Source: Terriglobia bacterium (GTDB taxonomy: Bacteria > Acidobacteriota > Terriglobia > JAIQFV01). From it: a stretch of DNA of 64,000 nucleotides. Location: positions 186,001-250,000 of the forward strand of contig JAIQFV010000010.1 of assembly GCA_020073085.1 (NCBI GenBank). Reading direction: 5' to 3'. Under the pieces are notes generated by a model that saw only the letters and a program-made list of their open reading frames with translations, ran no database searches and was not told where the DNA came from. Both the position numbers and the translations under genes were made by a program. This document shows, one piece after another, positions 1 to 64,000 of the stretch (its first letter is position 1; each line of letters begins with the position of its first letter).

Positions 1-747
1 ACCACACGCCACGCATCCTGTTCCTTCACGCGCCCGTTTCAAATCCACTTCGCGGAACGAGTTTCGCCAGACGTCAAATGACCGGAAGGAGCGACAGACC
101 TGATCCGTCTGTCCCACCAGAACCTTCATGGCTTCAGCGACCTGAAAACTCGCTACCATCGCGACCGCCGGCGCAATCACTCCCGCCGTCTCGCAGGTGG
201 GAGCGCTTCCCACCGGCGGGGGCTCTTCGAAGAGGCAGCGAAGGCATGGGGTGACCCCCGGAAGGACAACCATGACAGCTCCCTCGCTGGCCACGGCCGC
301 CCCATAAATCCACGGCACCTTCAGCTTCACGCAGGCATCGTTGATCAAGAACCGTGTTTCAAAATTGTCGGTCCCGTCGATCACCAGGCTCGAATTCCGG
401 ACCAGGTGCTCGATGTTGGACGCATTGGCATCCAGCACCAGGCCTCTGATCTTAATTGTCGAATTAATGCCCCTGAGTTTCTTTTCAGCCGCCACGGCCT
501 TCGGCCAATGGCCCGCAGCGTCCTGTTCATCGAAGAGGATCTGACGCTGAAGGTTCGATTCCTCCACGAAATCGCGGTCCACCAAAACCAGGTTGCCCAT
601 GCCCGCCCGGGCGCACAATTCAGCCGACACCGTTCCCAGGGCACCCAGGCCGAGAATGAGGACTCGCGAGCGCGAAAGACGTTCCTGTCCCTCATGGCCA
701 ATCGGCTCGAAGAGAATTTGCCTGGAATAGCGGTTCAATTCAGACAT
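1..747 (-). CDS. MoeB/ThiF/HesA-family adenylyltransferase (E1-like), 3' end cut by window edge
   Basis: E1-like enzyme that would adenylate the C-terminal glycine of a ubiquitin-fold sulfur carrier (MoaD or ThiS type) for molybdopterin or thiamine synthesis. The frame is open from an ATG at 747 to the window edge, giving 249 residues. Visible are the nucleotide-binding loop GLGALG (33-38), the ESNLQRQ segment (about 63-69) with the Arg/Gln typical of the adenylation site, the DGTDNF motif (about 124-129), and two CxxC pairs (C168/C171 and C245/C248) that bind structural zinc in this family. It lies 97 bp downstream of the Nudix gene on the same strand and may be read with it. MoeB and ThiF cannot be separated here because the C-terminus is missing, so I cannot say whether a rhodanese domain follows. 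Confidence 0.9.
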   Translation of the reverse strand, partial: MSELNRYSRQILFEPIGHEGQERLSRSRVLILGLGALGTVSAELCARAGMGNLVLVDRDFVEESNLQRQILFDEQDAAGHWPKAVAAEKKLRGINSTIKIRGLVLDANASNIEHLVRNSSLVIDGTDNFETRFLINDACVKLKVPWIYGAAVASEGAVMVVLPGVTPCLRCLFEEPPPVGSAPTCETAGVIAPAVAMVASFQVAEAMKVLVGQTDQVCRSFRSFDVWRNSFREVDLKRAREGTGCVACG

Positions 748-844
748 GTTATTCGTCCAACAACATCAGGGAGAACCCGACGAAAAAGCCCGGGCATTCT
801 CTCCCACTCCGCGCGTGGCTGGCAGAAAATAACGGCCGACGAGA

Positions 845-1537
845 TTAGAACGAAAACACGATCCCCTTCCCTTTGCGGGCCGAGAATTTTTGTTGTACGA
901 AAGAATAGAGCCGGGCCGGGCGATGGACACCGGCCATGCGCCGCTCCGAGCATCCGCTCAGGATATCCAGCTGAGTCAGCTTCTTTCGGAAGTTACGCTT
1001 GTCGATCTTTCGACCCAGGATGATCTCGTAGACTCGCTGCAGTTCCGTCAGGGTAAATTTTTCAGGCAGCAACTGAAATCCAATATTGGAGTATCCCAGT
1101 TTATTTCTCAGCCGGTCCAGCGCGCAGAGAAGGATCTCGCGGTGGTCGAATGCGAGGCGAGGCAACCGTCGCACAGAAAACCAGCGGGCCTCCCGGGCAT
1201 CGTCGGAGGCGTGGACCTCGGCGAGACTCGCGCAGATCAGAGAGAAATAAGCAACGGTGATCACCCGCGTCCGGGGATCGCGGCCAGGCGCTCCAAAAGT
1301 GTAGAGCTGCTCAAGATAAACTCCGGAGACGTTGGTTTCTTCTTTCAATTCACGGAGGGCCGCTTCTTCCAGCGATTCCCGGGGGCCGACAAAACCACCC
1401 GGAATCGCCCATCGCCCTTGAAAGGGAGGGTTCTTTCGCTGGATCAGAAGGACCTTGAGATGGCCCCTGATCACGGTAAAGAGCACCACGTCGACAGTCA
1501 CCGCCGGTCGAGGGTATTTTCTGTTTTTCTGTTCCAT
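845..1537 (-). CDS. NrtR-like Nudix regulator / ADP-ribose pyrophosphatase homologue
   Basis: A 230-residue protein with an N-terminal Nudix domain and a C-terminal winged-helix region, the architecture of NrtR regulators of NAD metabolism. The Nudix box spans residues 48-70 with E54 and the RELKEE core (62-67) intact; the only departure from the consensus is Asn at position 69 where Gly is usual. Residues about 133-195, with the segment LPEKFTLTELQRVYEIILG, match the NrtR-type DNA-binding region. The context supports the call: it lies 39 bp downstream of pncA and pncB, the NAD-salvage genes that NrtR proteins commonly control. A retained Nudix core means that it may also hydrolyse ADP-ribose or a related metabolite. 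Start is the ATG at 1537; no clear Shine-Dalgarno is seen. Confidence 0.85.
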   Translation of the reverse strand: MEQKNRKYPRPAVTVDVVLFTVIRGHLKVLLIQRKNPPFQGRWAIPGGFVGPRESLEEAALRELKEETNVSGVYLEQLYTFGAPGRDPRTRVITVAYFSLICASLAEVHASDDAREARWFSVRRLPRLAFDHREILLCALDRLRNKLGYSNIGFQLLPEKFTLTELQRVYEIILGRKIDKRNFRKKLTQLDILSGCSERRMAGVHRPARLYSFVQQKFSARKGKGIVFSF

Positions 1538-1576
1538 AGTAGGGCGTAACAGGAGAAGGGGGACGTCGACATGGCC

Positions 1577-2206
1577 TCAAGCCCGGGCCGTCAAGCCGAG
1601 GGTCCCCAGTGCGTTCAAAATGTAGTCCGTCGTCACCAACTCAGCTCCACACGTGTGCATCGCCTCAAGCGCGGCTGCCCCGCTCTGGGGGGCGACCGCC
1701 GCCACTGCATCCTCCACCAGGAGCACTGCCTGGCCACGCTTCAGCAACCCCAGCACGGCGGCCTTGACGCAATAATCGGTGGCCACGCCGTAGACGACAA
1801 ACTTGCGGCCCTTCATTTTTGCAATCAGCCCATCAGCGCAAGGGTTCGAAAAGATATCAAATTTCCGCTTCTCGAGAATGATCTGGTCCGCATCGGCTTG
1901 CTGTACCGCCTTCCACGCCGATGGCGCATCACTGACGATCAGCGGCTTTCTGCCCGTAGTCTCTGCGATCTTCCTTTGCCCGGGGGTTCCCGCCACGCAA
2001 TGCGGAGGAAACTGCTCAAATTCCGGATCGTCGGGCGTATGCGCATCGACCGACGAGAACAGCGGGATGCCGCGTTGTATTGCCACCTCGGTGAGATGCT
2101 TGAGATTGGGGATCCGGATTTCGGCCGCGGGAACATAAAGTTGCCCGTCGGGCATCATGAAATCGTATTGTGTATCGATGTCCACAAAGGCCCAATCATT
2201 GTTCAT
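1577..2206 (-). CDS. pncA: Nicotinamidase (isochorismatase superfamily)
   Basis: Hydrolyses nicotinamide to nicotinate, the first step of the deamidating NAD salvage route, in the cytosol. The 209-residue protein has the superfamily catalytic triad: Asp11 in D-T-Q-Y-D-F, a Lys at about 113-115 and the nucleophile Cys146 in VATDYCVKAA. The D54-A-H56 pair and H69 fit the metal site of nicotinamidases. Its ATG overlaps the pncB stop codon by 4 bp (ATGA), so the two are translationally coupled, and the product of PncA is the substrate of PncB. The Nudix regulator follows in the same operon. A different isochorismatase-fold amidase is possible in principle but unlikely beside pncB. Confidence 0.93.
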   Translation of the reverse strand: MNNDWAFVDIDTQYDFMMPDGQLYVPAAEIRIPNLKHLTEVAIQRGIPLFSSVDAHTPDDPEFEQFPPHCVAGTPGQRKIAETTGRKPLIVSDAPSAWKAVQQADADQIILEKRKFDIFSNPCADGLIAKMKGRKFVVYGVATDYCVKAAVLGLLKRGQAVLLVEDAVAAVAPQSGAAALEAMHTCGAELVTTDYILNALGTLGLTARA

Positions 2207-3579
2207 AGCGATGGATCTCCCTTCAAATCGATGGTCTGCGACAAAGCCGCCGAGAGTTTCTTCTCAGCCGCTGTGTCTTCCGAAGTCCCACCTGAATTCA
2301 GATGCTTCATCTTCTGAAAGAGTCCCTCGAGGGCCTGACTCTTGGTCACTGGATAAGTGTCCGGATTTTCAAAAGTTGCGTAACGCTCCTGGAGCCTGGA
2401 GAAATTCAGGGCGGCACGCTCACGGGCAGCACGCAGTGAGGGGAGTGGTGCCAAACGCTGTCCTTCAGCCATGACGCGTTCGAGGAGAGGGACGCCTTGA
2501 GTGGGTTCGTCTTCTCGAGCAATGACATCGTGGTCCAACTCCTCTCGCGCATTCATAAACCGAAAAACCTGCTTCTTTCCGGGATAGGTGGCCTTCTGAG
2601 CACTGAGCTTCATGCGATATCGGGGGGAGTTTCCCACGGTTTGTTCCACCAGCTTATAAACACCGCCCAGCGCCGCGGCATCGTGAGAGGTGGCGAGTTC
2701 CGTGCCGACGCCGAAAACATCGATCGGGGCGCCGTGCTGCACCAGATCGCGAATCTTGTATTCATTAAGGTCGCCCGAGGCCAAGATTTGGACTCCGCTC
2801 AACCCAGCGTCATCAAGAATCCTGCGCACCTGCTGGCTCGTCTTCAACAGGTCACCACTGTCGATGCGGACCCCTTTGACCCTTTGGCCCATGCGGGCAG
2901 CCTTCCTCGCGCCTTCCACCGTATCGTAGGTATCAATGAGCAACAGGGCGGAATCGGGGAACGCACGGCAATACTTCTCAAAGGCTTCTTCTTCGTCTTC
3001 GAAAGTCATCGTCCAGGAGTGGGCTGCGGTGCCGAAAATCGGGATCCCCATCTGGAAACCCGCGTAAACGTTGGAGGTGCCCAGGCAACCACCGAGGTAG
3101 GCCGCCCGCGCAGCCAGCACCCCGGCTTCCGGCCCGTGCGCACGGCGAGTTCCGAATTCAATCACGCCTCGCCCTGCCGCGGCGGCAACGACTCGAGTTG
3201 CCTTCGTTGCAATCATCGTTTGGAAGTTGATCATGGAGAGGAGATAGGTCTCGACTATCTGCGCTTCGGGCATGGCCCAAAGATCACCCCTGAACCTGAA
3301 GTGTTTCAAGTAATCAAAGAAAGCTTCCCTGACATGGGCGAAGGTGGGATGAGAACGAAGGAAATCAATCTCCTCGCTTTGGAACCGGAAAGTCTCCAAG
3401 TAATCCACGGCCTGCTCGAGTCCCGCAGCAACCAGGTACGATCGATGCTCCGGCAGATCCCTCACGAAGAGCTCGAACGTGGACGGGTAATTGACCCCGT
3501 TTTCAAAATACCCCGCGGCCATGGTCAGCTCATATAAATCCACCAGCAAAGCCTGATGGCCAGAGGTCCCGGTCCCCAT
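2203..3579 (-). CDS. pncB: Nicotinate phosphoribosyltransferase
   Basis: Makes nicotinate mononucleotide from nicotinate and PRPP (Preiss-Handler pathway). The protein has 458 residues from the ATG at 3579; a TTG six bases upstream is also in frame, but AAGGA sits at a proper 7-nt spacing only for the ATG. Family motifs are visible: TDLYELTM-like VDLYELTMA near the N-terminus, FGTRRAHG (about 144-151), GTAAHSW with the His that is phosphorylated in this family (about residue 187 from the ATG), and RIDSGDL in the C-terminal half. It is the first gene of the pncB-pncA-NrtR-like operon. A 17-bp palindrome lies about 85-105 bp upstream, over the likely -10 element. Confidence 0.95.
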   Translation of the reverse strand: MGTGTSGHQALLVDLYELTMAAGYFENGVNYPSTFELFVRDLPEHRSYLVAAGLEQAVDYLETFRFQSEEIDFLRSHPTFAHVREAFFDYLKHFRFRGDLWAMPEAQIVETYLLSMINFQTMIATKATRVVAAAAGRGVIEFGTRRAHGPEAGVLAARAAYLGGCLGTSNVYAGFQMGIPIFGTAAHSWTMTFEDEEEAFEKYCRAFPDSALLLIDTYDTVEGARKAARMGQRVKGVRIDSGDLLKTSQQVRRILDDAGLSGVQILASGDLNEYKIRDLVQHGAPIDVFGVGTELATSHDAAALGGVYKLVEQTVGNSPRYRMKLSAQKATYPGKKQVFRFMNAREELDHDVIAREDEPTQGVPLLERVMAEGQRLAPLPSLRAARERAALNFSRLQERYATFENPDTYPVTKSQALEGLFQKMKHLNSGGTSEDTAAEKKLSAALSQTIDLKGDPSL

Positions 3580-3665
3580 CTTCAATTCCTTTCAGCACGA
3601 CGGCCTCGCCCGAAGTGCCGGACATTCATCGCCTGCTTCCCCGCTCAGGCAGAACCACCCTCATA

Positions 3666-3694
3666 AGTGTATTCTTTACACTAACTCCTTGGAA
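3666..3694 (-). promoter_or_regulatory. Putative pncB promoter with overlapping NrtR-like operator
   Basis: On the minus strand, TTCCAA (3689-3694) and TACACT (3666-3671) are 17 bp apart, a sigma-70-like arrangement with a weak -35. The perfect 6-bp inverted repeat AGTGTA / TACACT with a 5-bp spacer (3666-3682) covers the -10 and part of the spacer, so a bound dimer would block RNA polymerase. The NrtR-like gene in the same operon is the obvious candidate ligand. The operator assignment is an inference from position and symmetry. Confidence 0.5.
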
Positions 3695-3901
3695 TGCTAG
3701 TCGGTTCATGCCAGCGAGTCAACAGGTTTTCTCGGAAGGAAGGGGCGTTCGTCTTGTTCCTTGGTCGAATTTCTTTCGAGCACATCCCATAGGGGTCGAT
3801 GGATCAGGAGCAGGGTGGCGCATACTCCGATCGATCGGTAGGTGCGGCCTTCTGAGGGAGACTCCTGTTTATGAGGCTGGAGAGTGCCTAAATTCTTCAG
3901 C

Positions 3902-3931
3902 GCACACATCGCAAGGAAACACGATGTGTGC
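3902..3931. repeat. Intergenic hairpin, GCACACATCG arms (copy 1)
   Basis: A perfect 10-bp inverted repeat, GCACACATCG (3902-3911) and CGATGTGTGC (3922-3931), with a 10-nt loop. The same arms recur at 31391-31419. This copy lies 57 bp beyond the stop of the WD40 gene and has no T-tract, so it is a palindromic repeat element rather than a standard terminator. Confidence 0.7.
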
Positions 3932-3988
3932 CCCACCCGGGCATAAGGTTCAAGGACTGAGGGACCGATGGGATCATTCTCGGGCCGG

Positions 3989-5062
3989 TTATGGTTCAGT
4001 GGCCGCTTCAGGATGACTTGAAAAAATCTCTTTCCCGCTTTTTACTTCCCAAACATTGAAGCTATTGTCGTCGCTGGCGGAGAAAAGACGGCGTCCATCC
4101 GCACTGAAAGCAACCGTCAGCACCGTTCCGGTGTGGCCTTTCAGGGTGTAGAGCTCGCGGCCGCTCGCCACCTCCGAGACCCGGACGGGATCGTCGCCAC
4201 TCGCGGAAGCCACCCAGCGCCCGTCGGAGCTAAAGGCGATGGCTCGAATCGCGTCCGTGTATCCGGTCAAGGCCCGCAGTTCTTGTCCGCTGGCGGCATC
4301 CCACACTTTGGCCGTCTTGTCGAGGCTCGCAGAGACCAGCCACCGGCCATCGGGACTGAACGCTAACCCAAAAATGTACCGGGGGTGTCCCGCGAGACGA
4401 CGCAGTTCTCTTCCAGTGACGGCGTCCCAGAGGCGGATTGAATGATCCGCCCCCAGGGAGGCTAACGATCGCCCGTCCGGGGTAAAGACAACGCCATGGA
4501 CCCAACCGGCCTGACTTGAGATGGAAAGAATCAGACGCCCGCTCTCCACCTCCCAAATTTTGATGGTCCTGTCTGCACCCGCCGAAGCGAGCCAGCGTCC
4601 ATCCGGACTGAAGGTCACCGAATCCACGTAATTTGTGTGTCCCGAAAGGGTTCGCGTGAGGCGGCCGTCGCTCACCGCCCAGAGCCTGATTGTATGGTCC
4701 TCACTGCCGCTGGCCAACAGCCGGCCATCCGGGCTGAAGGCCACCGTACCGATATGATCGGTGTGTCCGGAAAGGACAAGCAATTGCCGACCGGAGGTTA
4801 CCTCCCGGACTCTGACTTTCATATCATCGGTGGCACAGGCCAACAAGCGCCGGTCGGCACTAAACGCCGCGGCCCGGACCGTATTGGGATTCTCGAATCT
4901 GATCTCACTACGTGACGGAGATTGCGGGGGATTCTGGGCGGCGATGCAGCCGCCCGCGAAGCATGCCACCAGCCCAATCGACACCCGGAACACTTCCCCA
5001 CCAAGGGCTGTCAAGGAACGACGGTGTCGAAGGTCGGCGATGCTACTCCAATTGAACCCCAT
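3989..5062 (-). CDS. Secreted seven-repeat WD40 beta-propeller protein
   Basis: A 357-residue protein with an N-terminal signal-like segment (VFRVSIGLVACFAGGCIAAQ) followed by seven consecutive WD40 repeats, each with the pattern VAFSPDGRxLASxxxDxTIRLWD and most followed by a GH dipeptide. Seven repeats make one complete propeller, expected to act as a protein-interaction scaffold outside the cytoplasm; no catalytic domain is present. The frame is open upstream to 5293, but I chose the ATG at 5062 because it is preceded by AGGTAGGT at a good distance and directly precedes the signal sequence. The near identity of repeats suggests recent expansion or gene conversion. The function is unknown. 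It stands alone between divergent or unrelated neighbours. Confidence 0.85.
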   Translation of the reverse strand: MGFNWSSIADLRHRRSLTALGGEVFRVSIGLVACFAGGCIAAQNPPQSPSRSEIRFENPNTVRAAAFSADRRLLACATDDMKVRVREVTSGRQLLVLSGHTDHIGTVAFSPDGRLLASGSEDHTIRLWAVSDGRLTRTLSGHTNYVDSVTFSPDGRWLASAGADRTIKIWEVESGRLILSISSQAGWVHGVVFTPDGRSLASLGADHSIRLWDAVTGRELRRLAGHPRYIFGLAFSPDGRWLVSASLDKTAKVWDAASGQELRALTGYTDAIRAIAFSSDGRWVASASGDDPVRVSEVASGRELYTLKGHTGTVLTVAFSADGRRLFSASDDNSFNVWEVKSGKEIFSSHPEAATEP

Positions 5063-5809
5063 GCAATACCTACCTGGACCAAGCCGGCATTCGGTCGCGG
5101 GTTTGAAATTAGGGCAGCGCCTCTTGATGCAATGAAGGACGCGCGCAGTATACTCTCGCGGGATACCGCAGGCAAGATGTGCAGGGACCTCCAACCGCCA
5201 CACTATTTGCTGGTCTCCAGCCTCCGAGTCCCGCTTTGCCCCCAATGTCTCAACCTCACAGGGAGTCGGTGCTCTTGCGGGTTGGCTTGACACCCAGGAA
5301 TCTCCTTGAAATCACCCCGATGAAGATCTACACTTTTTTGTGTCAGGAGACCCCCAGTGTCGGCTCGTCAGTTCAACAACGACCGCTTAGCATTGGGAGG
5401 CTCTTCGTCAGTTTTTCAATAGTCGCGATTGACGATTTGCGTTGCCCGAAGCCATTTTCCAAGTCTGGGATTTGACGGTGAGGACCGGCAACCTCTTCTC
5501 CCTGACGTTATGCGAGGAGAACTCATAGGGTCACACCTCCGCTTCTGCAGTCCAGAGTGGAGTGGACAGTAGTGGTCGATTGTGAAATCGCATTAACCAA
5601 CTTTGGAAATCATAAAAGACATAGAAAATGAAGAACGTGGCAGGATGACTCTGCAGATCCTGCTCGTCATAGGGTAAGGTGATCTCGGTCCAGGAGAGGA
5701 AGTGCATAATCTGCACGTGCACTTGGAGCGATCAAGAAGCTATAGCCTACTGGGTCGGTGACTTCCTAGTCGTTGGGCAGAATTGGGAAATTCAGTGAGG
5801 TTGTGCAAT
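5063..5809. other. Intergenic region without a supported gene
   Basis: About 750 bp between the divergently read WD40 and TPR-thioredoxin genes. It holds several short open frames, including a 63-codon one on the minus strand at 5531-5722, but none has a recognisable domain, a good ribosome binding site or a signal peptide. Promoters for both flanking genes must lie here, although I could not fix them with confidence. Confidence 0.5.
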
Positions 5810-7744
5810 ATGAAAGAAAAGCTTAGTCTCTTCCTGCTTTTGATTTCGGTTTTCTGGACAGTAGCGACAGCCGCACAAATTCAGCCTCCCGTTTTTAAGG
5901 TCGATCCCCCTTGCCCCCTGACGCGAGCCCGGCCAAGTCGCATTGGCACCAAGGAGGTGCTCGTCACGTACAATGTGAAGAGTCCCGATGCAAAGATTAA
6001 GCAGCCTCACAAGCTTACACTTGAGGTTGGCATTGATGACCGTCCGGGAGCAACCCGGAGCGTCCAGTTTCTGCCGAAGGAAAACGGTGTCTGGGAAGCT
6101 GTTCTTTCTCAGGGTGAGCAGGACTCCTGGTTGCATCTGATTTTCGAAGTGAAAGATCCAGTCACTGGAGAGGTCGATACAAACGGTGGTAAATACTGGG
6201 ACCTTGTTCTTTGCCGGGATGAAGGCCAACCTCACTTTATGGGGGTTAAGATTCAAGCTCGAGGTTATACCATGGGCGTAACATTTGAAAACGGCATTGC
6301 TCGCCCGCCTGATCTCGCTAACGCAGTAGCCTTGCTCGAAAATGGATTGAAAACGAAAGAATGGAAAGACCGATTCAGACTATTGTTTGATTACTGGTAC
6401 TACAAGATCCAACGCGACGGGAGTACGGACGCAGCGTGGAAACAGTTGGCCAGCGAAATCAACCGGTTCGTTGATGAACAGAGAACCGATAGGGACGCCA
6501 TTTTCGGCGCCTCGGAATTTGTAGTGTCTCAAGCGGAGCGCCTTCCGGCTGAGTTGCTCTCCAAGATGATGAACCTTTTGCGATCATTGGATCCTGCAGC
6601 GGCGGAACATCAGGAATGCCTGATTGCATTTAACCGAATCTCGCATAAAAAGGACCTCTTCGAAAAGGCTGGAGAATTCAGGGGGTTTGCCAAAAGATGT
6701 CCGAACACCAATCTGGCAGATGAAGCACTGATCCAAAGCTTCCGAATCTTGCGTGACAGGAGAGATATATCTGCAGCCGAAGAGGTGATTCACCAGTGGA
6801 TTGAGATGCGCCCGAAGGCTGACGCCTATGCAGGCCTGGCGGCTCTATACATTGAGAGCAATATTAAGCTCGACCAAGCTCTCCAGCTTCTCAATAAGGC
6901 GGAAGAGCTCAATCGGGATCACCTGCCGGATAAAGCTCCCACAATGTCCTACCTCATCCTCACCCGCGATGCAAAACGAAATGAGCAAAAGCTGAGTTAC
7001 TGGCGCTCCCGCGCCTTTATGCAACAAGGAAGACCCGAGCTGGCGTTCCCACTTATCGAAAAAGCTGGTGGGGTTGCCATGGATGCGGGCGAGTACTTCC
7101 TAGTGGGTGAAGTTTATGAGGCAACAGGGCACACCAAGCAAGCGCTGGATGCGTACATGGCTAGCGTGGGAGAGCCGGCGCCGGGACGCATGGAACGACT
7201 AGAGCGTCTTAAACAGCTTTGGACCAAGGAAGGCTATGGAACCGAAGCAGATTTGCAGCAGCGTATCGAGTCCTTGGGCAAGGATCGCTTCGAGACCAAG
7301 CACTATGTGCCCACTGTTCTAGATCGTCCTTCTCCTTACTTCGAGTTCACGACGATTAAAGGAGAGAAGTTGCGATCGGCCGATTGGTCCGGAAAGACAG
7401 TTGTCTTGAATTTCTGGGCGACCTGGTGTGTGCCGTGTATCCCCGAATTGAGCGGCTTTCAGACGCTTCAGGCCAAACATCCGGAACTCCTGGTTGCCGC
7501 ATTGATGACTGACTCCGATGAAGAAGCCCTCAAGGGAATCATCAGGCGGGAGAAACTGGAGACTCTTCGCATCGCCCCAGCAGGAAAATTGGGCGATGCC
7601 CTGGCGGCAGAAGGTCTCCCGATCACCTATGTGATCGACCACGACCGAATCCGTGTCATGCACGTAGGAGCTTTGCGGCAATTGATACCCACCCTGGAGG
7701 CGGACTTGGCCGCATTGAAAAAGGACCCGGCATCAACAAAGTAG
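5810..7744 (+). CDS. Secreted TPR-like protein with C-terminal TlpA/ResA-type thioredoxin domain
   Basis: A 644-residue exported protein. The ATG at 5810 is preferred over the upstream in-frame TTG (5783) because TGAGG lies 9 nt before it and the signal peptide follows at once (KEKLSLFLLLISVFWTVATAAQ). The middle, roughly residues 190-480, is helical and reads like degenerate TPR units (KAEELNRDH, LALIEKAG-like, EVYEATGHTKQALDAYMA). The C-terminal 130 residues form a TlpA-type thioredoxin fold with the redox motif WCVPC at about 539-543, in the context VLNFWATWCVPC. It probably reduces or isomerises disulfides in periplasmic partners bound by the TPR part. The partner is unknown. Its 3' end overlaps an antisense LuxR-like frame by 118 bp. 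Confidence 0.88.
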   Translation: MKEKLSLFLLLISVFWTVATAAQIQPPVFKVDPPCPLTRARPSRIGTKEVLVTYNVKSPDAKIKQPHKLTLEVGIDDRPGATRSVQFLPKENGVWEAVLSQGEQDSWLHLIFEVKDPVTGEVDTNGGKYWDLVLCRDEGQPHFMGVKIQARGYTMGVTFENGIARPPDLANAVALLENGLKTKEWKDRFRLLFDYWYYKIQRDGSTDAAWKQLASEINRFVDEQRTDRDAIFGASEFVVSQAERLPAELLSKMMNLLRSLDPAAAEHQECLIAFNRISHKKDLFEKAGEFRGFAKRCPNTNLADEALIQSFRILRDRRDISAAEEVIHQWIEMRPKADAYAGLAALYIESNIKLDQALQLLNKAEELNRDHLPDKAPTMSYLILTRDAKRNEQKLSYWRSRAFMQQGRPELAFPLIEKAGGVAMDAGEYFLVGEVYEATGHTKQALDAYMASVGEPAPGRMERLERLKQLWTKEGYGTEADLQQRIESLGKDRFETKHYVPTVLDRPSPYFEFTTIKGEKLRSADWSGKTVVLNFWATWCVPCIPELSGFQTLQAKHPELLVAALMTDSDEEALKGIIRREKLETLRIAPAGKLGDALAAEGLPITYVIDHDRIRVMHVGALRQLIPTLEADLAALKKDPASTK

Positions 7745-8058
7745 TCAGGGGGACTGTGCGGGTCGAAAGCAGTGGCAATCCCTTCCAGAGCATCTCGCCT
7801 CACCGCCAACAATTTGGTTAGTCTCAAGACCGTCGCGTGATTGCCGGCTAATGGGCTAATTGCCCTTGGGGCAGACTTCAATCCTCTTTGGGGTTCCCTT
7901 ATTTTAGAGCAAATGTTCCGCCGATGGGCATGGATGGTGTACTTGCTAATACTAAGTCGCTGTGCGATTTCCTTGCTCGTAAGACCTTCTCCGATAAACC
8001 GAAGAATTTGATTCTCTCTGGCGGTCAAGAGGATGCTTCGGAAATAAGCAGTTTTCAT
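7627..8058 (-). pseudogene. Orphan LuxR/GerE-type helix-turn-helix, probably a degraded regulator
   Basis: The first 55 residues of this 143-codon frame are a clear LuxR-type HTH: LTARENQILRFIGEGLTSKE, then IAQRL-SISKYTIHAHRRNI, with all the usual anchor residues. No receiver or sensor domain precedes it; the 400 bp upstream are non-coding in that direction. After NICSKI the sequence stops resembling the family, which normally ends within about 20 residues, and the frame runs 118 bp into the antisense of the thioredoxin gene. I read this as a remnant whose 3' part has drifted or frameshifted, although a free-standing short HTH protein with an extended tail cannot be excluded. The call of pseudogene is an inference. 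Confidence 0.55.
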
Positions 8059-8504
8059 AATTTCGTCTCAAGCACTTTTCCCAACAGGATCACAAATCGT
8101 CCCGATCGTGATAGGATCCAGCGGGATCGCTAATGGCTGGCGTGAAAGCCCCTTCTGAAGTCATTGCGACAAATGTGGAACGACCGAGGTGTCAAGTTTA
8201 GACCAGGGGTCGCTCGTGGTGACGACAATGCGCGGGGGACACGAGCAAAATATATCTAGCACAGGATATTCTGCAATGTAAGTGCAATGCTTTTCTCAAT
8301 GCTTTTTTCACTGTGTTTGTCCAATTCGTAAATTTGTATTAGACTTCATTCGGATGCCCTGTATAAATTTTATTTCCGACTTTGAGAGTGTGCGCACCCG
8401 ATGAGACGTACGATGTCAAAGGGGTAGTTTTGACGATTGACGGCCTGTTGATCTCCCCTCCGGTTGGACCCTGCAGATTCTCCGATTGAAAGGTTATTCC
8501 TCGC
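8059..8504. other. Intergenic leader of dnaE
   Basis: No gene seen. A good -10-like hexamer TATAAA lies near 8371-8376, about 130 bp before dnaE, but without a convincing -35. Two copies of CAATGCTTTT occur at about 8286-8308. Confidence 0.4.
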
Positions 8505-11500
8505 ATGGAACATTCGAAGTTCGTCCATCTCCACCTGCACACCGACTTCAGCCTCCTCGATGGCGCCAACGATATTGGCGCCCTGATGAAGGAGGCTGAA
8601 GCCAAGAAGATGCCCGCCATTGCCATGACGGATCACGGCAACCTCTTTGGCGCGATCAGCTTTTATGAGACTGCCATGCATCATGGCATCAAGCCGATCA
8701 TCGGCTGCGAGCTTTACGTGGCCAAGGGAGCCCGGACGGAACGCAGTTCCAGCGAAGGGGAAAAAGCCAATCATCACCTGACGGTGCTCGCGACCAGTGA
8801 CGAGGGTTATCGCAACCTGGTGACACTGGTTTCGACCGCTTATTTGGACGGGTTTTACTATCGACCACGCGTGGACAAGGAGCTGTTATCGAAACACCAC
8901 CGGGGAATCATCGCATTGTCGGGATGCTTGAATGGCGAGGTGGAATCGAAGCTCCAGGGAGAACAGGACCAGGCAGCGCTCGAAGTGGCCGGGCAGTGGC
9001 AGGACATCTTCGGCAAGGAGAATTTCTTCCTGGAGATCCAGGATCACGGGCTCGAGAAACAGCGGTTTGTGAACCCGCGGCTGGTAGCGCTCTCCAAGCG
9101 TCTGGAGGTGCCGCTGGTAGCCACCAACGATTGCCATTACCTCCGCCGGGACGATTCCCGCGCCCACGATATTCTGCTGTGTATCGGGACCGGGTCGACC
9201 GTGAACGATTCCAGTCGAATGCGCTATGAGACCGATCAGTTTTACCTCAAGAGCGATGTGGAGATGCTGGCCTCGTTTCAAGAAATACCGGAGGCCGTCC
9301 ATCGCACGGTGGAAATTGCAGAGCGCTGCCACTTCAAGCTGGAGAAGATCGCTTCGCCCTTCCCCCGCTTTGACGTCCCGGAAGGGCAATCCCTCGAGGA
9401 GTACTTTGACCGGGTGGTTCGCGAAGGGTTTGCCGAACGGGCGATTCACTTGAAGACCCAGGCGGCCCGGGGGGTATTGCGCCATCGGCTGGAGGAATAC
9501 GCGGAGCGGCTTGAGCGCGAGATCAACATGATCAAGCACATGCGCTTTCCCGGGTACTTCCTGATCGTCTGGGATTTCATCCGCTACGCCCGGGAGCGCG
9601 GAATTCCCGTGGGCCCGGGGCGGGGTTCGGCGGCGGGCAGCCTGGTTGCCTATTCGATGCGCATCACCGACATCGATCCCCTGCAATACGAGCTCCTCTT
9701 CGAGCGCTTCCTGAATCCCGAGCGCATCTCCCTGCCCGACATTGATATTGATTTCTGCATGCGTCGTCGCGACGAGGTCATCGACTATGTGACCCAAAAA
9801 TATGGCCGGGATCATGTTTGTCAGATCATCACATTTGGGACCCTGGGCGCCAAAGCCGCTCTCAAGGATGTCGGCCGGGCCCTCGAAATGCCTTACACCG
9901 AAGTGGACCGGATCGCGAAGTTGATCCCTAACACACTGCATATCAAGCTCGACGAAGCCTTAAAGCAGACCCCGGCTCTCGACGAGCTTTACAAGAAGGA
10001 TGCCCGGGTCAGGGATTTGTTTGACGTGGCGCGCCGCCTGGAAGGGCTTGCGCGACACGCGTCCATCCACGCCGCAGGCATCGTCATCTCCCCGAAGCCC
10101 CTCCTGGAATTTGTTCCCCTGTGCACCTCCACCCGCACAGAAAATATGACCCGGACGGAAAAGCAACAGGTCATCACTCAATTCGAGATGACCGACCTGG
10201 AAAAGGTCGGACTCATCAAGATGGATTTTCTGGCGCTGGCGACCCTGACCATCCTCGATGACACGGTGAAGCTCATCCAACAGCATACCGGACAGAAGCT
10301 GAACCTGGAGGAGCTCGTCCCCGACGATCCGGAAACCTACCGGCTCTTCCAGGAAGGGCGCACCAACTGCATTTTTCAGTTCGAATCCAGTGGCATGCGC
10401 GACATTCTGCGTCGCTACCGGCCGGAGCGGTTCGAAGATCTCATCGCGCTGAACGCGCTTTATCGCCCGGGCGCCATTCAGGGCGGCATGATCGATGATT
10501 TTATCAAACGAAAGCACGGCGAGCGGGAAATCACCTTCGATTTCCCCGAACTCAAACCCATCCTGGAGGAGACCTACGGTGTCATGGTGTACCAGGAGCA
10601 GGTGATGCAGATCGCCATGGTGCTGGCGGGATACACCCTGGGGGAAGCCGACATCCTCCGCCGCGCCATGGGAAAGAAGAAGGCCGAAGAAATGGCGGCC
10701 CAGAAGGAAAAGTTCATTGAGGGCTGCAGATCCCGAAAGATCAACACCCGCAAAGCTGACAAGATCTTCAATCTCATGGAACAATTCGCGGGGTACGGGT
10801 TTAACAAGTCTCACTCCGCTGCCTACGCGCTGCTGGCGTACCAGACCGCGTACTTGAAGACCCACGATCCGGTGTATTTCATGTCCGCGGTGCTGACCAA
10901 TGAAATGGGAAACACGGACAAGATCGTGAAGTACATCAATGAATGCCGCGACCTGGGGATTGAGATCCTCCCGCCTGACATCAACCAGTCGGACTTGAAT
11001 TTCACACCGGCCATCGACTCCGCCCAGGGGACAACGAAGATCCGCTTTGGAATGGCCGCCATCAAAAATGTGGGCGAACACGCCATCAAAGCCATTCTCG
11101 AGACGCGTCGGGCGAAGGGGCCTTTCAAATCGATCTTCGATTTCTGTGAGCGCGTCGATCTGCGGGCGCTGAACAAGCGCATGATGGAAAGTCTGATCCG
11201 AGCCGGATGCTTCGACTCCCTCGGGGCGCGACGATCCCAACTGGCGGCGGTGGTGGACCGGGCCATGGAGGCGGGGGCAAAGGCGCAGCGGGACCGGGAA
11301 TCGGGACAAAGCGGGTTGTTTGCCGCCGCCACGGCCACGGTGATGAACGAAAAACTCCCCGACCTGGAAGAATGGCAGGAGCACATCGTCTTGAACTATG
11401 AAAAGGAAACGCTCGGTTTCTTCATCACCGGGCATCCGCTGGCCAAGTATGCCAAGGAACTCGAGGAGTTTTCCACGGGCACAACGGAAACCCTGGCGGC

Positions 11501-12017
11501 GATCGAGACTTCCCGAGACGCAGCGGTCGCCGGAATCCTCACTTCGGTCCGGTTTCTCAAGACGCGCCGGGGTGACCGCATGGCGTCGGCCGTGCTCGAG
11601 GACATGCACGGGACCCTGGAGGTCGTGGTGTTCCCCGAACCTTTTAAGCTCTATGAGTCTCTATTGAAATCGGAGGACCCGGTCTTCATTAAGGGCCGCG
11701 CGGACATCGGCGATACGGGCAAAGTCAAGATCATCGTCTCGGAGCTTCAGCCCTTGAAGGATCTGCGTCTCACCCAGGCCAAAAGGATGGTTGTGCACGT
11801 CAACCTCATCGGTCTGGACTCGGACGCCGCGCCGAGGCTTTTGGAACTCTTTGAAAAGAATCGGGGCGACTGTGCGGTGGTGTTCGAGCTTGAACATGAC
11901 CGACAGTTTCTGGTAACCTTGAAACCTGATGATTATGTGAGGGTCCGGCCCCACCCCCACTTCATTCGGGCGGTGGAAGAGATTTGCGGAATTGGCGCGG
12001 TTAAACTCATGCCTTAG
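8505..12017 (+). CDS. dnaE: DNA polymerase III alpha subunit
   Basis: Replicative C-family polymerase of 1170 residues, the normal DnaE size. The N-terminus is the PHP domain (FVHLHLHTDFSLLDGANDIG, residues 6-25, and AMTDHGNLFG near 42-51). The catalytic aspartates are in LPDIDIDF at about 410-417, and the finger segment GPGRGSAAGSLVAY lies just before. Helix-hairpin-helix and OB-fold regions follow (for example VAGILTSVRFLKTRRGDRMA at about residue 1010). It works with the sliding clamp and clamp loader, which are not in this window. accA starts 15 bp downstream, so the two genes are very likely co-transcribed, an arrangement also found in other bacteria. Confidence 0.98.
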   Translation: MEHSKFVHLHLHTDFSLLDGANDIGALMKEAEAKKMPAIAMTDHGNLFGAISFYETAMHHGIKPIIGCELYVAKGARTERSSSEGEKANHHLTVLATSDEGYRNLVTLVSTAYLDGFYYRPRVDKELLSKHHRGIIALSGCLNGEVESKLQGEQDQAALEVAGQWQDIFGKENFFLEIQDHGLEKQRFVNPRLVALSKRLEVPLVATNDCHYLRRDDSRAHDILLCIGTGSTVNDSSRMRYETDQFYLKSDVEMLASFQEIPEAVHRTVEIAERCHFKLEKIASPFPRFDVPEGQSLEEYFDRVVREGFAERAIHLKTQAARGVLRHRLEEYAERLEREINMIKHMRFPGYFLIVWDFIRYARERGIPVGPGRGSAAGSLVAYSMRITDIDPLQYELLFERFLNPERISLPDIDIDFCMRRRDEVIDYVTQKYGRDHVCQIITFGTLGAKAALKDVGRALEMPYTEVDRIAKLIPNTLHIKLDEALKQTPALDELYKKDARVRDLFDVARRLEGLARHASIHAAGIVISPKPLLEFVPLCTSTRTENMTRTEKQQVITQFEMTDLEKVGLIKMDFLALATLTILDDTVKLIQQHTGQKLNLEELVPDDPETYRLFQEGRTNCIFQFESSGMRDILRRYRPERFEDLIALNALYRPGAIQGGMIDDFIKRKHGEREITFDFPELKPILEETYGVMVYQEQVMQIAMVLAGYTLGEADILRRAMGKKKAEEMAAQKEKFIEGCRSRKINTRKADKIFNLMEQFAGYGFNKSHSAAYALLAYQTAYLKTHDPVYFMSAVLTNEMGNTDKIVKYINECRDLGIEILPPDINQSDLNFTPAIDSAQGTTKIRFGMAAIKNVGEHAIKAILETRRAKGPFKSIFDFCERVDLRALNKRMMESLIRAGCFDSLGARRSQLAAVVDRAMEAGAKAQRDRESGQSGLFAAATATVMNEKLPDLEEWQEHIVLNYEKETLGFFITGHPLAKYAKELEEFSTGTTETLAAIETSRDAAVAGILTSVRFLKTRRGDRMASAVLEDMHGTLEVVVFPEPFKLYESLLKSEDPVFIKGRADIGDTGKVKIIVSELQPLKDLRLTQAKRMVVHVNLIGLDSDAAPRLLELFEKNRGDCAVVFELEHDRQFLVTLKPDDYVRVRPHPHFIRAVEEICGIGAVKLMP

Positions 12018-12032
12018 GCAATTGATCGAGAA

Positions 12033-13022
12033 ATGACCAACTCAAAAGAAATTTACGAACAGCGCGAAAGCATCCAGGATCTGGAAGAGCAGATCAACGA
12101 GCTCAGCAAGATCAATCAAGACGACGAAAGCCAGCACGAGATCGAGCGGCTCAAGGCCCGCATCGAACGTGTCCGGCGGGAAGTTTTCGCCAAGCTCACC
12201 CCCTGGCAAAAGGTCCAGATGGCGCGGCACCCTCAACGCCCCTACACCCTCGATTACATTCAGCACTGTTTTACGGATTTCATCGAGGTTCACGGCGACA
12301 GGAAGTTTGGGGAGGACCATGCTATTGTCTGCGGGATGGCCAAGTTTCATGGCGAGCCAGTGATGGTGGTCGGCCATCAAAAGGCCCGCGACACCAAGCA
12401 GAAGGTCTTTCGAAATTTCGGCATGCCGAAGCCGGAGGGGTACCGCAAGGCCATTCGGGTGATGAAAATCGCGGAGAAGTTTCAACGGCCCATCTTCACC
12501 TTGATCGACACGCCCGGTGCCTATCCGGGGATCGACGCGGAAGAGCGGGGCCAGGCCGAGGCCATTGCCTATAACTTGCGAGAAATGGCCCGGCTCCGGG
12601 TGCCGATCATCACCACGATCACGGGCGAAGGCGGCAGTGGCGGCGCCCTCGCGATCGCCGTCGGGGATATCGTCAATATGCTGGAGTATGCGATCTATTC
12701 GGTCATATCGCCGGAAGGTTGTGCTTCCATCATGTGGCGCGATGCCTCCCGCGCGGAGGAGGCAGCCACCGCGTTGAAACTGACGGCGGAGGATCTGAAG
12801 GCCTTTGAACTGATCGACGAGATTATTCGAGAACCGGAAGGCGGCGCGCACACCGATCCCCTCGCCATGGCCAAGTCATTGGATGAGCATCTTCAGAAGG
12901 ATCTGGCGCGACTCAAGGCCCTCACGACCGAACGGCTCCTTGAGGAACGATACGAGAAGTATCGCCGAATGGGACAGTTTTTTGAAAAGGCGAGTGCCGC
13001 CACGGCGCAAAGATCCAAATGA
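12033..13022 (+). CDS. accA: Acetyl-CoA carboxylase carboxyltransferase subunit alpha
   Basis: One half of the carboxyltransferase that transfers CO2 from carboxybiotin to acetyl-CoA to make malonyl-CoA. The 329-residue protein has the usual N-terminal coiled helix ([20 protein letters not shown]), then the crotonase-fold core with [20 protein letters not shown] (about 157-176) and the glycine-rich [17 protein letters not shown] oxyanion region. Length and domain order match AccA. It follows dnaE by 15 bp. AccD is not in the window; the biotin carboxylase and biotin carrier at 55.5-57.6 kb look like a different acyl-CoA carboxylase. Confidence 0.97.
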
Positions 13023-13072
13023 CCTCATGAGCGGCGGCAAGCCTTGCCCCCCGCAGCCCCTTACCCCGCGTC

Positions 13073-14563
13073 TCATTCGATGCGTTCCATGCCGTAATCC
13101 ACTCGGGTAAACCGGAATTTGAATCGAAGGGCCTCCACATCAGCCTGCTCATCCCGCAAATAATCCCACACCCTGGCGTCGCTGAGATAAAAGACGCTGC
13201 GCTTTGCCACCAGGTCCCGGTTGATTCTTGCGGAAAGGGAATCCCGGTTCCATTCCCACCCGGAGCGAATGACCTCCCAATCAGGTCGGATTCCCGACTG
13301 CTGATAAAAGTCCAGAATCGGGGTATAGGCGCCGCCCACGAACACTGCGTTGCGGGGAGCGAGCGCAATCAATGTCTCAACCCGGACCTTGCGCTCCTGC
13401 GAGAGTCGGTTAAACCGGGTGAGGACGGCCATCCCCCCCATGAAAAACACCAGATGCCCGGCCAATAACACACCGAGTAATATTCTTCGGGCGGGAGGCT
13501 CCAGTTGCGTCCGTAGCATGTTCAAACCGACCAGCGCCGCCAGCACGAATGCCGGGACGGCAAGGAGCTCATACCGGGGTTGAATCCTGAGATCCGCGTT
13601 GGGCAATAGGGCCAACAGCGGCAATAACGCCATCCCTGAGACGAGGGCGCGCATGGAGGCCACCTTCTCCCACTTCCGCCAGGTCAGCAGTACTCCCACC
13701 AACGACACGCCCCCGTTCACAAAAGCAAACGCGAGGAGATAGAGGAGCTGGATTCCAAGCCCATGGGTTCGAATCGGGAGGACGGCGGCCCAGCCTTGAA
13801 CACGGCGCCAGAAATCCGGGTCCCTCCGCACCAGGAAAGCAAGGACGGCCAGGACCCCCAGGATAACGATCCCGGTATGGACCAAGACAGCAGAAACTCT
13901 CCTGCGCCAGGTCAGACCACGATCCAGGAGGATCATCAACGGAAATACGGCAGCCGCCGTAATCAACTGTTCACGGATCTGGATTCCCGCCGCAAACAGC
14001 ACCGCGCTCCAGACGAGGTGGAAGAGCTTCCGTGATCTTTCCCAGCGGAGCAAAAAGGCCACTGCCGCCAGGAAGCAGGCCAGCGAAGGCACCTCGGTCA
14101 TGACCATTCCCGAATAAGCAAGGTACATTGGCGTAGTCGCGAGCCAGGCCACTCCCAGCAAAGCCAGCCGTACCCCACCGACCGACTTCACACAGAAATA
14201 GAAACAGACCAGACCGCCGATGGCGAATAGCCACACGACGCCCTGACCAATCCAGAAGGCATGCTCTACGCTGACACCCATGAAATGCATCGCTTCCCAG
14301 GCGGCCCTGATCAGGCCCAGAAAGAGCGGCCGACCGAAGGCCAAATCCGATACCTGGTGCTGAAGCGCCTTGGTCATGTAATCAAAACTGTCCCACTGCC
14401 CCATGAAGGGATTTCTAAACATGAAGGCGAGGACCGCAAATCCGAGGAGAAGCAGCAGGAGGGCTCCTCTTTCCCGAGGGGAAGCCCGGCGTTGATTTTT
14501 CACTTGGAGGGGGAGGATGCTTTGACTAGAATGAGCACGACTGTGGGCGTTTGACGCAGGCAT
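13073..14563 (-). CDS. Polytopic membrane protein, glycosyltransferase-39/ArnT-like
   Basis: A 496-residue integral membrane protein with about 10-12 hydrophobic helices. The first (LLLLLGFAVLAFMF) is followed by a short loop with an acidic residue (NPFMGQWDSFDY), the position of the catalytic Asp in GT-C dolichyl-phosphate-mannose or aminoarabinose transferases, and the protein ends in a soluble region of about 110 residues. I therefore expect transfer of a sugar from a polyprenyl-phosphate donor, but the acceptor and sugar cannot be read from sequence. Start is the ATG at 14563; the open frame extends to 14662 but that would overlap udk. It is divergent from udk with 28 bp between the starts. 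Confidence 0.7.
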   Translation of the reverse strand: MPASNAHSRAHSSQSILPLQVKNQRRASPRERGALLLLLLGFAVLAFMFRNPFMGQWDSFDYMTKALQHQVSDLAFGRPLFLGLIRAAWEAMHFMGVSVEHAFWIGQGVVWLFAIGGLVCFYFCVKSVGGVRLALLGVAWLATTPMYLAYSGMVMTEVPSLACFLAAVAFLLRWERSRKLFHLVWSAVLFAAGIQIREQLITAAAVFPLMILLDRGLTWRRRVSAVLVHTGIVILGVLAVLAFLVRRDPDFWRRVQGWAAVLPIRTHGLGIQLLYLLAFAFVNGGVSLVGVLLTWRKWEKVASMRALVSGMALLPLLALLPNADLRIQPRYELLAVPAFVLAALVGLNMLRTQLEPPARRILLGVLLAGHLVFFMGGMAVLTRFNRLSQERKVRVETLIALAPRNAVFVGGAYTPILDFYQQSGIRPDWEVIRSGWEWNRDSLSARINRDLVAKRSVFYLSDARVWDYLRDEQADVEALRFKFRFTRVDYGMERIE

Positions 14564-14591
14564 TCCACTTTCATCCCAGGACTCAAATTCT

Positions 14592-15212
14592 ATGATCATC
14601 GGAATCTGTGGTGGCACGGGGTCAGGCAAGACCACGGTGGCGAACAAGATCCTTGAAACCATCGACAGCGATTCGGTGGCTCTCCTGCAGCAGGATCATT
14701 ATTACAAGGAACTCGCCGGCTTGCCGGTGGAAGAGCGCGCCCGGCAAAACTTTGACCATCCCGATTCCATCGACATGGAACTCTTCGTCGAGCACCTTCG
14801 CTGCCTGAAAAGCGGGCGGCCTATTGACAGACCCGTGTATGACTTCACCATCGATAATCGCAGCAAGCAGACGGTCCGGGTGGACGCCAAACCCGTGGTG
14901 ATGGTGGAGGGGATTTTGATCTTCGAGAACAAGCCCCTTCGCGATCTGATGGACATCAAGATCTTTGTGGACACGGACCCGGATCTGCGCTTCATTCGCC
15001 GGTTGCGCCGGGACATCACCGAGCGTGGCCGAACCGTGGAATCGGTGATCAATCGGTATCTCACCACGGTCCGTCCCATGCATCTCGAATTTGTCGAACC
15101 TTCCAAGCGCTACGCCGATGTCATCATCCCGGAAGGCGGGTTCAACACGGTCGGCATTGATCTGCTGACTGAAAAAATCCGCGCCCTGCTGGCGGCCGTC
15201 CATGCGACGTGA
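14592..15212 (+). CDS. udk: Uridine kinase
   Basis: Phosphorylates uridine and cytidine to the monophosphates in pyrimidine salvage. The protein has 206 residues, the usual length for Udk. It begins with a Walker A motif, GGTGSGKTT (about 7-15), carries QDHYYKEL (about 35-42) and DHPDSIDMELF (about 56-66) for nucleoside binding, and the arginine-rich lid RFIRRLRRDITERGR near residue 136-150. It is a single gene, divergent from the membrane protein and convergent with the FHA-protease gene. Confidence 0.95.
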   Translation: MIIGICGGTGSGKTTVANKILETIDSDSVALLQQDHYYKELAGLPVEERARQNFDHPDSIDMELFVEHLRCLKSGRPIDRPVYDFTIDNRSKQTVRVDAKPVVMVEGILIFENKPLRDLMDIKIFVDTDPDLRFIRRLRRDITERGRTVESVINRYLTTVRPMHLEFVEPSKRYADVIIPEGGFNTVGIDLLTEKIRALLAAVHAT

Positions 15213-15347
15213 GAGGTTTTGACCACTCTGGTATTGAACCCACGAAAAGTAGCAGCGCAGGACCTTCGGCGAGAATGCCAGAGCATCCACACTGCCGATC
15301 GTCACCGCCATCAATTCCCGCGCCCTCAGCGCCTCCGCGGTGAATCC

Positions 15348-17015
15348 TCACTTCATCAATTCCAACCCGAATTGAATGGGCACTCCGAAGTTGGCGCCGC
15401 CGAACTCGGAGAGGATGGCGTAGTTCACCCCGATCACTTTTCCACGCACATTAAAGAGCGGCCCGCCACTTCCTCCCTGGGTTGTCTGGGCATCGTAGAC
15501 CAGCTTGTTGGGGAGAATATCGCTCAGATGTCCCTGCGTGGAGAGGGGGCGGATCATTCCGCGGCGGGAGAGTTCCTGTGAAATTTTTTTGGGATCCGGT
15601 CCAGCCGACGACACCACCGATTCAACTACTTTCTCATCAAGCCGGGCCAACAACGCATTCAGGCCCGTCGGGTAGCCCAGCAGCACGACCGGTTGGCCCG
15701 CTGCCGTGTCCGCCCCCTGACGTTCGACCGCCAGCACGGGGAGCTTGTGCGAGCCCAGATCCGCCCGCAGTAACGCAATGTCTGCCTGCGTGGAGGTCTT
15801 GACCACGACGAGGTTGAAGGGATCTTCCACTGTCGGGAAATAGGCCCTGAAGAACTGGAGGCGGGGTTGAAAACCTTTCGCGGACAGTTCTTTGACCTCG
15901 CGATCTTCCCACCCCGGTTCAGCCACATGACGATTCGTCAGGATCCAGCCCGAGCTGCTCACCAGAAATCCGGTCCCCGAGTAATAGACCTCGACCATCG
16001 GGGCGGCCCCGGACGTTGTATAGAGGGTCTGCCCCTGGGAATCCTTGATCGGTTCGCCGGCACTGTCGAGGGCGAGAAAGCGGAGGGGATTGCCCGAGCC
16101 GTCGTAAAAACGGTAGGCGCCTTCGATATAACAGACCCCGGATTGATACGTCTTGATGACCCGCTCTCCCAGCGACCGTTCCCGGTTGACGGAGTCGATG
16201 TGACGCGTGGTCTCGTTGAGCCTGGCGCGGAGGGCCTGGAGCTCCCCGGCTTTGAGCGAGGCGTCGTTCTGTGCCTGGGCCAATTGGTCGCGGAGCTTCT
16301 GCTCTTCGGCCTGCAGGTTGGAGAACCGCGTCTCTGTCTCAGTCTCCTGCCGGGCCCGTACCTCCCCCCCGCGCTTGCGCTCCTCTAAAATGTCCCGCTC
16401 CAACGCCTCGCGGGATCGATGATCAACGGCGAGCTGTTTTCGAAGCTGAATGATCTCCCTTTCGATCTTTCGCTTTGAAAGCGCGCCCTGGATCAGCACC
16501 AATGCGCTCAGCGTGACCGAAAACCCGACCAGGACGATGGCCCCGATGAAAATCGTGCGGGTGCGGGGGGTGGAATGACGGAGTAGTCCGCGAGTGAATT
16601 CCCCCAAGAACCGCGTCGTAAATCCTATCCCCTGCCTCCGGAACCGCCGCGATTTTCTCACTGAATCGCGGTACACCACGTGAAACGGCTTGCACACCTC
16701 CCCCTTCGCCCTCTCTACATGAAAGCGCACCTTGGGTCCGCCTTCGCCGAATTCCAGCACATCACCCTCTTTGAGAATGATTTCATCAATTTCGTGATCG
16801 TTCACAAAGGTTCCCCGGGAAGACCCGAGGTCCCGCAGGTAATACTCACAGTTGTCGAAGTAGATCTCGGCGTGACGGTCGGAGGTCGTGTCGTCCACGC
16901 CCGGATTGAAGCGGATGTCACACTTCGGGTCGCATCCGATCAGGAGATTTTCCTTCTCAAATTCCTGGGTATCACCCCGATGGCTTCCGGAGAGGTGGAC
17001 GAAGACTGATTTCAC
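15348..17015 (-). CDS. Membrane-anchored FHA domain / trypsin-like serine protease fusion
   Basis: A 555-residue protein in three parts. Residues 22-100 form a forkhead-associated domain with GCD (27-29), SDRHAEI (45-51) and DLGSSRGTFVND (62-73), which binds phosphothreonine. Residues 154-178 are one transmembrane helix, preceded by many basic residues so that the FHA side should face the cytoplasm. Residues 180-280 are a charged coiled coil. Residues 340-550 are a trypsin-like protease with His363 (LTNRHVA), Asp412 (ADIALLRAD) and Ser516 (GGSGGPL), all intact. The layout couples cytoplasmic Ser/Thr kinase signalling to extracytoplasmic proteolysis or to a periplasmic scaffold. The start codon is GTG at 17015. 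No kinase gene is adjacent. Confidence 0.9.
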   Translation of the reverse strand: MKSVFVHLSGSHRGDTQEFEKENLLIGCDPKCDIRFNPGVDDTTSDRHAEIYFDNCEYYLRDLGSSRGTFVNDHEIDEIILKEGDVLEFGEGGPKVRFHVERAKGEVCKPFHVVYRDSVRKSRRFRRQGIGFTTRFLGEFTRGLLRHSTPRTRTIFIGAIVLVGFSVTLSALVLIQGALSKRKIEREIIQLRKQLAVDHRSREALERDILEERKRGGEVRARQETETETRFSNLQAEEQKLRDQLAQAQNDASLKAGELQALRARLNETTRHIDSVNRERSLGERVIKTYQSGVCYIEGAYRFYDGSGNPLRFLALDSAGEPIKDSQGQTLYTTSGAAPMVEVYYSGTGFLVSSSGWILTNRHVAEPGWEDREVKELSAKGFQPRLQFFRAYFPTVEDPFNLVVVKTSTQADIALLRADLGSHKLPVLAVERQGADTAAGQPVVLLGYPTGLNALLARLDEKVVESVVSSAGPDPKKISQELSRRGMIRPLSTQGHLSDILPNKLVYDAQTTQGGSGGPLFNVRGKVIGVNYAILSEFGGANFGVPIQFGLELMK

Positions 17016-17324
17016 GATTTAAAGGATATTCCCGGTTCAAATTTCAAAACTCCAAATTCCAAACCCCAAAATCCAAATAAATTCCAAAGACCAAACTCCA
17101 AAATACCAAACCGCCTCGTGCCAGGTTCTCAGCATTCCTAGGACCCGCACAGATTCACACGCGGGGCGTTCGAGTGGGGTGATTGAATTGGATCCTTCAG
17201 CTGGTTTAGATTGCTGAAACTGATACTTGTGGGCAAATTGAATCTTCAAGCCAGGGTTATGTTTGAGAATTGGAATTTGGAATCTATTTGGACTTTGTCC
17301 GCCGCGGCGGATTGGAATTTGGGT
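17016..17324. repeat. Intergenic region with inverted heptamer-periodic tracts
   Basis: About 300 bp without a gene. The left block (17037-17110) is a run of variants of CAAATTC and CAAACTC; the right block (about 17262-17322) reads as TTGGAATTTGG variants, that is, the same motif in inverse orientation, so the two could pair over the 150 bp between them. The right block contains GTCCGCCGCGGCGGATTGG, which recurs with one small insertion at 31346-31366. The block touches the stop codon of the MEMO-family gene. Confidence 0.65.
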
Positions 17325-18128
17325 TCAAAAGACTATCATTCCCGCATACCCCACGACTTCTGCGCGGTCCCCGCTGATGTCTCCCGATGTCGCATACTTC
17401 ACCAGTTCTGCTTTGGAGGCGCCCAGGTGTATGGCCGCTGTCAGCATGGCAATAGTCGGGCCGTAACCGCACATGGTGACATGTTCTTTCTTGATGACGT
17501 CAAAAAGTCCTTTGGGGTCCAGGGCCAAGACCCGGTCGATGGCGCGCCGGTCCTTCTGGCGTGTTATCGAATCGCTTTCGTAATGATTCATGTCGCTGGA
17601 GGCAATGATTTGAACGGGCTCCGGCGATCCCTCGATGGATTGGGCGATGGCTTGTCCGAGCCGTTCCAGGGGAGCATAGCTGCCCGTACCGACCGCGATG
17701 GGGACGAAAGAGAATTCTCCCTTAAGCTGCTGAAGAAAAGGAAGCTGCACTTCCAGCGAATGTTCCGAGACGTGCGCCGTCTCGTCTTCGCTCACCAGCG
17801 GACAGGCGTGGGCGATCGCACGGGCCAGGGCGGACTCAATCTTCACATTCCCTAAAGGTGTTTGCCACTCCCCCTCGCTCATGATCGAAAGCGGGGTTCC
17901 CATCCCGGTGTGATTCGGACAAAGGATGATAAATCGCTCCGGAAGTTCAATCCGCGCATAGACCGCCCCCGCCACATGTCCCGAGTACATGTATCCCGCA
18001 TGCGGGACGACACACCCGATGGCCTTCCGCGGCTTGCCCTCGACAGCGAGATACCCGGCGAGATCGCTGACCAGTTTTTCTTTGTTCGAAGGATAAAAGC
18101 GGCCTGCTACTGCGGGACGGCGGATCAT
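17325..18128 (-). CDS. MEMO1-family protein (AmmeMemoRadiSam system protein B)
   Basis: A 267-residue protein of the MEMO family, structurally related to extradiol dioxygenases. Conserved landmarks are PAVAGRFYP at the N-terminus, VVPHAGYMYSGHVAG, LCPNHTGMG, SEHSLEVQLPFLQQL, SSDMNHYE and MCGYGP, which contain the His/Asp/Cys cluster of the presumed metal site. In many genomes this protein is encoded with an AMMECR1 protein and a radical SAM enzyme; neither is adjacent here. The true biochemical activity of the bacterial family is unsettled. The ATG at 18128 was chosen over an upstream in-frame start because GGAGGAGGG lies at the right distance before it. Confidence 0.88.
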   Translation of the reverse strand: MIRRPAVAGRFYPSNKEKLVSDLAGYLAVEGKPRKAIGCVVPHAGYMYSGHVAGAVYARIELPERFIILCPNHTGMGTPLSIMSEGEWQTPLGNVKIESALARAIAHACPLVSEDETAHVSEHSLEVQLPFLQQLKGEFSFVPIAVGTGSYAPLERLGQAIAQSIEGSPEPVQIIASSDMNHYESDSITRQKDRRAIDRVLALDPKGLFDVIKKEHVTMCGYGPTIAMLTAAIHLGASKAELVKYATSGDISGDRAEVVGYAGMIVF

Positions 18129-18324
18129 GGTAGACCCTCCTCCACATCCACTGACCATACCAGACGTGTTCATCGAATCGTAATGCGGTGAGCGGTCGAA
18201 GTCAAGGAGGGCATAGTCCGGACAATTCCATGGCTCGTTCCTTTGTGCATTATGCCCCCTGAAAACCCGGGGATGGCTTGTGAAAGTCACACCGAACATC
18301 TTCCTCGCGAAGACACCTCTCGAC

Positions 18325-18330
18325 TATAAT
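18325..18330 (+). promoter_or_regulatory. Perfect -10 element next to the start codon of the dehydrogenase
   Basis: TATAAT at 18325-18330 predicts a transcription start at about 18337, only about two bases before the ATG at 18339. No Shine-Dalgarno lies between. The matching -35 is poor. If used, the mRNA would be leaderless. Confidence 0.45.
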
Positions 18331-18338
18331 CGAGTGCC

Positions 18339-19340
18339 ATGGCAACCCGTGATCTCAAAAAAATGGTGCTCTACCACCAGGTGGGTTTTTCCCTTTGGAA
18401 TATGACCGAGGACCGGACCCGCGATCTGAGAAATCTTTTCCCCGACATTCATTTTGTTAACACGGAGGATCTCAAGGCCCTGGCCGAACAAATCGTGGAC
18501 GCGGATGCCCTCTGCGCCATGCGAATCACGTCCGAACTTTTCAGGGGGGCTGCAGGACTGAAATGGATTCATTCCGTCGCGGCGGGGATCGGGGGACTGA
18601 TGATTCCCGAAGTGCTTTCAAGTGACGTCTTCATCACCAACGCCCGCGGAATCTTCTCGACCGTGATGGCGGAGCACACCCTCGGCATGATCCTGGCCTT
18701 CTCCCGGCGTCTCATCGACAGCTACCGGTTTCAGCAACATCACCAGTGGGCCCGTGACGATCTCTGGACACTTCAACCGCCGATGGGGCCAATCTGCGGC
18801 AAGACGTTGGGCATCATCGGATACGGTTCGATTGGCCGGGAAATCGCCATTCGGGCGCGGGCGCTTGGAATGAAGATACTCGCGCTGAAGAAAGACCCGT
18901 CGACGGGAACGGAATACGCAGACCGTGTCCTCACCCTGGCCCAGCGCACCGAGTTGTTGAAGGAATCAGATTTTGTAGTTCTCGCCCTGCCCCACACCCC
19001 CGACACCAAGCAGGTCCTGGGAGATGCTGAGTTCAATGTGATCAAGCCCGGCGCCTACGTCATCAACATTGGACGTGGAAAACTGATCGACGAAGAGGCG
19101 CTGCTCCGGGCCCTCCGGGAAGGCCGGATCGCGGGCGCCGGGCTCGATGTTTTCTCGACCGAGCCCTTGCCCGAAGATCATCCCTTGTGGGAGCAGCCTA
19201 ACGTCCTGATCACGCCCCACAGCGCCGCAATCTTTCCAGAGTATTGGCCGAGCAGTCTGGCGCTGCTGGCGGAAAACATCCGGCGTTTTCGTTCAGGAGA
19301 GACGTTGAAGAATCTAGTGGATAAAAACCGCGGGTACTGA
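18339..19340 (+). CDS. D-isomer-specific 2-hydroxyacid dehydrogenase
   Basis: NAD(P)-dependent oxidoreductase of 333 residues acting on a D-2-hydroxyacid or 2-ketoacid. The Rossmann motif GYGSIG is at 161-166 and the catalytic triad residues are Arg246 (NIGRGKLID), Glu275 (STEPLP) and His294 (TPHSAA). The order and length match the family, including glyoxylate/hydroxypyruvate reductase-like members, but the substrate cannot be read from sequence. It is monocistronic: convergent with ispF and divergent from the MEMO gene. The -10 element almost touches the start codon. Confidence 0.9.
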   Translation: MATRDLKKMVLYHQVGFSLWNMTEDRTRDLRNLFPDIHFVNTEDLKALAEQIVDADALCAMRITSELFRGAAGLKWIHSVAAGIGGLMIPEVLSSDVFITNARGIFSTVMAEHTLGMILAFSRRLIDSYRFQQHHQWARDDLWTLQPPMGPICGKTLGIIGYGSIGREIAIRARALGMKILALKKDPSTGTEYADRVLTLAQRTELLKESDFVVLALPHTPDTKQVLGDAEFNVIKPGAYVINIGRGKLIDEEALLRALREGRIAGAGLDVFSTEPLPEDHPLWEQPNVLITPHSAAIFPEYWPSSLALLAENIRRFRSGETLKNLVDKNRGY

Positions 19341-19456
19341 GGGGAGACCACTGGAAGGGGCAATCGTATGGACAACTCACCTCGTGCGTGGTTTCCATAG
19401 GTGGACCCGGCGACTCCGCGTTCGTCCTTGGAGCGGCAGGAGACCCGCCGGTGCGC

Positions 19457-19936
19457 TCACTCTTTTTCAATCAATGCCACGGCATGCGCGGCAATGGCAT
19501 CCCCGTGGCCGACGGCGTCGACCCCTTCATGGGTCTTCGCCTTCACATTCACCTGCCCGGGCGAGAGGGAGAGGGTTTCCGCGATTCTCAACCTCATGGC
19601 CTCGAGGTACCCTGACAGCTGGGGAGCTTCAGCAATAATGGTGGTGTCGATATTGACGATGCGATAACCCTGGCTCAAGATCAAGGCATGGACCCGTCGC
19701 AGGATTTCCCTGCTCGAGATATCTTTGAATTGAGGCTCCTTCGACGGAAAATGTAATCCCAAGTCCCCCAGTCCCGCAGCGCCGAGCAGGGCATCACACA
19801 CGGCATGGAGAAGAACATCAGCGTCTGAATGGCCCTGGAGGCCGCGAGGGGAATCGATTTCTATGCCCCCCACAATGAGTTTCCGGTTTTCCACTAGGCG
19901 GTGGATGTCGAATCCGGTCCCCACTCTCAAACTCAT
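19457..19936 (-). CDS. ispF: 2-C-methyl-D-erythritol 2,4-cyclodiphosphate synthase
   Basis: Fifth enzyme of the MEP isoprenoid pathway, cyclising CDP-methylerythritol 2-phosphate with loss of CMP. The 159 residues are the normal IspF length. Metal ligands are visible in GFDIHRL (Asp10, His12) and GHSDADVLLHAVCDALLGA (about 35-53), and the C-terminal KAKTHEGVDAVG segment binds the cytidine. Its start overlaps the end of ispD by 4 bp (ATGA), so it is the last gene of the yacL-ispD-ispF operon. Confidence 0.97.
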   Translation of the reverse strand: MSLRVGTGFDIHRLVENRKLIVGGIEIDSPRGLQGHSDADVLLHAVCDALLGAAGLGDLGLHFPSKEPQFKDISSREILRRVHALILSQGYRIVNIDTTIIAEAPQLSGYLEAMRLRIAETLSLSPGQVNVKAKTHEGVDAVGHGDAIAAHAVALIEKE

Positions 19937-20640
19937 GGTTGGGGCGCCCTTCCGGGTGATTCCAACGCCAGGTAAAACTCCGCCAGCGGCAGGTCGGAAG
20001 GACGGGTGATCTTGATGTTCCGTTCACACCCCATGACCACACCCACCTCAATCCCTAAATGCTCCATCAGCATGGACTCGTCAGTTCCAAAAAAGTTTTC
20101 GGCGGCCGCCTTCTCAAAGGCCTGGCGCAACAGATCGGTGCGAAAGGCCTGGGGAGTTTGCACCAGAACGATTCGTTCCCGGGGCAAGGTGGCGGTGACC
20201 CGCTGTCGATCGATTTGTTTGAGAGTATCCAACACGGGAATCGCGCAAATGGCAGCCCCGGTTTTCCGGGCCTCGGTAATAACCCGCTCAATCAAAGGGG
20301 GATCAAACAAGGGCCGGACCGCATCGTGGACCACTACCCATTCGTCAACTGCCGCGTCAATCCCTTCCAGCGCGCTGGCCACGGATTCCTGCCGGTGATT
20401 GCCTCCCACCACCAAATCCAGGGGTTTCCGGAAGGATTCAGCCCTCAGCAGTTTGGAAAATTCCGTTATCTCATCTTCGCGCAGGGCCACGACGAGCCGA
20501 TCAATGAGGGGAGAAGACTGGAATTTCCGGAGCGTTCGAATCAGGATGGGCACCCCTCCCAACTCGTAAAACTGTTTCGGGCGGTCGCCTCCCATCCGAG
20601 TGCCCATGCCCGCGGCGGGGATAATCGCAGCAATTGACAT
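19933..20640 (-). CDS. ispD: 2-C-methyl-D-erythritol 4-phosphate cytidylyltransferase
   Basis: Third step of the MEP pathway: transfers CMP to methylerythritol phosphate. The 235-residue protein starts with the nucleotidyltransferase signature IIPAAGMGTRMGGDRPKQF (about 6-24) and has the IspD motifs VHDAVRPLFD (about 106-115) and TPQAFR (about 157-162). It sits 3 bp after the PIN-TRAM gene and overlaps ispF by 4 bp. The same yacL-ispD-ispF gene order occurs in other phyla, so it is an old arrangement. Confidence 0.97.
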   Translation of the reverse strand: MSIAAIIPAAGMGTRMGGDRPKQFYELGGVPILIRTLRKFQSSPLIDRLVVALREDEITEFSKLLRAESFRKPLDLVVGGNHRQESVASALEGIDAAVDEWVVVHDAVRPLFDPPLIERVITEARKTGAAICAIPVLDTLKQIDRQRVTATLPRERIVLVQTPQAFRTDLLRQAFEKAAAENFFGTDESMLMEHLGIEVGVVMGCERNIKITRPSDLPLAEFYLALESPGRAPQP

Positions 20641-20643
20641 AGA

Positions 20644-21759
20644 TCAGGAGTTCACAGCGTTCGGGTTCGAGACCGGTGTGGCCGGGGACTCCTCTCTCCG
20701 CTGGGATGTATTCGGCACAGGTTGCGGTGCCGGCACCACCCCCGGTGGAGCGTGAGACGGGCGGGAGAACCCGCGTTCTTCGTACTTGCCAAAGATCATC
20801 TTTCCCGCGGTCGTCTGCAAAACGCTGGTGACGCTGGTCTCGATCGTCTTCCCGATCAACTTTCGGGCGTTATCGACGACCACCATGGTGCCGTCATCCA
20901 GGTACGCAATCCCCTGGTTGTATTCCTTTCCCTCTTTGAGGATGAAGACTTTCATGATTTCGCCCGGGAGGACCACTGGCTTCATCGCGTTGGCCAGCTC
21001 GTTGATGTTCAACACCTCCACCCCCTGAAGCTGGGCCACTTTGTTCAAGTTGAAGTCATTGGTGACAATCTTTCCCTCCAGCGCCTTCGCCAGTTCGATC
21101 AGCTTCATGTCCACTTCGCGGACGTTCGGAAAATCAGTCTCAAGAATCTGGACGTTGATTTTGGTGTTCTTCTGAATTCGCTGCAAAATATCGAGGCCGC
21201 GCCTGCCCCGGTTGCGCTTCAGCGAATCCGCCGAATCGGCAACCAGTTGCAGTTCCCGGAGGACGAACTGGGGAATCACGAGATTGCCATCGAGGAATCC
21301 CGTCTCACTGATGTCGGCAATGCGCCCGTCAATGATGACGCTGGTATCAAGGATTTTGTAATCCCTTTTAGGCGGACGTTCACCCCCGATCAGACCCCCC
21401 AGGGCTGACAGGTTCAACAGTTCTCCCTTGGAGGCACCTACGGCGAGGCCGACATACCCCATCAAGAGAAGGACCACCAGTTCGACGAATGATTTGGAGT
21501 GTCCCGCGAGCAGGGTTCGACTAATGAGGGCGCTGGCAAAGTAGGCGCCAATGATCCCCATCAGTGAACCGATGGCCGCCCCAATCAGCCTCTTGAGAGA
21601 AACCTTCTTCAGTCGAATTTCAAAAAGGATGATCGCCACACCCAAAAGGACGCCAAGCCCTCCTGAAACCGGTCTTGTCAATCCGAATGGGCCTGTGAAA
21701 AACGCGATCACCGAGACCAAGAGCACAAAAAAAATGCGGATAATAATAACATCCAGCAT
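20644..21759 (-). CDS. PIN-TRAM domain membrane protein (YacL family)
   Basis: A 371-residue protein with four hydrophobic N-terminal segments (about 1-115), a PIN nuclease-fold domain (about 135-255, starting ILDTSVIIDGRIADI with the conserved acidic residues) and a TRAM RNA-binding domain (about 262-325), then a proline-rich tail of about 45 residues. The family is widespread and probably acts on RNA at the membrane, but its substrate is not established. It is the first gene of the operon with ispD and ispF. Start is the ATG at 21759, directly before a membrane segment. Confidence 0.9.
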   Translation of the reverse strand: MLDVIIIRIFFVLLVSVIAFFTGPFGLTRPVSGGLGVLLGVAIILFEIRLKKVSLKRLIGAAIGSLMGIIGAYFASALISRTLLAGHSKSFVELVVLLLMGYVGLAVGASKGELLNLSALGGLIGGERPPKRDYKILDTSVIIDGRIADISETGFLDGNLVIPQFVLRELQLVADSADSLKRNRGRRGLDILQRIQKNTKINVQILETDFPNVREVDMKLIELAKALEGKIVTNDFNLNKVAQLQGVEVLNINELANAMKPVVLPGEIMKVFILKEGKEYNQGIAYLDDGTMVVVDNARKLIGKTIETSVTSVLQTTAGKMIFGKYEERGFSRPSHAPPGVVPAPQPVPNTSQRREESPATPVSNPNAVNS

Positions 21760-22072
21760 GATGGTTCACCCCCATCTATTAACCCCCACTTGTCAACAGC
21801 TGTATGTAATTAGATAAATTCAAGGCGATAAGCCTCACTCTCTAGTGCTTATTCTATATCAATTAAACTTGCTAACCAAAAGAATTAATCCACCTTGGCA
21901 TGGATCCGGCCCCACGGCCGACCTCCAGGCCTCGGGAGGAAAAGCGCTGCGATTCCATCCCGGCATCTCTGAAAACTCACCATTGCATCTGTGCAACGCT
22001 AAAAAGATAACCGTCAAGGAGTGCCACTTGTTGTAAAATCACCAGGATAGCCGAAGATGGAGGATGATGAAT
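21760..22072. other. Divergent intergenic region
   Basis: Carries the promoters of the PIN-TRAM operon and the TPR gene. A 14-bp palindrome, TTGCA-TCTG-TGCAA (21983-21996), lies 77 bp before the TPR start and could be a regulator site. A -10-like TAAAAT is at 22033-22038. I see no gene. Confidence 0.4.
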
Positions 22073-23047
22073 ATGCGAGAAGGTTGCCGATCTCTCTCAC
22101 GCTGTTGCTTGCAAGCCTGCGGTATCATCCTGATCACCACAAGTTCGTTGTTCCCAATCCTGCTTAACGGACAAGCCCCTCCTCCCCCGGGCGGCGAGAA
22201 GAGCAGTGCATCCGCCCCTGCGGCGCAACCCAAAAGCCCTCCACCGAAGAAACAGCCCCAGGCAAAAACTCAGGTGGAATATGATGCCTACCAGAAGATC
22301 GAGGCGGCCACCGACCCAAAGCAGAAAATGGAACTGGTTGACCGGTTTGTCACTGAATTCCCGGATTCGGAGCTGAAGGGGGTGGCCTTCCAGCAGGGGT
22401 TGAACGGGGCCCGCCAGACCAATGATTATGAAAAGGCCCTTGATTACTCCCGCAAGGCCCTTCAAGTGTATCCGGATGACGTGCTCTCTTTGCTGGTTCT
22501 ATCCTCCTGGATTCCCGAGCGGATCACGGAAAACGATCCCCAACGCGAGGCCAAACTCACCGAAGCCACCAATGCTGCCAAGAGGCTTTTGGAGGTCGTG
22601 CCGACCCTGCAGAAGCCGGCCACCCAGACCGAGGAGCAGTGGACCACCCAGATCAAAGAACTGAACGGGAGATCGCATGCCGCCCTGGGATTCATTGAAC
22701 TCCTCAAGAAGAATTATCCGGGATCTGAAGAAGAATTCGAAAAGGCGATCAGCCAAATGCCCACGGAGCCGACTTTTTACTATCGATTAGGTCTCGCTTA
22801 CACCTATGAGAAAAAATATGATGCCGCGGCCTGGAATCTGGCGCGTGCGGTCGCGCTCAAGGGCGTCAGTGAGAAACCCGCCAAGGATGCCCTGGAGATC
22901 TTGTTCAAGGCCTATGGAGAGGATCCGGTCAAGGCTGGAGAAGAGGATTTGATCAAACTGGCTGGCAGCCAGGAAAAAATGCCGGATGACTTTTCCTTTG
23001 TAAAGTATATGGAATCGAAATTGAACCCGAAGCCCCCCACACCCTGA
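22073..23047 (+). CDS. Secreted TPR-repeat protein
   Basis: A 324-residue exported protein with a signal-like N-terminus (ACGIILITTSSLFPILLNGQA), a Pro/Ala/Lys-rich linker of about 50 residues, and helical repeats such as DYEKALDYSRKALQVYPDD and AALGFIELLKKNYPGSEEEF that fit TPR units. No enzymatic domain is seen. Three in-frame ATGs occur within 12 bp; GGAGG at 22059-22063 is contiguous with the first and 9 nt from the third (22073), so I chose the third. It probably acts as a periplasmic or lipid-free scaffold; partners are unknown. Confidence 0.8.
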   Translation: MREGCRSLSRCCLQACGIILITTSSLFPILLNGQAPPPPGGEKSSASAPAAQPKSPPPKKQPQAKTQVEYDAYQKIEAATDPKQKMELVDRFVTEFPDSELKGVAFQQGLNGARQTNDYEKALDYSRKALQVYPDDVLSLLVLSSWIPERITENDPQREAKLTEATNAAKRLLEVVPTLQKPATQTEEQWTTQIKELNGRSHAALGFIELLKKNYPGSEEEFEKAISQMPTEPTFYYRLGLAYTYEKKYDAAAWNLARAVALKGVSEKPAKDALEILFKAYGEDPVKAGEEDLIKLAGSQEKMPDDFSFVKYMESKLNPKPPTP

Positions 23048-23242
23048 ACCGGGGGAGACCCGGGCGATCTTCATCGGGCGTTTGGGCGGGTCGTTCCCAG
23101 AATCCGCGACGAGCTGTGGACGGGGCGGACTTCGGTCGGGGCCCGGGGTGACAGGATAATTTGTTCTAGGCCCGGCAAACCGCCGCGCCGGGACCGGCGC
23201 CCTGAGGCTTGGAAGCGCCCATTCTAATCTCGCGACCGCCTG

Positions 23243-24625
23243 CTACGGGGTCGAGGCACCCTTCTTTTTCATGGCGGCCGGCGCCAGGGCCTTCTGGGCC
23301 TGGTCGGCGATGGCTTGGGCGTGTGTGTGGATTAACCGCTCCGAGGTTCCCTCCAGCATGATCCTCAAAACTTTTTGCGTGCCGGAATACCTGACATTGA
23401 CCCGACCCGTGCCCTTCAACTCTTCATTGGCGTGGTCAATGGTCTCCTGAAGCACCGTTAACTGGTCAAATGGGACCTTTTCTTCGACTTCAACGTTGAT
23501 GAGGACCTGCGGGAGACGGGTCATGACGCCCGCCAACTCCGAAAGGGGTTTCCCGGTCTGCTTCATCAGGTTGATCACCTGCAAGGCCACAATCGTTCCA
23601 TCCCCCGTCGCGCAGTACTCGCGGAAGATAATGTGACCGGATTGCTCACCGCCGAAGTTGTAATCGCCCCTGATCATCTCGTCATACACGTACCGGTCCC
23701 CGACCTTGGTCCGCACCACGGAGATGGACGACGGGCGCAAGGCGATCTCCAAGCCGCCATTCGACATCTCAGTCGCCACCACGGTGTCGCGCTTCAACCG
23801 TCCCTGCGCCTTCAAGTAGGGGGCCAGCATCGCCATCAGCATGTCCCCGTCAACGAACTCACCCCGCTCGTCCACCATGACCAGGCGATCCGCATCTCCA
23901 TCGACGGCGATTCCCACATCGGCGTGTTCGGCGAGTGTCCGCGCCCTCATGGCCTCCGGATGCTCCGAACCGCACTCCAGGTTGATGTTCAACCCGTTGG
24001 GATCATCATGGATCACAATCACCCGGGCGCCCAACTCCCGGAAGATGAACGGGGAAACACAATAGGCGCCCCCATTGGCACAATCGAGGACCATGGTGAT
24101 GCCTTTGAGGGATAGATTCCCTATGCTCGCCTTGGCAAATTCGATGTAACGCCCGCGCGCATCATCGATACGCTGGGCACGGCCGAGCGCCCCCGCAATG
24201 ATGTGCTGGTTAGGAATTTCCTCCTGGAAAAATACCCGTTCAATCTTTTCCTCCGTCTCGTCCGGAAGCTTGGAACCATCGCGCGCAAAGATCTTGATGC
24301 CATTGTCCGCAGCGGGATTGTGGGAGGCGGAAATCATGATTCCGGCGTCGGCCGCAAAGCTCTTGGTCAGGTGGGCAATGGCGGGAGTGGGCATGGGACC
24401 CACCAGTAACACGTGGACGCCCATGGAACAGATTCCCGCTGTGAGGGCGTTCTCCAGCATGTAACCGCTGCGTCGCGTGTCCTTGCCAATCAGAATGAGA
24501 TGTTGGTCCTTGTCGGTTTTGAATACTTCGGCGGTCGCTTTGCCGAGTTTCAACGCCACTTCCGGCGTAATCGGAAACCGGTTGGCCAACCCTCGGATGC
24601 CATCCGTGCCGAATAGTCTTCGCAT
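23243..24625 (-). CDS. glmM: Phosphoglucosamine mutase
   Basis: Converts glucosamine 6-phosphate to glucosamine 1-phosphate for UDP-GlcNAc, hence peptidoglycan and LPS. The protein has 460 residues. The phosphoserine is Ser101 in ISASHNPAADNG, the magnesium loop is VDGDADRLVMVDE near 241-253, the sugar-binding loop is GGEQSGHI (about 324-331), and the phosphate-binding loop is RYSGTQKVLRIM near the C-terminus. In many bacteria glmM follows cdaA-cdaR and GlmM controls CdaA; here cdaA-cdaR lies 36 kb away. Confidence 0.96.
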   Translation of the reverse strand: MRRLFGTDGIRGLANRFPITPEVALKLGKATAEVFKTDKDQHLILIGKDTRRSGYMLENALTAGICSMGVHVLLVGPMPTPAIAHLTKSFAADAGIMISASHNPAADNGIKIFARDGSKLPDETEEKIERVFFQEEIPNQHIIAGALGRAQRIDDARGRYIEFAKASIGNLSLKGITMVLDCANGGAYCVSPFIFRELGARVIVIHDDPNGLNINLECGSEHPEAMRARTLAEHADVGIAVDGDADRLVMVDERGEFVDGDMLMAMLAPYLKAQGRLKRDTVVATEMSNGGLEIALRPSSISVVRTKVGDRYVYDEMIRGDYNFGGEQSGHIIFREYCATGDGTIVALQVINLMKQTGKPLSELAGVMTRLPQVLINVEVEEKVPFDQLTVLQETIDHANEELKGTGRVNVRYSGTQKVLRIMLEGTSERLIHTHAQAIADQAQKALAPAAMKKKGASTP

Positions 24626-24774
24626 AGATATCCTGCAACTGTGGAGGGGCTCGTTGACTTCAGTTGAAGCCCTTCACCGCGTCGATTCCGGCTGAGACAA
24701 TCGACCCTGTACTCGAGGAGAGGAACCTGAAATCAAGAACGGTGAAAGGCTCCGAAAATTATCCGAAAGAAAGT

Positions 24775-24790
24775 TGACAAAATCTTGTCA
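24775..24790 (-). terminator. Weak hairpin directly after topA
   Basis: TGACAA-GATT-TTGTCA follows the topA stop codon at once on the minus strand, then ACTTTCTTT. The stem is short and the T-tract interrupted, so termination is uncertain. Confidence 0.35.
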
Positions 24791-27292
24791 TTACATCGAA
24801 CTCGGCTGTTGGGCCAATGTTTCGACTGCGTCTTCCTGGGGTGGGATCCGCACCTTCCAATGACAGGCGGCATTGGAACACTTCCGGGTAGTGCCCCCCT
24901 TCTTGGTGTGGTGCTCCAGTACGTATTTTGCACCACATTGGGGGCACGGTTCAAGGATTGGCTTATCCCAAAGTGTGAATTTGCACTCCGGGTAACGCGT
25001 GCATCCATAAAACACCTTCCCGAACCTCGACTTTCGCTCGGCGATGTCTCCCTGGCCGCACTCGGGGCAGACAAGGCCGACCGTCTTGTGCTTCACATAC
25101 TTGCACTTGGGGTAATTGCTGCACGCCGTAAATTCACCGTACCGGCCATGCTTGATCACGAGCTGGTTGGCGCACTCGGGACATTTCTCTTCGAGCAGGA
25201 CGTCCGTCACCACTTTCCGGGCGCCCTTCTGATTGACGATCTTCTTGGTCGTGCGGCAATCCGGATAGCCCGTGCAGGCCAAAAACGCCCCAAACCGGCC
25301 TCGCTTCAGGACCATCGGTTTCCCGCAGTTTTCACAGACTTCCTCGGAGACATCCGGCATTGTTCCTTCAGCGGGGGAGGTCACCGTACCGTTTGTATCG
25401 GCGATTTCCTTGGTCAGCTCCCGCGTATTCTTGCACTCCGGATACCCGCTGCAGGCCAGGAAGCTGCCGTGCCGTCCCCATTTGATCACCATGGGCTTGC
25501 CACACTTCTCGCACACTTCGTCCGTCGGCTTCTCCTCGCGCTTGACATCGCGCATGTTCTTCTTGGCCTGGCTTAAGTCCTTTTCGAATTTCTCGTAAAA
25601 CTCCCGCATCGCCTCGGTCCAAGTCAGCTTGCCTTCCTCAATTTCATCCAGTTCTTCCTCCATGCGAGCGGTGTACTGAATGTCAAAGATGTCGGCAAAG
25701 TGCTCGACCAGCAGATCATTGGTAATGACGCCCAGTTCCGTGGGGTAGAACCTCCCCTGGTGCTTCTCAACATACTCGCGTTCCTGCACGGTATTGATGA
25801 TCGTCGCATAAGTGGAAGGCCGCCCGATGCCCTTCTCCTCCAACGCCTTGACCAGGGTGGCTTCGTTGAAGCGGGGGGGAGGCTCCGTGAAATGTTGCTC
25901 CGGTTTGATCGCATTAAGCTTTAGCTGCTCCCCCTTGCTCACCAGGGGAAGCTTATGTTCCAACTCTTCGGACTCCTCATCCTTTTCGTCCTCGTCCTTG
26001 GATTCGTCATAAACGGCGAGGAAGCCGTCGAATCTCAAAACCGATCCGGTGGCCCGGAGGAGGTATTTTCCGGCATGGATATCGATCGTCGTCTGATCAA
26101 ACAGCGCCGGCATCATTTGTGACGCGACAAAACGCTGCCAGATCAGCTTGTACAGTTTGAACAGGTCCGGTTCGAGGAACGGCTGGACCGTTTCCGGGGT
26201 CCGCAATACGGAAGTGGGGCGAATGGCTTCGTGAGCGTCCTGGGCGCCTTTCTTGGACCGATAGTGAATGGCCTTCTCCGGAAGATACTTCTCCCCGTAA
26301 GTCGACGCAATGTGCCGGCGGCAATCTTCCAGCGCCTCGCTGCCCACCCGGGTTGAATCGGTTCGCATATACGTGATCAACCCGACGGTCCCTTCGTCGC
26401 CCAGGTCGATCCCTTCATAAAGTCGCTGCGCAAGCGACATCGTCTTTTTCACCGTAAATCGGAGCTTGCGCGACGCCTCCTGCTGCAGTTTGGAGGTAAT
26501 GAACGAAGGAACGGGATAGCGCTTTTTTTCCTTGGTGGCGACCGCATCAACGATGAATTCGGATTGCTTCAATGCCGCGACCACGGAATCGGCCTGTTGC
26601 TGGTTCGAGATTTCCAGCTTTTCCCCGGAAAACTTAATGAGGCGCGCGTCAAAATTCGGGGGCAGGTGCGCCGCAAGGTTGGCATCAATGGTCCAGTACT
26701 CCTGGGTCACAAAGGCCTTGATTTCGCGCTCCCGTTCCACAATCAACCGGACCGCCACGGTCTGCACCCGCCCGGCGGATATGCCCCGCCGGACCTTGTC
26801 CCACAGCAGCGGTGAAACCATGTAACCCACCAGACGGTCCAGGACACGGCGCGCCTGCTGAGCGTTGACCAGGTTCTGATCAATCTTGCCCGCGTGCCGG
26901 AACGATTCCTGGATGGCCTTTTTCGTGATCTCATTAAACATGACCCGGAGAATGATCTTTGCAGAGGTGGTCTTTTTTGTCCGCCCGTGGTTTCCAACCA
27001 GCGCCTCGGCGACATGGTAACCGATGGCTTCCCCTTCGCGATCCGGGTCAGTCGCGATATAGATGGTCTCCGCTTTCTCGGCGGCGGCCTTCAGTTCCCG
27101 GATGACCTTTTCTTTCCCCGGAATGGTTTCGTACGTGGGTTCAAAGTTATCCTTGATTTCCACGCCCAACTTCCGGCGTGGCAGATCGCGGATATGCCCC
27201 ATGGAGGCCTTGACGGCGAAGTCTTTCCCCAGGTACTTATTGATGGTTTTCGCCTTGGCGGGCGATTCAACAACAACTAAGGATTTTGTCAT
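24791..27292 (-). CDS. topA: DNA topoisomerase I
   Basis: Relaxes negative supercoils by a type IA mechanism. The 833-residue protein has the TOPRIM acidic cluster ATDPDREGEAIG (about 80-91) and the active-site Tyr308 in LITYMRTDSTR. The C-terminal 250 residues contain five consecutive four-cysteine zinc-ribbon repeats (for example CEKCGKPMVIKWGRHGSFLA, then CENCGKPMVLKRGRFGAFLA), more than in many homologues; the fifth is the most divergent (CPQCGAKY, later CSNAAC). dprA lies 90 bp upstream on the same strand, the usual dprA-topA pairing. Confidence 0.98.
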   Translation of the reverse strand: MTKSLVVVESPAKAKTINKYLGKDFAVKASMGHIRDLPRRKLGVEIKDNFEPTYETIPGKEKVIRELKAAAEKAETIYIATDPDREGEAIGYHVAEALVGNHGRTKKTTSAKIILRVMFNEITKKAIQESFRHAGKIDQNLVNAQQARRVLDRLVGYMVSPLLWDKVRRGISAGRVQTVAVRLIVEREREIKAFVTQEYWTIDANLAAHLPPNFDARLIKFSGEKLEISNQQQADSVVAALKQSEFIVDAVATKEKKRYPVPSFITSKLQQEASRKLRFTVKKTMSLAQRLYEGIDLGDEGTVGLITYMRTDSTRVGSEALEDCRRHIASTYGEKYLPEKAIHYRSKKGAQDAHEAIRPTSVLRTPETVQPFLEPDLFKLYKLIWQRFVASQMMPALFDQTTIDIHAGKYLLRATGSVLRFDGFLAVYDESKDEDEKDEESEELEHKLPLVSKGEQLKLNAIKPEQHFTEPPPRFNEATLVKALEEKGIGRPSTYATIINTVQEREYVEKHQGRFYPTELGVITNDLLVEHFADIFDIQYTARMEEELDEIEEGKLTWTEAMREFYEKFEKDLSQAKKNMRDVKREEKPTDEVCEKCGKPMVIKWGRHGSFLACSGYPECKNTRELTKEIADTNGTVTSPAEGTMPDVSEEVCENCGKPMVLKRGRFGAFLACTGYPDCRTTKKIVNQKGARKVVTDVLLEEKCPECANQLVIKHGRYGEFTACSNYPKCKYVKHKTVGLVCPECGQGDIAERKSRFGKVFYGCTRYPECKFTLWDKPILEPCPQCGAKYVLEHHTKKGGTTRKCSNAACHWKVRIPPQEDAVETLAQQPSSM

Positions 27293-27382
27293 AGCAACCT
27301 ACATTCGGTCCGGCTACCCTGTAAAGATTCTCGACGATCGGGAAGCGGTTGGTTGTGAGGGTCCTCACGGCCGATCCTCTTA

Positions 27383-28495
27383 TTATGCCCTCCGCACAAA
27401 ACACTTTCCCGGCAGCTGCCGGATCTGGTCTTTGAGCTCGAGTTCCAGCAGTGCTCCCAGCAATTCCGAATGGGAAAGCCGGGTGCGCGACATCATGACG
27501 TCAATGTGCAGGGGCTCATCCACCCGTAACACATCATAAACCCTTTTCTCCTCCCCGGTCAGTGTCGCATCAAACAAGGATGCTCCCGGCCGCTCATCCG
27601 GTTGCACCGCGAGCAGGCGATCTTTCACCCGAACGGGACACTCTTCTACCACATCTTGCCATGTTTGCACCAGCTTGGCGCCTTGCTTGATCCAGAGGTT
27701 GGGGCCAAACGCGGTCTTCTGCGTGATGTTGCCGGGTACCGCGAATACCTCTCGATTCTGTTCGCACGCCAGCCGCGCGGTAATCAAGGAGCCGCTGTAT
27801 TCGGCCGCTTCCACGATCAGGGTTCCCAGCGAAAGCCCGCTGATGATGCGGTTCCGAATCGGGAAATTCTGAGGGGCGGGAAAGGACCCGATCGGAAATT
27901 CACTGAGGATCGCTCCATCTTTCAAAATTTCCCCTGACAATTTCCTGTTCTCCTTGGGATAAATCACATCGATCCCGGAACCCAGCACGGCAACACTCTT
28001 TCCCTTCCCCTCGAGCGCTCCCCGGTGCGCTGCTGAATCAATGCCGCGAGCCAGCCCGCTGGTGATGGTCAACCCGCGGCAAGCCAGATCTCGTGCCAAC
28101 TGAGCCGCCATTTGTAAGCCGTAGGTCGTTGCGCGCCGGGCTCCCACCACGGAAATAGAATCGGTCGCGAGCACCTCGGCTTGACCCAATAGATAAAGCA
28201 GAATAGGAGGGTCAAAAATCTCCTTGAGCAGGGGCGGATAGCTGGCACTGTCCAAGGGAAGCAGGGTTACCTGAAGTTGATGCGCCTTGGAAATCTCGGC
28301 GTCCGCCTCCTCCAGGAGCTTTTGGCTCGAGAGTCGGGCGGCAACCTCTTTCATCACCCCGGCGCCCATCAGTTCAGAAAGGGTGAGTGAAAGAATCCGA
28401 TCCGGGCTTTCGAACTTGGTCAAAAGCGCGTGGACCGAGCGCAATCCCAGTCCGCTCAGTAAAGAAAGCGCCACCCAAGAACGTAATTCAGCCAT
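27383..28495 (-). CDS. dprA: DNA-processing protein A
   Basis: Loads RecA on incoming single-stranded DNA during natural transformation and protects it. From the ATG at 28495 the protein has 370 residues: an N-terminal helix-hairpin-helix-like segment (LSLLSGLGLRSVHALLTKF), the Rossmann-like core with ISVVGARRATTYG, TSGLARGIDSAAHRGAL, VLGSGIDVIYPKEN and the LxxAxF-like FPIRNRIISGLS, and a C-terminal winged helix (VYDVLRVDEPLHIDVMMSRT). The open frame extends 51 bp upstream to 28546, without support. It precedes topA. No other competence gene is in the window. Confidence 0.93.
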   Translation of the reverse strand: MAELRSWVALSLLSGLGLRSVHALLTKFESPDRILSLTLSELMGAGVMKEVAARLSSQKLLEEADAEISKAHQLQVTLLPLDSASYPPLLKEIFDPPILLYLLGQAEVLATDSISVVGARRATTYGLQMAAQLARDLACRGLTITSGLARGIDSAAHRGALEGKGKSVAVLGSGIDVIYPKENRKLSGEILKDGAILSEFPIGSFPAPQNFPIRNRIISGLSLGTLIVEAAEYSGSLITARLACEQNREVFAVPGNITQKTAFGPNLWIKQGAKLVQTWQDVVEECPVRVKDRLLAVQPDERPGASLFDATLTGEEKRVYDVLRVDEPLHIDVMMSRTRLSHSELLGALLELELKDQIRQLPGKCFVRRA

Positions 28496-28745
28496 ATTGA
28501 ATTCCGATCGTTGGGGGAAGGATCGTGAATCCAATCTACGCCCCACCGAATCTCGTTGTCAAGCAGTTTTGGGAACAACTCACCGCCGAGACGCAGAACT
28601 GCAGAGACCATAGAAGCGCCAGTGGAGTCTCCATGAGCCGATGGTGCTCTCCCGCTTGAATTCACCTTTGCACTCCTCCATCAAGCCGCTATAATACGCA
28701 TCCAACCGCTCTTCGATTGTTGCAGGATCGACCAACAGAGAGTTA

Positions 28746-30386
28746 ATGAGTCTCTTCACTTCAAGAATTCGACCCGACGAATCAATGCAAAAGATCATGT
28801 CCATTGAAACATTCTCCCGCAAATACAATTCAAGAAAGATCGTCCTTTTCTTTTTGGTCCTCTTTCTTGTTGGCTCCCCGGAAATGCTGGCGCGAAAGAA
28901 AAAGACGCCGCCACCGACCCTGGCGCAGCAAATCGAGCAGATATTGAATTCTTCTTCGATCTCCAACGGTTTTTTAGGGATCGAAGTCTACTCCGTTGAA
29001 CGCAAGAAGATCATCTACGCGAAGGACGCGGGGCATCTCTTTGTTCCTGCGTCAAACACCAAGCTCTTTACGACCGCCACGGCCCTCGCCCAACTTCCCG
29101 CCGACCTCCGTTTTCACACCACACTGGAATCGAGCGGCAAGATTGATAAGTTTGGGCGATTGAACGGGGATTTGATTTTTGTGGGGCGAGGGGATCCTAA
29201 TCTTTCCAACCGGCCTTTGCCCTATGATCCAAAGGCCCCTCGTTCCGCCCCTCCTTTGTCGGCTATTGAGAATCTCGTGAATCAATTGGTCGCCCGGGGA
29301 ATCACGACGATTGACGGGGACATCGTGGGCGATGATTCTTATTATGTGAACGAGCCGTACGGAGATAGCTGGGGGTGGGATGATCTGATCTGGGGTTATG
29401 GGGCGCCGGTCAGCGCCTTGACCCTCAACGACAACGTTTTTTCGTTGTCCATTTCACCAGGAGAGGCGGTTCGAGACCGGGCGTTCATCACCACGGATCC
29501 CTTTTATCCCTCCGTCAAGCTTCAGAATGATCTGATTACTACAGCCCCGGGGACAGAGCGCCACGTTCACGTCGACCGCTCTCCCGGCAGCAACCTTCTT
29601 CATCTCTGGGGAACCCTTCCGCAGGACGCCAAGACGGACCAGGAATTGATTGCCATCGCGGAACCCGCCCGACTTGCCGCGGAAACCCTTCGCGATACCC
29701 TGCGCAGCAAAGGCATCCGTGTGTATGGGGATTTACGCGTGCACCATCGCGAAGTCTGGGAGTTGAGTCCGGCCATTGCGGTACGCCCGCTGGAAAATCC
29801 AAAGAGGGCCGTTCTCGCTGAACTGGTGTCCCATCCCTTGCGCGAAGATTTGAAAATCATCGCCAAGGCCTCACAGAACCTTCATGCGGAGATGCTTCTG
29901 AGGCTGCTGGGAGCCCAGGTCAGGGGCGAAGGGTCGGTGCGGGCAGGGCTTCAAGTCGAAAAGGAGTTTCTGAAGGAAGCGGGCGTTGACGATAAGTTGT
30001 TTTTATTCGGCGATGGCTCCGGCATGGATCCCCACAACCTCGTCGCGCCGCATGCAGTCGTACAGCTATTGAGCTATCTCTGGGAACAGCCTTATCGCGA
30101 TGTTTTCATCGATCTGCTCCCGGTGGGCGGCGTTGATGGGACGCTTGCCTCTCGATTCAAAGGAACCTCACTGGCTGAAAAGGTCCACGCCAAAACGGGA
30201 ACCCTGACCCACGTGAATGCGCTTTCGGGATATGCAACTCCCCCCAGCGGAGAGCATGTTATCTTTTCAATATTGACCAACAATCACCTTCAAGACTCGA
30301 AAATCGCCACAGCCACCATGGACAAGATTCTCGAGACCATCCTCACTTACCGGGAGCCCAGTCCCAAAAAATCCGGCAAGAAATAG
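28746..30386 (+). CDS. dacB: D-alanyl-D-alanine carboxypeptidase/endopeptidase (PBP4, peptidase S13)
   Basis: Periplasmic serine peptidase that trims or cleaves peptidoglycan cross-bridges. The 546-codon frame has a signal segment (IVLFFLVLFLVGSPEMLA). The active-site motifs of family S13 are visible: Ser103-x-x-Lys106 in PASNTKLF, DGSGMDPHN (SxN region, about 418-426) and K-T-G at about 483 (VHAKTGTL). The large insert domain between them is typical of PBP4. The start is uncertain: ATGs at 28785 and 28797 are also in frame and would give a shorter n-region. The next gene begins 3 bp after the stop, so the two are co-transcribed. Confidence 0.92.
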   Translation: MSLFTSRIRPDESMQKIMSIETFSRKYNSRKIVLFFLVLFLVGSPEMLARKKKTPPPTLAQQIEQILNSSSISNGFLGIEVYSVERKKIIYAKDAGHLFVPASNTKLFTTATALAQLPADLRFHTTLESSGKIDKFGRLNGDLIFVGRGDPNLSNRPLPYDPKAPRSAPPLSAIENLVNQLVARGITTIDGDIVGDDSYYVNEPYGDSWGWDDLIWGYGAPVSALTLNDNVFSLSISPGEAVRDRAFITTDPFYPSVKLQNDLITTAPGTERHVHVDRSPGSNLLHLWGTLPQDAKTDQELIAIAEPARLAAETLRDTLRSKGIRVYGDLRVHHREVWELSPAIAVRPLENPKRAVLAELVSHPLREDLKIIAKASQNLHAEMLLRLLGAQVRGEGSVRAGLQVEKEFLKEAGVDDKLFLFGDGSGMDPHNLVAPHAVVQLLSYLWEQPYRDVFIDLLPVGGVDGTLASRFKGTSLAEKVHAKTGTLTHVNALSGYATPPSGEHVIFSILTNNHLQDSKIATATMDKILETILTYREPSPKKSGKK

Positions 30387-30389
30387 CCC

Positions 30390-31298
30390 ATGACCATCAT
30401 CTACTCCGACCGGTACGACCTGAATCTGGGCGATCATGTGTTCCCGACCGTGAAATATCGAAAAACGAAGGAGCGCGTGCTTGCCGACGGGCTCTGCTCC
30501 GCTCCCGAGATGGTGAGTCCTCCGCCGGCTGACGATGAACAGGTGGCGCTGGTGCATAGCCGCGAATACATCCGGAAGCTGAGAAAGGGAAAGCTGAGCA
30601 CGGGGGAGATTCTGCGGATGGAAGTACCTTACTCCCGGGAGGGCGTGGATGCGGTCTGGTTATCGACGGGCGGGACGATCGCCGCCGCTCGATGTGCGCT
30701 CACGGAAGGGATCAGCGTCAATCTGGGGGGCGGGTTCCATCATGCCTTTCCCGATCACGGAGAAGGCTTTTGCATGCTGAATGACGTGGCGGTGGCCATC
30801 CGCGCCCTCCAGAAGGAGTCCGTCATTCGTACCGCCATGACCGTCGATTGTGACGTCCACCATGGCAATGGCACCGCCGAGATTTTTCACGCCGACCCCA
30901 CGGTCTTCACGCTCTCTATCCACCAGCTCCACAACTATCCCGCCATCAAACCACCCTCGAACCTGGACATCGATCTCCAAGATGGAACAGGGGATGAAGA
31001 ATACCTGGAGAAACTCTCCCAGGGGCTGGACAAGTCTCTGGGTGAATTCAAGCCTGATTTCATCGTCTATCTCGCAGGGGCGGATCCATACCGATATGAT
31101 CAACTGGGCGGACTCTCGCTCACACTTCAGGGCCTTTTCCGGCGCGATGAGTTGGTGTTTCGAATGGCGAGAGAGAAAAGCATTCCCGTAGCGGTGACCC
31201 TGGCCGGCGGTTACGCCTACCGGGTTGAAGACACCGTCACCATTCACACCAACACCGTCCGAGCCGCCAAGGATGTCTTTACAAATCAAAGCTCATAG
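30390..31298 (+). CDS. Histone-deacetylase-family (acetoin utilisation-like) amidohydrolase
   Basis: A 302-residue zinc-dependent deacetylase-fold protein. The active-site tandem histidines are His117-His118 (GGGFHHAF), the metal ligands are in DCDVHHGNG (about 153-161, Asp155 and His157) and GADPYRYDQLGG (Asp near 238), and FCMLND fits the family. Bacterial members deacetylate acetyl-lysine, acetylpolyamines or acetyl-CoA synthetase; the substrate here is not readable. It begins 3 bp after dacB, an association that might indicate a cell-wall amino-sugar or small-molecule substrate, but this is only suggestive. Confidence 0.88.
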   Translation: MTIIYSDRYDLNLGDHVFPTVKYRKTKERVLADGLCSAPEMVSPPPADDEQVALVHSREYIRKLRKGKLSTGEILRMEVPYSREGVDAVWLSTGGTIAAARCALTEGISVNLGGGFHHAFPDHGEGFCMLNDVAVAIRALQKESVIRTAMTVDCDVHHGNGTAEIFHADPTVFTLSIHQLHNYPAIKPPSNLDIDLQDGTGDEEYLEKLSQGLDKSLGEFKPDFIVYLAGADPYRYDQLGGLSLTLQGLFRRDELVFRMAREKSIPVAVTLAGGYAYRVEDTVTIHTNTVRAAKDVFTNQSS

Positions 31299-31318
31299 GG
31301 CGAGCCGGCAGAGTGAAA

Positions 31319-31372
31319 TTTGGGGTTTGGAACTTATTTGGAGTTTGTCCGCCGCAGGCGGATTGGAATTTG
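31319..31372 (+). repeat. Dispersed repeat, TTTGGAATTTG type (copy 2)
   Basis: A block of about 54 bp containing TTATTTGGAGTTTGTCCGCC then GCAGGCGGATTGGAATTTG. It is nearly identical to the right block at 17270-17322 except for two inserted bases in the CCGCCGC/GGCGG palindrome and a few substitutions. Confidence 0.7.
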
Positions 31373-31389
31373 CTCTTCTGGGTGGGTGG

Positions 31390-31420
31390 CGCACACATCG
31401 CGCTTTGTGCGATGTGTGCG
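31390..31420. repeat. Intergenic hairpin, GCACACATCG arms (copy 2)
   Basis: A perfect 12-bp inverted repeat, CGCACACATCGC (31390-31401) and GCGATGTGTGCG (31409-31420), with a 7-nt loop. The inner 10-bp arms are identical to those at 3902-3931. It lies about 90 bp after the deacetylase stop. Confidence 0.7.
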
Positions 31421-31704
31421 AGTCATCTGAGGAAACGGAGTTCCACTGCGGACTCACAACGACGTATCTGCAGGTTCAAGAGAAACTGATAGATCGAGAC
31501 GAGCCAATTCTGACATCGATGGCTCATGCCAAATATCTACCAAAATGGAAGAATTACACCAGTGACGGCGTCATCGTCTGAGCAATGCTGAATTTGTCCA
31601 ATGTCCCGACCTGACCCCACAGACTGTCTTCTCCGACGCGCTTCAGCAATTGCAAAATGCGAAGATGTGACCCTCTTCTTATGCTACCTGTGTCCGCCGT
31701 CACA

Positions 31705-31733
31705 TTTCAATCCCCACCAATTTGGGATATAAT
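31705..31733 (+). promoter_or_regulatory. Sigma-70-like promoter of the coiled-coil protein gene
   Basis: A perfect -10 TATAAT (31728-31733) with TTTCAA (31705-31710) 17 bp upstream. The predicted start leaves a leader of about 17 nt containing GAGG before the ATG at 31757. Confidence 0.6.
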
Positions 31734-31756
31734 AAACGGCACTAAATGAGGTCGAT

Positions 31757-32593
31757 ATGAAACTAAAGCACATTCTTCTTATTGTCTCTTGCCTGTTTTG
31801 TTTAACCACGCTGCTCCTGGCGCAGGAGGATCTCGGCGAGGTGGCGCGCAAAGAGCGCGAGCGGCAGGCGGCCCTCAAGCAAAAGGCCCGCGTCTTTACC
31901 AACCAGGACGTGGTGACCAAACGTCCCGACCAAACTCAGCCCCCCTCGGCTGAAGCCTCCAAATCGGCGTCGGAACAGGAACCCGTCGACTCTCAAGGTC
32001 ACGGCGAGAAGTATTGGAGCGAGAAATTCATCGCCGCCAAGAAAAAGGTCGCCGATGCCGAGCAAAAGCAAAAAGACCTCGAGGCCCAGGTCCGGGACTA
32101 TAACTACAGGCTCTTGAACCAGACCGATGTGTACGATCGGGAGCATCTCTATATGCCGCTGATCGACCAGGCCAATAAAGACATGGAGAAGAACAAGCAG
32201 GACCAGGAGGAGACCAAGGCAGCCCTGGATGATCTCTATGCCGAGTTGGCCAAGAGCGGGGCCCCCCGGGAATGGGCTGACTCAACGCTCGCCGCCGAGG
32301 ACAGACCTCCTGAGCACCCGACGCTGGAGTACTACGAGGAACAGCTTAAGAAACTCGATGCCGAATATGAAGCCCAGGAACGATCCTATAGGGTCCAGCG
32401 GTTCCAGTTGATCAACCGACGGTTGCCGACCGATCAAGACTCGCTGGATGCCGTGGACCAGAATTATGGGTTGGGGTCCGATCCATCCCTCCCCCAGCTC
32501 GACACTAAGATCAATGAGATCGAGCAAAAGCACAAGGAGGCCCGGGACGAGCTGATTCGCAAGGCCGGCGCCGCCGGGTTCTCGATCTCCTAG
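31757..32593 (+). CDS. Secreted coiled-coil protein of unknown function
   Basis: A 278-residue protein with a clean signal peptide (KLKHILLIVSCLFCLTTLLL, cleavage near AQ-E) followed by a highly charged, helix-rich sequence, likely coiled coil over residues 85-160 and 205-270. The mature N-terminus has the pattern LGEVARKERERQAALKQKAR then VFTNQDV, which I associate with Acidobacteriota secreted proteins but cannot name. No catalytic motif is seen. It has its own good promoter (31705-31733) and SD. The lipid kinase follows after 51 bp. Confidence 0.75.
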   Translation: MKLKHILLIVSCLFCLTTLLLAQEDLGEVARKERERQAALKQKARVFTNQDVVTKRPDQTQPPSAEASKSASEQEPVDSQGHGEKYWSEKFIAAKKKVADAEQKQKDLEAQVRDYNYRLLNQTDVYDREHLYMPLIDQANKDMEKNKQDQEETKAALDDLYAELAKSGAPREWADSTLAAEDRPPEHPTLEYYEEQLKKLDAEYEAQERSYRVQRFQLINRRLPTDQDSLDAVDQNYGLGSDPSLPQLDTKINEIEQKHKEARDELIRKAGAAGFSIS

Positions 32594-32644
32594 TCCCGAG
32601 ACCAGCCGATTTGAAGACACACCCTTGAACGCCGGAGACGGTGG

Positions 32645-33574
32645 TTGTCCGATCAGCCGCGAATCGTTGCTGTCCTGAATCCCAGCTCAGGCCATGGGGA
32701 GGGGCGACGTTTGCTCCCGCGGATCCAGGCGTCCTTCGCTCAGCGCTTCGGAAACCGGGCGCGCGTCGTTGTCACGACAAGCGCCCAGCATGTCCGTGAG
32801 CTCGCCCGTGCTGCCGCACAGCAAGGCGCTGAGATCTTTGCGGTCTGCGGGGGGGATGGCACCGTTCATTACGCGATTCAGGAACTCGTGCATACCTCAA
32901 CCGCGCTGGGGCTTGTCCCCATCGGAAATGGCAACGATCTGGCCGTTAACCTGGCAATCCCCCCTGAACCCGAAGATTCCATCAAGGTCCTTTCAAATGG
33001 CATCATACGGTGCATTGATGTCGGCCAGGCCCAAACCGCTTTTTATTCCTGCATCGCCGGGGTCGGACTGGACTCGGAGGTGAATCGCCGCGCCAACGAT
33101 CCGAAATGGTGGATCCGGGGGCGCGCCCGTTATCCCCTGGCCATCCTTCAAACGCTGATCTCTTTCCGCCCCCGAACGGTCCGGATACGCTGCGACCAGC
33201 AGACTTTCGAGGGGCCGATCATGTTTGCCGTGGTGGCGAACGCTTCCAGCTATGGGCGGGGGATCCGGATCGCGCCCATGGCCGCCCTGGATGACGGGAT
33301 GTTGGATGTGTGCATCGTCAAGGCCATGTCGAAGCTGGAATTGCTTCGGGTCTACCCTCAAACCTACAAAGGAACCCATGTCGACCATCCCGCCCTGGTC
33401 AAGCTCCGGGGCCGGGAGATTGAAATTGAATCTGACCATCGCCTGGAGCTTTTTGGGGATGGGGAGTACCTCGAACCGACGCCAACCCGGATCCAATTGA
33501 TTCCGCGCTCGCTGCGGGTCGTGGCGCCCTGTCAGGGGGACGTTCGAGGTCAACGGCCAGGTACACTCGAGTGA
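32645..33574 (+). CDS. Diacylglycerol/lipid kinase family protein
   Basis: A 309-residue DAGK-catalytic-domain protein that phosphorylates a membrane lipid. Motifs: NPSSGHGEG (about 12-20), CGGDGT (68-73) with the nucleotide-binding glycines, and PIGNGNDLA (92-100). The C-terminal sandwich domain with YGRGIRIAPMAALDDGMLD is typical. The start codon is TTG at 32645, supported by CGGAG 7 nt before it; no ATG or GTG is available between it and the preceding in-frame stop. plsY begins 13 bp downstream, so both genes of lipid metabolism are probably read together. Confidence 0.88.
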   Translation: MSDQPRIVAVLNPSSGHGEGRRLLPRIQASFAQRFGNRARVVVTTSAQHVRELARAAAQQGAEIFAVCGGDGTVHYAIQELVHTSTALGLVPIGNGNDLAVNLAIPPEPEDSIKVLSNGIIRCIDVGQAQTAFYSCIAGVGLDSEVNRRANDPKWWIRGRARYPLAILQTLISFRPRTVRIRCDQQTFEGPIMFAVVANASSYGRGIRIAPMAALDDGMLDVCIVKAMSKLELLRVYPQTYKGTHVDHPALVKLRGREIEIESDHRLELFGDGEYLEPTPTRIQLIPRSLRVVAPCQGDVRGQRPGTLE

Positions 33575-33587
33575 TTTCTTGCAGACC

Positions 33588-34172
33588 ATGAAGCTTCCGC
33601 CATCTCTCCTGCTTGTTCTTTCACCGCTTCTGGCCTACCTCATCGGCTCGATTTCCTTCTCCTTTCTTCTCGGAAGAATCCGTCGCCGTGATCTCCGGAC
33701 CGCGGGCAGCGGAAATCTGGGTGCTATGAATACCGCACGCATCCTGGGTCCGGTGGCGGGGTTCATCGTCCTGGCTTTGGATATGGCGAAAGGCTTCGCG
33801 GCCGCCCGGTTGGCCCAGGAAATTACACGGAACGAGATGGCGGTCCTCGCATCCTGCCTGGCGGTTCTACTGGGACACAACTATTCTCTGTTCCTGAGAT
33901 TCAGCGGCGGCAAAGGACTGGCCACGGTGGGCGGATTTCTGTTGGTGATTTCGCCGATCACCTTTTTCGCTGAACTGGTCATCGCGGGAGGAACCTACCT
34001 GTTCAGCAGAGATGTCCACCATGCCGCCGTGGCCATGATCGTGACGTTTGCTCCCCTGCTGGGTTTGTTTACACATTCGTGGAAATACTTTATGCTGGGC
34101 TTGGCTGTGGCGGGATTGAGCGGGATTCGTCACAAGAAAGAATTCAGGCAATTGCTTGGAAGGTTTGCATAA
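33588..34172 (+). CDS. plsY: Acyl-phosphate:glycerol-3-phosphate acyltransferase
   Basis: Integral membrane enzyme that makes lysophosphatidate, the first step of phospholipid synthesis, from acyl-phosphate. The 194 residues contain about five membrane helices and the three conserved PlsY motifs: LAYLIGSISFSFLLGR, GSGNLGAMNTAR (motif 1 region, G-S-G-N-x-G-A-x-N) and GHNYSLFLRFSGGKGLAT (motif 2/3). The ATG at 33588 is used; a TTG at 33579 is in frame but unnecessary. It follows the lipid kinase closely. Confidence 0.96.
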   Translation: MKLPPSLLLVLSPLLAYLIGSISFSFLLGRIRRRDLRTAGSGNLGAMNTARILGPVAGFIVLALDMAKGFAAARLAQEITRNEMAVLASCLAVLLGHNYSLFLRFSGGKGLATVGGFLLVISPITFFAELVIAGGTYLFSRDVHHAAVAMIVTFAPLLGLFTHSWKYFMLGLAVAGLSGIRHKKEFRQLLGRFA

Positions 34173-34325
34173 GTGAATCTGGACCTGGCGAAATGAGGCA
34201 ACTCACCTCCCACAACTCGCGCAATGAATGGTTCTGCAAGCGCATCGAGGTAGTTCGCGAAACTGCCGGCCGGACGCCCGCGCACCGGACCCGCCGCTCT
34301 CGCAAGCAAGGACAACTTGACCCCC

Positions 34326-34814
34326 ATGTCTAAGATCCACGTTTCCATTCGACCGATCGAGAAAGCGGACTTCGACACGCTCTGTGAGATCGATCAAGCC
34401 TGCTTTCCGCCGGGCGTGGCGTATTCCACTTGGGAAATGCGCTGGTTCCTGACACGCCGGGGCGCCTTCGGGTTTCTGGCCGAAATTGGCGATCCGGCGA
34501 ACCTCCCGTCAGGGGAGCGTCCCATCGCCGGTTTCATTGTGGCGTGGAAAGTGCAGGGCAAGGCGGGTCACATTATCACGCTCGACGTCCTGGAGCGCTA
34601 TCGCCGTCTCCACATCGGCAGCAATCTGATGAAGAAGGTGGAAGAAGAGTTCCTCAAGGCACAAATCCGCGTCGCGCTTCTCGAGGTTTCCGTCAACAAC
34701 ACGGCGGCCCAGGAGTTTTACAAGGGGTTTGGCTACAAGGTGAATGAGCGGCTCAAGAATTACTATCCCACCGGTGAGGACGCCCTGGAGATGGCCCGCT
34801 GGTTTGAAGAGTAA
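34326..34814 (+). CDS. rimI: GNAT N-acetyltransferase, RimI-like
   Basis: A 162-residue acetyltransferase similar to RimI, which acetylates the N-terminal alanine of ribosomal protein S18 in other bacteria. The acetyl-CoA loop is RRLHIGSNLM (about 96-105), followed by NNTAAQEFYKGFGYK and the RimI-like ending YYPTGEDALEM. Residues 55-75 carry a short insert (GDPANLPSGERPIAG). The ATG at 34326 is preferred over an in-frame TTG at 34317. Its target might differ, since many GNAT proteins share these features. Confidence 0.78.
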   Translation: MSKIHVSIRPIEKADFDTLCEIDQACFPPGVAYSTWEMRWFLTRRGAFGFLAEIGDPANLPSGERPIAGFIVAWKVQGKAGHIITLDVLERYRRLHIGSNLMKKVEEEFLKAQIRVALLEVSVNNTAAQEFYKGFGYKVNERLKNYYPTGEDALEMARWFEE

Positions 34815-34932
34815 CTTCTGTCCCCTGATTCAAGCCTCTTCAACGACTTCAACGCGGAGGCGCGGAGTTTGGCGTAGCGAATGATTTCGGGTCGACTCTG
34901 CGTCTCAGCGGTCATAACTGATTCCCCTGTCT
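34815..34932. repeat. Inverted pair of a GCGGAGGCGCGGAG-like phrase
   Basis: The + strand has AACGCGGAGGCGCGGAG (about 34850-34866) and, 40 bp on, CTCTGCGTCTCAGCGGTCA (about 34898-34916), nearly inverse copies of each other. Related phrases occur at about 15320-15345 and 28576-28604. Confidence 0.45.
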
Positions 34933-35802
34933 TTACCGTTTCGACCACCACAGGACATCGGCGCCCACCGCCAGCAACAACAGGATTCCTATGAACCCAT
35001 TCACGTTGAAAAAGGCCGCATTGACCCGCGAAAGGTCATGGGGCTTGACGAGGTTGTGCTCGTAGGCCAGCAATCCCGCAACCAACGCGATCCCCGCCAG
35101 GGTCAGTGCCCCGAGATGAAAGACCACCACCAATAGCACGAGCAATATCACCATGATGACATGGAAGAAAGAAGAAACGAAAAGCGCAGTGCGGATGCCC
35201 AACGATTTGGGGAGTGAAAAGAGGCCGGCTTGCCGATCGAACTCGACGTCCTGACAAGCGTAAATGATGTCAAAACCGCCTGTCCACAACGTCACGGCCG
35301 CACATAGGATGAAAGGCTGCCAATCGAGGGTCCCTTTCACGGCAATCCACGCTCCCACCGGAGCCATCCCCAGGCAGAAGCCGAGCACGACGTGAGACCA
35401 CCGGGTAAAGCGTTTGGTCCAGGAGTATCCCAGCAGAATGGCCAGGACGAAAGGCGAAAGGATGAGCGCCAGGCGATTGAGCTGCGCGGCGGAATAAAGA
35501 AACAAGGCGCCTGCAATCACCGTAAAGATCGCGGCAAAGCGAACGCTCAGTTTGCCGGTCTGCAACGGGCGCATCCGGGTGCGTGGATTCACGGCATCGT
35601 AAGCCCGGTCCGCAATCCGGTTGAACGCCATGGCCGCACTGCGCGCCGCCACCATCGCCACAACGATCCACAACAGGATGCCTCCTCGAGGTACTCCGCC
35701 GGCCGCGAGAAGTGCTCCCATCAAAGCGAAGGGCAGCGCAAACACGGAGTGCTCAAACTTGATCATTTCGAGGGTCGTCTTGAGCTCGTGAAGGATGGGC
35801 AT
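34933..35802 (-). CDS. UbiA-family aromatic prenyltransferase
   Basis: Integral membrane prenyltransferase of 289 residues with about eight hydrophobic helices. The two Mg/diphosphate-binding motifs are present: NRIADRAYDAVNPRTRMRPL (about 61-80, N-x-x-x-D-x-x-x-D) and DIIYACQDVEFDRQAG (about 178-193). It attaches a polyprenyl chain to an aromatic ring in quinone biosynthesis. With UbiX immediately upstream it could serve ubiquinone or, in the futalosine menaquinone route, the MqnP role; sequence alone does not separate these. It starts 9 bp after ubiX on the same strand. Confidence 0.88.
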   Translation of the reverse strand: MPILHELKTTLEMIKFEHSVFALPFALMGALLAAGGVPRGGILLWIVVAMVAARSAAMAFNRIADRAYDAVNPRTRMRPLQTGKLSVRFAAIFTVIAGALFLYSAAQLNRLALILSPFVLAILLGYSWTKRFTRWSHVVLGFCLGMAPVGAWIAVKGTLDWQPFILCAAVTLWTGGFDIIYACQDVEFDRQAGLFSLPKSLGIRTALFVSSFFHVIMVILLVLLVVVFHLGALTLAGIALVAGLLAYEHNLVKPHDLSRVNAAFFNVNGFIGILLLLAVGADVLWWSKR

Positions 35803-35811
35803 GTTCGAAGC

Positions 35812-36480
35812 TCAGTGCGAGGATTTCCAGTGAAAGGCCGCCGGCTGGTCCAGCCCGATGTGCGAGAGGAGCCGAAAGCAGAATTGATCGACGAGGTCAG
35901 AGATGGTTTTCGGATGATAATAGAATGCCGGCATGATGGGGAAAAGGGTGGCCCCTGCATGGGCCAGGCGCGCCATGTTTTCCAGGTGGATGGCGTGCAG
36001 CGGTGTCTCCCGCACGGCCACGACGAGAGGCCTCTCCTCCTTCAGCATGCAGTCAGCCGCGCGTTTGATCAGGTTGTCCACGACGCCATTGGCGAGGGCT
36101 CCCAGCGTCCCCACACTACAAGGTAGGATGAGCATGGCATCGACCCGATGCGAACCGCTGGCGATCGACGCGCCAATGTCGTCATTGGAATGCTCGATAA
36201 GCTTTCCCGACGGATGGCCCAACAAGGCCGAGGAAAGCTTCATCGAGCCGGTCGGCTTTAACCCCAACTCATCCGCCAGCACATAGCGGCCGCCATTGGA
36301 GATTATAAAATTAATCGTCGCAACTCGAGCATCCGCCTCCAGCATCTGCAAAACACGTTGAGCGAAGATTGAGCCGCTCGCTCCCGTGACGGCCAGGGTG
36401 ATTTCCTGGGTCGAACGGGTGTCCCGGCTGCCGGACGATGCCTCGGAGGGTGCTCGGATGCCTGATGGACGCTTTGTCAT
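35812..36480 (-). CDS. ubiX: UbiX-family flavin prenyltransferase
   Basis: Makes the prenylated-FMN cofactor used by UbiD-type decarboxylases. The 222 residues include an extended N-terminus of about 27 residues, then the family signature LAVTGASGSIFAQRVL (FMN loop), ILPCSVGTLGALANGVVDNL with the conserved serine, and the C-terminal LPIMPAFYYHPKTISDLV-like segment. The partner decarboxylase (UbiD/MqnL) is not in the window. It forms a two-gene unit with the UbiA-family gene and runs divergently from dtd. Confidence 0.93.
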   Translation of the reverse strand: MTKRPSGIRAPSEASSGSRDTRSTQEITLAVTGASGSIFAQRVLQMLEADARVATINFIISNGGRYVLADELGLKPTGSMKLSSALLGHPSGKLIEHSNDDIGASIASGSHRVDAMLILPCSVGTLGALANGVVDNLIKRAADCMLKEERPLVVAVRETPLHAIHLENMARLAHAGATLFPIMPAFYYHPKTISDLVDQFCFRLLSHIGLDQPAAFHWKSSH

Positions 36481-36641
36481 TGAAGCGTGAGTGTAATCAG
36501 AAACCCGGAGGCGGTCAAAATATTTTTGATAATATGGACCTTGTCCAGGCGGACTTTGACACCTGTGCGGCCGCCTGATTTATCCCCGCTCTTTCGCATT
36601 TCCGTGAGCGGGTCAATGCTCATCCGGAGATTTCCTGGTCT

Positions 36642-37091
36642 ATGAGAGCCGTGATACAACGCGTCAAGCAGTCCAAGGTCATGGTGAACGATCAGGCCGT
36701 CGCCAGCATCGGAAGAGGACTATTGGTCCTGCTCGCGGTAATGAAAGGCGACAATGAAGAGGATGCGCGGCACCTCGCCCAAAAAACTATCGAACTCCGG
36801 ATCTTTGAAGATGAAAATGGGAAGATGAATCGAAGCCTTCAAGAAGTAGGCGGCGCCATGCTGGTCGTGTCCCAGTTTACTTTGGCAGGAGACTGCAGAA
36901 AGGGACGCCGGCCTTCGTTCGATGACGCCGCCGATCCTGCGACAGCGCGCTCACTGTACGGCCAGTTCGTGGAGAGTGTCCGAAGCCAAAACATTCCCAC
37001 TCAGACCGGAAATTTTCAAGCCATGATGCAGGTCCACCTCGTCAACGATGGCCCCGTAACCCTCTTGCTTGACAGCCGCAAGTCGTTCTAG
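36642..37091 (+). CDS. dtd: D-aminoacyl-tRNA deacylase
   Basis: Hydrolyses D-aminoacyl-tRNAs such as D-Tyr-tRNA, a chirality proofreader. The 149-residue protein matches DTD in length and in both signature motifs: VSQFTLAGD (about 77-85, S-Q-x-x-L) and the C-terminal N-x-G-P-V-T as [11 protein letters not shown]. It starts with MRAVIQRV, the usual N-terminus. A single gene, divergent from ubiX. Confidence 0.96.
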
Positions 37092-37227
37092 CAGGGCTGC
37101 CCTGTATCCATTTTCCAAGAATAGTTCAATCCCAAGAGCCAGCCTGAACAGGCTCGTGCCTCCGCAACGATTCACTCGCCGCTCACCCTGGCAGAAGCTG
37201 AAAGACAAGACCTCCGAATGTGCGTCG

Positions 37228-38097
37228 CTATCTCGGTTGGCTTCCGGACTTCTCTGTGTGGATGTCCTCCAGGGTCACCGGCGCCCCCCCATAGATGTTT
37301 CCTTTCGCCACCAGCGCTGTAGCGATGACACCATCATTGCTCGTAACGCCGGTAAGAGACAGTTTCCCCACAAAGTTGTCCACATTTGCCAACTCGGGAA
37401 ATAACTGGCTTACAAATAGCGCTCCATGCTCCAGCGGCTGGAGCTCGAGGCCGCCCTCGGTTCCTCCGATCAGGGTTCTCATCAAGGTTCCGGAGCTGTC
37501 ATAGAGCGATATATTCATGCGTACCTGATAATTGTATGGGTTCGCGGCAGCCAGACCCGTGTCTTCCTCTTTCGACTTACTGCGGACGACGGCGATGGAC
37601 ATTCCCCCACACACATGCATCGGGGAAACTCCTACGCTGCTCATGGGGAACCCGGTGGTGGCAGGGTCTCCACGGTAAATGGTATAGAAGAGATAGCCTC
37701 CGATATTGTGACCGTTCTTCTCAGTCACACGCAGCCATCCCGCCTTCAACCCCCCCGTAGCGCTGCTCTCAAACTTGCACGTGCCATCCCCGCGGAGAAC
37801 ATAGCTGTCGGCCGTACTCCCGCCGCTGCACGTGGTCTTAAAACCCAATGCGAGGGGGACGGGTTGCCCGGCATCTGTTACTCCTTCATAGGATTCAATG
37901 CGAATCTCCCGCGCACTGGAATCCGGATTGGATATGATCAGGGTCGTGACCCACCAATCCTGTCCGGTTTGTCCGTTGGCGACTTGAGCGAATCGAAGCT
38001 GAGCGTTGGGATCTGTCTGCCCAGGAGAGAGAGTAGTCAAGAGAACCACAAGCGATACGATGGCGATCAAGTAAACAGGAAACCTTTTAAGTCTCAT
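37228..38097 (-). CDS. Secreted protein of unknown function
   Basis: A 289-residue exported protein. The ATG at 38097 was chosen because AGGAGGG precedes it by 6 nt and the signal peptide follows (FPVYLIAIVSLVVLLTTLSPGQ); upstream in-frame codons reach 38151 but lack support. The mature part is beta-rich with LRFAQVANGQTGQDWWVTTL, later IISNPDSSAREIRIESYEG, a pattern of extracellular beta-sandwich proteins found in Acidobacteriota; four cysteines might form disulfides. No enzyme motif is seen. I do not recognise a named family. Confidence 0.72.
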   Translation of the reverse strand: MRLKRFPVYLIAIVSLVVLLTTLSPGQTDPNAQLRFAQVANGQTGQDWWVTTLIISNPDSSAREIRIESYEGVTDAGQPVPLALGFKTTCSGGSTADSYVLRGDGTCKFESSATGGLKAGWLRVTEKNGHNIGGYLFYTIYRGDPATTGFPMSSVGVSPMHVCGGMSIAVVRSKSKEEDTGLAAANPYNYQVRMNISLYDSSGTLMRTLIGGTEGGLELQPLEHGALFVSQLFPELANVDNFVGKLSLTGVTSNDGVIATALVAKGNIYGGAPVTLEDIHTEKSGSQPR

Positions 38098-38681
38098 GAA
38101 GCCCTCCTGTTCGGTTGACATATAAGTTCGGATTTCTTCACTTTTTCGCAAGGGAATGCACTGAGGAAAGAAGGTTCCACAACACAGTTCATGCGCTCAG
38201 TCCGGAGTTCTGTCTGAACCTCAAAGAAATCAAAAGGAAGATCGACTTACCATGCGCAGAGAAAGTTGACGGGGAAGGTAGTGGCAAGGCACTGCTCCGT
38301 GTTCTAGATCTATCCCAGCCAAGTGCGTCAAGGTAGTGAATTCGCCCCGGCTCCCGGCGAGGTTTTGGTCAGATCGTCAACGCATTCCCCCGCCGCAGGC
38401 GGCCCGGACGCAGGTATTGGCGCTTTACTCTGTCGTGATGCGTGAGCCGGATGGGGTTACGCATACCCAAAGCCTGAATGGGTTTGCGCAAATCTCGGCT
38501 CGAAAACAATCGATTTTTTACGACATAGATTGTGAAACTTTTCCCTATCTTTGTCAATATTCGCCTCGCCAGGAATTTTTCATCGATCCTGAGGTCTTTG
38601 AGATCGGCAGGTTCGCCGAGAGGGAAAATGAATGAAAGGCGTCAAAGTTCAGATCACCACAGGTGTTTGAGACTTCGCGCG
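38098..38681. other. Intergenic region without a supported gene
   Basis: About 580 bp. It contains the promoter and SD for the gene at 37228-38097 and a small CCGCCGCAGGCGG palindrome (about 38389-38402) like those in the dispersed repeats. A 99-codon frame on the + strand (38336-38635) shows no domain and no ribosome binding site. Confidence 0.45.
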
Positions 38682-39404
38682 CTAATATCCGCCAAACTCT
38701 TCGCTCCGAATATTGTCGTCGTTTACCCCGGCCTCATTCAGCAGGGTATGAACGCCGTCTACCATCCCCGGCGGGCCCACCACGTAATAAATCGGATCGG
38801 CAAGATGTTTTGAATGCCTCATGAGCATATCAACACTCAGGCGTCCCTTTTCGCCTTCCCAGTGACGGTGAGACCTCTCTGGCGCCGTCATGAGGCCAAT
38901 GCAGGTGAATTTCTCATTGAGTGACTGGAGCTTTAGAAGTTCCTCGAGGAACGCGGCATCCTCGGGGCGTCGATTGCAGTACATGAGAACCATGCGATGG
39001 GGCAACCGTGTTTCAGCCGCCTGCACGACCATGGACCGGAAGGGGGTAATTCCAATTCCACCCGCGAGCAGCACGGCGGGCCTGACGGCGTTATTGTGTA
39101 AAACGAAGCTTCCATAGGGCCCTTCAATCTCCACTTCAGTGCCGAGCGGCATGGACTTGAGAACTCGCTTGAAGGCGGTATCACGCATTCGCGTGGCGAA
39201 CATAAGGTCCTCTTCAAAAGGGGCACTCGCAATGGAAAAGGAACGCGCAATCCCCTCATCATCCTTCTCAGGAGGATTGATCAGAATGACGTCCACATAC
39301 TGACCGGGTTTAAACTGGAAGCCCGGGGGTTTTTCGAAATAAAACGCCATCGTCCCCTCGGCGACATCCCCGCGCTTGACAAGCTTGGTATGGAAGGCTC
39401 CCAT
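38682..39404 (-). CDS. Ferredoxin/flavodoxin--NAD(P)+ reductase-like FAD oxidoreductase
   Basis: A 240-residue single-chain flavoprotein of the ferredoxin-NADP reductase superfamily without an iron-sulfur domain. FAD binding: ARSFSIASAP (R-x-F-S-I-A-S) and GPYGSFVL; NAD(P) binding: LLAGGIGITPFRSM and YYVVGPPGMVDGV. The C-terminus ends in EEFGGY, aromatic as in this superfamily. The open frame extends far upstream, but AAAGGAAACGG before the ATG at 39404 and the domain boundary fix the start. It probably moves electrons between NAD(P)H and a small redox carrier; the cytochrome-like gene 290 bp upstream is a candidate by proximity only. Confidence 0.82.
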   Translation of the reverse strand: MGAFHTKLVKRGDVAEGTMAFYFEKPPGFQFKPGQYVDVILINPPEKDDEGIARSFSIASAPFEEDLMFATRMRDTAFKRVLKSMPLGTEVEIEGPYGSFVLHNNAVRPAVLLAGGIGITPFRSMVVQAAETRLPHRMVLMYCNRRPEDAAFLEELLKLQSLNEKFTCIGLMTAPERSHRHWEGEKGRLSVDMLMRHSKHLADPIYYVVGPPGMVDGVHTLLNEAGVNDDNIRSEEFGGY

Positions 39405-39610
39405 CCGTTTCCTTTCACGACCATGAATTGACTGCAATCGATCGCATTTGGCATTGTCCCTGCCAAAATTTGTTTTCGATGTAAGGAAACAAACATTGTT
39501 CGCCAGGCCGGTTACACTTGCCTGCTTTCCAGAATCTCCTCCCTGTCCGGTCTCGGTGCCGTTGCTCTGCCCGGAAGCCACCGTCCCCGGCGTCCGCCGA
39601 TCTTCTGATC

Positions 39611-39648
39611 CCAAAAGAAAAGGGATGAGGTCAGTTCTCCTCATCCCT
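39611..39648 (-). terminator. Rho-independent terminator after the small cytochrome gene
   Basis: A perfect 10-bp stem, AGGGATGAGG (39621-39630) with CCTCATCCCT (39639-39648) and an 8-nt loop. On the minus strand it is followed by TTTCTTTT. It would end transcription from the cytochrome gene at 39692. Confidence 0.8.
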
Positions 39649-39691
39649 GTCTTTGATCCTGTAAATGAACTGTGTGCGACAGCCGGCGTTC

Positions 39692-39907
39692 TTACATGGT
39701 CTTCGCTTTGTCCCCGCATTTTGCCAGGGACAGATTGTTTGCCTTGTAACATTTTCCCACGTCATTCAGATCCTTCGAGCCCGCCTTGACATGGCAATAT
39801 GCGCAATTCTTGCCTTCCTTCTTCGAATACTCCGGCTTCGCAAGGCTGAACGATGCCACAACAATCAATGTGAGCACAAAAACGAATAACAACTTCACAT
39901 AACGCAT
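39692..39907 (-). CDS. Small secreted c-type cytochrome-like protein
   Basis: A 71-residue protein with a signal peptide (YVKLLFVFVLTLIVVASFSL-A) and one haem-binding motif CAYCH at about residues 35-39. Two more cysteines in GKCYKANN and LAKCGDK follow, so the mature protein of about 48 residues has four cysteines. GGAGGAG precedes the start at a good distance. The size is at the low limit for a monohaem cytochrome; I expect a periplasmic electron carrier. A strong terminator lies 44 bp downstream, so it is monocistronic. Confidence 0.8.
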   Translation of the reverse strand: MRYVKLLFVFVLTLIVVASFSLAKPEYSKKEGKNCAYCHVKAGSKDLNDVGKCYKANNLSLAKCGDKAKTM

Positions 39908-40024
39908 AACAGGACTCCTCCTCGGTTTAATGATTTTTGTTGGTATTGACTTGACGCATTTACTCCTCCCGCCACAAGCTCCTCAGATGCGCCAAGGGGG
40001 CTGAGGGTTGTGAAATCCTTGAAT

Positions 40025-40891
40025 TCACTTCGAAACCGCGGACATGGGAATCTCGAAAGCCTTGAAATCCTTGCTGACTCCGAAGGTAATCCCTGATTGC
40101 GGATCCACCCGGGTAATTCCCTTGATGGCAGCGACGTCCCAGCGAAACCCGGCTGCCAGGACTTGAAGGCCGAGCCGCGCCTGAGACAGACTCTCTGTCC
40201 CCAGAGGAGCTGGACCGCTCCGTGTCGACCATCGTCCGTTAATCTCTCCAGCCACCGAGACATGCGGAGTCAGCGGATAGATCCCCGCCACACCATAAGT
40301 CACGACATCGTTCTGGGAGAACAGCTGCGTGGGAGATGTCAAAATCCCGACGCCGATGTTAGAAAAGGTGTTGAGCTTGCCGAAATGTTTTCCGAAAAGG
40401 AAAGAACCAAAGACATTGGTGGTATTCACACCGATTCCGTGGCTTTGATCGCTGTTCGGCAATTGGACGGCGACGCGAAATCCCATGGAGGGACGCCGCC
40501 GGCCCTCCGGCAGGATTCGGATTTTCGTGGCCAATACGAAGTCACCGATGTCGGTCGCAGACCGGCCATCCCCGCTCAAATGGGGCGTCACAAAGGAAGG
40601 AACTCTCTCGTTCACCGTGAGAAAATTCGCGGCTGTCCCGCTCAACTGGAATTCCGCCGTCTCTCCCAAGCCGATGTTGATCCCAATCACGCCGGCGCTG
40701 GTGAGGTCTCCTTTTAATCCGGAAACCGGAAAACGCTCATTCTGCAGGAAGTCAAATCCGAACTCGAACAGGATGTGTCCCGGCTTGACCAGGTCGACGT
40801 CCTGGGTCAACAAGGGACGCTGTTGCGCCCACCCGCCCACGGGCAGCATCACCCCTGCAATGATCAATAGTGTGATCCCACGCAATCTCAT
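40025..40891 (-). CDS. Outer-membrane beta-barrel-like protein
   Basis: A 288-residue exported protein. The signal peptide is MRLRGITLLIIAGVMLPVGG-WAQ; the mature part has alternating hydrophobic strands with glycines and aromatic residues (GHILFEFGFDFLQNERF, TNVFGSFLFGKHFGKLNTFS, VGVGILTSPT-like), the pattern of small outer-membrane barrels related to transporter/MetA-pathway-type proteins. Start is the ATG at 40891; the frame runs upstream to 40969 but a promoter lies there. Function unknown. It follows rsmE by 96 bp but has its own promoter at 40940-40969. Confidence 0.7.
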   Translation of the reverse strand: MRLRGITLLIIAGVMLPVGGWAQQRPLLTQDVDLVKPGHILFEFGFDFLQNERFPVSGLKGDLTSAGVIGINIGLGETAEFQLSGTAANFLTVNERVPSFVTPHLSGDGRSATDIGDFVLATKIRILPEGRRRPSMGFRVAVQLPNSDQSHGIGVNTTNVFGSFLFGKHFGKLNTFSNIGVGILTSPTQLFSQNDVVTYGVAGIYPLTPHVSVAGEINGRWSTRSGPAPLGTESLSQARLGLQVLAAGFRWDVAAIKGITRVDPQSGITFGVSKDFKAFEIPMSAVSK

Positions 40892-40939
40892 AGATGGATC
40901 AGGTCCCTTGAGACCGGCCCTTGGCCAGAGAAGGACGTC

Positions 40940-40969
40940 ATGATAGCACAGCCGAAATCTGAAGTTCAA
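40940..40969 (-). promoter_or_regulatory. Sigma-70-like promoter of the barrel protein gene
   Basis: On the minus strand TTGAAC (40964-40969) and TATCAT (40940-40945) are 18 bp apart; matches to the consensus are 4/6 and 5/6. The predicted leader is about 40 nt. Confidence 0.55.
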
Positions 40970-40987
40970 AAGGAAATCTATTCGCTT

Positions 40988-41755
40988 CTAATCGTCCATT
41001 TCATAACCCAGAATGGCCAGGCTGGATACGGCGGCGGTCTCGGTCCGAAGAATTCTCTCTCCCAGCGAAGCCGCGTGAAATCCGGACTGTTCCGCAAGAG
41101 CGATCTCTTCAAGAGCCCATCCGCCCTCCGGCCCGATGGCCAAGGTGACTCCGGGGCACGTTCCACCCACCGCCTCCCTGCGGCGGGGCTCCTGAATCTT
41201 CTTGAGGACAGATTTCAGCGAGGGAGTCTCCGGTCTCTCGCTCAGGAGTATGTTGAAGTTTCCCGTCGTTTCAGAAACCGCCTGAGTGAAGGGGGAAGGC
41301 GTTCCGAGAGCCGGGAGGTGCAACCGGCGGCATTGCTTGATCGATTCAATCAGGATCTTTTGCCAACGCTCAACACGGGCGTTCGTCATGGTGCTCCATT
41401 TCGCCTCGGTGTGGGCCGTCACCAGCGGAACCACCCGGGTGACTCCCAATTCCGTTGCCTTTTCCAAAATCCACTCAAACTTCTCAAACCGTACGAGGGC
41501 CTGCAGAAGCACGAGACGATCGGGAGCCGGAGGTGGAATCAGTGTTTGCTCCCGGATTCGGCACTTGACTTCGCCACGGGTGGAAATCGTCTCCACCGCG
41601 GCTCGCGCCCATCGGCCCTGTCCGTCGATCAGTTCGAATAGATCGCCGGCCCGCGCCCTTAAAACGTCTCTGAGGTGATGGCCCTGCTCGCCGCCCACGA
41701 CGACGTAATCATCCGACCAGTCCGTGGCGCTGACGAAGATCCGCCGGTCAGTCAT
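40988..41755 (-). CDS. rsmE: 16S rRNA (uracil-1498-N3)-methyltransferase
   Basis: Methylates U1498 of 16S rRNA. From the ATG at 41755 the protein has 255 residues: an N-terminal PUA-like part (RRIFVSATDW, EQGHHLRDVLRARAGD) and a SPOUT-class knot with LAIGPEGGWALEEIALAEQ (about 192-210) and LGERILRTETAAVSSLAILG near the C-terminus. The start overlaps the prmA stop as ATGA, so the two are coupled. It is the last gene of the heat-shock operon, in the same order as in Firmicutes. Confidence 0.95.
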   Translation of the reverse strand: MTDRRIFVSATDWSDDYVVVGGEQGHHLRDVLRARAGDLFELIDGQGRWARAAVETISTRGEVKCRIREQTLIPPPAPDRLVLLQALVRFEKFEWILEKATELGVTRVVPLVTAHTEAKWSTMTNARVERWQKILIESIKQCRRLHLPALGTPSPFTQAVSETTGNFNILLSERPETPSLKSVLKKIQEPRRREAVGGTCPGVTLAIGPEGGWALEEIALAEQSGFHAASLGERILRTETAAVSSLAILGYEMDD

Positions 41756-42618
41756 CGAACCGATCGCTTTCTTGCAGTCAGGCACACCCATCCGTTGGTG
41801 GTTTCCTTTCTTTCCAGCAAGAATTGATGTTGCTGCAAAAGGTCTTGAATGAGTCCCGTCTGCTCCTCCAGAATTCCAGAACAGGTCAACCAGCCGGGTG
41901 CCACAAGCACCCGATTGAACTCGGGCCACAGCCGGTCAAGAATGCCGGCACTCAAGTTTGCAAAACAGATTTCGACCGATTCATCGCGCAGGGCATCCAA
42001 CGAACCGATCCACACTCGGACATTCGTGCTTGCTCGATTGAGAGTCAGATTGGCGGTAGCGACCTGTACCGCAACCGGATCGGTATCGCACGCGAAAACA
42101 TTTCTGGCTCCATGAAGCACCGCCGCGATGGCGAGGATACCGGAACCGGTGCCAACATCAAGCACCGTGGATCCCCGGATCGGCAGCTGTTCCAGCGAGC
42201 GCAGGCACAGTTGGGTCGATTCATGGGTCCCCGTTCCAAAGGCCATCCCCGGCTCGATCCTGATTTTCATCCGGGGCTCCGCGTCCGGTTCTTCCCCGGA
42301 GACCCCAGGGAGCACGAGAAAGGACGCGCCCACGGAAAACGGGTGCAGCGCATCCCGCCACTGCTTTGACCAATCCTCGTGAGGAACCCAGGTCCACGTC
42401 AAGGAAGTCCGGGATGTCTCCGAAAGCTGCGGGGCCAGTGAATCGAGGAGGCTAGGAAGGAAAGGCGCAAGGTGAGGGGGGAAAAAGGCGCACAAGGTTA
42501 CTCGAGCAGCGTTGAAGTTCTGTACCTCAACGCCGGTTGATCCCCTCTCGTCGAAGAATCCGACCAGGTCATCCTCTTGACAACTCGGCACGGTGACCGA
42601 AATAACGAGAGATTCCAT
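41752..42618 (-). CDS. prmA: Ribosomal protein L11 methyltransferase
   Basis: SAM-dependent trimethylation of ribosomal protein L11. The 288-residue protein has the N-terminal substrate domain (SVTVPSCQEDDLVGFFDERG) and the Rossmann methyltransferase domain with PGMAFGTGTHESTQLCL (about 122-138), VLDVGTGSGILAIAA (about 152-166) and CDTDPVAVQVA. The NPPF-like catalytic segment is replaced by CFANLSAGIL, as usual for PrmA (N-[IL]-x). It lies between dnaJ (24 bp gap) and rsmE (4-bp overlap). Confidence 0.95.
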   Translation of the reverse strand: MESLVISVTVPSCQEDDLVGFFDERGSTGVEVQNFNAARVTLCAFFPPHLAPFLPSLLDSLAPQLSETSRTSLTWTWVPHEDWSKQWRDALHPFSVGASFLVLPGVSGEEPDAEPRMKIRIEPGMAFGTGTHESTQLCLRSLEQLPIRGSTVLDVGTGSGILAIAAVLHGARNVFACDTDPVAVQVATANLTLNRASTNVRVWIGSLDALRDESVEICFANLSAGILDRLWPEFNRVLVAPGWLTCSGILEEQTGLIQDLLQQHQFLLERKETTNGWVCLTARKRSVR

Positions 42619-42642
42619 GGAAGGCAGGATCTGAGGAACGCT

Positions 42643-43779
42643 CTACCCGAAAATGTCTTTCACTTTTTCAAAGATTTTCTTCTCGGCCGGTTTGTTTTCA
42701 ACCGAAGAGACCGTTGCCAGCTGTTCCAGCAAGCGGCGCTGTTCACGGGTGAGCTTCTGGGGGGTTAAGATCCGAACGGTGATGAAAAGGTCTCCGCGGC
42801 CATGACCATTGATGTTGGGAATGCCTTTGCTGCGGAGGCGAAAGGTGGTTCCCGACTGTGTTGCCTCAGGAATTTTCAACTGCTCCTCGTCGCCCTCAAG
42901 GGTCGGCACTTTGATCTCCGCACCCAGGGCCGCTTGAGAGAAGCTGATGGGGACATTGCAGTGGAGATCGACCCCCTCCCGTTCAAAGTAGGCATGTTCC
43001 TTGACATAGATGACCACATACAGATCGCCCCACTCACCGCCACGTGCCCCGATGTCACCCTCCCCCGTAATCCGGAGACGGGACCCATTATCGACGCCGG
43101 CAGGGATTTTGATTTCCAGGGTTTTCTCGGCTCGCACGCGACCATTGCCGCGGCATTCCTTGCAAGGGTTGGTGATGACCTCCCCCGTCCCGCGGCACTG
43201 ACCACAAGTCCGGCTGATGGATAAGAAGCCCTGCTGATAACGCACCTGCCCGCGCCCCTGACATTGAGGGCAAGTGGTCGGCCCAGCGCCTTTTTCGGAG
43301 CCGGATCCCCCACATTCCTTGCACTGCTCGAGGCGGGGGACTCGGATTTTGGTTTTAACTCCAAAGGCGGCCTCTTCAAAGGAGATCTGGAGGTCATATC
43401 GGAGATCCGACCCGCGCTCCCGGGAGGAGCGACGGCGTCCCCCTCCTCCACCTCCGAAAATATCGCCGAAACCAAAAAAATCACCCAGGATGTCGCTAAA
43501 GTCGGAAAAGACGGTCGGATCAAATCCACCGAACCCGCCTGCTGATCCGCTCAGCCCCTGGTGACCGAAACGGTCATAGACACTGCGCTTGTTCGCATCA
43601 CTTAATACGCTATAGGCTTCTGCGGCTTCTTTGAAATTCTCTTCGGCTTCCTTGTTGCCGGGGTTCTTATCGGGATGGAAGCGCATCGCCATTCTGCGGT
43701 AGGCGCTTTTGATTTCCTGATCGTTCGCGTCACGGGAGACGCCCAGGATTTGATAATAGTCGCGAGTCGTATTGGCCAC
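42643..43779 (-). CDS. dnaJ: Chaperone DnaJ
   Basis: Hsp40 co-chaperone that stimulates DnaK. The 378 residues are: J-domain (1-70) with the HPD motif in RFHPDKNPG, a Gly/Phe-rich linker ([20 protein letters not shown], then [12 protein letters not shown]), the zinc domain with four CxxCxGxG repeats ([32 protein letters not shown]) and two C-terminal beta domains. The start is GTG at 43779, supported by AGGAGAGGA nine bases upstream; the frame extends to another GTG at 43824 without an SD. It follows dnaK with a 190-bp gap that holds GC-rich inverted repeats. Confidence 0.96.
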
Positions 43780-43969
43780 TCGAAAAAATCCTCTCCTACC
43801 CAAACCTTCTTCTCCCCAGTCCACTCGAGACGCCTGAAGGAGATCCCCAGGATGTCTTTCCTTCCATTTCCCGGGAAGGAGACTCTGAACTTTTGAGAGA
43901 AAACAGGCGCGGGTCCCCTGCGTCCGGCTTCGGCGGCACCGTCCGGCTCCGCCGCCGTACGGAAGAAGG
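43780..43969. other. dnaK-dnaJ spacer with GC-rich inverted repeat
   Basis: Contains GTCCGGCTTCGGCGGCACC and CGTCCGGCTCCGCCGCCG (about 43921-43960), a direct repeat (GTCCGGCT) and an inverted repeat (CGGCGG...CCGCCG). No T-tract follows, so it may attenuate or stabilise the operon mRNA rather than terminate it. Confidence 0.4.
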
Positions 43970-45775
43970 CTAGCTCGGGGAGAGCATGAGTTGTTTCAAA
44001 CGGGCCGCCACTTCTTCCACTTCGGCGACAGCCCGGTTCAATGCGTCGATCTGACGAGACTCAATGGCGTGGCGGGAAGTCAGGAAAAGATCCTTGACCC
44101 TCTGCTGCTCTTCGTCCTCCAGCATCCATCCGAATTCCTCGAATGATTTCCGGGTGTTCTGCAACAGGCCGTTGAGGTGATTGAGGAGCATCGTTTCCTC
44201 CCGTCGTTTGCGATCCTCCTCGGCGAACCGGTTGGCTTCTTCGACCATTCGCACGATCTCTGTTTGTGTCAGACCGCTGGAGGGCGTGATTCGGATCGCT
44301 TGCGCTTGCCCCGAATGCTGGTCCTTGGCGGAAACGTTCAACAACCCATCGGCGTCCACGTCGAAGGTCACCTCGATTTGGGGAACGCCCTTGGGGGCCG
44401 GGGCGATTCCCATCAGCTCAAATTTACCCAGCGATCGATTTCGATGGGCGATTTCACGCTCTCCCTGGAGCACATGAATCTCGACCGTGGATTGGCCGTC
44501 GGCCACCGTGGTAAAGATCATGGTCTTCCGCGTCGGGATCGTTGTATTCCTTTCCAGAAACTTGGTCATCAAACCGCCGTGTGTCTCGACGCCGAGCGAC
44601 AGGGGAATCACGTCCAGCAGGACAATGTCTTTGATCTGACCGGACAGGACCCCGCCCTGAATGGCCGCCCCGATGGCCACGACCTCATCGGGGTTGATGT
44701 CGAGCGAGGGGGCTTTTCCAAAGAACGACTCCACGCGCGATCTCACCAGAGGCATCCGCGTCTGCCCGCCCACCAGAATCACATGATCAATCTGGTCGGA
44801 AGACAGGCCCGCATCCGAAAGCGCCCGCTCGCAGGGCTCGACCGTGCGGTTCACCAGTTCGGTGGTCATCTCCTCAAGTTGAGGGCGTCCCAGGGTCCGG
44901 TTAAAGTGCTTGGGGCCCGCCTCGTCCGCTGTGATGAACGGCAAGTTCAGTTGTGCTTCGAGGGCGACCGACAATTCGCATTTGGCCTTCTCGGCGGCTT
45001 CTTTGACCCGTTGCAGCGCCAGCCGGTCCTCCTGAAGGTTGAGGGTGGTCTCCTTCTTAAACTCCTCGACGATCCACTGGACGATGCACTGATCGAAATC
45101 TTCTCCGCCCAGAAAGCTGTCGCCGCAGGTCGACAAGACTTCAAATACCCCCGCGTTCAATTCCAGGATGGAGATGTCGAACGTGCCGCCTCCCAGATCA
45201 AAGACCGCAATCTTCTCTGATTGCTTCTTTCCCAACCCATAGGCCAGGGCGGCCGCCGTGGGCTCATTGATGATCCGGACGACATTGAGGCCGGCAATTT
45301 TCCCGGCATCTTTGGTGGCCTGCCGCTGGACCTCATCAAAATAAGCAGGAACGGTAATGATGGCGTCGATGGCCAGCGTCCCCAGGTAGTCTTCGGCGGC
45401 CACCCGGAGCTTCTGCAACACGTAGGCGGAGATTTCGGGGGGGCTGTAATCCCGGTCCTGGATCTTGATCCGCACGTCGCCGGTCGGCGACTGCGAAAGC
45501 TCATAGGGCAGGAGAGATCTCGCCTGTTGAACCTGCGGTGTCGAGAGCTTCCGCCCGATCAGCCGCTTGACCGCGTAGACGGTATTGCGATGATTGGTGA
45601 TGGCCTGCCGGCGTGCAATCTGGCCGACCAGTCGCTCCCCTTTTTCCGTAAAAGCGACCACGGAGGGTGTTGTTCTTCCCCCCTCCTGGTTGGGGATCAC
45701 TTGGACTGCGGCTCCTTCCAGCACAGCCATGCAGGAGTTTGTCGTTCCCAAATCGATGCCAATGATCCGGTTCAT
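43970..45775 (-). CDS. dnaK: Chaperone DnaK (Hsp70)
   Basis: ATP-dependent chaperone, 601 residues. The nucleotide-binding domain has [18 protein letters not shown] (4-21), [27 protein letters not shown] and [11 protein letters not shown]; the substrate-binding domain has the linker [19 protein letters not shown]. The C-terminus stops at LKQLMLSPS shortly after the lid helices, without the usual disordered acidic tail (EEVD-like), so it is about 35 residues shorter than typical DnaK. It is preceded by grpE (28 bp gap) and followed by dnaJ. Confidence 0.97.
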
Positions 45776-45803
45776 TGAACAAGCTCACTCTTCAACAAAT
45801 TTG

Positions 45804-46571
45804 CTACGGGGTCTCGGAGTCGGCGCCTTCTTCTTTTCCCGAGGAGGGCTTCTTGACCATCGCCACTTTGACCATGGCCGCGCGGAGCAGTCTACCCTGG
45901 AAAGTATAGCCGCGCTGGTATTCCTCAATCACCATGTTCTCTTCCAGATCATCCCGCTCCTCATGAACCATCGCTTGATGAAAGTTGGGATCAAACTTGT
46001 GGCCCAGGGCCAGAATGGGCTTCAATCCCGCCTTCTGCAACCCGTCGGAGAATTGCTTATAGACCAGTTCCATCCCCTTCTTGAACCCTTCCAGCTCTTC
46101 GCTCGTCTCCATGTGGAGCGCGCGTTCGAACCCATCCAGAACGGGGAGCAGACTGCGGACAATTTCAAAATTCGCATAGCGCATGAACTCTGCCTTCTCT
46201 TTTTCGGTGCGCTTGCGAAAGTTTTCAAACTCGGCCTGCTTGCGGAGTAACTGGTCAAACAAGTGGGCATTTTCTTCCGTCAGCTTCTTGATCTTTTCCT
46301 GCGCTCCTTCAGGTTTGACCGCCTCAGGCTCTACTAATCGCGCGGCCACTTCTTCGATGGTCGCTTCTCCCCTCACTTCATCTTCAGCGGACGATTCCTC
46401 TTCCGATGAAGACACCTGTGACAGGGACTCCTCCGGGACGGCTTCCATCTCATGCGGGGCTTGTGCCTTCTCCACGTCGCTCGAGACTCCTCCCTTGTTG
46501 GCTGGCGGCTTTAGGTCTTTCTTCGGTGAATCTGATTTTCCAAAACTCATGGGCCGTATAACTTCCTCCAT
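45804..46571 (-). CDS. grpE: Nucleotide exchange factor GrpE
   Basis: Exchange factor for DnaK. The 255-codon frame has an unusually long acidic, disordered N-terminus (residues 1-90, rich in S/E/P), a long coiled helix (EKIKKLTEENAHLFDQLLRK, QAEFENFRKRTEKEKAEFMR) and the conserved beta domain (GHKFDPNFHQAM, GYTFQGRLLRAAMVKVA). The start may be the ATG at 46571 or the one at 46550; GGAGG lies at 11-13 nt before the second. It is between hrcA (107 bp gap) and dnaK. Confidence 0.95.
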   Translation of the reverse strand: MEEVIRPMSFGKSDSPKKDLKPPANKGGVSSDVEKAQAPHEMEAVPEESLSQVSSSEEESSAEDEVRGEATIEEVAARLVEPEAVKPEGAQEKIKKLTEENAHLFDQLLRKQAEFENFRKRTEKEKAEFMRYANFEIVRSLLPVLDGFERALHMETSEELEGFKKGMELVYKQFSDGLQKAGLKPILALGHKFDPNFHQAMVHEERDDLEENMVIEEYQRGYTFQGRLLRAAMVKVAMVKKPSSGKEEGADSETP

Positions 46572-46678
46572 TCATGATTGCCTTAAGAAGATCGCCTAAT
46601 CGGTGACGATTGCACCCTGTTGGACATCCCGCTTCGTTGAAATCTCCGATTGGGCGGGAGAATTTCCAAGGCACCTTC

Positions 46679-47728
46679 TCAATTCTTACTCAACATCTGG
46701 CTGACCATCTTGGCCATGTAATCGACCACGCCAATCGTCCGGTCATAGGACATCCGCTTGGGTCCGATGATCCCCAGTGAGCCCACCACCTGGCCATTGG
46801 ACCAATAGGGAGCGGTAATCACGGAGCAATGGGTCAACTCGGTCCCCCGGTTCTCTGATCCAATGAAGACGCGAATTCCCACGTCGCGTGTGGTCAAACA
46901 CTCGTCGAGCAACCGCAATAACCTCGATTTCTCCTCCAGGGCTCCCAGGAGCTCTTTGAGCTTTTCCACTTCCAGCACCGTCGATTCGTTGACCATTCTT
47001 GAGGCGCCATCGACGAAAACTTCCGTTGAATTCTCTTCTTCTGTGAGCTCCCGTTGCTGACAGATCAAGAGCGCCTTTTCCAACAACTCGTCGCACCGTG
47101 TCTTTTCCTCGCGGAGGCGCAGTTGCAGCTCCCGGCGTATCCCGGCAAGGCTCTTCCCCGGAAAGTTCGCCATCAGGTATTTTGCGGTCTGATCCAGTTC
47201 GCTCTGCGTAAAGGGTTCATCCATCATGAGAAGCCGATTCTGGACGATCCCGGGTTTGGTGACCAGAACGACCAGGATCCGATGCGGGGAGAGGCGGATG
47301 AACTCAATGTGCTGAAGTTCGTTCTGAACCATATGGGAGGCCACGACCAGCCCCACGTGATTTGAAATCTCGGCCAGAAGATGCGACACGCGCTCGAGGG
47401 GCTGCGGGGCCTCTTCGAATTCCCGGGAAAAGCTGGTCTTGATAAAATTCTTGTCGTCCGCCCGAATCCTCGACTCCCCCGCCAGCGCATCCACAAACAG
47501 GCGGTATCCCTTGTCGGTCGGCACGCGCCCCGCCGAAGGATGGGGTTGCACCAAATACCCTTCTTCCTCAAGCCGCGCCAGGATGCTTCGAATCGTGGCC
47601 GGACTCAGTCCCAGCTTCCGACGTCGCAGGATGGTCGCCGACCCCACGGGCTCCCCTTGTTCGATATAGGTGCGCACCAAGGTCACCAGGATTTCATGCG
47701 AGCGCGGATCTAAGTTTGCCTTAACCAT
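46679..47728 (-). CDS. hrcA: Heat-inducible transcription repressor HrcA
   Basis: Repressor that binds CIRCE elements upstream of chaperone operons and needs GroE for activity. The 349-residue protein has the N-terminal winged helix (ATIRSILARLEEEGYLVQPH with PSAGRVPTDKGYRLFVD) and the C-terminal HrcA domain ending in GPKRMSYDRTIGVVDYMAKM. The ATG at 47728 is preferred; a frame upstream to 47743 adds five residues. It is the first gene of hrcA-grpE-dnaK-dnaJ-prmA-rsmE. The promoter lies at 47796-47824. No full CIRCE is present there. Confidence 0.96.
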   Translation of the reverse strand: MVKANLDPRSHEILVTLVRTYIEQGEPVGSATILRRRKLGLSPATIRSILARLEEEGYLVQPHPSAGRVPTDKGYRLFVDALAGESRIRADDKNFIKTSFSREFEEAPQPLERVSHLLAEISNHVGLVVASHMVQNELQHIEFIRLSPHRILVVLVTKPGIVQNRLLMMDEPFTQSELDQTAKYLMANFPGKSLAGIRRELQLRLREEKTRCDELLEKALLICQQRELTEEENSTEVFVDGASRMVNESTVLEVEKLKELLGALEEKSRLLRLLDECLTTRDVGIRVFIGSENRGTELTHCSVITAPYWSNGQVVGSLGIIGPKRMSYDRTIGVVDYMAKMVSQMLSKN

Positions 47729-47774
47729 TGCCTTCCAATGCACCTGTGATCTGGCAGAGTGGGGTTTCTATTCA

Positions 47775-47824
47775 CAGTGCTCAAAAACCGAGGTAATCTT
47801 AAGATGTGATCAGGGGGGTGTCAA
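47775..47824 (-). promoter_or_regulatory. Promoter of the hrcA operon with a CIRCE half-site
   Basis: On the minus strand a perfect -35 TTGACA (47819-47824) and a -10 TAAGAT (47796-47801) are 17 bp apart; the start would be near 47789. The -35 overlaps the stop codon of the lipM gene. Just downstream, TGAGCACTG (47775-47783) matches 7 of 9 bases of the CIRCE left half (TTAGCACTC), but no inverse half follows at the 9-bp spacing. Confidence 0.65.
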
Positions 47825-48645
47825 GCGCTAACCCCATGAGAAATCTTATCCTTGTACTTGGACATCGCCCTCAGCTCTTCCGGGCCCAGGGGCCGTACCT
47901 CGAATTGGATCGAGAATTCCGCCTCCATCCCCTCCCGTAGCAGCTGTTCCACCTCCATTCGATCTACCTGACGACCCAGCAATGATCGAAGGGTCGTGAT
48001 GCTTTGAGCCAGCGCCCGTGGATCGGCCCGGGTGGCATGCGCCAGCTTCGGGATATCACAGTCCAGAAGCAGGGACCCGTGCTGAAGAAAACTCCGCTGC
48101 AGACGTTTCTGAGCGCTGCCCACGAGCTTGCGCTGGCCGACCATCAATTCATACCGGGAGGGGCTGTTGAAACAGGGATGTTTAATCGTCACCGGGTTTT
48201 GAGGGGCCTCCAAGGCGTGCGTCGGGGCATCCGCAAGAAGTGCATCGACACCCAGTCGCTTTAACCCGCGACAAAGCCCCTGCGCGATCTGCTTGTAGGT
48301 CCCGAGAACCGACGTCGAGGGGAAGATCTCCTGGTCGTTGGAGATGACCGCATACGTCAGTTCCTGATCATGCAGCACAGCCCGACCACCCGTGGGGCGG
48401 TGGACAATGTCGATGTGGTTGGCCTGGCAAAAATCGGTGTCTGCGGCCAATTCGATCTTCTGATGCTGCCCCAAAGAGAGGGTTGGCTGCTCCCACTCGT
48501 AAAATCGAACCACGGTGGCAATCCGGTCGCTCTCCTCGAGATGGTGCAGGAGCGCATCATCAATCTCCATATTGAGGGCACCCTGACGCGGCGGGTCGCT
48601 GATCAAACGCCACACTTTCTTTTCGGCATCCTTCATGTCGCTCAT
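47821..48645 (-). CDS. lipM: Octanoyltransferase LipM (lipoate-protein ligase A family)
   Basis: Transfers octanoyl from acyl carrier protein to a lipoyl-domain lysine or to GcvH. The 274-residue protein belongs to the BPL/LplA fold: RPTGGRAVLHDQELTYAV (about 83-100) and the lysine segment RKLVGSAQKR (about 172-181). The cysteine in HPCFNSPSRYELMV (Cys158) matches the acyl-carrying Cys of LipM (context C-F-x-x-P-S-x-Y-E), which true lipoate ligases lack at this place. So I favour LipM over LplA. It precedes hrcA; its stop overlaps the hrcA -35. Confidence 0.82.
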   Translation of the reverse strand: MSDMKDAEKKVWRLISDPPRQGALNMEIDDALLHHLEESDRIATVVRFYEWEQPTLSLGQHQKIELAADTDFCQANHIDIVHRPTGGRAVLHDQELTYAVISNDQEIFPSTSVLGTYKQIAQGLCRGLKRLGVDALLADAPTHALEAPQNPVTIKHPCFNSPSRYELMVGQRKLVGSAQKRLQRSFLQHGSLLLDCDIPKLAHATRADPRALAQSITTLRSLLGRQVDRMEVEQLLREGMEAEFSIQFEVRPLGPEELRAMSKYKDKISHGVSA

Positions 48646-48959
48646 TAAGGAAACATTGTAATCTTCTTGGGGGAAAATCAGAAGTCGGAAGAGCAGGTGT
48701 TAGGTGTCGGGTGCCAGAGGGCAGAAGCGGAAGCCAGAAGCCGGGGGCCAGAAAAGTAGTTCTCAGTTGTCAGTTCTCAGTTGTCAGTTGCCAGAGGAAC
48801 GAACCAGCAGCCAGAGGCGGGAAGCCAGAAGCCGGAAGTCAGAGGTCGGAAGCCGGAAGTCAGAAGATGCAGTAGGGGTTTTAACTTTGAACTTTGAACC
48901 TTGAACCTGGAACTGGGTTTCAAGACTTTGGACTTTGAACATGGAACTTTGAACTCTTA
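48646..48959 (+). repeat. Heptamer-periodic intergenic tract
   Basis: A gene-free stretch of 310 bp made largely of three kinds of 7-bp units: CAGTTGT/CAGTTCT (48761-48792), GGAAGCC/AGAAGCC/GGAAGTC (about 48820-48865) and AACTTTG/AACCTTG/GACTTTG (about 48882-48955). Units vary by one or two bases. It separates the DedA-rhodanese gene from lipM and abuts the rhodanese TAA at 48960-48962. Confidence 0.7.
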
Positions 48960-49934
48960 TTACGAAAACCGGGGGAGCACGAGGATATCCTCAGCAGGGA
49001 CCGCTTCGACATCGCCTTTCATTTCCGTCCAGGCTTTGAAGCCACCGCGGATCACGAAGGCATTAAAACCCTTTTCTCGAAGGAGGTGCACCAGCCTGGT
49101 GCTTGTCGCATCGTTCCTTCAAGTGCAATACAAATATATCTCCTTGTCGCGAGGCAGTTTCTCAAGTTGCTCGTTGATGGACGCCGGCTCGATGCGAATG
49201 GAGCCTTTGATGCGCTGGGCGCCATCCTCGTAATAGCCATGGCTGCGCGAGTCGGCAATCAAGATCGCCTTTGACCATTTCGGATCGGATAGCTTCTCGG
49301 CCAACTCCTGAGCGCTCACCCGAGGCACTTCCCGGTAAAGTTGGTTCTTGGAGTAAATCCGGAACCGGTGAATGGCGTACCCTAAGAGGGCGAGAATAAA
49401 GAGCCAGAGGAAAATCTGACCCAGAGAATGAATGCGGTTCACAATGCGCTCGATCCCCCGGCTGAAGAAGAATCCGAGCGCCAGGAAGGGGACGATGTAA
49501 AGCAGGCTTCCCAGCAGATCGAGCGCGAGGAACTGGCGGAGCTTCATTCTCAGGCTCCCTGCCAGAGGAGGGGCCATGGTGTTGATGCCGGGAATGTACT
49601 TCGCAAAAACGAGGGTGATCCGTCCCCGCCTGTAAAACGATTCGGCGGACCGAAGGATGCAAGTCTCGGGGCTGGCGGAGACTTTGCAGAGAAATCCGAG
49701 AATCCACCAGCCTGACTTTCTGCCAAGAAAATAGAGGACCGTATCTCCCAACAACATCCCGAAGACCGCCGTCAACAGGACGATTGTGAGGCTCAGGGAA
49801 CCGAGCATCGACGCCGCGCCCGCCGCCAGAAGAAACGGGAACGCCGGGATCGGCAACCCCAGGGCCTCAAGAAAAACACTGGCGAATAGGATCGCATACC
49901 CGTAGCGATCAAGAAGATGCAAGATGTGGTCCAT
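48960..49934 (-). CDS. DedA-family membrane protein fused to rhodanese domain; in-frame TGA at the catalytic position (predicted selenoprotein)
   Basis: From the ATG at 49934 (GAGGAC upstream) the frame gives a DedA membrane domain (residues 1-200: EALGLPIPAFPFLLAAGAAS, LLGDTVLYFLGRKSG, RITLVFAKYIPGINTMAPPL) and a rhodanese domain (about 215-310: LIADSRSHGYYEDGAQRIKG, EIYLYCT, LLREKGFNAFVIRGGFKAW). Residue 272 is encoded by TGA (49119-49121) exactly where this rhodanese class has its active-site cysteine (Y-C-T-C-x-N-E/D-A-T-S; here Y-C-T-TGA-R-N-D-A-T-S). After the TGA the frame stays open for 52 more codons of normal rhodanese sequence to TAA at 48960-48962. A SECIS-like hairpin follows the TGA. 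Predicted length is 324 residues with selenocysteine. A recent nonsense mutation or an assembly error is the alternative. Confidence 0.72.
49079..49120 (-). promoter_or_regulatory. Candidate bacterial SECIS element
   Basis: Downstream of the TGA (49121-49119) the minus strand forms an upper stem GCACCA (49102-49097) / TGGTGC (49093-49088) with the loop GGC, starting 22 nt after the TGA. An outer stem GAAGGA (49120-49115) / TCCTTC (49084-49079) encloses it. A stem at 16-37 nt from the UGA and a G among the first loop bases is the established description of bacterial SECIS elements; the outer helix includes the UGA itself, which is also usual. Fold and function are inferred by eye. Confidence 0.6.
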
Positions 49935-50112
49935 GGATCTGTCCTCATCGGGCACAGATGAATGCAGACTACGCGGAGAGGCCAGAGGGGATTGGAAATT
50001 GCGGTCTTGGCAATCTATGCGATGGCCGGACCTGCCGAGACAGACCAACCACTCATTTGCGTGTCCGCCTGGCCGCGAAACCAGTATTCACGGCTTCCAT
50101 CACCACCCCCAA

Positions 50113-50703
50113 TTACTTCGCCTTCACGGCCTCGGCGGCGATTTCGATCTTCACGTCGTTGCCCACCACGAGGCCGCCCCCATCGAGCGTCTTCCCATAA
50201 TTCATTCCGTAATCGCGCCGATCCAATGTTATTCCGGCTTCGATACCCATCCGGGTTCCGCCCCACGGATCTTTGATTTTGCCGGTAATGGTAAAGGGCA
50301 ACGAGATCTCTTTCGAAACCCCATGCATCGTCAGCGTTCCGACGGCGACATAGCCGTCCCCTCTCTTTTCAATGCGCTGACTCTGGAAGGTGAGCTCGGG
50401 AAACTTTTCCGCATCCAGGAAGTTTGCACTACGCAAATCCTTGTCCCGGTTGGGAGTACCTGTATCGATGCTGGCCGCTTTGATGGTCACGTTGACCGAC
50501 GATTTCGTGATATCCCCCTCGTCGTACAAAAGCGTGCCCGTAAACTCGGTGAATTTCCCCTTTACGCTGTTGATCACCAGATGCCGGATCGAAAATCCGA
50601 TCGAGCTGTGGACCGGATCCAGCGCGTATTTATCAGCACTGAAAACAGCATTGACCAGAAACAAGCTCAGGAGCAACGCCCAAACCATTTTCTTCAAACG
50701 CAT
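50113..50703 (-). CDS. YceI-like family periplasmic protein
   Basis: A 196-residue secreted lipocalin-like protein that in related structures binds isoprenoid quinones or other amphiphiles. Signal peptide KKMVWALLLSLFLVNAVFSA. Family landmarks: DPVHSSIGFSIRHLVINSVKG (29-49), SANFLDAEKFPELTFQS, GTLTMHGVSKEISLPF (about 122-137) and LDRRDYGMNYG near the C-terminus. AAGGAAAG precedes the ATG. The ligand here is unknown; it could carry a polyprenyl compound. It lies 178 bp upstream of the DedA-rhodanese gene on the same strand. Confidence 0.93.
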   Translation of the reverse strand: MRLKKMVWALLLSLFLVNAVFSADKYALDPVHSSIGFSIRHLVINSVKGKFTEFTGTLLYDEGDITKSSVNVTIKAASIDTGTPNRDKDLRSANFLDAEKFPELTFQSQRIEKRGDGYVAVGTLTMHGVSKEISLPFTITGKIKDPWGGTRMGIEAGITLDRRDYGMNYGKTLDGGGLVVGNDVKIEIAAEAVKAK

Positions 50704-51090
50704 TTTGCTTTCCTTTCTTCCGTTTCGAGGTTAGTGAAATGATGCGACACTGCCTTGCGTCCCGAGGCACCCCGCCTCTCGCCCCCTGCAAAGGAGCCAA
50801 CTTTGTTTCTCTGTAATGTTACAAAAAGGAGGAGATTTTAGAAGGTTGTTTGAGTTGATGCAATCATTTTCCTGGGTCCCACATCGCGCCCTTGCGAGAC
50901 TTCAATCCGGTTTTAAAGAGAAATAAACTGTGGAATCGCGGATAAAACGACCACCGCCCTTAGAAAAGGGCAGCGGTGGCTGCCAGGGTTCCGTTTTGTC
51001 ACAGGCGAACAGTCGGCGGGATCGAGGTCGAATCACACTCCGGATTGGGGAGGTTCATTCATTCCCCCACTCTCGCCCTGACTCTCGAAG
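50704..51090. other. Intergenic region between ald and yceI
   Basis: No gene seen. Contains a short palindrome TGTAA-TG-TTACA (50812-50823), about 110 bp upstream of yceI, and the hairpin at 50951-50979. Confidence 0.45.
50951..50979 (-). terminator. Probable terminator downstream of ald
   Basis: CCACC-GCCCTT (50951-50961) pairs with AAGGGC (50966-50971) and GGTGG (50975-50979) with a three-base bulge and an AGAA loop. On the minus strand it is followed by TCGTTTTATC. It lies about 110 bp after the ald stop. Confidence 0.5.
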
Positions 51091-52203
51091 CTACAAAAGG
51101 TTCTCAATCGGCGTGTGTCTCAGTCTCTGCGCCCTGGCCACGGCTTCATAGGTGAGATGTCCGCGGTAGGTGTTGACCCCCTCGCGCAGCGCCGCACTCG
51201 CCTTCACGGCTTTGAGAAAACCATGGTTGGCAAGTGCCAGGCCAAACGGGAGGGTGGCATTGGTCAACGCGAAGGTGGACGTGCGTGGAACCGCACCCGG
51301 CATGTTGGCGACACAGTAGTGCAGGACCCCGTCAACAAAAAAAGTAGGATGGCTGTGGGTGGTCGGACGGGTGGTCTCAACACACCCTCCCTGATCGACC
51401 GCCACATCCACGATCACACTCCCTTTTTTCATCTCACGAATCATCCTGCGGGTCACCAACTTGGGCGCCGAAGCCCCGGGAATCAGCACCGCCCCCACGA
51501 GGAGATCGGCCTTCTTCGAACTCTCTGAGATGGTGTGTGTATTGGAAGCCAGCGTCGCGACGCGTCCATTAAAGACGTCATCAATGTAGCGGAGCTGGTT
51601 GAGGCTTTTATCCAGGATGGTGACCTGAGCTCCCAAGCCCATGGCCATCTTCGCGGCGTTCATCCCCACGACGCCACCCCCGATAATGACCACCTGTGCG
51701 GGCGGCACGCCGGGAACACCCCCCAACAGGACCCCGCGTCCGCCATTAATCTTTTCCAGGTACTGCGCCCCGACCTGGATGGACATGCGACCCGCCACCT
51801 CGCTCATTGGAGTGAGCAATGGCAAGCTCCCGTCTGTTTCCCGGATGGTCTCGTAGGCGACGGCAGTGACTTCCCGATCGAGCAACGCGCGGGTCAGCTT
51901 GGGCATGGGTGCCAGATGGAAATACGTGAAGATGATCTGTCCCTTCCGCATGCCTTTGAACTCGGACTCCAAAGGCTCTTTGACCTTCACAATCATTTCC
52001 GCTTTTTTCCAGACCTCCGCGGCCTGCGCTACGATTCGGGCCCCTGCGGCCCGGTATTCCGCATCGCTGATCCCGCTTCCTTCTCCCGCGTGCGCCTCCA
52101 CCAAGACGGTGTGGTGATGGTCCGCCAGGGCACGCACCCCCGCAGGAACCAAGCCGACCCGGTTCTCGTTGTCCTTGATCTCCTTGGGAACTCCGACAAT
52201 CAT
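51091..52203 (-). CDS. ald: Alanine dehydrogenase
   Basis: NAD-dependent reversible deamination of L-alanine to pyruvate and ammonia. The 370 residues match the family: [20 protein letters not shown] at the N-terminus with the substrate-binding arginine, the [10 protein letters not shown] segment (about 72-81), a Rossmann motif [20 protein letters not shown] (about 169-188), and [19 protein letters not shown] (about 264-282). The gene stands alone between the yceI region and an aldehyde dehydrogenase that lies 450 bp upstream on the same strand. Confidence 0.96.
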
Positions 52204-52368
52204 GATATGAGGCCTCCGCAGTCAAAAATTGGCGCTGAGTATAACACTCCGAAAAATTGAAGTCGAGATGAAGTTCGGCCCGGCCGGGAGGCCGGCGTAG
52301 GGGTTCGAAAAATCCTCCGGGCCGTGTAACCCTGGCGTCCGCATGGACGTCTAGTACTGGTGCTAGGG

Positions 52369-52521
52369 TGAGAGTTCGGCGAGACAGCAAACGAAGTGAC
52401 TGTCCTTCGTCTTGGGTGGTGTTCCTGCCGGACAGTCCTCGGTTCTTCCATCCAGGACTGCCGACGAAATCTCATTCGGCGCCTCCTGTTGAAGGGCCCC
52501 GGTTCGCCGGGGCCTTTTTTT
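52369..52521 (+). ncRNA. Structured small RNA candidate with its own terminator
   Basis: Nested inverse segments give a rod: TGAGA (52369-52373) with TCTCA (52470-52474), TCGGC (52376-52380) with GCCGA (52460-52464), and GACTGTCC (52398-52405) with GGACAGTC (52430-52437). They enclose an asymmetric internal loop, then a terminal loop of 24 nt. The 3' end is the terminator at 52495-52521. No open frame fits. No downstream gene is on this strand before the terminator, so a cis-acting riboswitch is unlikely. The shape is reminiscent of 6S RNA but shorter, and I do not recognise the sequence. The 5' end and promoter are not determined. Confidence 0.45.
52495..52521 (+). terminator. Strong Rho-independent terminator with UUCG loop
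   Basis: GGCCCCGG (52495-52502), TTCG loop, CCGGGGCC (52507-52514), then seven T (52515-52521). It reads on the + strand, although both neighbouring genes are on the minus strand, so some + strand transcript must end here. Confidence 0.9.
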
Positions 52522-52655
52522 GTCCGGGTTGAAGGCCGATGCGAAACGTGTCCGTCCTCGCAACATCGCTCGGGCGGTTCGTCCGTTCGCCCGACGAAAG
52601 ACCCCCGGTCTTGTACCTCCTGCTCAAATGCATGCCGCGGCGACCCGAAGCCCCC

Positions 52656-54149
52656 TCAATTATTGTCGATCTGGGCTCGCTGCAGTTTTCCGGAATAATC
52701 GATATACACGGACTTCCACTCGCTAAAAACATCAAGGGCGGCGGTTCCGGCCTCGCGATGTCCATTCCCCGTATTCTTCGTTCCGCCAAAGGGGAGGTGT
52801 ACCTCCGCCCCAATGGTGGAAGCGTTGACATAGAAGATCCCCGTATACATGTCGCGCATGGCATTGAATGCCCGGTTCACATCCTGCGTGTAGATGGCTG
52901 ACGAGAGGCCGTAGTCCACGCTGTTGCCAATCGCAACGGCTTCATCAAAACTATTGCAAGGAATGACCGAGACGACGGGCCCAAATATCTCTTCGCGCGC
53001 AATGCGCATCTTCGGATCCACATCCCCAAAAATCGTGGGCTCATGGAACCAGCCCTTGGAATAGACCCCCTTGGTCAGCCGATTTCCTCCGCAAAGCAGG
53101 TCGGCCCCTTCCTTTCGCCCGATCTTGACGTAGTTCAAAACCGTGTTGAGCTGGCTTTCATTGATTGAAGGTCCCATCTCCACCTCGGGGTTCAGGCCGT
53201 TTCCCACCCGAAGCTTCTTTGCCCGTTCCACGAACATCTTGATGAATTCCTTGTAAGCCCGCTTGTGGACCACGATCCGGGACGAGGCGGTGCACCGTTG
53301 GCCGGTGGTTCCAAAACCGCCCCATATCGCACCGTCGACGGCCAGGTCCAGCTTGGCATCGTCCATCACAATAATGACGTTTTTGCCTCCCATCTCCAAG
53401 TGGCAGTGTTTAAACTGCGGTGCGCAGGCCTCACTTACGGCGCGGCCCACATTCGTTGACCCGGTGAATGAGACGACCTTCACGTCGGGATGCGTCATGA
53501 GCGGGTCCCCTACGTCCGATCCCGATCCCGTCACAAGATTCAACACGCCCTTGGGCAAACCGCACTCATCGAGGGTTTTGACCAGGTTGATGGCCGACAG
53601 CGGGGTGTCGGTCGCCGGTTTGATGACCACCGTATTCCCGCACACCAGGGCCGGCATGATCTTCCACGAGGGAATCGCCATGGGAAAATTCCACGGTGTG
53701 ATCATCGCGCACACCCCCAACGGCATCCTTACACTCATCTGGAACTTGTTGGGCAATTCCGAGGGCGTCGTCTGCCCAAACATGCGGCGCCCTTCGCCGG
53801 CCATATAAAAGCTCATGTCGATGGCTTCCTGCACATCCCCCCGCGTTTCGTCCAGCACTTTGCCCATCTCACAAGTCATCTCGCGGGCGAACTCCTCCTT
53901 TTTCTCAACCAACCGATGCGCCGCCCGAAAAATGATCTCTGCTCGTTTCGGGGCTGGAAAGAGCCGCCATGTCTCGTAGGCTTTCTTTGCCGTCGCCACT
54001 GCCTTCTCGACGTCACGGCGGTCGGACTTCTGAAACAACCCGATCAACTCGTCCGTGTTGGCGGGGTTGCGGTTCTCAAACGTCTTTCCTGTGTGCGAAT
54101 CAACCCACTCGCCACCAACAAAATTCTTATAGACCTGCGCTTTACTCAT
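52656..54149 (-). CDS. NAD(P)-dependent aldehyde dehydrogenase
   Basis: Oxidises an aldehyde to the acid. The 497-residue protein has all family landmarks: [17 protein letters not shown] (about 153-169), [11 protein letters not shown] (about 231-241), LEMGGKN with the general-base Glu (about 254-260), GQRCTASSR with the catalytic Cys (about 288-296) and EEIFGPV (about 393-399). The ending [19 protein letters not shown] resembles the branch containing aminoadipic or piperideine-carboxylate semialdehyde enzymes, but substrate assignment by eye is not safe. A promoter with an embedded palindrome lies at 54289-54317. Confidence 0.92.
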
Positions 54150-54288
54150 GAGTCCTCCTCAGGTTAAGTCGTGCGGAACTCCCCGAATCAAGACGAAAGG
54201 AATGGAAGGGACCGAACGCAGTGGCGGATCTGTCATCCGAGGATGGGATGCTCTTGACTTTCAGCGTCGGAGACCAATTCCCCACTGA

Positions 54289-54317
54289 CTGTAACAAAAC
54301 GTCACAGGAGCGTCAAG
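54289..54317 (-). promoter_or_regulatory. Promoter of the aldehyde dehydrogenase with embedded palindrome
   Basis: On the minus strand TTGACG (54312-54317) and TACAGT (54289-54294) are exactly 17 bp apart. The spacer and -10 carry the near-palindrome TGTGACGTTTTGTTACA (54291-54307; arms TGTGAC and GTTACA, 5 of 6 pairs). A repressor dimer there would block transcription. The leader would be about 135 nt. Confidence 0.5.
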
Positions 54318-54522
54318 AATGGCCACCTTTCTCTGGCGCAGTGATTTACATCACTCACTCTTGTCACAATGCAGGTAAGATGAAGCCGTGAATTCAAAAT
54401 GTTTCGATTCGATTCACAAGTTCACAACCGCGGTTTCAGCTTGCGTATTCCTGTGACCTTTGCTATGGTCTTGACGTTTTCCGTCAGGCCTGATGTTCCT
54501 TATTGGCAAGTCCGGGCCACTA

Positions 54523-54570
54523 CAACACAACAAACCTGAGTCAGAGCGGTTTTCCTGTCCTGTTGTGTTG
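54523..54570. repeat. Inverted repeat CAACACAACA / TGTTGTGTTG
   Basis: Perfect 10-bp arms (54523-54532 and 54561-54570) separated by 28 bp, about 80 bp before the M23 peptidase gene. Followed by a pyrimidine-rich ACCTTTTCCTT. It may be a terminator-like or regulator-binding structure; its role is unknown. Confidence 0.5.
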
Positions 54571-54648
54571 ACCTTTTCCTTAAACCAAAGGCCACTCCTC
54601 AGCCGTTAATAAGTCTATCCTAGTCGAGTCTAATAGTCAGGGGGACCA

Positions 54649-55509
54649 ATGGAGAAGCGGTTTTATACTTTTATCGTTGCACACCATGCAACAGCCCGCC
54701 TTCATAAGATCCGGATCCCGCGTTTTGTCCTCTACACCGTTCTGGTGACGAGCTTGATTGGCATCATCTCCGTCGTAGTGATGACCTCAACGTACATCCG
54801 CATGGTGGCGAAGACTTTCGATTACAACACCCTCCGCAAACAAAAGGAAGCCCTCCAACTGGAAAACCTGAACATGCGGGTGTCTACCAGCCAAATCGAT
54901 GAAAAAATCTCGGTCATCGAAGCGCTCGCCAAGAAGCTGAGCGTCACCTCCGGCTTGGACAAACAAGCCCTCAAGCCCAATGCGGGCGGCATCGGGGGTT
55001 TTCGCGAACCGGCGGGCCAGCTACCCACCCTGGAAGCGCTCAAGCAAAATGCCTCGAGCCTCGAATTCCAGTTGCGACGCCTCGATCAATATTACGTCGA
55101 GATGGCAAAGAAGATGGTGGCGATGCCGTCCCTTTGGCCGGTGCACGGCTATGTCACGGGACGCTTCGGTCTTCGGAATGACCCCTTGAACGAGGAAGGC
55201 GAGGTTCATGTCGGGGTGGATATTTCGACGCCTTATGGAAACAAGATCATCGCGCCCGCGGACGGCCTGGTTATTTTTGCCGAACCCCGGGCTGGGTACG
55301 GGAACATTATCGTTTTGGATCATGGTTTTGGCGTCACCACCCGCTATGGCCACCTCTCCGCTTTCAAAGTTAGAGAAGGTCAATATGTGAAACGCGGAGA
55401 TGTGATGGGTTACGTCGGCTCAACGGGCCGTTCGACGGGCGCTCATCTCCATTACGAAATCCGCATTCATGACAATCCCGTCGATCCCATGAGGTACATG
55501 AAGGGATAA
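54649..55509 (+). CDS. M23-family metallopeptidase with N-terminal membrane anchor
   Basis: A 286-residue LytM-type peptidase that acts on, or regulates others that act on, peptidoglycan. One transmembrane helix (FVLYTVLVTSLIGIISVVVM, about 26-45) is followed by a coiled segment (TLRKQKEALQLENLNMRVST) and the M23 domain (about 160-285). Zinc ligands are intact: His187 and Asp191 in HVGVDI, and His268 in GAHLHYEIR (with the catalytic His266). So it should be enzymatically active, unlike degenerate LytM activators. It is a single gene with an SD GGGGGA. Confidence 0.93.
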   Translation: MEKRFYTFIVAHHATARLHKIRIPRFVLYTVLVTSLIGIISVVVMTSTYIRMVAKTFDYNTLRKQKEALQLENLNMRVSTSQIDEKISVIEALAKKLSVTSGLDKQALKPNAGGIGGFREPAGQLPTLEALKQNASSLEFQLRRLDQYYVEMAKKMVAMPSLWPVHGYVTGRFGLRNDPLNEEGEVHVGVDISTPYGNKIIAPADGLVIFAEPRAGYGNIIVLDHGFGVTTRYGHLSAFKVREGQYVKRGDVMGYVGSTGRSTGAHLHYEIRIHDNPVDPMRYMKG

Positions 55510-55535
55510 ACAAGCGCGCATCGAGCAACGGGGAC

Positions 55536-56036
55536 CTACTCAATGACCATCAACTCTTCACCCGCGTTGACGGTCTTTCCCTCGTGCGCATTCAAACTCT
55601 TGATTGTCCCGCTTCTTGGGGCTTTGAGTTCGTTTTGCATCTTCATGGCCTCAACCACTACCACTCCCTGCCCCGGCTCGACAGCCTGACCTTCCGCCAC
55701 CAGCAACCGCACGACCTTTCCGGGCATGGGCGAGCTGATCGACACCTCGCCGCTGGAATCCGCATGGCGGTGGCGGAGCGATTTCAATTTTCTTGGGTCG
55801 ACCAGCTCCAACGTGATTCGGCGATCCCGAAGTGCGACGTGGAATTCCCCGTCGCGCAGGGCATCGACATGAACGTCAAAGACCTTTCCTCCCCACACGA
55901 TCGAGTACCGCCCCGGAGAAACGTCAATGATATCAGCCTCGTAACGGGCCTCTTGGATCTGCAGTTCGACCCGCGGGCCGGACCGGTGAATCTCCAACGG
56001 AAGTGATTGATTGTCTAGGTACGCTTCGAACTTCAC
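55536..56036 (-). CDS. Biotin carboxyl carrier protein of an acyl-CoA carboxylase
   Basis: A 166-residue protein with the C-terminal biotinyl domain carrying the biotinylated Lys132 in VEAMKMQNELKAP and the first strand SSPMPGKVVRLLV. The N-terminal 90 residues (LQIQEARYEADIIDVSPGRY, SIVWGGKVFDVHVDA) match the BT-like region found in alpha chains of propionyl/3-methylcrotonyl-CoA carboxylases rather than the Ala/Pro-rich AccB N-terminus. Its ATG overlaps the biotin carboxylase stop as ATGA. So these two genes together equal one split carboxylase alpha chain. Confidence 0.88.
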   Translation of the reverse strand: MKFEAYLDNQSLPLEIHRSGPRVELQIQEARYEADIIDVSPGRYSIVWGGKVFDVHVDALRDGEFHVALRDRRITLELVDPRKLKSLRHRHADSSGEVSISSPMPGKVVRLLVAEGQAVEPGQGVVVVEAMKMQNELKAPRSGTIKSLNAHEGKTVNAGEELMVIE

Positions 56037-57580
56037 CGGGAGTCTTTCCTCTCAAGAACTTTCTTGCGTCCTGCCCATTTCCACCGGCTCCCCGTGGTTT
56101 CGCCGGTCGTCAAAGCGAAATGGGGACTGGATCCATTCCTCAGGGCATGAACGGACGCGGCCATGAGCGCCACAATCCGGCTCTCATCCAGGGGGGCGGG
56201 TTGGGAGGCCGGCGCGGCATTGGTCTCCATCGATTCCTCCCCCAAGACCTTATCGATAAAACCCGTGTCATAATTTCCCGACAGAAAATCGGGGTGTCGC
56301 AGGATCTTTTGATAGAACGGGATGCCTGTCTGAATCCCCATCACCTCGTACTCCAAAAGCGCCCGGCGCAAGCGCCCAATCGCCTCTTCGCGGGTCGTCC
56401 CCCAGGTTGACAGCTTGGCGAGCAAGGGATCGTATTCAAGAGGAACGTCCCATCCCTCATAGGCGCCGCTGTCGATCCGCACTCCCGGTCCCGCGGGGCG
56501 TCCCAAGACGGTCAACCGGCCCGGAGACGGATAGAAATGGTTGTAGGGGTCCTCGGCGTAGATGCGACATTCGATGGCTGCGCCGCGAGGGAGGATGTCT
56601 TTCTGGGAAAAGTGCAGAGCCTCTCCCGCCGCGATCGAAATCTGTTCTTTGACCAGGTCAATCCCGGTCACCCATTCGGTGATGGGATGCTCCACCTGCA
56701 GCCGGGTATTCATCTCCAGAAAGTAAAAGTCCCGCCGGGAATCGACAAGAAACTCAACTGTGCCGGCGTTGACGTAACCACAGGCCCGTCCGACGGCGAC
56801 CGCTGCCTCCCCCATGTGCCGGCGGATCGAATCGTTGATGAAGGTCGAAGGGGTTTCTTCCATGACCTTCTGATGGCGACGTTGGATGGAGCACTCGCGT
56901 TCTCCCAGGTGGATGACATGCCCGTGTGCATCCGCCAGAATCTGAATTTCGATGTGCCGGGGCTGGTCGAGAAATTTCTCAATATAAATCGCGTCATTGC
57001 GGAAAGCGTTCAAGGCTTCCGAGCGGGCCGTGCGCACCGCAGATTCCATTTCGGCCTCGCATTTCACGAGCCGCAACCCTTTGCCTCCTCCTCCCGCCGC
57101 CGCTTTGACCATGACCGGAAAACCGATTTCTCTCGCGATGCCACATGCCTCGCGGTCATCTGAAACCGGTTCGATCGTGCCCGGTACAATAGGAACTCCC
57201 GCGCTCTTCATCGCAGCCCGGGCTGAAATCTTGGATCCCATCAACTGCATGGCGGAGGCCGGTGGACCGATAAAAGCAATCCCGCCCCGCTCGCACGCTT
57301 CAGCAAAATCGGCATTCTCGGACAAGAAGCCATAGCCCGGATGAATGGCCTCCGCACCCGTCTTTTTTGCGGCCGCAATAATCTTGTCAATCGAGAGATA
57401 GCTTTCCGAGGCGGGCGGAGGACCAATCAAGACGGCCTCATCGGCCATGCGGACGTGGAGGGAGGCTCGATCCCGCTCCGAATACACTGCAACCGTGGGG
57501 ATCCCCATTTCACAGCATGCCCGGATGACACGGACGGCGATCTCACCTCGGTTGGCAATCAGGATTTTTTTAAACACCAT
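56033..57580 (-). CDS. Biotin carboxylase subunit of an acyl-CoA carboxylase
   Basis: ATP-dependent carboxylation of biotin. The 515-residue protein starts at the ATG at 57580 (VFKKILIANRGEIAVRVIRA) and has the ATP-grasp motifs VKAAAGGGGKGLRLV (about 158-172), ERECSIQRRHQKVMEETPS (about 226-244) and FLEMNTRLQVEHPITEWVTG (about 283-302). It is about 60 residues longer than AccC; the C-terminal extension (after residue 450) is found in longer acyl-CoA carboxylase alpha chains. With the downstream carrier it probably forms a propionyl-CoA-like carboxylase. The carboxyltransferase subunit is not in the window. Confidence 0.9.
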   Translation of the reverse strand: MVFKKILIANRGEIAVRVIRACCEMGIPTVAVYSERDRASLHVRMADEAVLIGPPPASESYLSIDKIIAAAKKTGAEAIHPGYGFLSENADFAEACERGGIAFIGPPASAMQLMGSKISARAAMKSAGVPIVPGTIEPVSDDREACGIAREIGFPVMVKAAAGGGGKGLRLVKCEAEMESAVRTARSEALNAFRNDAIYIEKFLDQPRHIEIQILADAHGHVIHLGERECSIQRRHQKVMEETPSTFINDSIRRHMGEAAVAVGRACGYVNAGTVEFLVDSRRDFYFLEMNTRLQVEHPITEWVTGIDLVKEQISIAAGEALHFSQKDILPRGAAIECRIYAEDPYNHFYPSPGRLTVLGRPAGPGVRIDSGAYEGWDVPLEYDPLLAKLSTWGTTREEAIGRLRRALLEYEVMGIQTGIPFYQKILRHPDFLSGNYDTGFIDKVLGEESMETNAAPASQPAPLDESRIVALMAASVHALRNGSSPHFALTTGETTGSRWKWAGRKKVLERKDSR

Positions 57581-57839
57581 CGGGATGATTGGGCAAAGAG
57601 TTTGAGCCCGAATGATCTCTCCTGGCAGTCTCAAGAGCAGGGCTGCGACCACCTGCTCCGTTCGGGGACGACGGGCGCAGCCTGAGGAAAGTCGTTATTC
57701 TGAACTGACTGAGCGGATAGGGAAACTGGATTCTTGAGGGATTCAGGATCCCTCAGCACAAAGTCCTGGGGGACCAGGACCTCTTTTCAAATTTTCAGAC
57801 AAGTCCGTTCCGAGACGGCGCTCTCCAGCGCTTTCCCCG

Positions 57840-58382
57840 CTACCTCCTGAAATTGTGTCTCTGGAATGCAAACGGCTGGAAGAAGGGACGGCCAAAGAAG
57901 AACCCACCGCCCCCAAATCCAAATGAGTTTCCCAAAGAGAAAGCATTGCGGCGATTTCCAAATAACAAGAAGCTCGAGGATGCAAAGGGCGACCGGAACC
58001 TCGACCTCCCTGGACCCCAGGAAGAGTTCCCAAACCCGATGGACAGCGGTGGCCAGTAGCCCAGTCCATTCATTTGAAAATCGGCCAGTCTGTCCCCCTC
58101 GCGTGTTCTGCCCGTCAGGACATCAATATCCCTCGGGTCGTAAGGGCGACGGACCCTCATTCTTTCCAAAAACCATTGTTTCACATCCGGATCAATGGAT
58201 GGAATCTCGGACGAGGAGGCTCCGGGTGGCTGGGTATCGGCCTTGGCCGGTTCCCCCTTCGTGGCTGGGACGGAAGATGGATTGGACGGTGCGGCCGACT
58301 GTGCCCACTCCATGCCAGCAAACAACCCCACGCCCAGCACCGTCAACAATAATGCCGTCAAACGATGGATTCGATGTATCAT
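57840..58382 (-). CDS. Secreted Gly/Phe/Arg-rich protein of unknown function
   Basis: A 180-residue exported protein. Signal peptide TALLLTVLGVGLFAGMEWAQ, then a Ser/Pro/Ala-rich linker, a short conserved-looking part (DVKQWFLERMRVRRPYDPRD) and a C-terminus dominated by Phe, Gly, Ser and Arg (NSFGFGGGGFFFGRPFFQPF). No known domain is seen. The low-complexity end might bind another surface component. It is separated by 190 bp from the biotin carboxylase gene start. Confidence 0.65.
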   Translation of the reverse strand: MIHRIHRLTALLLTVLGVGLFAGMEWAQSAAPSNPSSVPATKGEPAKADTQPPGASSSEIPSIDPDVKQWFLERMRVRRPYDPRDIDVLTGRTREGDRLADFQMNGLGYWPPLSIGFGNSSWGPGRSRFRSPFASSSFLLFGNRRNAFSLGNSFGFGGGGFFFGRPFFQPFAFQRHNFRR

Positions 58383-58606
58383 GGCATCCTCTCAACGCGG
58401 TTGTCGAATTGGTCCGTTGTTTCTATTATAATCTGCGTGTCAATGAAAACGATGAGGGAGATGGGGGGACGCCGCGAGAGGACACCTTTATCTGGTTTTG
58501 CGGGAGATTTACTTTCTTCATCTTTGGATCAAGTGACGCACCCTTCTGATCCCATCCGGGATTTCGTTTTGCTTCGCTTTTAGATTGTATCTCGGGAAAG
58601 GGGACG

Positions 58607-58897
58607 ATGATGCCCATCGATGAACACCTCGACCGCGAAAGGCTGGTGGAGGTCGCTATAACCCACAATGAGGTAGAGGCCAATATCATCAAGAGCCTCC
58701 TTGATGCCGCCGGGATCGATTGCCTGCTCGTGACGCAGACACCTCACAATGTTTTACCCGTGAATATCAATGGACTGGGCGCATTCAAGATCAAGGTCCT
58801 GGACCACAGCGTGGGGGCTGCCAAGGCGGTTATCCAGGATTATGAAAACCAGGATTTTGAAAGCACCGAAGCGATTGACGAGGAACCGCCCGTATGA
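58607..58897 (+). CDS. DUF2007-like small cytoplasmic protein
   Basis: A 96-residue protein resembling the DUF2007 family (putative signal-transducing proteins): LVEVAITHNEVEANIIKSLL then DAAGIDCLLV, with a beta-alpha-beta ferredoxin-like pattern and an ALIxDYE-like VIQDYE near the end. The acidic tail DFESTEAIDEEPPV follows. Two ATGs are adjacent at 58607 and 58610 with AAAGGGGA upstream. It overlaps yihY by 4 bp (ATGA), so the two are translationally coupled. Function unknown. Confidence 0.8.
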   Translation: MMPIDEHLDRERLVEVAITHNEVEANIIKSLLDAAGIDCLLVTQTPHNVLPVNINGLGAFKIKVLDHSVGAAKAVIQDYENQDFESTEAIDEEPPV

Positions 58898-59772
58898 GCC
58901 AGAAGAACGGCCGCTCCACGGCAAAGGCCGGCACTCTTTCGACGACGGGGCATGACTTCCTCAATACTTTCAAGCGAGCCTTCCGTTCATTCCTGCAGAG
59001 CGATTGCGGCAGTCTTTCCGCGGCGATTGCCTTTTACAGTCTTCTTTCCCTCTTTCCTCTGGTGATGAGCCTGGTCAGCTTGAGTGGATTCCTGATCCGG
59101 CAAACCGGCTCCGAAGAGGCCCTCATTCACCGAGCAACACTCTGGCTGCCCGCCGGGGCCGAGATCATCCAGGAAAACCTCAAGTCCATTTCAAAGAACT
59201 TCGGTCGCGTCCAGCTGATCTCACTGCTGCTGCTGTGGTGGAGCGCATCGGGGGTCTTTCTCCCCATGGAAACCGCGTTAAACCGGGCCTGGCGCGTTCC
59301 GAGGAGCCGCAGTTACTGGCGACGCCATCTGCTCGCCCTGGGGATGTCCCTGCTTTGCGGAACCCTTCTCGTTTTTTCGCTGGGGGTCACCGCAGCGCAA
59401 CGGCGGATGGCGCACCTGGCGCGGACCTCCCAAGGGGATTGGAGTAACCCCGCCTTCTTCTCCCCTCTCGTCCATTTCATGTTTCTCTTCACTCCCATCG
59501 TCTTCTCGGTCATCACCTTCATTTTGATTTATTGGATCGTTCCCAACCAGCCGATCAAGCTTCGGGCGGTGTTGGGGGGAGCCCTCATGGCAGCCGCCCT
59601 CTGGGAGGTCGCCAAGTATTTGTTCGCGGTCCTCATGCCATTCTTCAATTATCGCCACCTTTACGGCTCGCTGGGTGCTGCCGTCGCCATCATGATGTGG
59701 GGATATATCTCCTCTCTGATCCTGCTCTTCGGAGCGGAATTTGCGGCGGCCTCTGGAAGCGGTCGAGCCTGA
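58894..59772 (+). CDS. YihY/virulence factor BrkB-family membrane protein
   Basis: A 292-residue inner-membrane protein with about six helices. Family landmarks are SLSAAIAFYSLLSLFPLVMSLVSL (about 40-64), WWSASGVFLPMETALNRAW (about 115-133) and GGALMAAALWEVAKYLFAV (about 228-246) with YGSLGAAVAIMMWGYISS near the end. Once annotated as ribonuclease BN, the family is not a nuclease; its transport role is unclear. It is coupled to the DUF2007-like gene. Confidence 0.9.
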   Translation: MSQKNGRSTAKAGTLSTTGHDFLNTFKRAFRSFLQSDCGSLSAAIAFYSLLSLFPLVMSLVSLSGFLIRQTGSEEALIHRATLWLPAGAEIIQENLKSISKNFGRVQLISLLLLWWSASGVFLPMETALNRAWRVPRSRSYWRRHLLALGMSLLCGTLLVFSLGVTAAQRRMAHLARTSQGDWSNPAFFSPLVHFMFLFTPIVFSVITFILIYWIVPNQPIKLRAVLGGALMAAALWEVAKYLFAVLMPFFNYRHLYGSLGAAVAIMMWGYISSLILLFGAEFAAASGSGRA

Positions 59773-59861
59773 AAGTGACATGGGGAAATCGCGGAATCTT
59801 CGCGGCAGGGGCGCATAGCTTTGCGCCCCTGCGTTGAACCACGCACGATTTTGGAACAGTT

Positions 59862-60554
59862 TCAATGATCTTTGCTTCCGGTAGGATTCTTTCCTGCGGG
59901 CACGTTCGTGGGGGGCAGGGCGATTCGGACGTCGACCTTCTCAACGGAAAGCCGAACCGTGGGATCGTCAACCGACAGACTCACCGAAAGCTTTTGATTA
60001 GGAGCGACCCGAGCCAGGTCAATCAAGTCGGTGGACACCTGGGTAAGATCATTCACCCTCGATTCGGGCCCTTCCACCTGCACCTCAGCGGGTTCCGCGT
60101 CAAGTCTTGGTGTGCCTTTGAAATCCCCCAGGGACCCCTTCCAGCGGACATTTACGGGAAGGGTTTTGCGGATCGTGCGTTCCAGACGCAGCTTGACGTG
60201 GGTGGGGACAACCCGGATCACTTCAACTCCCACGGGGGCCTGGACGCTGACATTATTCAAAGGATAGGTATGCTCACCCAGGAAGGGGTGGGAGAGATCG
60301 ATGGAAATGTACATGTCGGCAGCGGTCAGTCGCTTGATCAACTTGGCGGACGCTCGCGCCCTCACGTTCACCGAATTGATCACGTCCCCCACGACCTCGA
60401 CGCCTTCCGGCATGTTTCGAAGCTCTAGGGGGACATTGAACCCGACTTCCGCTATATCTTCGCTGGTAATAATCCGCCAGAACGCAAACGCCAAGACCAG
60501 GGAAAAGAATTTGAGTCCAATATTCTGAGTGAAAACTTGACGAAAAATTTTCAT
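59862..60554 (-). CDS. cdaR: YbbR-domain protein, CdaA regulator
   Basis: A 230-residue protein with one N-terminal membrane helix (LKFFSLVLAFAFWRIITSED) and two to three YbbR repeats facing outward (for example VEVVGDVINSVNVRARASAK, then VSVQAPVGVEVIRVVPTHVK with VKLRLERT). CdaR modulates the diadenylate cyclase CdaA in Firmicutes. It lies 120 bp after cdaA on the same strand. The usual third partner GlmM is at 23.2-24.6 kb. Confidence 0.88.
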   Translation of the reverse strand: MKIFRQVFTQNIGLKFFSLVLAFAFWRIITSEDIAEVGFNVPLELRNMPEGVEVVGDVINSVNVRARASAKLIKRLTAADMYISIDLSHPFLGEHTYPLNNVSVQAPVGVEVIRVVPTHVKLRLERTIRKTLPVNVRWKGSLGDFKGTPRLDAEPAEVQVEGPESRVNDLTQVSTDLIDLARVAPNQKLSVSLSVDDPTVRLSVEKVDVRIALPPTNVPAGKNPTGSKDH

Positions 60555-60674
60555 GCGTGGTTGTTAGGCCTCAAGGCCTTCGCGGCATCCTCAAGGGCGA
60601 GGAGCGCATTGATGTCCCGTCACTTGAGATGACCCCTCACAGCGCAATCGCGGAGAGCATCCCTTTCAGAGGGA

Positions 60675-61517
60675 TCAACTCTGTACCCGGGATTTCTCAG
60701 TGGCCGCGGCCGGTTCTGAGGCAGCGGGTCTCGTCGGAGCCCGTCGAAGAGACAATTGGAAGAGCTGGTATAACCGTTTTTTCAGCTGTTCTCCATCCAA
60801 GGCGCGTTCAATCTGCCCGCCCTCTGCAATGCTGATGACCCCCGTTTCTTCAGAAACCACGACCGCCACAGCATCGGTTTCTTCGGTGATCCCGATAGCA
60901 GCCCGGTGCCGTGTTCCCAACTCCTTGCTCAGCCGGGGATCCAGGGTGAGCGGCAAAAAACACGCGGCCGAAGCAATCTTATTCCGTTGGACAATCACGG
61001 CGCCGTCATGCAGCGGCGTATGGGGATTAAAGATGGTCATGAGGAGATCGTAAGAAAGCTGAGCGTTCAAGGCCACGCCGCTCTCAATGTAAGTCTTTAG
61101 GCCAATTTCACGCTCCAACACGATCAATCCGCCGATGCGCTGGGAGGAGAGCGCCGTCACGCTCAGCACGATTTCATCGTACACATCGGAGAATCGCATC
61201 GGGGTCAAAGACCGCCAGAAAGGGTTCTTGCCGATGGAGGCGAGACCGCGGCGGATCTCCGACTGAAAGATGATGATGATCGCCAAAAAGAAGAACGGGA
61301 GCAGGTTGGTCAGGATCCACTGGACGGTTTCAAGATGCCAACGCCGCGAGAGGTAATAGAAGACCGTGATGATGATGATGCCGAAGGCCATCTGCGCGCC
61401 GCGAGTGCCGCGCAACAGCACCAGGACCTGATAAATGATGATCGCAACAATCAGGATATCGAGGACATCATTCCAGGTCATCCGGGTGAAATCGAATAAT
61501 TGAAGCAATTGGCTCAT
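60675..61517 (-). CDS. cdaA: Diadenylate cyclase CdaA
   Basis: Makes the second messenger c-di-AMP from two ATP. The 280-residue protein has three N-terminal membrane helices (about 17-86) and the DAC domain with the catalytic DGA (171-173) in PLHDGAVIV and RHR (203-205) in GTRHRAAIG, plus the dimer segment SVTALSSQRIGGLIVLER. A Pro/Ala-rich tail ends the protein. It follows folP by 84 bp in the ftsH-folP-cdaA-cdaR cluster. c-di-AMP usually controls potassium and osmolyte transport and wall homeostasis. Confidence 0.97.
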   Translation of the reverse strand: MSQLLQLFDFTRMTWNDVLDILIVAIIIYQVLVLLRGTRGAQMAFGIIIITVFYYLSRRWHLETVQWILTNLLPFFFLAIIIIFQSEIRRGLASIGKNPFWRSLTPMRFSDVYDEIVLSVTALSSQRIGGLIVLEREIGLKTYIESGVALNAQLSYDLLMTIFNPHTPLHDGAVIVQRNKIASAACFLPLTLDPRLSKELGTRHRAAIGITEETDAVAVVVSEETGVISIAEGGQIERALDGEQLKKRLYQLFQLSLRRAPTRPAASEPAAATEKSRVQS

Positions 61518-61601
61518 GGTCCGGGGTTCACCCCTGCATCCTCACGGTCGATTCATCACGCCGGTTACGCTTCCTGCACAGGACTGTCGATCAAAAACAC
61601 C

Positions 61602-62462
61602 TCAAATCCGCTGATTGAGGATGGCGTCAGCCACTCTCACCACTTCGACCGATTCCGCCACATCGTGGACGCGCACGATATGGACCCCTTTCAACACCGC
61701 AATCGCCACCGTCGCCGCGCTCCCCAGCAGCCGATCGGTCACCGGGCGTTGCAGTACCTTCCCCAAAAAGGATTTGCGCGACGTCCCAATGCACACCGGA
61801 GCTTTCAAGCAAGCCAGATCCTCGAGCCGGCTCAAGATCCGGACATTCTCTGCCGCATCTTTTCCGAACCCGAACCCCGGATCAATCAGGATCTGTCGAC
61901 GGGCAATCCCCGATTCCCTGGCCCGTTCGATCATCCCGCGCAACTCCTTAAGAACGAATTGTACCACAGCACGCCGCGGCGACAGATGCTTCCATGATTG
62001 CGGGTCACCGCGCATGTGCATCAGCACCATCGGGACACGGTGGCGGCGGGCGACGTCGTACATCCGGGGATCCCAGCGGCCTCCACTGATATCGTTGAGC
62101 ATGCCTGCGCCCAATTTCAAGGCCCGCAGCGCCACCTCCGACTTGTATGTGTCGACGGAGATGGGAATCGAAATCCTCCCCTTCAACCGTTCCAGAACGG
62201 GCACCAGACGATGCAGCTCCTCTTCAAAAGGCACACGCCTCGAGCCGGGGCGGGTGGACTCTGCACCAATATCAAGGATGTCGGCCCCTTCACGCTCGAT
62301 CTCGCTCGCCCGCTCCACCGCGCGATCCACGTCCAGATACCTTCCCGCGTCGGAAAATGAATCCGGAGTTACATTCAAAACACCCATGATGAGAGTCCGC
62401 TCTCCCAGGCGAAGAGTTCGATCAGGAAGCTTTAGAGAAAATCTCTTTCGACGGAGTTGCAT
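61602..62462 (-). CDS. folP: Dihydropteroate synthase
   Basis: Condenses p-aminobenzoate with dihydropterin pyrophosphate in folate synthesis; target of sulfonamides. The protein has 286 residues from the ATG at 62462 (frame open to 62603). Signatures: IMGVLNVTPDSFSDAGRY (about 25-42), DILDIGAESTRPGS (about 60-73), DISGGRWDP (about 122-130), MHMRGDPQSW and IDPGFGFGKDAAEN (about 193-206), and GTSRKSFLG (about 227-235). It is between ftsH and cdaA, a common order. Confidence 0.95.
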   Translation of the reverse strand: MQLRRKRFSLKLPDRTLRLGERTLIMGVLNVTPDSFSDAGRYLDVDRAVERASEIEREGADILDIGAESTRPGSRRVPFEEELHRLVPVLERLKGRISIPISVDTYKSEVALRALKLGAGMLNDISGGRWDPRMYDVARRHRVPMVLMHMRGDPQSWKHLSPRRAVVQFVLKELRGMIERARESGIARRQILIDPGFGFGKDAAENVRILSRLEDLACLKAPVCIGTSRKSFLGKVLQRPVTDRLLGSAATVAIAVLKGVHIVRVHDVAESVEVVRVADAILNQRI

Positions 62463-62632
62463 GTGCGCAGAATAGAGAAGGGATACGGTTGAGTCAAGCC
62501 AATGAATTGGACCGAGACGGGGGAAAACGTTCCATGAACTTTCTTCAACAAGGAAAATGAATTCCCTCCGTCGAAAAACGCGCCCCCGGGGATCGCGATG
62601 CATGGCGCGGGGTCACCTTCGGGGGGCTCCAA

Positions 62633-62671
62633 GCAAAAAAAATGCCACTTTGAATATCCAAAGTGGCATTT
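62633..62671 (-). terminator. Rho-independent terminator after ftsH
   Basis: A perfect 13-bp stem, AAATGCCACTTTG (62640-62652) and CAAAGTGGCATTT (62659-62671), with a 6-nt loop and a run of eight T on the minus strand (62633-62639 and neighbours). It separates ftsH from folP, so folP needs its own promoter in 62463-62632. Confidence 0.9.
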
Positions 62672-62702
62672 GATCTCGAGGGATACACCTGGTCCGATCA
62701 CC

Positions 62703-64000
62703 CTAAGCAGGCGCCGGGCGATCTCCCGTCTTGGGATTAAAAGCGGGAATGGGTTTCTGCGGGGTCGCCGCCGGCGACAGCACGTTCTGAGGGGCCGTGG
62801 AAGTCGGTGCGATCGTTCGTTCCTGCAACGGCAACCCGTCAATGAGGCGTTTGATCTCATTGGCGTCGAGCACCTCGCGTTCGAGCAGCGCTTCCGAAAT
62901 TTTGATGAGCTTGTCGCGGTGTTCATTGAGAACGCTCTTTGCCTGCGCGTACCCCTGCATAATGATTTTTTTGACTTCCTGATCGATCTTGATGGCAGTG
63001 TCTTCGCTGTAATCGCGATGCTGGGAGATCTCCCGGCCCAGGAAGATCTGCTCTTCCTTTTTGCCAAAGGTGAGGGGGCCCATGTCGCTCATACCATATT
63101 CGCATACCATGCGCCGCGTCAGTTCCGTGGCCTGTTCGATATCATTGCCGGCTCCGGTGGTCAGGTGCCCCAGGAACATCTCCTCGGCCACACGTCCCCC
63201 CATCATGATGGCGATCTGACCCTCCAAGTAAGACTTCGTGTAGGTGTGCTTGTCGTCGACAGGCAGCTGCTGGGTGAGGCCCAGCGCCATGCCGCGCGGA
63301 ATTATGGTTACTTTGTGGAGGGGGTCGGCCCCCGGAGTCATGGCAGCGACCAGGGCATGGCCCGCCTCGTGATAGGCGGTGTTGCGTTTCTCAGCATCAC
63401 TGATAATCAGAGACTTCCGTTCAACGCCCATCAGGACCTTGTCCTTGGCGCTCTCAAAATCTTCCATGATAACCGATTTTCGATTCAACCGCGCCGCCAC
63501 CAGCGCCGCTTCATTGACCAGGTTGGCAAGATCGGCGCCTGAGAAACCCGGTGTCCCGCGCGCCAGCACTGAAATGTCGACATCCGCCGCCAGCGGAATC
63601 TTTCGGGTATGGACCTGGAGGATCCCTTCACGGCCCCGCACATCCGGCCGGGCCACCACGACACGGCGGTCGAACCGACCGGGCCGCAGGAGGGCGGGAT
63701 CCAGCACGTCGGGACGGTTCGTCGCGGCGATAATGATCACGCCATCATTCGATTCAAAGCCATCCAACTCCACCAGCAACTGGTTCAGGGTCTGCTCGCG
63801 TTCGTCGTGTCCACCCCCCAGGCCGGCGCCCCGATGGCGCCCGACGGCATCGATTTCATCGATGAAAATGATGCACGGCGCATGTTTTTTGCCCTGCTCG
63901 AAAAGATCGCGCACGCGGCTCGCGCCCACGCCCACAAACATCTCTACAAAATCGGAACCGGAGATGGAGAAGAAGGGAACGTTGGCCTCCCCCGCAATAG
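62703..64000 (-). CDS. ftsH: ATP-dependent zinc metalloprotease FtsH, 5' end cut by window edge
   Basis: Membrane-bound AAA protease that degrades misfolded and short-lived membrane and cytosolic proteins. The visible 432 residues begin inside the AAA domain ([20 protein letters not shown], Walker [19 protein letters not shown] region [20 protein letters not shown]). The zinc site HEAGH is present ([20 protein letters not shown]) with the third ligand region in the C-terminal part. The N-terminal transmembrane part and Walker A are beyond the edge. A Pro-rich tail ends the protein. A perfect terminator follows at 62633-62671. Confidence 0.97.

Follow-up and report, generated by a model that had tools for sequence, protein, structure and literature searches.

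Calothrix, a cyanobacterium, reportedly carries tandem heptanucleotides, which Mazel et al. described in 1990 as STRR. MITEs are short, non-coding, dispersed repeats that often have inverted arms and are missing at some orthologous sites. The layouts in print most similar to the tracts treated here are heptamer repeats of other bacteria, the closest being those of two papers (PMC4692102 and PMC4679880). The first describes the heptamer repeats GGGAATC of Xanthomonas and GGGGA(C/T)T of Nostoc, whose function is given as unknown, and also mentions heptanucleotide repeats of Calothrix (Rehm et al. 2015, PMC4692102). GGGAATC repeats are mostly intergenic and mostly 0-50 bp from the edge of an ORF, from which the unit strand points away; they form convergent inverted pairs in two Xanthomonas (70 and 75), seldom lie between divergent ORFs (8% and 7%) and vary between related species (PMC4692102). 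TAACTGA direct repeats have been found in Beggiatoaceae, Cyanobacteria and Bacteroidetes (MacGregor 2015, PMC4679880), where, according to Table 1 of that paper, 147 of 170 sets are directed at start codons, and a post-transcriptional regulator has been suggested for those just upstream of starts. In the Nostoc trnL intron, the P6b stem is built from two alternative 7-nt motifs (PMC4476775).

The window analysed here is a stretch of 64,000 nucleotides, C10:186001-250000 of genome G000 (5.79 Mb, 98.7% complete), which was compared with G001, a congener and sister species. We give about even credence to the reading that its heptameric tracts are parts of DNA-level intergenic elements composed of oriented arrays of heptads. 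Like the repeats of Rehm et al. (PMC4692102), they are tandem heptamers that are intergenic, show polarity at gene edges and form convergent pairs (43 gaps and a site at 17 kb of the window). Unlike the single G-rich, quadruplex-forming unit of that paper, seven unlike families here follow one polarity rule, and family exchange, in-place inversion and one dispersed family are present; the units CAGTTNT, AACTTTG and CCAAATT contain no quadruplex-forming G-run. TAACTGA pointing at a start codon corresponds to CAGTTAT pointing away from it, that is, to the family and polarity of CAGTTNT; in MacGregor's paper, TAACTGA lies mostly upstream of starts, with one inverted repeat and related heptamers that are rarely repeated, whereas both gene edges, paired arms and many families are involved here (PMC4679880). 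P6b likewise has heptad stem arms, fixed and free positions and a motif class swapped in place, but within one intron, with two classes and an RNA structure, in contrast to the many intergenic sites of the present case (PMC4476775). Searches of open-licence PubMed Central listed no paper that describes several families of heptamers sharing a gene-edge polarity within a genome, or the exchange and inversion of heptad units.

The composite site at 48.7 kb and the site at 17 kb

Lag identities, a shuffle test and Tandem Repeats Finder were applied to the window site at 48661-48959. The lag-7 identity there is 0.565, compared with a mean of 0.258 (sd 0.026, maximum 0.346) in dinucleotide shuffles, none of the 2000 reaching the observed value, and identity at lags 1-20 other than 7 and 14 is 0.17-0.36. 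When the window was scanned at lags 2-20, 60-bp windows with identity >=0.6 occurred solely at 17027-17115 and 48724-48963 for lag 7 and at 48756-48954 for lag 14, with none at the remaining lags. By our own gene calls the window has 32 intergenic gaps that are 100 bp or longer; the largest lag-7 excess among them belongs to the 48.7 kb gap and the second largest to that at 17 kb. The three kinds of 7-bp unit that the preliminary description had placed in this one gap (CAGTTGT, GGAAGCC and AACTTTG types) were all recovered, and its expectation of autocorrelation above shuffled sequence was borne out; a fourth type, YAGGTGN (48694-48714), is absent from that description. The word strict, applied earlier to the period, slightly overstates it, with breaks near 48715-48757, 48867-48882 and 48914-48923. 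The features are collected in Table 1.

Table 1. Features of the 17 kb and 48.7 kb gaps and of the genes bounding the latter (window coordinates)
Feature	Position	Strand	Evidence and remarks
CCAAATT-type tract, left edge of its gap	17030..17115	+	Tandem Repeats Finder, lag identity, shuffles
Reverse-complement tract GGAATTTGG, right edge of the same 17 kb gap	17264..17326	+	Weak inverted pair
Lipoyl protein ligase (LplA/B catalytic domain)	47821..48645	-	Pfam PF21948, E 3.9e-35; start codon bounds the gap on the left
CAGAAGT unit, then CAGGTGT-TAGGTGT-CGGGTGC (YAGGTRN family)	48679..48714	+	Left edge of composite; unit coordinates
First CAGARGY (GGAAGCC-type) tract, degenerate	48715..48757	+	Tandem Repeats Finder rows within 48713-48753
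CAGTTNT (CAGTTGT-type) tract, about 5 units, position 6 alternately C / G	48758..48794	+	Lag-7 identity 0.87
Second CAGARGY tract, 9 units	48804..48866	+	Tandem Repeats Finder
Non-repeat linker, CAGARGY tract to AACTTTG tract	48867..48882	+	Raw sequence
AACTTTG tract, about 11 units, one break at 48914-48923	48883..48957	+	Abuts the stop codon of the downstream gene
VTT/DedA plus rhodanese gene	48960..50048	-	Pfam PF09335 and PF00581; listed ORF 49119-50048, TGA end

The 48.7 kb site is best read as a composite made up of several arms, with CAGAAGT, YAGGTGT, CAGARGY and CAGTTNT on the left and AACTTTG on the right. Its left edge (48679) lies 33 bp from the lipoyl-ligase start codon (48645), and both bounding genes are on the minus strand. 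All of its tracts obey the polarity rule described below: CAGAAGY, YAGGTGN and CAGTTNT (here as CAGTTGT and CAGTTCT) point inward from the gene on the left, and the AACTTTG tract, as CAAAGTT, points inward from the gene on the right. The order of CAGARGY followed by AACTTTG was seen by eye in other gaps, and G-rich linkers like that of the window were seen, also by eye across 18 gaps, at several other CAGARGY-AACTTTG composites. The arms at 48.7 kb differ in family and are non-complementary, and the site does not score as an inverted repeat (13 in G000 and 16 in G001, with shuffled gaps at about 13). A hairpin was rejected here, because the RNA folds no more strongly than shuffled sequence (z +1.22 and +2.58).

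Read through its in-frame TGA (49119-49121, TCA on the plus strand), the VTT/DedA-rhodanese frame stops at TAA 48960-48962, followed by a second in-frame TAA at 48957-48959. The last AACTTTG unit (48951-48957), and with it the tract previously said to end exactly at the stop codon, thus lies 2 bp from the first of these and overlaps the second.

The TGA itself directly follows the YCT of the rhodanese part, with 52 more sense codons until TAA 48960-48962, and the sister species appears, by eye, to retain the same TGA.

The same period had also been noted near 17 kb, which holds firmly for the left tract (lag-7 identity 0.608, with none of 2000 shuffles as high) and weakly for the right one (0.411, with 39 of 2000 as high). 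A DNA fold of 17020-17335 gives z -3.34, the 17 kb site having paired arms.

The orthologous 48.7 kb locus of G001 has conserved ends but a remodelled middle, and its AACTTTG units number between one and two, compared with about 11 in the window; unit number hence differs here between the congeners. Between the genes for lipoyl ligase and DedA-rhodanese, this gap of G001 also carries a palindromic TAGGGGCGCACAGATGTGCGCCC.

Unit families and their polarity at gene edges

Lag-7 arrays number 15 in 250 kb of G000 C10, 24 in 200 kb of G000 C2 and 32 in 225 kb of G001 C68, whereas each of the lags 5, 6, 8, 9, 10 and 11 yields 0-2 arrays in the same three contiguous blocks; the view that period 7 is special here is thereby upheld. 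A 749 kb sample of both genomes, partly hit-selected, contains 152 lag-7 arrays, 151 of them intergenic even though coding calls covered 77% of the sequence, compared with 0-3 arrays at the six other lags. Stretches beyond C10, C2:250-450k and C68 were mostly chosen for holding hits, C68 and C19 were taken from hit lists, and the array list uses the 133 of 152 arrays with called genes on both sides. Across G000, the AACTTTGAACYTTGAAC pattern with at most two mismatches gives 342 matches, against 31 for its reversed control. The longest of the 133 arrays is a CAGARGY array of 753 bp (9613-10365 of L048, G000 C24).

Seven unit families were recognized, five of them in the window, with the inward units CAGTTNT, CAGARGY, YAGGTRN, CAGCNAT, CAGTGGT, CAAAGTT (the reverse of AACTTTG) and CCAAATT. 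In each family some positions are fixed and others free, so that the units do not degenerate by random substitution: in CAGTTNT, positions 1-3 are kept at 96-99% and position 6 is free (58% G, 31% C, 8% A, 3% T), while in CAGCNAT positions 1-4 and 7 are kept at 96-100% and positions 5-6 are free. A copying process that conserves length, as proposed earlier, may be at work, and the proposal has no more than partial support.

Polarity was scored in 664 gaps of 60-1500 bp from G000 and G001 as the unit strand that reads away from the nearer gene edge, with genes called by our own dicodon model, whose start codons are uncertain. Among 181 classified arrays, 165 are of the inward type and 16 of the opposite type, and the excess recurs in every family (inward:opposite, CAGTTNT 56:7, YAGGTRN 38:2, CAAAGTT 25:4, CAGARGY 19:2, CAGCNAT 12:1, CCAAATT 11:0, CAGTGGT 4:0). 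If only the outermost array per gap is counted, the ratio is 52:5 for G000 and 48:2 for G001, while the three contiguous blocks give 31:2; these counts are given per species because orthologous sites are not independent, and six arrays (1 and 5) have no family. The rule is valid at stop edges (91:10) as well as start edges (74:6) and is thus independent of gene direction. At stop edges the distance of the 101 arrays from the stop codon has a median of 7 bp and a commonest value of 4 bp (20 arrays), while the median at start edges is 42 bp. Arrays occur in 92 of 461 co-directional, 17 of 95 convergent and 3 of 108 divergent gaps of the two genomes. The impression that the tracts are unrelated curiosities is contradicted by this one rule, which they share.

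An artefact of gene calling was considered, in that inward CAGTTNT is free of stops and its complement contains TGA, so that calling could bias the count. This is countered by YAGGTRN, which has inward stops, and by CCAAATT, which has none either way; both obey the rule.

It is also conceivable, though we hold it unlikely, that the tracts are ordinary simple sequence repeats, in which slippage favouring 7-nt units expands chance heptads with no element and nothing to set polarity. The unlike unit number of the window locus in the two congeners fits such slippage, as do cores that are mostly without visible sharing. Slippage, however, does not predict the gene-edge polarity in either species or the same polarity in other lineages, and neither the matching of arms and joint exchange of both arms, described below, nor the fixed and free positions would follow from it; the polarity result in particular speaks against slippage as the only cause.

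Paired arms and differences between sister species

Inward arrays stand at both ends of 43 gaps, and in 28 of these the two arms belong to the same family, where random pairing would give 9.4; of the 15 mixed-family gaps, 7 pair CAGARGY with CAAAGTT. An inverted-repeat score above 20 was reached by 59% of 51 array gaps in G000 and 76% of 49 in G001, compared with 0 and 2% after shuffling. Arm lengths are uncorrelated (-0.11), and arm similarity is slightly higher within a locus (29.5) than between loci (26.2) across 23 brackets, a difference reached in 21 of 5000 permutations. Inward CCAAATT arms are spaced about 2.4 kb apart at 11521-13988 of L031 (G000 C10), in a 2974-bp stretch without a called gene.

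These inverted pairs could be selected intercistronic hairpins, in which a hairpin of the mRNA or of extruded DNA would govern stability, termination or the coupling of translation, an explanation that we consider rather improbable. It would account for the occurrence of inverted pairs in mostly transcribed gaps, for their scarcity in divergent gaps, for the inverted-repeat scores and for the folding of the 17 kb site. RNA pairing, if selected, should produce G-T mismatches in excess of A-C mismatches on the transcribed strand, but 56 co-directional array stems show no clear excess (269 G-T and 245 A-C), 10 convergent array stems give 29 and 27, and weakly paired control gaps give 129 and 101; the test thus gives no sign of selection on RNA pairing. 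The window site, moreover, does not fold, polarity is alike at start and stop edges, and no Rfam match at the gathering threshold was obtained in five sources totalling 138 kb, on which basis a known RNA family was rejected.

Three aligned regions of G000 and G001 contain 161 orthologous gaps, of which 128 were compared, the other 33 measuring at most 30 bp in one species. Arrays are present in both species at 20 gaps, in G001 alone at 8, in G000 alone at none and in neither at 100. At three sites (C19-28, C19-29 and C68-119), both arms, judged by eye, are of a different family in the two species, with flanking genes conserved, and at C19-30 a change of sub-type within YAGGTRN was likewise seen by eye. 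The first two of these exchanges lie within a tandem cluster of ADOP genes. Whole units are inverted in place at two sites, C19-34 (inverted score 142, direct 83.5) and C68-80 (98 and 52), and C68-47, with nearly equal scores (direct 95, inverted 96.5), was left out of this count. A unit is missing in G000 at C68-96, at L360, where about 18 bp of unlike sequence stand instead, and probably at C19-38; no clear target-site duplication is seen at C68-96 or L360.

The joint exchange of both arms also bears on a one-event origin by end-filling, in which a broken gap would be resected to the gene edges and both 3' ends would gain heptads from one template before being joined, yielding inward polarity, equal arm families and unique cores at once. 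We regard this as very unlikely, although the observed polarity equals the direction of the 3' ends that face a gap, and one family per arm pair, few shared cores, placement at gene edges and joint arm exchange all agree with it. Against it, gene ends are not eroded: the two species agree in the stop codon at 22 of 31 array edges and 100 of 128 other edges, and the last 30 coding nucleotides have a median identity of 87% at both. In addition, a dispersed CAGARGY element with a common leader points to the copying of units.

That element was traced with a 105-bp query consisting of its leader plus CAGARGY heptads, a match being counted as leader-reaching if it began at or before query position 32. 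The query gives 24 matches in G001, 13 of which extend into the leader (the query included), and 7 in G000, 5 of them into the leader; matches short of the leader cover just the heptad part or its edge. No match was obtained in any of five other genomes, so the CAGARGY element is a dispersed repeat of the genus. Of the further leader sites, L360 is the one, described above, at which G000 lacks the unit, and L356 aligned poorly between the species.

With MITEs, the putative elements share a short, non-coding nature, often inverted arms, one dispersed family and some empty sites. They differ in that their arms are variable heptad arrays and not fixed termini, few cores are shared and target duplication was not found. 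Dispersed copies with conserved sequence are a feature of the CAGARGY element alone, and its arms are not terminal.

Shared cores were tried as a mark of recent transposition and rejected, few having been found in BLAST searches of gaps. A core-only comparison of 205 inverted-repeat gaps linked 5, in a weak test that missed orthologous cores as well. Masked whole-gap searches linked more gaps, other repeat types included, with 6 in C9/C19 among tandem ADOP permeases ("ADOP family duplicated permease", TIGR03434 in 4 of 4 proteins tested, L159 of G001). This permease family suggests Acidobacteriota, though it does not amount to a taxonomic assignment.

In that cluster (G001 C19 / G000 C9, L159), heptad-armed gaps lie between the tandem genes, and neighbouring gaps share some cores. 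With heptads masked, 75 of the 664 gaps of G000 and G001 join one similarity component, and other dispersed intergenic repeats seem to be abundant in this genus.

If the tracts are indeed parts of DNA-level elements, each element would fill a gene-to-gene gap, often from a few bases past a stop codon, and its heptad arrays, reading inward from the gene edges, would make many elements quasi-palindromes. Whole units go missing, change family or invert between the sister species at some sites, and one family, CAGARGY-armed and with a conserved leader, is dispersed. Unit number would change by gain or loss of heptads, probably through slippage; we infer that spread occurs by insertion and that an enzyme may be responsible.

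Occurrence in other lineages and implications

Among 41 genomes comprising our own and relatives up to the class, three consecutive CAGTTNT units are matched in 8 (our own counted), two of these with a single match, and two genomes of the same genus, G022 and G007, have 20 and 0 matches, respectively. In 119 genomes of the phylum, our own included, AACTTTG occurs in 6 and CAGARGY in 12. One of them from another family, G045, has 214 AACTTTG matches, against 11 for the reversed control, and shows polarity in the same direction (22:5, p 0.0015); divergent gaps are not avoided there, arrays being present in 3 of 12 such gaps and in 15 of 39 co-directional gaps. The five CAGARGY arrays of G148 (2:3) show no polarity and are too few for judgement.

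G063 has 34 matches to the reversed AACTTTG control and none to the AACTTTG pattern itself, and perhaps holds another heptad family.

Four consecutive CAGTTNT units are found in at least 115 stretches from named species, 80 of which were taken for counts of phylum and polarity. Among the matches listed, with phyla assigned by us, are Cyanobacteria, Acidobacteria, Planctomycetes, Bacteroidetes, Verrucomicrobia, Proteobacteria, Chloroflexi, Bipolaricaulota, Riflebacteria, Omnitrophica, Victivallaceae and Ruminococcus. Of the 94 arrays among the matches listed, 72 were usable with genes taken as greedy ORFs (9 lie inside an ORF and 13 have no gene on one side), and in 56 of these the CAGTTNT outer edge is the one closer to a gene (median 13 versus 106.5 bp). 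Within 500 bp, again among the matches listed, an inward partner accompanies 14 of the 94 arrays and an outward partner none. A pattern search for one CAGTTNT-CAGCNAT linker motif found it absent from the viral-contig and named-genome loci covered here.

Arrays of binding sites for a heptad-reading protein, nucleoid-associated or RNA-binding, held at gene borders by selection, would provide a reason for the fixed and free positions within units, and the regulator suggested by MacGregor for TAACTGA is of a kindred sort (PMC4679880). Such a protein nevertheless seems most improbable, given seven unlike families under one rule in one genome, families swapped at the same site and the sporadic distribution across the 119 genomes.

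As a far-reaching conjecture, to which we attach little likelihood, a widespread and so far unrecognised bacterial DNA process might add heptads, taken from a small repertoire that includes CAGTTNT, CAGARGY, YAGGTRN, CAAAGTT and CCAAATT, to both 3' ends of a broken gap, in a manner like de novo telomere addition. Heptad addition at a broken gap would explain few shared cores, polarity and matched arms all together and, if true, would also account for period 7, the limits at gene edges and the presence of the polarity in distant phyla.

Heptamers have so far been described unit by unit and left unexplained in cyanobacteria, Xanthomonas and giant sulfur bacteria. Here, one geometric rule covers seven unlike units of a single genome, two of which also follow it in other lineages. 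Several heptad arrays read as open frames, which is of relevance for gene annotators. What appeared to be odd repeats thus becomes one testable problem, namely what sets period 7 and polarity at gene edges, and G000 and G001, with their exchanged, inverted and missing units, form a good system for addressing it.

Follow-up and report, generated by a model that had tools for sequence, protein, structure and literature searches.

The minus-strand gene at 49934..48960 raises a single question: is the TGA inside its rhodanese domain a codon for selenocysteine (Sec), or the lesion of a dead gene? It lies in a 64-kb window (the whole stretch of DNA analysed here, 64,000 nucleotides) from the 5.79-Mb, 98.7% complete genome of a soil acidobacterium. 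Our comparative analysis indicates that this is almost certainly a genuine selenoprotein gene, with the UGA of codon 272 read as Sec. SelB and Sec-tRNA(Sec) would recode this UGA, directed by a hairpin just downstream of it, to yield a 324-residue membrane protein in which a DedA domain is fused to a rhodanese domain.

Reading frame and selenocysteine machinery

Read from its ATG at 49934 on the minus strand, the frame contains one internal stop, the TGA at 49121-49119 (codon 272), and continues to a TAA at 48962-48960, giving 324 residues when the TGA is counted as Sec. Standard gene calling would end the protein at residue 271. The initial annotation had described a single in-frame TGA followed by normal rhodanese sequence up to the TAA, and this description stands: the frame is intact, and the Pfam rhodanese match (PF00581, 48.9 bits against a cut-off of 22.2; residues 208-304, 49023..49313, minus strand) runs across the TGA. 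The N-terminal part matches the DedA/VTT family (PF09335, 44.8 bits against a cut-off of 33.9; residues 29-154, 49473..49850, minus strand) and appears as helices in an AlphaFold model of the fusion. This model has a mean pLDDT of 85 and a pTM of 0.68, at which the arrangement of the domains is uncertain. In the predicted layout a long helix links the DedA/VTT domain to a rhodanese domain bearing a C-x-U motif, formed by Cys270 (49125..49127, minus strand), which directly follows a modelled strand at residues 265-269, and the putative Sec272 (49119..49121, minus strand).

The same genome carries the complete set of genes needed to decode Sec, all four of which the initial annotation had singled out for a search. 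Profile searches returned SelA (563 bits), SelB (391 bits) and SelD (376 bits), and a tRNA-Sec was found at 71.9 bits, for which ARAGORN gives the anticodon TCA. Matches to the tRNA-Sec model RF01852 were counted only at 58 bits or more, because its gathering score is unspecific and other tRNAs, those of control genomes included, score 41-51 bits with it. The selD gene (L047 1501-2427, on contig C2) has one in-frame TGA of its own near its start (VKAAGU-AAKIG), at a position that we equate with the known Sec/Cys site of this protein. It is therefore a second likely selenoprotein gene in this genome, and SelD is probably a selenoprotein as well.

Exchange of Sec and Cys, and a hairpin kept with the TGA

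A search of 60 related genomes gave a first set of 30 full-length fusions, which were read codon by codon; at the codon-272 column, TGA stands in 19 of them and TGC or TGT in the other 11. A second set, from a scan of an 84,980-species collection, comprises 80 loci, some of them shared with the first set and nearly all titled Acidobacteriota or Terriglobia, with 56 TGA and 24 Cys codons at this column. Once identical and incomplete sequences were dropped, the combined set held 106 full-length fusions, again nearly all acidobacterial. TGA occupies the column in 72 of these and a Cys codon in the other 34, with no other state. Homologues thus exchange Cys and Sec at exactly this column, as the initial annotation had proposed to check, and the half downstream of it is kept in Sec and Cys forms alike. 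In a quick maximum-likelihood tree the exchange takes at least 10 changes, five being forced by well-supported branches alone, so Sec and Cys have been swapped repeatedly. Several natural replacements inside a single clade make it possible to test what an enzyme gains from selenium.

All 19 genomes with first-set Sec forms contain both tRNA-Sec and SelB, as compared to 5 of 11 (tRNA-Sec, Fisher p = 0.0008) and 7 of 11 (SelB, Fisher p = 0.012) with Cys forms; these p-values serve as a guide only, since related genomes are not independent. The viral contigs searched held no relative. The bins that hold three close Cys-form fusions (L104, L109 and L124) are titled Gammaproteobacteria or Steroidobacteraceae; in the tree these three make up a single supported group among the acidobacterial sequences, which suggests gene transfer or mis-binning.

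Downstream of the TGA lies the hairpin GCACCA-GGC-TGGTGC (49088..49102, minus strand), with a 6-bp stem, a 3-nt loop whose first nucleotide is G, and a folding energy of -8.7 kcal/mol. The initial annotation had put the hairpin 22 nt past the TGA, within a 16-37 nt range, and had noted a G at the head of its loop; we find that it is the loop that begins at this distance, the stem itself beginning 16 nt after the TGA. Published limits for bacterial SECIS elements are an apical loop of 3-9 nt, a stem of 4-16 bp, a G in the first two loop positions, a UGA-to-loop distance of 16-37 nt and a minimum free energy (MFE) of -7.5 or lower (PMC13188914). The hairpin of the source gene lies within every one of these. 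By itself it does not stand out: shuffled versions fold as well as the native sequence in 10 of 200 cases for the 21-nt stretch and in 66 of 200 for the 42-nt stretch. Single-sequence folding was accordingly dropped as evidence for a SECIS element, and comparison across relatives was used in its place. An Rfam scan of the hairpin region gave no matches.

The stretch from codon 272 to the hairpin is free of indels, which lets the five pairs be compared position by position in all sequences. It is this comparison that gives the hairpin its significance: 67 of the 69 distinct Sec sequences have the full 5-bp stem, compared with 1 of the 34 Cys sequences. Of the two Sec exceptions, L026 has only its outermost pair broken, and in L121 another strong hairpin forms (-18.2 kcal/mol). 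In the source gene and its nearest relatives, one G-C pair has become A-T through changes on both sides of the stem, which are accompanied by Ala-to-Thr and Ala-to-Val replacements. Codon choice is fixed in the Sec forms (Ala8 as GCC in 65/65, Val10 as GTG in 65/65, Ala11 as GCG in 66/66), and nucleotide 26 is G in 69/69 Sec sequences; the Cys forms use mixed codons at Ala8, Val10 and Ala11 and encode residues much like those of the Sec forms.

These observations were compared with a null model in which synonymous codons were drawn at random from each gene's own usage (5000 draws). Among the first-set Sec sequences, 18 of 19 have the full stem, against a null mean of 1.1 and a maximum of 6 (p < 1/5000), while pairing in the Cys sequences is ordinary under the same model (p = 0.16). 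Selection thus acts on the RNA structure only in the forms whose codon is TGA. We regard this conservation as the strongest evidence for recoding. The proposed check against bacterial SECIS criteria has returned a hairpin that falls within the published limits and is conserved in TGA forms only.

Selection on the encoded protein was estimated by comparing the source gene with its nearest relative, a sequence from the same genus with 88% identity. The dN/dS values are 0.11 and 0.09 before the TGA and 0.12 after it, showing purifying selection of equal strength on either side. The corresponding dS values are 0.56 and 0.80 before and 0.29 after, the latter from 52 codons, so that the gap in dS rests on few changes. 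A lower dS after the TGA is expected if the RNA is constrained there too.

Together these data bear on the reading that the TGA is a nonsense mutation, either real or a sequencing artefact, and that the downstream half is dead. In keeping with such a lesion, gene calling stops at residue 271 and the hairpin by itself is unremarkable against shuffles. The column nonetheless holds TGA in 72 of 106 relatives, which come from many separate assemblies, the identical TGA recurring in dozens of separately assembled genomes. Purifying selection is equal on its two sides, the stem is maintained by synonymous codon choice in TGA forms only, and the genome has the full Sec machinery. A wholesale reassignment of TGA was also considered and is ruled out: TGA is the ordinary terminator of HrcA, LplA and an aldehyde dehydrogenase in the 64-kb window, and 17 Sec homologues use it both for Sec and as their final stop. 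With selection persisting after the TGA and TGA stops present elsewhere, we reject genome-wide reassignment along with pseudogene and sequencing error, the latter two having a negligible probability in our estimate. The preference of the initial annotation for Sec over a dead gene is borne out by the machinery, by a column restricted to TGA and Cys codons, by the hairpin of the TGA forms and by selection after the TGA.

A separate matter is how often the codon is read through. UGA recoding competes with termination in bacteria, and the TGA might often terminate to give a DedA-only protein, with selenium supply switching on the rhodanese tail. The short product would contain the complete DedA domain plus half of the rhodanese. 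This form would, however, still bear a useless half-rhodanese, and 34 of the 106 homologues, as Cys forms, make the full protein constitutively. Regulated truncation is in our judgement unlikely, and we continue with the full-length, Sec-containing protein as the product of this gene.

The C-x-U motif and related selenoproteins

The motif reads Y-C-T-U in the source protein and Y/F-C-[T/S]-[U/C] across the relatives, with C270 and residue 272 (Cys or Sec) both invariant in 106/106. Foldseek matches to the model are nearly all rhodanese-like. The best is 3nhv (BH2092), whose loop is of equal length to that of the fusion and whose Y-C aligns on the Y-C of the fusion. Alignments place the classical nucleophile Cys at residue 272 in some cases (CoA-disulfide reductase rhodanese, 3iwh) and at C270 in others (6mxv profile alignment, BH2092). 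The initial annotation had located the TGA precisely at the active-site cysteine. What holds of this claim is that Sec would sit in an invariant C-x-U motif; on the exact position of the nucleophile the alignments are split between C270 and U272. It is plausible that the TGA falls precisely at the active-site cysteine, but it is safer to describe C-x-U as a putative redox or persulfide centre of two residues.

Rhodanese selenoproteins are known in several forms, among them TsoB, a rhodanese/DsbD membrane fusion (PMC13188914). The initial annotation had likewise remarked that rhodanese-like selenoproteins had been predicted before. One such form is NCBIfam NF041203 (rhodanese_LYCAU, form 3; listed as CxU in the 2026 review PMC13188914), a rhodanese with an L-Y-C-x-U motif that matches 30/30 first-set fusions. 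Its model covers 126 positions of rhodanese only, without a membrane domain, whereas the fusion has DedA. The source protein scores 79.5 bits with it, under the cut-off of 115; across 61 genomes from the class, none of the proteins reaches that cut-off. Several relatives also encode stand-alone rhodaneses with one in-frame TGA (L147, L148, L150 and others), which match NF041203 below its cut-off, and some genomes hold both such a rhodanese and a DedA fusion.

TsoB (NF045694) likewise joins a rhodanese to a membrane redox domain and contains Sec, but it has two Sec residues (UxxxxU) and a DsbD-like part where the source fusion has one Sec and a DedA part. Three of the 30 first-set fusions match NF045694 weakly, and the source protein does not match it at E 1e-5. 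DedA-rhodanese fusions are known too, for example PA1209 of P. aeruginosa, which is mentioned in passing; the passages on these fusions in PMC10127716 and PMC12893004 call the role of the rhodanese part unclear and do not mention selenocysteine. Such COG0586 DedA/PA1209-type fusions have the same order, VTT/DedA then rhodanese. The source-type fusions differ from COG0586 DedA in lacking two of four residues reported as essential and in having two invariant cysteines.

No description of a DedA/VTT selenoprotein was found in the literature searched, which lay outside subscription journals, and any priority is provisional. On this basis, and with the NF041203 cut-off unreached, the fusions would represent a new architecture and a new subfamily of C-x-U rhodanese selenoproteins. 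What is new is the fusion to DedA, with its altered DedA domain; the stand-alone C-x-U rhodanese is an already named family. A membrane-fused family, common in Acidobacteriota (Terriglobia), would thereby be added to the bacterial selenoproteome.

An altered DedA domain and its possible function

COG0586 DedA proteins are held to flip undecaprenyl phosphate, and PMC10127716 reports as essential Glu39 and Asp51 of YghB, in reentrant helix 1, and Arg130 and Arg136, in reentrant helix 2. The fusions were aligned to YghB and compared with 12 stand-alone DedA proteins encoded in genomes of the same class. The equivalent of Glu39 is kept (E23, 99/106), and that of Arg130 is Lys in all (K112, 106/106). 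The position of Asp51 is non-acidic (A/S/V/I/M/F and others), and Asn, Ser, Ala or Gly stands for Arg136 at 118, so that two of the four published residues are lost. The stand-alone proteins have Arg136 in 12/12, Arg or Lys at 130, and an acid at 51 in all but one.

The fusions also have two invariant cysteines in the DedA domain, Cys83 (49686..49688, minus strand) and Cys92 (49659..49661, minus strand), each present in 106/106 fusions and in 1 of 12 stand-alone DedA proteins of the same class. The pair is absent from 11 of the 12; the lone exception, L141, has no rhodanese and is 40% identical to the fusions. Confidence of the AlphaFold model is weak at residues 81-100, the stretch that holds the two cysteines (pLDDT 63 and 68 for this stretch). 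With flippase residues lost and cysteines gained, the acquisition of a C-x-C/U rhodanese was very probably accompanied by a change of function in the membrane domain. The paired change yields a testable chemical hypothesis for the unexplained DedA-rhodanese fusions. Two stand-alone DedA proteins without a rhodanese, L145 2599-3495 and L146 2823-3548 (both in genome G041), carry a C83/C92-type cysteine pair, and beside each lies a similar neighbour protein, putatively DUF547-like in appearance.

We tentatively propose that the fusion acts as a membrane-anchored thiol/selenol or persulfide relay, in which C-x-U would work with C83/C92. The rhodanese C-x-U would take up either the sulfur of a persulfide or an oxidised equivalent, a selenenyl-sulfide, and exchange it with Cys83/Cys92 of the DedA domain on the same chain; the latter domain would have given up undecaprenyl-phosphate flipping for sulfur or redox chemistry at the membrane. 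Contact between the Cys/Sec sites of the two domains, the direction of transfer and the substrate are put forward just as tentatively. Consistent with a relay, C83, C92, C270 and residue 272 (Cys/Sec) are invariant in 106/106, and the fusions have lost Asp51 and Arg136, flippase residues that stand-alone DedA proteins without the cysteines mostly keep. TsoB offers a precedent for a rhodanese joined to a membrane redox domain. Counting against a relay is L141, which has the cysteine pair without a fused rhodanese, and C83/C92 could instead be metal-binding or structural. If correct, the mechanism would amount to a redox or sulfane-sulfur relay of a new kind at the membrane.

The gene neighbourhood was weighed as a guide to function and set aside. 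The source gene is flanked by genes for YceI and lipoate-protein ligase. At related loci, polyprenyl synthetase, TatD, DUF520 and Met-tRNA ligase genes are each found upstream in 28-38 of 80, and CYTH downstream in 26 of 80. For polyprenyl synthetase the figure is 38 of 80 (e.g. L053 2992-3981); the gene shares the strand of the fusion and is upstream of it at a median distance of 614 nt. This arrangement reads as inherited gene order and is missing at the source locus, and the neighbours offer no consistent clue to function.

The polyprenyl synthetase gene in those 38 loci would fit a DedA domain that is still a flippase, for undecaprenyl phosphate or another polyprenyl lipid, with the Sec-rhodanese as its redox regulator. 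The fold and Glu23 (Glu39 of YghB) are retained, Lys112 takes the place of Arg130, and the NCBIfam DedA and UptA models match, far under their cut-offs. Against this, the equivalents of YghB Asp51 and Arg136, which passages of PMC10127716 report as essential, are lost, and the same genome has other DedA proteins with intact residues (L132, L133). The polyprenyl synthetase gene, moreover, is not beside the source gene and may reflect inherited gene order. We hold a retained flippase to be rather improbable, somewhat more so than the relay.

Rhodaneses carry sulfane sulfur, and the fusion might instead serve in uptake or detoxification of selenium or sulfur (e.g. selenite or a low-molecular-weight persulfide), the DedA domain being a conduit and the Sec-rhodanese an acceptor. 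A connection of DedA with selenite resistance or uptake was reported for Ralstonia metallidurans (Ledgham et al. 2005, cited in PMC8659212; PMC11422209). This is a single literature link that comes through citing papers, no selenium genes adjoin the source gene, and Cys forms are retained by genomes that lack the Sec machinery. We consider such a role less likely still than a retained flippase, and a relay between C-x-U and C83/C92 remains our tentative preference. Downstream of the gene, 48704-48955 is made up of degenerate 7-nt and 14-nt tandem repeats (e.g. AGTTCTCAGTTGTC, CCAGAAG and TTTGAAC), a stretch that is apparently non-coding.

What the first reader, a model, noticed from the sequence alone, without database searches (positions are those of the whole stretch)
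52369..52521. Nested stems and a strong orphan terminator indicate an undescribed small RNA
A UUCG-capped terminator with seven T (52495-52521) reads on the + strand where no + strand gene exists. Upstream, three pairs of complementary segments nest to form a rod with a large internal loop. The rod-with-bubble form recalls 6S RNA but is shorter, and I do not recognise any known riboswitch consensus.
Basis: partly seen in the sequence, partly recalled or inferred. Interest (0 to 1): 0.6.

Follow-up and report, generated by a model that had tools for sequence, protein, structure and literature searches.

The report
Envelope-stress small RNA in an acidobacterium
A stretch between two enzyme genes of a soil acidobacterium very probably makes a small RNA of about 165 bases that is switched on by an envelope-stress sigma factor and probably blocks translation of secreted proteins, much like the stress RNAs known from E. 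coli but unrelated in sequence and in a phylum with very few described small RNAs.

Summary
The full 52355-52521 folds better than all 400 windows sampled here. All 3 genomes held of this order keep it beside the same gene, with the same fold, an invariant unpaired CCTCCTGTTGAA before the terminator, and a promoter TGTAAC-N17-CGTC. No Rfam family matches at its cut-off; the genome's 6S RNA lies elsewhere. The same promoter precedes an ECF sigma operon and MacB, HlyD, outer-membrane efflux, PAP2 and M14 peptidase genes, so the RNA looks like the non-coding arm of an envelope-stress regulon. The unpaired stretch is anti-Shine-Dalgarno; genes whose ribosome site carries its complement ACAGGAGG encode signal-peptide-like proteins in 15 of 19 cases against 11 of 44 for other AGGAGG sites. 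Best reading: an ECF-dependent, probably Hfq-assisted sRNA that lowers synthesis of exported proteins under envelope stress. Transcription, sigma dependence and targets are unmeasured. Works like MicA/RybB/FoxI; no sequence kinship found.

The parts
52325..52330 (+). -35 element TGTAAC of an ECF-type promoter
   Evidence: Identical in G001 and G002 with the same 17-base spacing; same element upstream of the ECF sigma operon
52348..52351 (+). -10 element CGTC of the ECF-type promoter (17 bases after TGTAAC)
52355..52521 (+). Predicted small RNA (start inferred at about 52357-52359 from the -10 element; end at the T-run)
   Evidence: Fold z -4.33, conserved fold in 3 of 3 genomes, covariance model R1 finds the 3 order members at 183.9, 180.5 and 125.5 bits (built from these three)
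52359..52373 (+). 5' arm of the closing stem
   Evidence: Pairs with 52470-52483; helix 1 of the consensus, 100% of cells paired in 3 genomes
52383..52404 (+). Hairpin I
   Evidence: consensus helix 2 with 3 pairs changed on both sides
52409..52458 (+). Hairpin II region (register differs between the single-sequence and the consensus fold)
   Evidence: consensus helix 3, 3 pairs changed on both sides, 87.8% of cells paired
52470..52483 (+). 3' arm of the closing stem
52482..52493 (+). Invariant CCTCCTGTTGAA, unpaired in its middle (52484-52490): anti-Shine-Dalgarno seed
   Evidence: 12 of 12 identical in 3 of 3 genomes while the interior has diverged; genes with the complement at the ribosome site are mostly signal-peptide-like
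52495..52521 (+). Intrinsic terminator, UUCG loop, seven T
51091..52203 (-). Neighbour: alanine dehydrogenase gene, divergent from the RNA
   Evidence: Pfam AlaDh_PNT_N and AlaDh_PNT_C
52656..54149 (-). Neighbour: aldehyde dehydrogenase gene, convergent with the RNA
   Evidence: Pfam Aldedh

Best explanation
The locus is a free-standing small RNA gene on the + strand (about 52357-52521). An ECF sigma factor of the envelope-stress kind, whose own operon carries the same promoter, transcribes it from TGTAAC-N17-CGTC. The RNA folds so that its 5' end and the stretch before the terminator close into a stem, which leaves one exposed segment, UCCUGUU within CCUCCUGUUGAA, between that stem and the terminator. 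This segment pairs with the ribosome-binding sites (ACAGGAGG and extensions towards UUCAACAGGAGG) of mRNAs for exported and outer-membrane proteins, blocks the ribosome and so lowers the load on the envelope under stress, probably with help from Hfq. Shown by computation: the fold and its conservation, the conserved promoter and its sharing with the sigma operon, the invariant seed, the bias of seed-complementary ribosome sites to signal-peptide-like genes, the presence of Hfq genes. Inferred: transcription, sigma dependence, direct repression, Hfq binding, the inducing stress.
For: Fold z -4.33, -3.62 and -5.03 in the three genomes; 93.9% of cells paired, 6 pairs changed on both sides, covariation score reached by 2 of 500 shuffles and by no slid version. 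Same place in 3 of 3 genomes of the order. Promoter TGTAAC-N17-CGTC in 3 of 3; 11 of 11 sites of G001 have a site at the corresponding place in G000 (10 paired by flank alignment, the eleventh, L117/L113, by the similar protein behind it). Downstream genes: an ECF sigma factor whose start codon lies 101 bases (G000) and 99 bases (G002) after the start of the site, followed by a putative anti-sigma (zf-HC2, below cut-off) and, in G000, an LTXXQ protein; MacB/FtsX, HlyD, OEP, PAP2, Peptidase_M14. Seed complement: genes with ACAGGAGG-N4-9-ATG are signal-like in 15 of 19 (G000), 11 of 17 (G001), 8 of 13 (G002) ORFs of 80 aa or more, against 11 of 44 with other AGGAGG sites in G000; one-sided Fisher 9e-5, 0.005, 0.019. 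Eight G000/G001 ortholog pairs keep ACAGGAGG. Hfq at about 97 bits in 3 of 3.
Against: No transcript data. The count of TGTAAC-N16/17-CGTC sites is not above the reversed-pattern control (18 vs 23, 11 vs 26, 14 vs 18), and some sites lie inside long ORFs (L159, L163, L164, L093, L102). A first target test, on 27 CarboxypepD_reg genes against 48 window genes, was not specific to the seed: several permuted tails behind the same CCUCC did as well. With the longer complement CAACAGGAG-N3-11-ATG no orthologous pair was seen by eye apart from the RNA locus itself, and no G002 gene is a clear ortholog of a G000 or G001 target. The target control comes from the first 100 of 612 places of G000 only and was set up; the bias could reflect how this lineage writes ribosome sites of secreted genes. 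Only three sequences support the covariation. The conserved CATTC next to the seed can also be read as a start codon on the other strand.
Confidence: 0.6

Rival explanations
1. A + strand small RNA of this ECF regulon with another mechanism: the anti-Shine-Dalgarno motif acts on ribosomes in general, or the RNA binds a protein, rather than pairing with a set of exported-protein mRNAs.
For: The exposed motif is simply anti-SD; seed specificity beyond CCUCC failed in the first target test; the fold is conserved beyond the seed.
Against: The bases beyond CCUCC (UGUUGAA) are as invariant as the core, and ribosome sites that match two bases further are biased to signal-peptide-like genes.
Confidence: 0.2
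2. The conserved element is on the - strand: an SD (AACAGGAGG) and ATG of a short leader peptide or small protein gene, with the terminator fold as a chance mirror.
For: CAACAGGAGGCGCCGAATG (G000, G001) and CAACAGGAGGGGTGAATG (G002) read as SD plus start codon on the - strand.
Against: The - strand ORFs are 91, 7 and 25 aa in the three genomes; the 91-aa one has no Pfam match; the T-run lies on the + side; the - strand folds worse (-62.7, against -77.6); the promoter lies on the + strand.
Confidence: 0.05
3. A small peptide gene on the + strand under the same ECF promoter.
For: Each RNA has an open frame that ends in the motif.
Against: Starts differ (TTG in the window, GTG in G001, ATG or TTG in G002), no shared start or SD, peptides of G002 and the others dissimilar except the last two residues.
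Confidence: 0.04
4. An ordinary terminator plus chance stems, or a 3' end serving the aldehyde dehydrogenase gene, not a free RNA.
For: Terminator-like sites are common; part of the z-score comes from the terminator.
Against: On the - strand the stem is not followed by T; promoter, closing stem and seed are conserved with it in 3 of 3 genomes.
Confidence: 0.06

Closest known systems
MicA and RybB, sigmaE-dependent small RNAs of Salmonella/E. coli (PMC1804206, abstract read)
   Same: Free-standing RNA driven by an envelope-stress ECF sigma factor; by the abstract they lower omp mRNAs. Here the promoter is shared with an ECF operon and predicted targets are exported proteins.
   Different: No Rfam match; longer, and the seed lies just before the terminator rather than near the 5' end (lengths and seed places of MicA and RybB recalled); repression not shown here.
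FoxI and FoxJ, sigmaE-dependent small RNAs of Fusobacterium nucleatum (PMC11005410, abstract and section 15 read)
   Same: ECF-driven envelope-stress RNA outside Proteobacteria; FoxJ is about 156 nt; C-rich seed.
   Different: F. nucleatum lacks Hfq and ProQ by that paper, these genomes encode Hfq; different phylum; homology not tested beyond Rfam.
6S RNA (Rfam RF00013)
   Same: Long closing stem, stand-alone RNA.
   Different: Not matched here; the genome's 6S is at G000:C17:48110-48292, 81.8 bits.
Rfam ncS54 and SorY
   Same: Sub-threshold matches within 52444-52523 (25.6 and 21.0 bits), mainly the terminator and, for SorY, CCUCC-CUGUUG-like text.
   Different: Far below the gathering scores 43 and 111.
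CcsR-type CCUCCUCCC RNAs of Rhodobacter (recalled; search listing only)
   Same: Anti-SD C-rich motif under stress sigma factors (recalled).
   Different: Motif in repeated hairpin loops there (recalled), one unpaired copy here.

Membership tests
ECF/sigmaE-dependent envelope-stress small RNAs (functional class) | Promoter of the same ECF sigma factor that directs the envelope-stress regulon | tested here: met
   TGTAAC-N17-CGTC shared with the ECF sigma operon and envelope genes; by sequence only
ECF/sigmaE-dependent envelope-stress small RNAs (functional class) | Free-standing transcript with an intrinsic terminator | tested here: met
   No + strand gene in front, terminator conserved; sequence evidence only
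ECF/sigmaE-dependent envelope-stress small RNAs (functional class) | Unpaired seed complementary to mRNAs of envelope or exported proteins | tested here: inconclusive
   Enrichment found with ACAGGAGG sites, not seed-specific with the receptor set; no ortholog-conserved long pairing
ECF/sigmaE-dependent envelope-stress small RNAs (functional class) | Induction by the sigma factor and repression of targets | not testable with these tools
   Needs expression data
Known Rfam sRNA families, MicA and RybB among them | Match at the family's gathering score | tested here: not met
   0 matches at gathering score in the whole window; weak matches up to E 10 are to other families
6S RNA | Match to RF00013 | tested here: not met
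   The one RF00013 match in the genome is at another place
Hfq-dependent small RNAs | Hfq present in the genome | tested here: met
   PF17209 at about 97 bits in 3 of 3 genomes
Hfq-dependent small RNAs | Binding of the RNA to Hfq | not testable with these tools
   Needs a binding experiment

The most novel reading that the evidence does not exclude
In this acidobacterial order an extended Shine-Dalgarno sequence, (UUCA)ACAGGAGG, serves as a shared address on many exported-protein mRNAs, and one envelope-stress RNA with the invariant complement switches them all down at once: a global, sequence-addressed brake on export rather than a list of individual targets.
Probability: 0.25. Interest if true: 0.72.

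Novelty: new member of a known kind. Interest (0 to 1): 0.52.

Why it matters
Small RNAs as the non-coding arm of an envelope-stress sigma factor are known from Proteobacteria and, by PMC11005410, from Fusobacteriota. A third RNA wired in the same way in Acidobacteriota, without found sequence kinship, would argue that this circuit arises repeatedly, and it comes with a concrete sigma factor, regulon and seed to test. A 2022 review lists 4 annotated sRNAs for Acidobacteria (PMC9029176, passages seen).

Tried and rejected
6S RNA: rejected, true 6S elsewhere. Known Rfam family: none at cut-off. Riboswitch: no + strand gene downstream, the next gene is convergent. Homologs beyond the order: DNA comparison over 101 genomes found 3; the promoter-plus-seed pattern over 399 class genomes hit 6, of which 2 (G001, G002) are real by eye; it missed the window itself because its gap is 131 bases and my limit was 130; model R1 over 399 class genomes gave 7, of which 4 (43.1 to 29.5 bits) rest on a terminator with little in front. 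So no homolog outside the order was found at these sensitivities. Paralog in the genome: one match only.

Target test 1 was not seed-specific. Target test 2 was positive. Rows: one search lists 79 places; 76 were analysed (left out: the RNA's own site in G000 and in G001, and one of two overlapping readings in G001; the RNA's own site in G002 was kept but drops out by length). Control: 95 of the first 100 listed of 612 places in G000, none of them preceded by AC; not fetched were four places that repeat the target set and one overlapping reading. With the stricter 'longest frame' filter: 14 of 18, 11 of 17, 8 of 12 against 9 of 36. An earlier, smaller version of the same comparison is (14 of 18 against 8 of 34). 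The signal-peptide rule is a crude hydrophobicity rule of my own. Reading three other ECF-site neighbourhoods for further RNAs gave nothing clear.

Papers: searches; no paper on an RNA like this in Acidobacteriota was seen in these listings; the text library is partial. PMC11636273 was searched for sRNA terms without a hit.

Full report
Setting. The window is part of an acidobacterial genome (G000, contig C10, 5.79 Mb in 68 contigs); the alanine dehydrogenase next to the finding is 98% and 84% identical to copies in MAGs labelled Terriglobia (phylum Acidobacteriota). The finding lies between a divergent alanine dehydrogenase gene (51091-52203, - strand) and a convergent aldehyde dehydrogenase gene (52656-54149, - strand; Pfam).

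Observation. The terminator is exactly as described. Starting at 52355 the fold gains a 14-pair closing stem (52359-52373 with 52470-52483) and reaches -77.6 kcal/mol, z -4.33, 0 of 200 shuffles. Among 400 windows of 167 bases sampled across the 64 kb and both strands none reaches this z; without the terminator z is -2.60 and 11 of 400 do, so the upstream fold alone is suggestive, not decisive.

Relatives. Of 101 genomes searched by DNA, 3 match: G000, G001 (83% over 233 bases) and G002; the order holds just these 3. L006 and L007 give the same alignments as G001 and G002. In all three the element sits upstream of ald in the same orientation. In G002 the interior has largely changed, yet CCTCCTGTTGAA and the terminator stem are invariant. 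Single folds of G001 and G002 show the same plan: closing stem, interior hairpins, an open seed, terminator (z -3.62 and -5.03). The consensus has 50 pairs, 93.9% of cells paired, 6 pairs changed on both sides; 4 of 500 shuffles reach each of these two values and 2 of 500 the covariation score; sliding the partners drops the pairing to 40-55%. In the closing stem the changes are one-sided (G-U to A-U, G-C to G-U and the like); the two-sided ones are in the hairpins. Three sequences, two of one genus, are a thin base. A covariance model built from the three finds only them among 399 class genomes, apart from 4 hits that rest on terminators.

Promoter. Upstream lies TGTAAC (52325-52330), 17 bases, CGTC (52348-52351), the form of ECF sigma promoters (recalled). 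It is present with the same spacing in G001 and G002. By count such sites are not enriched in the genomes over the reversed pattern. But 10 of 18 sites of G000 pair with sites of G001 by flank alignment and an eleventh pair precedes similar proteins, so 11 of 11 G001 sites have counterparts, although the spacers of the ten are only 83% identical (140 of 169; the flank averages printed there include two failed alignments). Genes behind the sites: an ECF sigma factor (Sigma70_r2, Sigma70_r4_2) in G000 and G002; next in the G000 operon a putative zf-HC2 anti-sigma (E 0.075, below cut-off) and an LTXXQ (CpxP/Spy-type) protein, then a DUF5666-like secreted protein with its own site; elsewhere a MacB/FtsX permease, HlyD proteins, an outer-membrane efflux protein, a PAP2 protein and an M14 peptidase. 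The corresponding G001 site is C14:686. This is an envelope-stress regulon by content, autoregulated by sequence, and the RNA carries its promoter. Several G000 sites inside long ORFs are probably chance.

Seed and targets. The unpaired 52484-52490 lies in the invariant CCUCCUGUUGAA, complementary to a Shine-Dalgarno sequence with extension. Against 27 CarboxypepD_reg genes the seed scored better than against 48 window genes (p 0.011), but so did CCUCC alone and several permuted tails: not specific. Next, genes with the complement ACAGGAGG 4-9 bases before ATG were collected in all three genomes. Signal-like N-termini: G000 15 of 19, G001 11 of 17, G002 8 of 13 ORFs of 80 aa or more; other AGGAGG sites in G000 11 of 44 (Fisher one-sided 9e-5, 0.005, 0.019). 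They include CarboxypepD_reg receptors in G000 and, by similarity to the G000 one, in G001 and G002, and a BON-like protein in G000 and G001 (name by eye). Eight ortholog pairs between G000 and G001 keep ACAGGAGG, expected in part from their closeness. The control covers only part of G000 and was designed after the first listing, so I treat this as support, not proof. With the longer complement CAACAGGAG no orthologous targets were seen.

Other readings. On the - strand the seed reads as SD plus ATG, but the frames are 91, 7 and 25 aa. + strand frames share no start. 6S is elsewhere. Hfq is encoded in all three genomes (about 97 bits).

Mechanism. Most likely: envelope damage frees the ECF sigma factor; it raises its operon, export and efflux genes and this RNA; the RNA's open anti-SD segment pairs with ribosome sites of exported-protein mRNAs and lowers their translation. 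Shown: sequence, fold, conservation, promoter sharing, target bias. Inferred: all dynamic steps. It works like MicA/RybB (PMC1804206, abstract) and FoxI/FoxJ (PMC11005410, abstract and one section), without matching any Rfam family.

Verdict. A real, previously unlisted small RNA with high probability (about 0.88 in my estimate), in an ECF envelope regulon (about 0.75), repressing exported proteins (about 0.5).

Noticed in passing
L160:1102-2672 (G000:C15) and L167:1100-2688 (G002:C39): Autoregulated ECF sigma operon: sigma factor, putative zinc-finger anti-sigma, LTXXQ (CpxP/Spy-type) protein, then a DUF5666-like secreted protein with its own copy of the promoter (the later genes of L167 judged by eye).
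   Followed up: partly
L111:1501-2148 (G000:C5:179247) and L095: The same promoter stands 647 bases before a sensor-like membrane protein (by eye); the long spacer is partly conserved and may hold a leader or another RNA.
   Followed up: partly
G000:C17:48110-48292: A clear 6S RNA (81.8 bits) in this genome, away from the window.
   Followed up: no
window 52238-52266, - strand: Promoter-like site of the alanine dehydrogenase gene with TG before the -10; the segment around it is conserved in all three genomes.
   Followed up: no
L091 (G226:C1:646733): In a distant class member TGTAAC-N16-CGTC precedes a small exported-looking protein, so the promoter type may be wider in the class.
   Followed up: no
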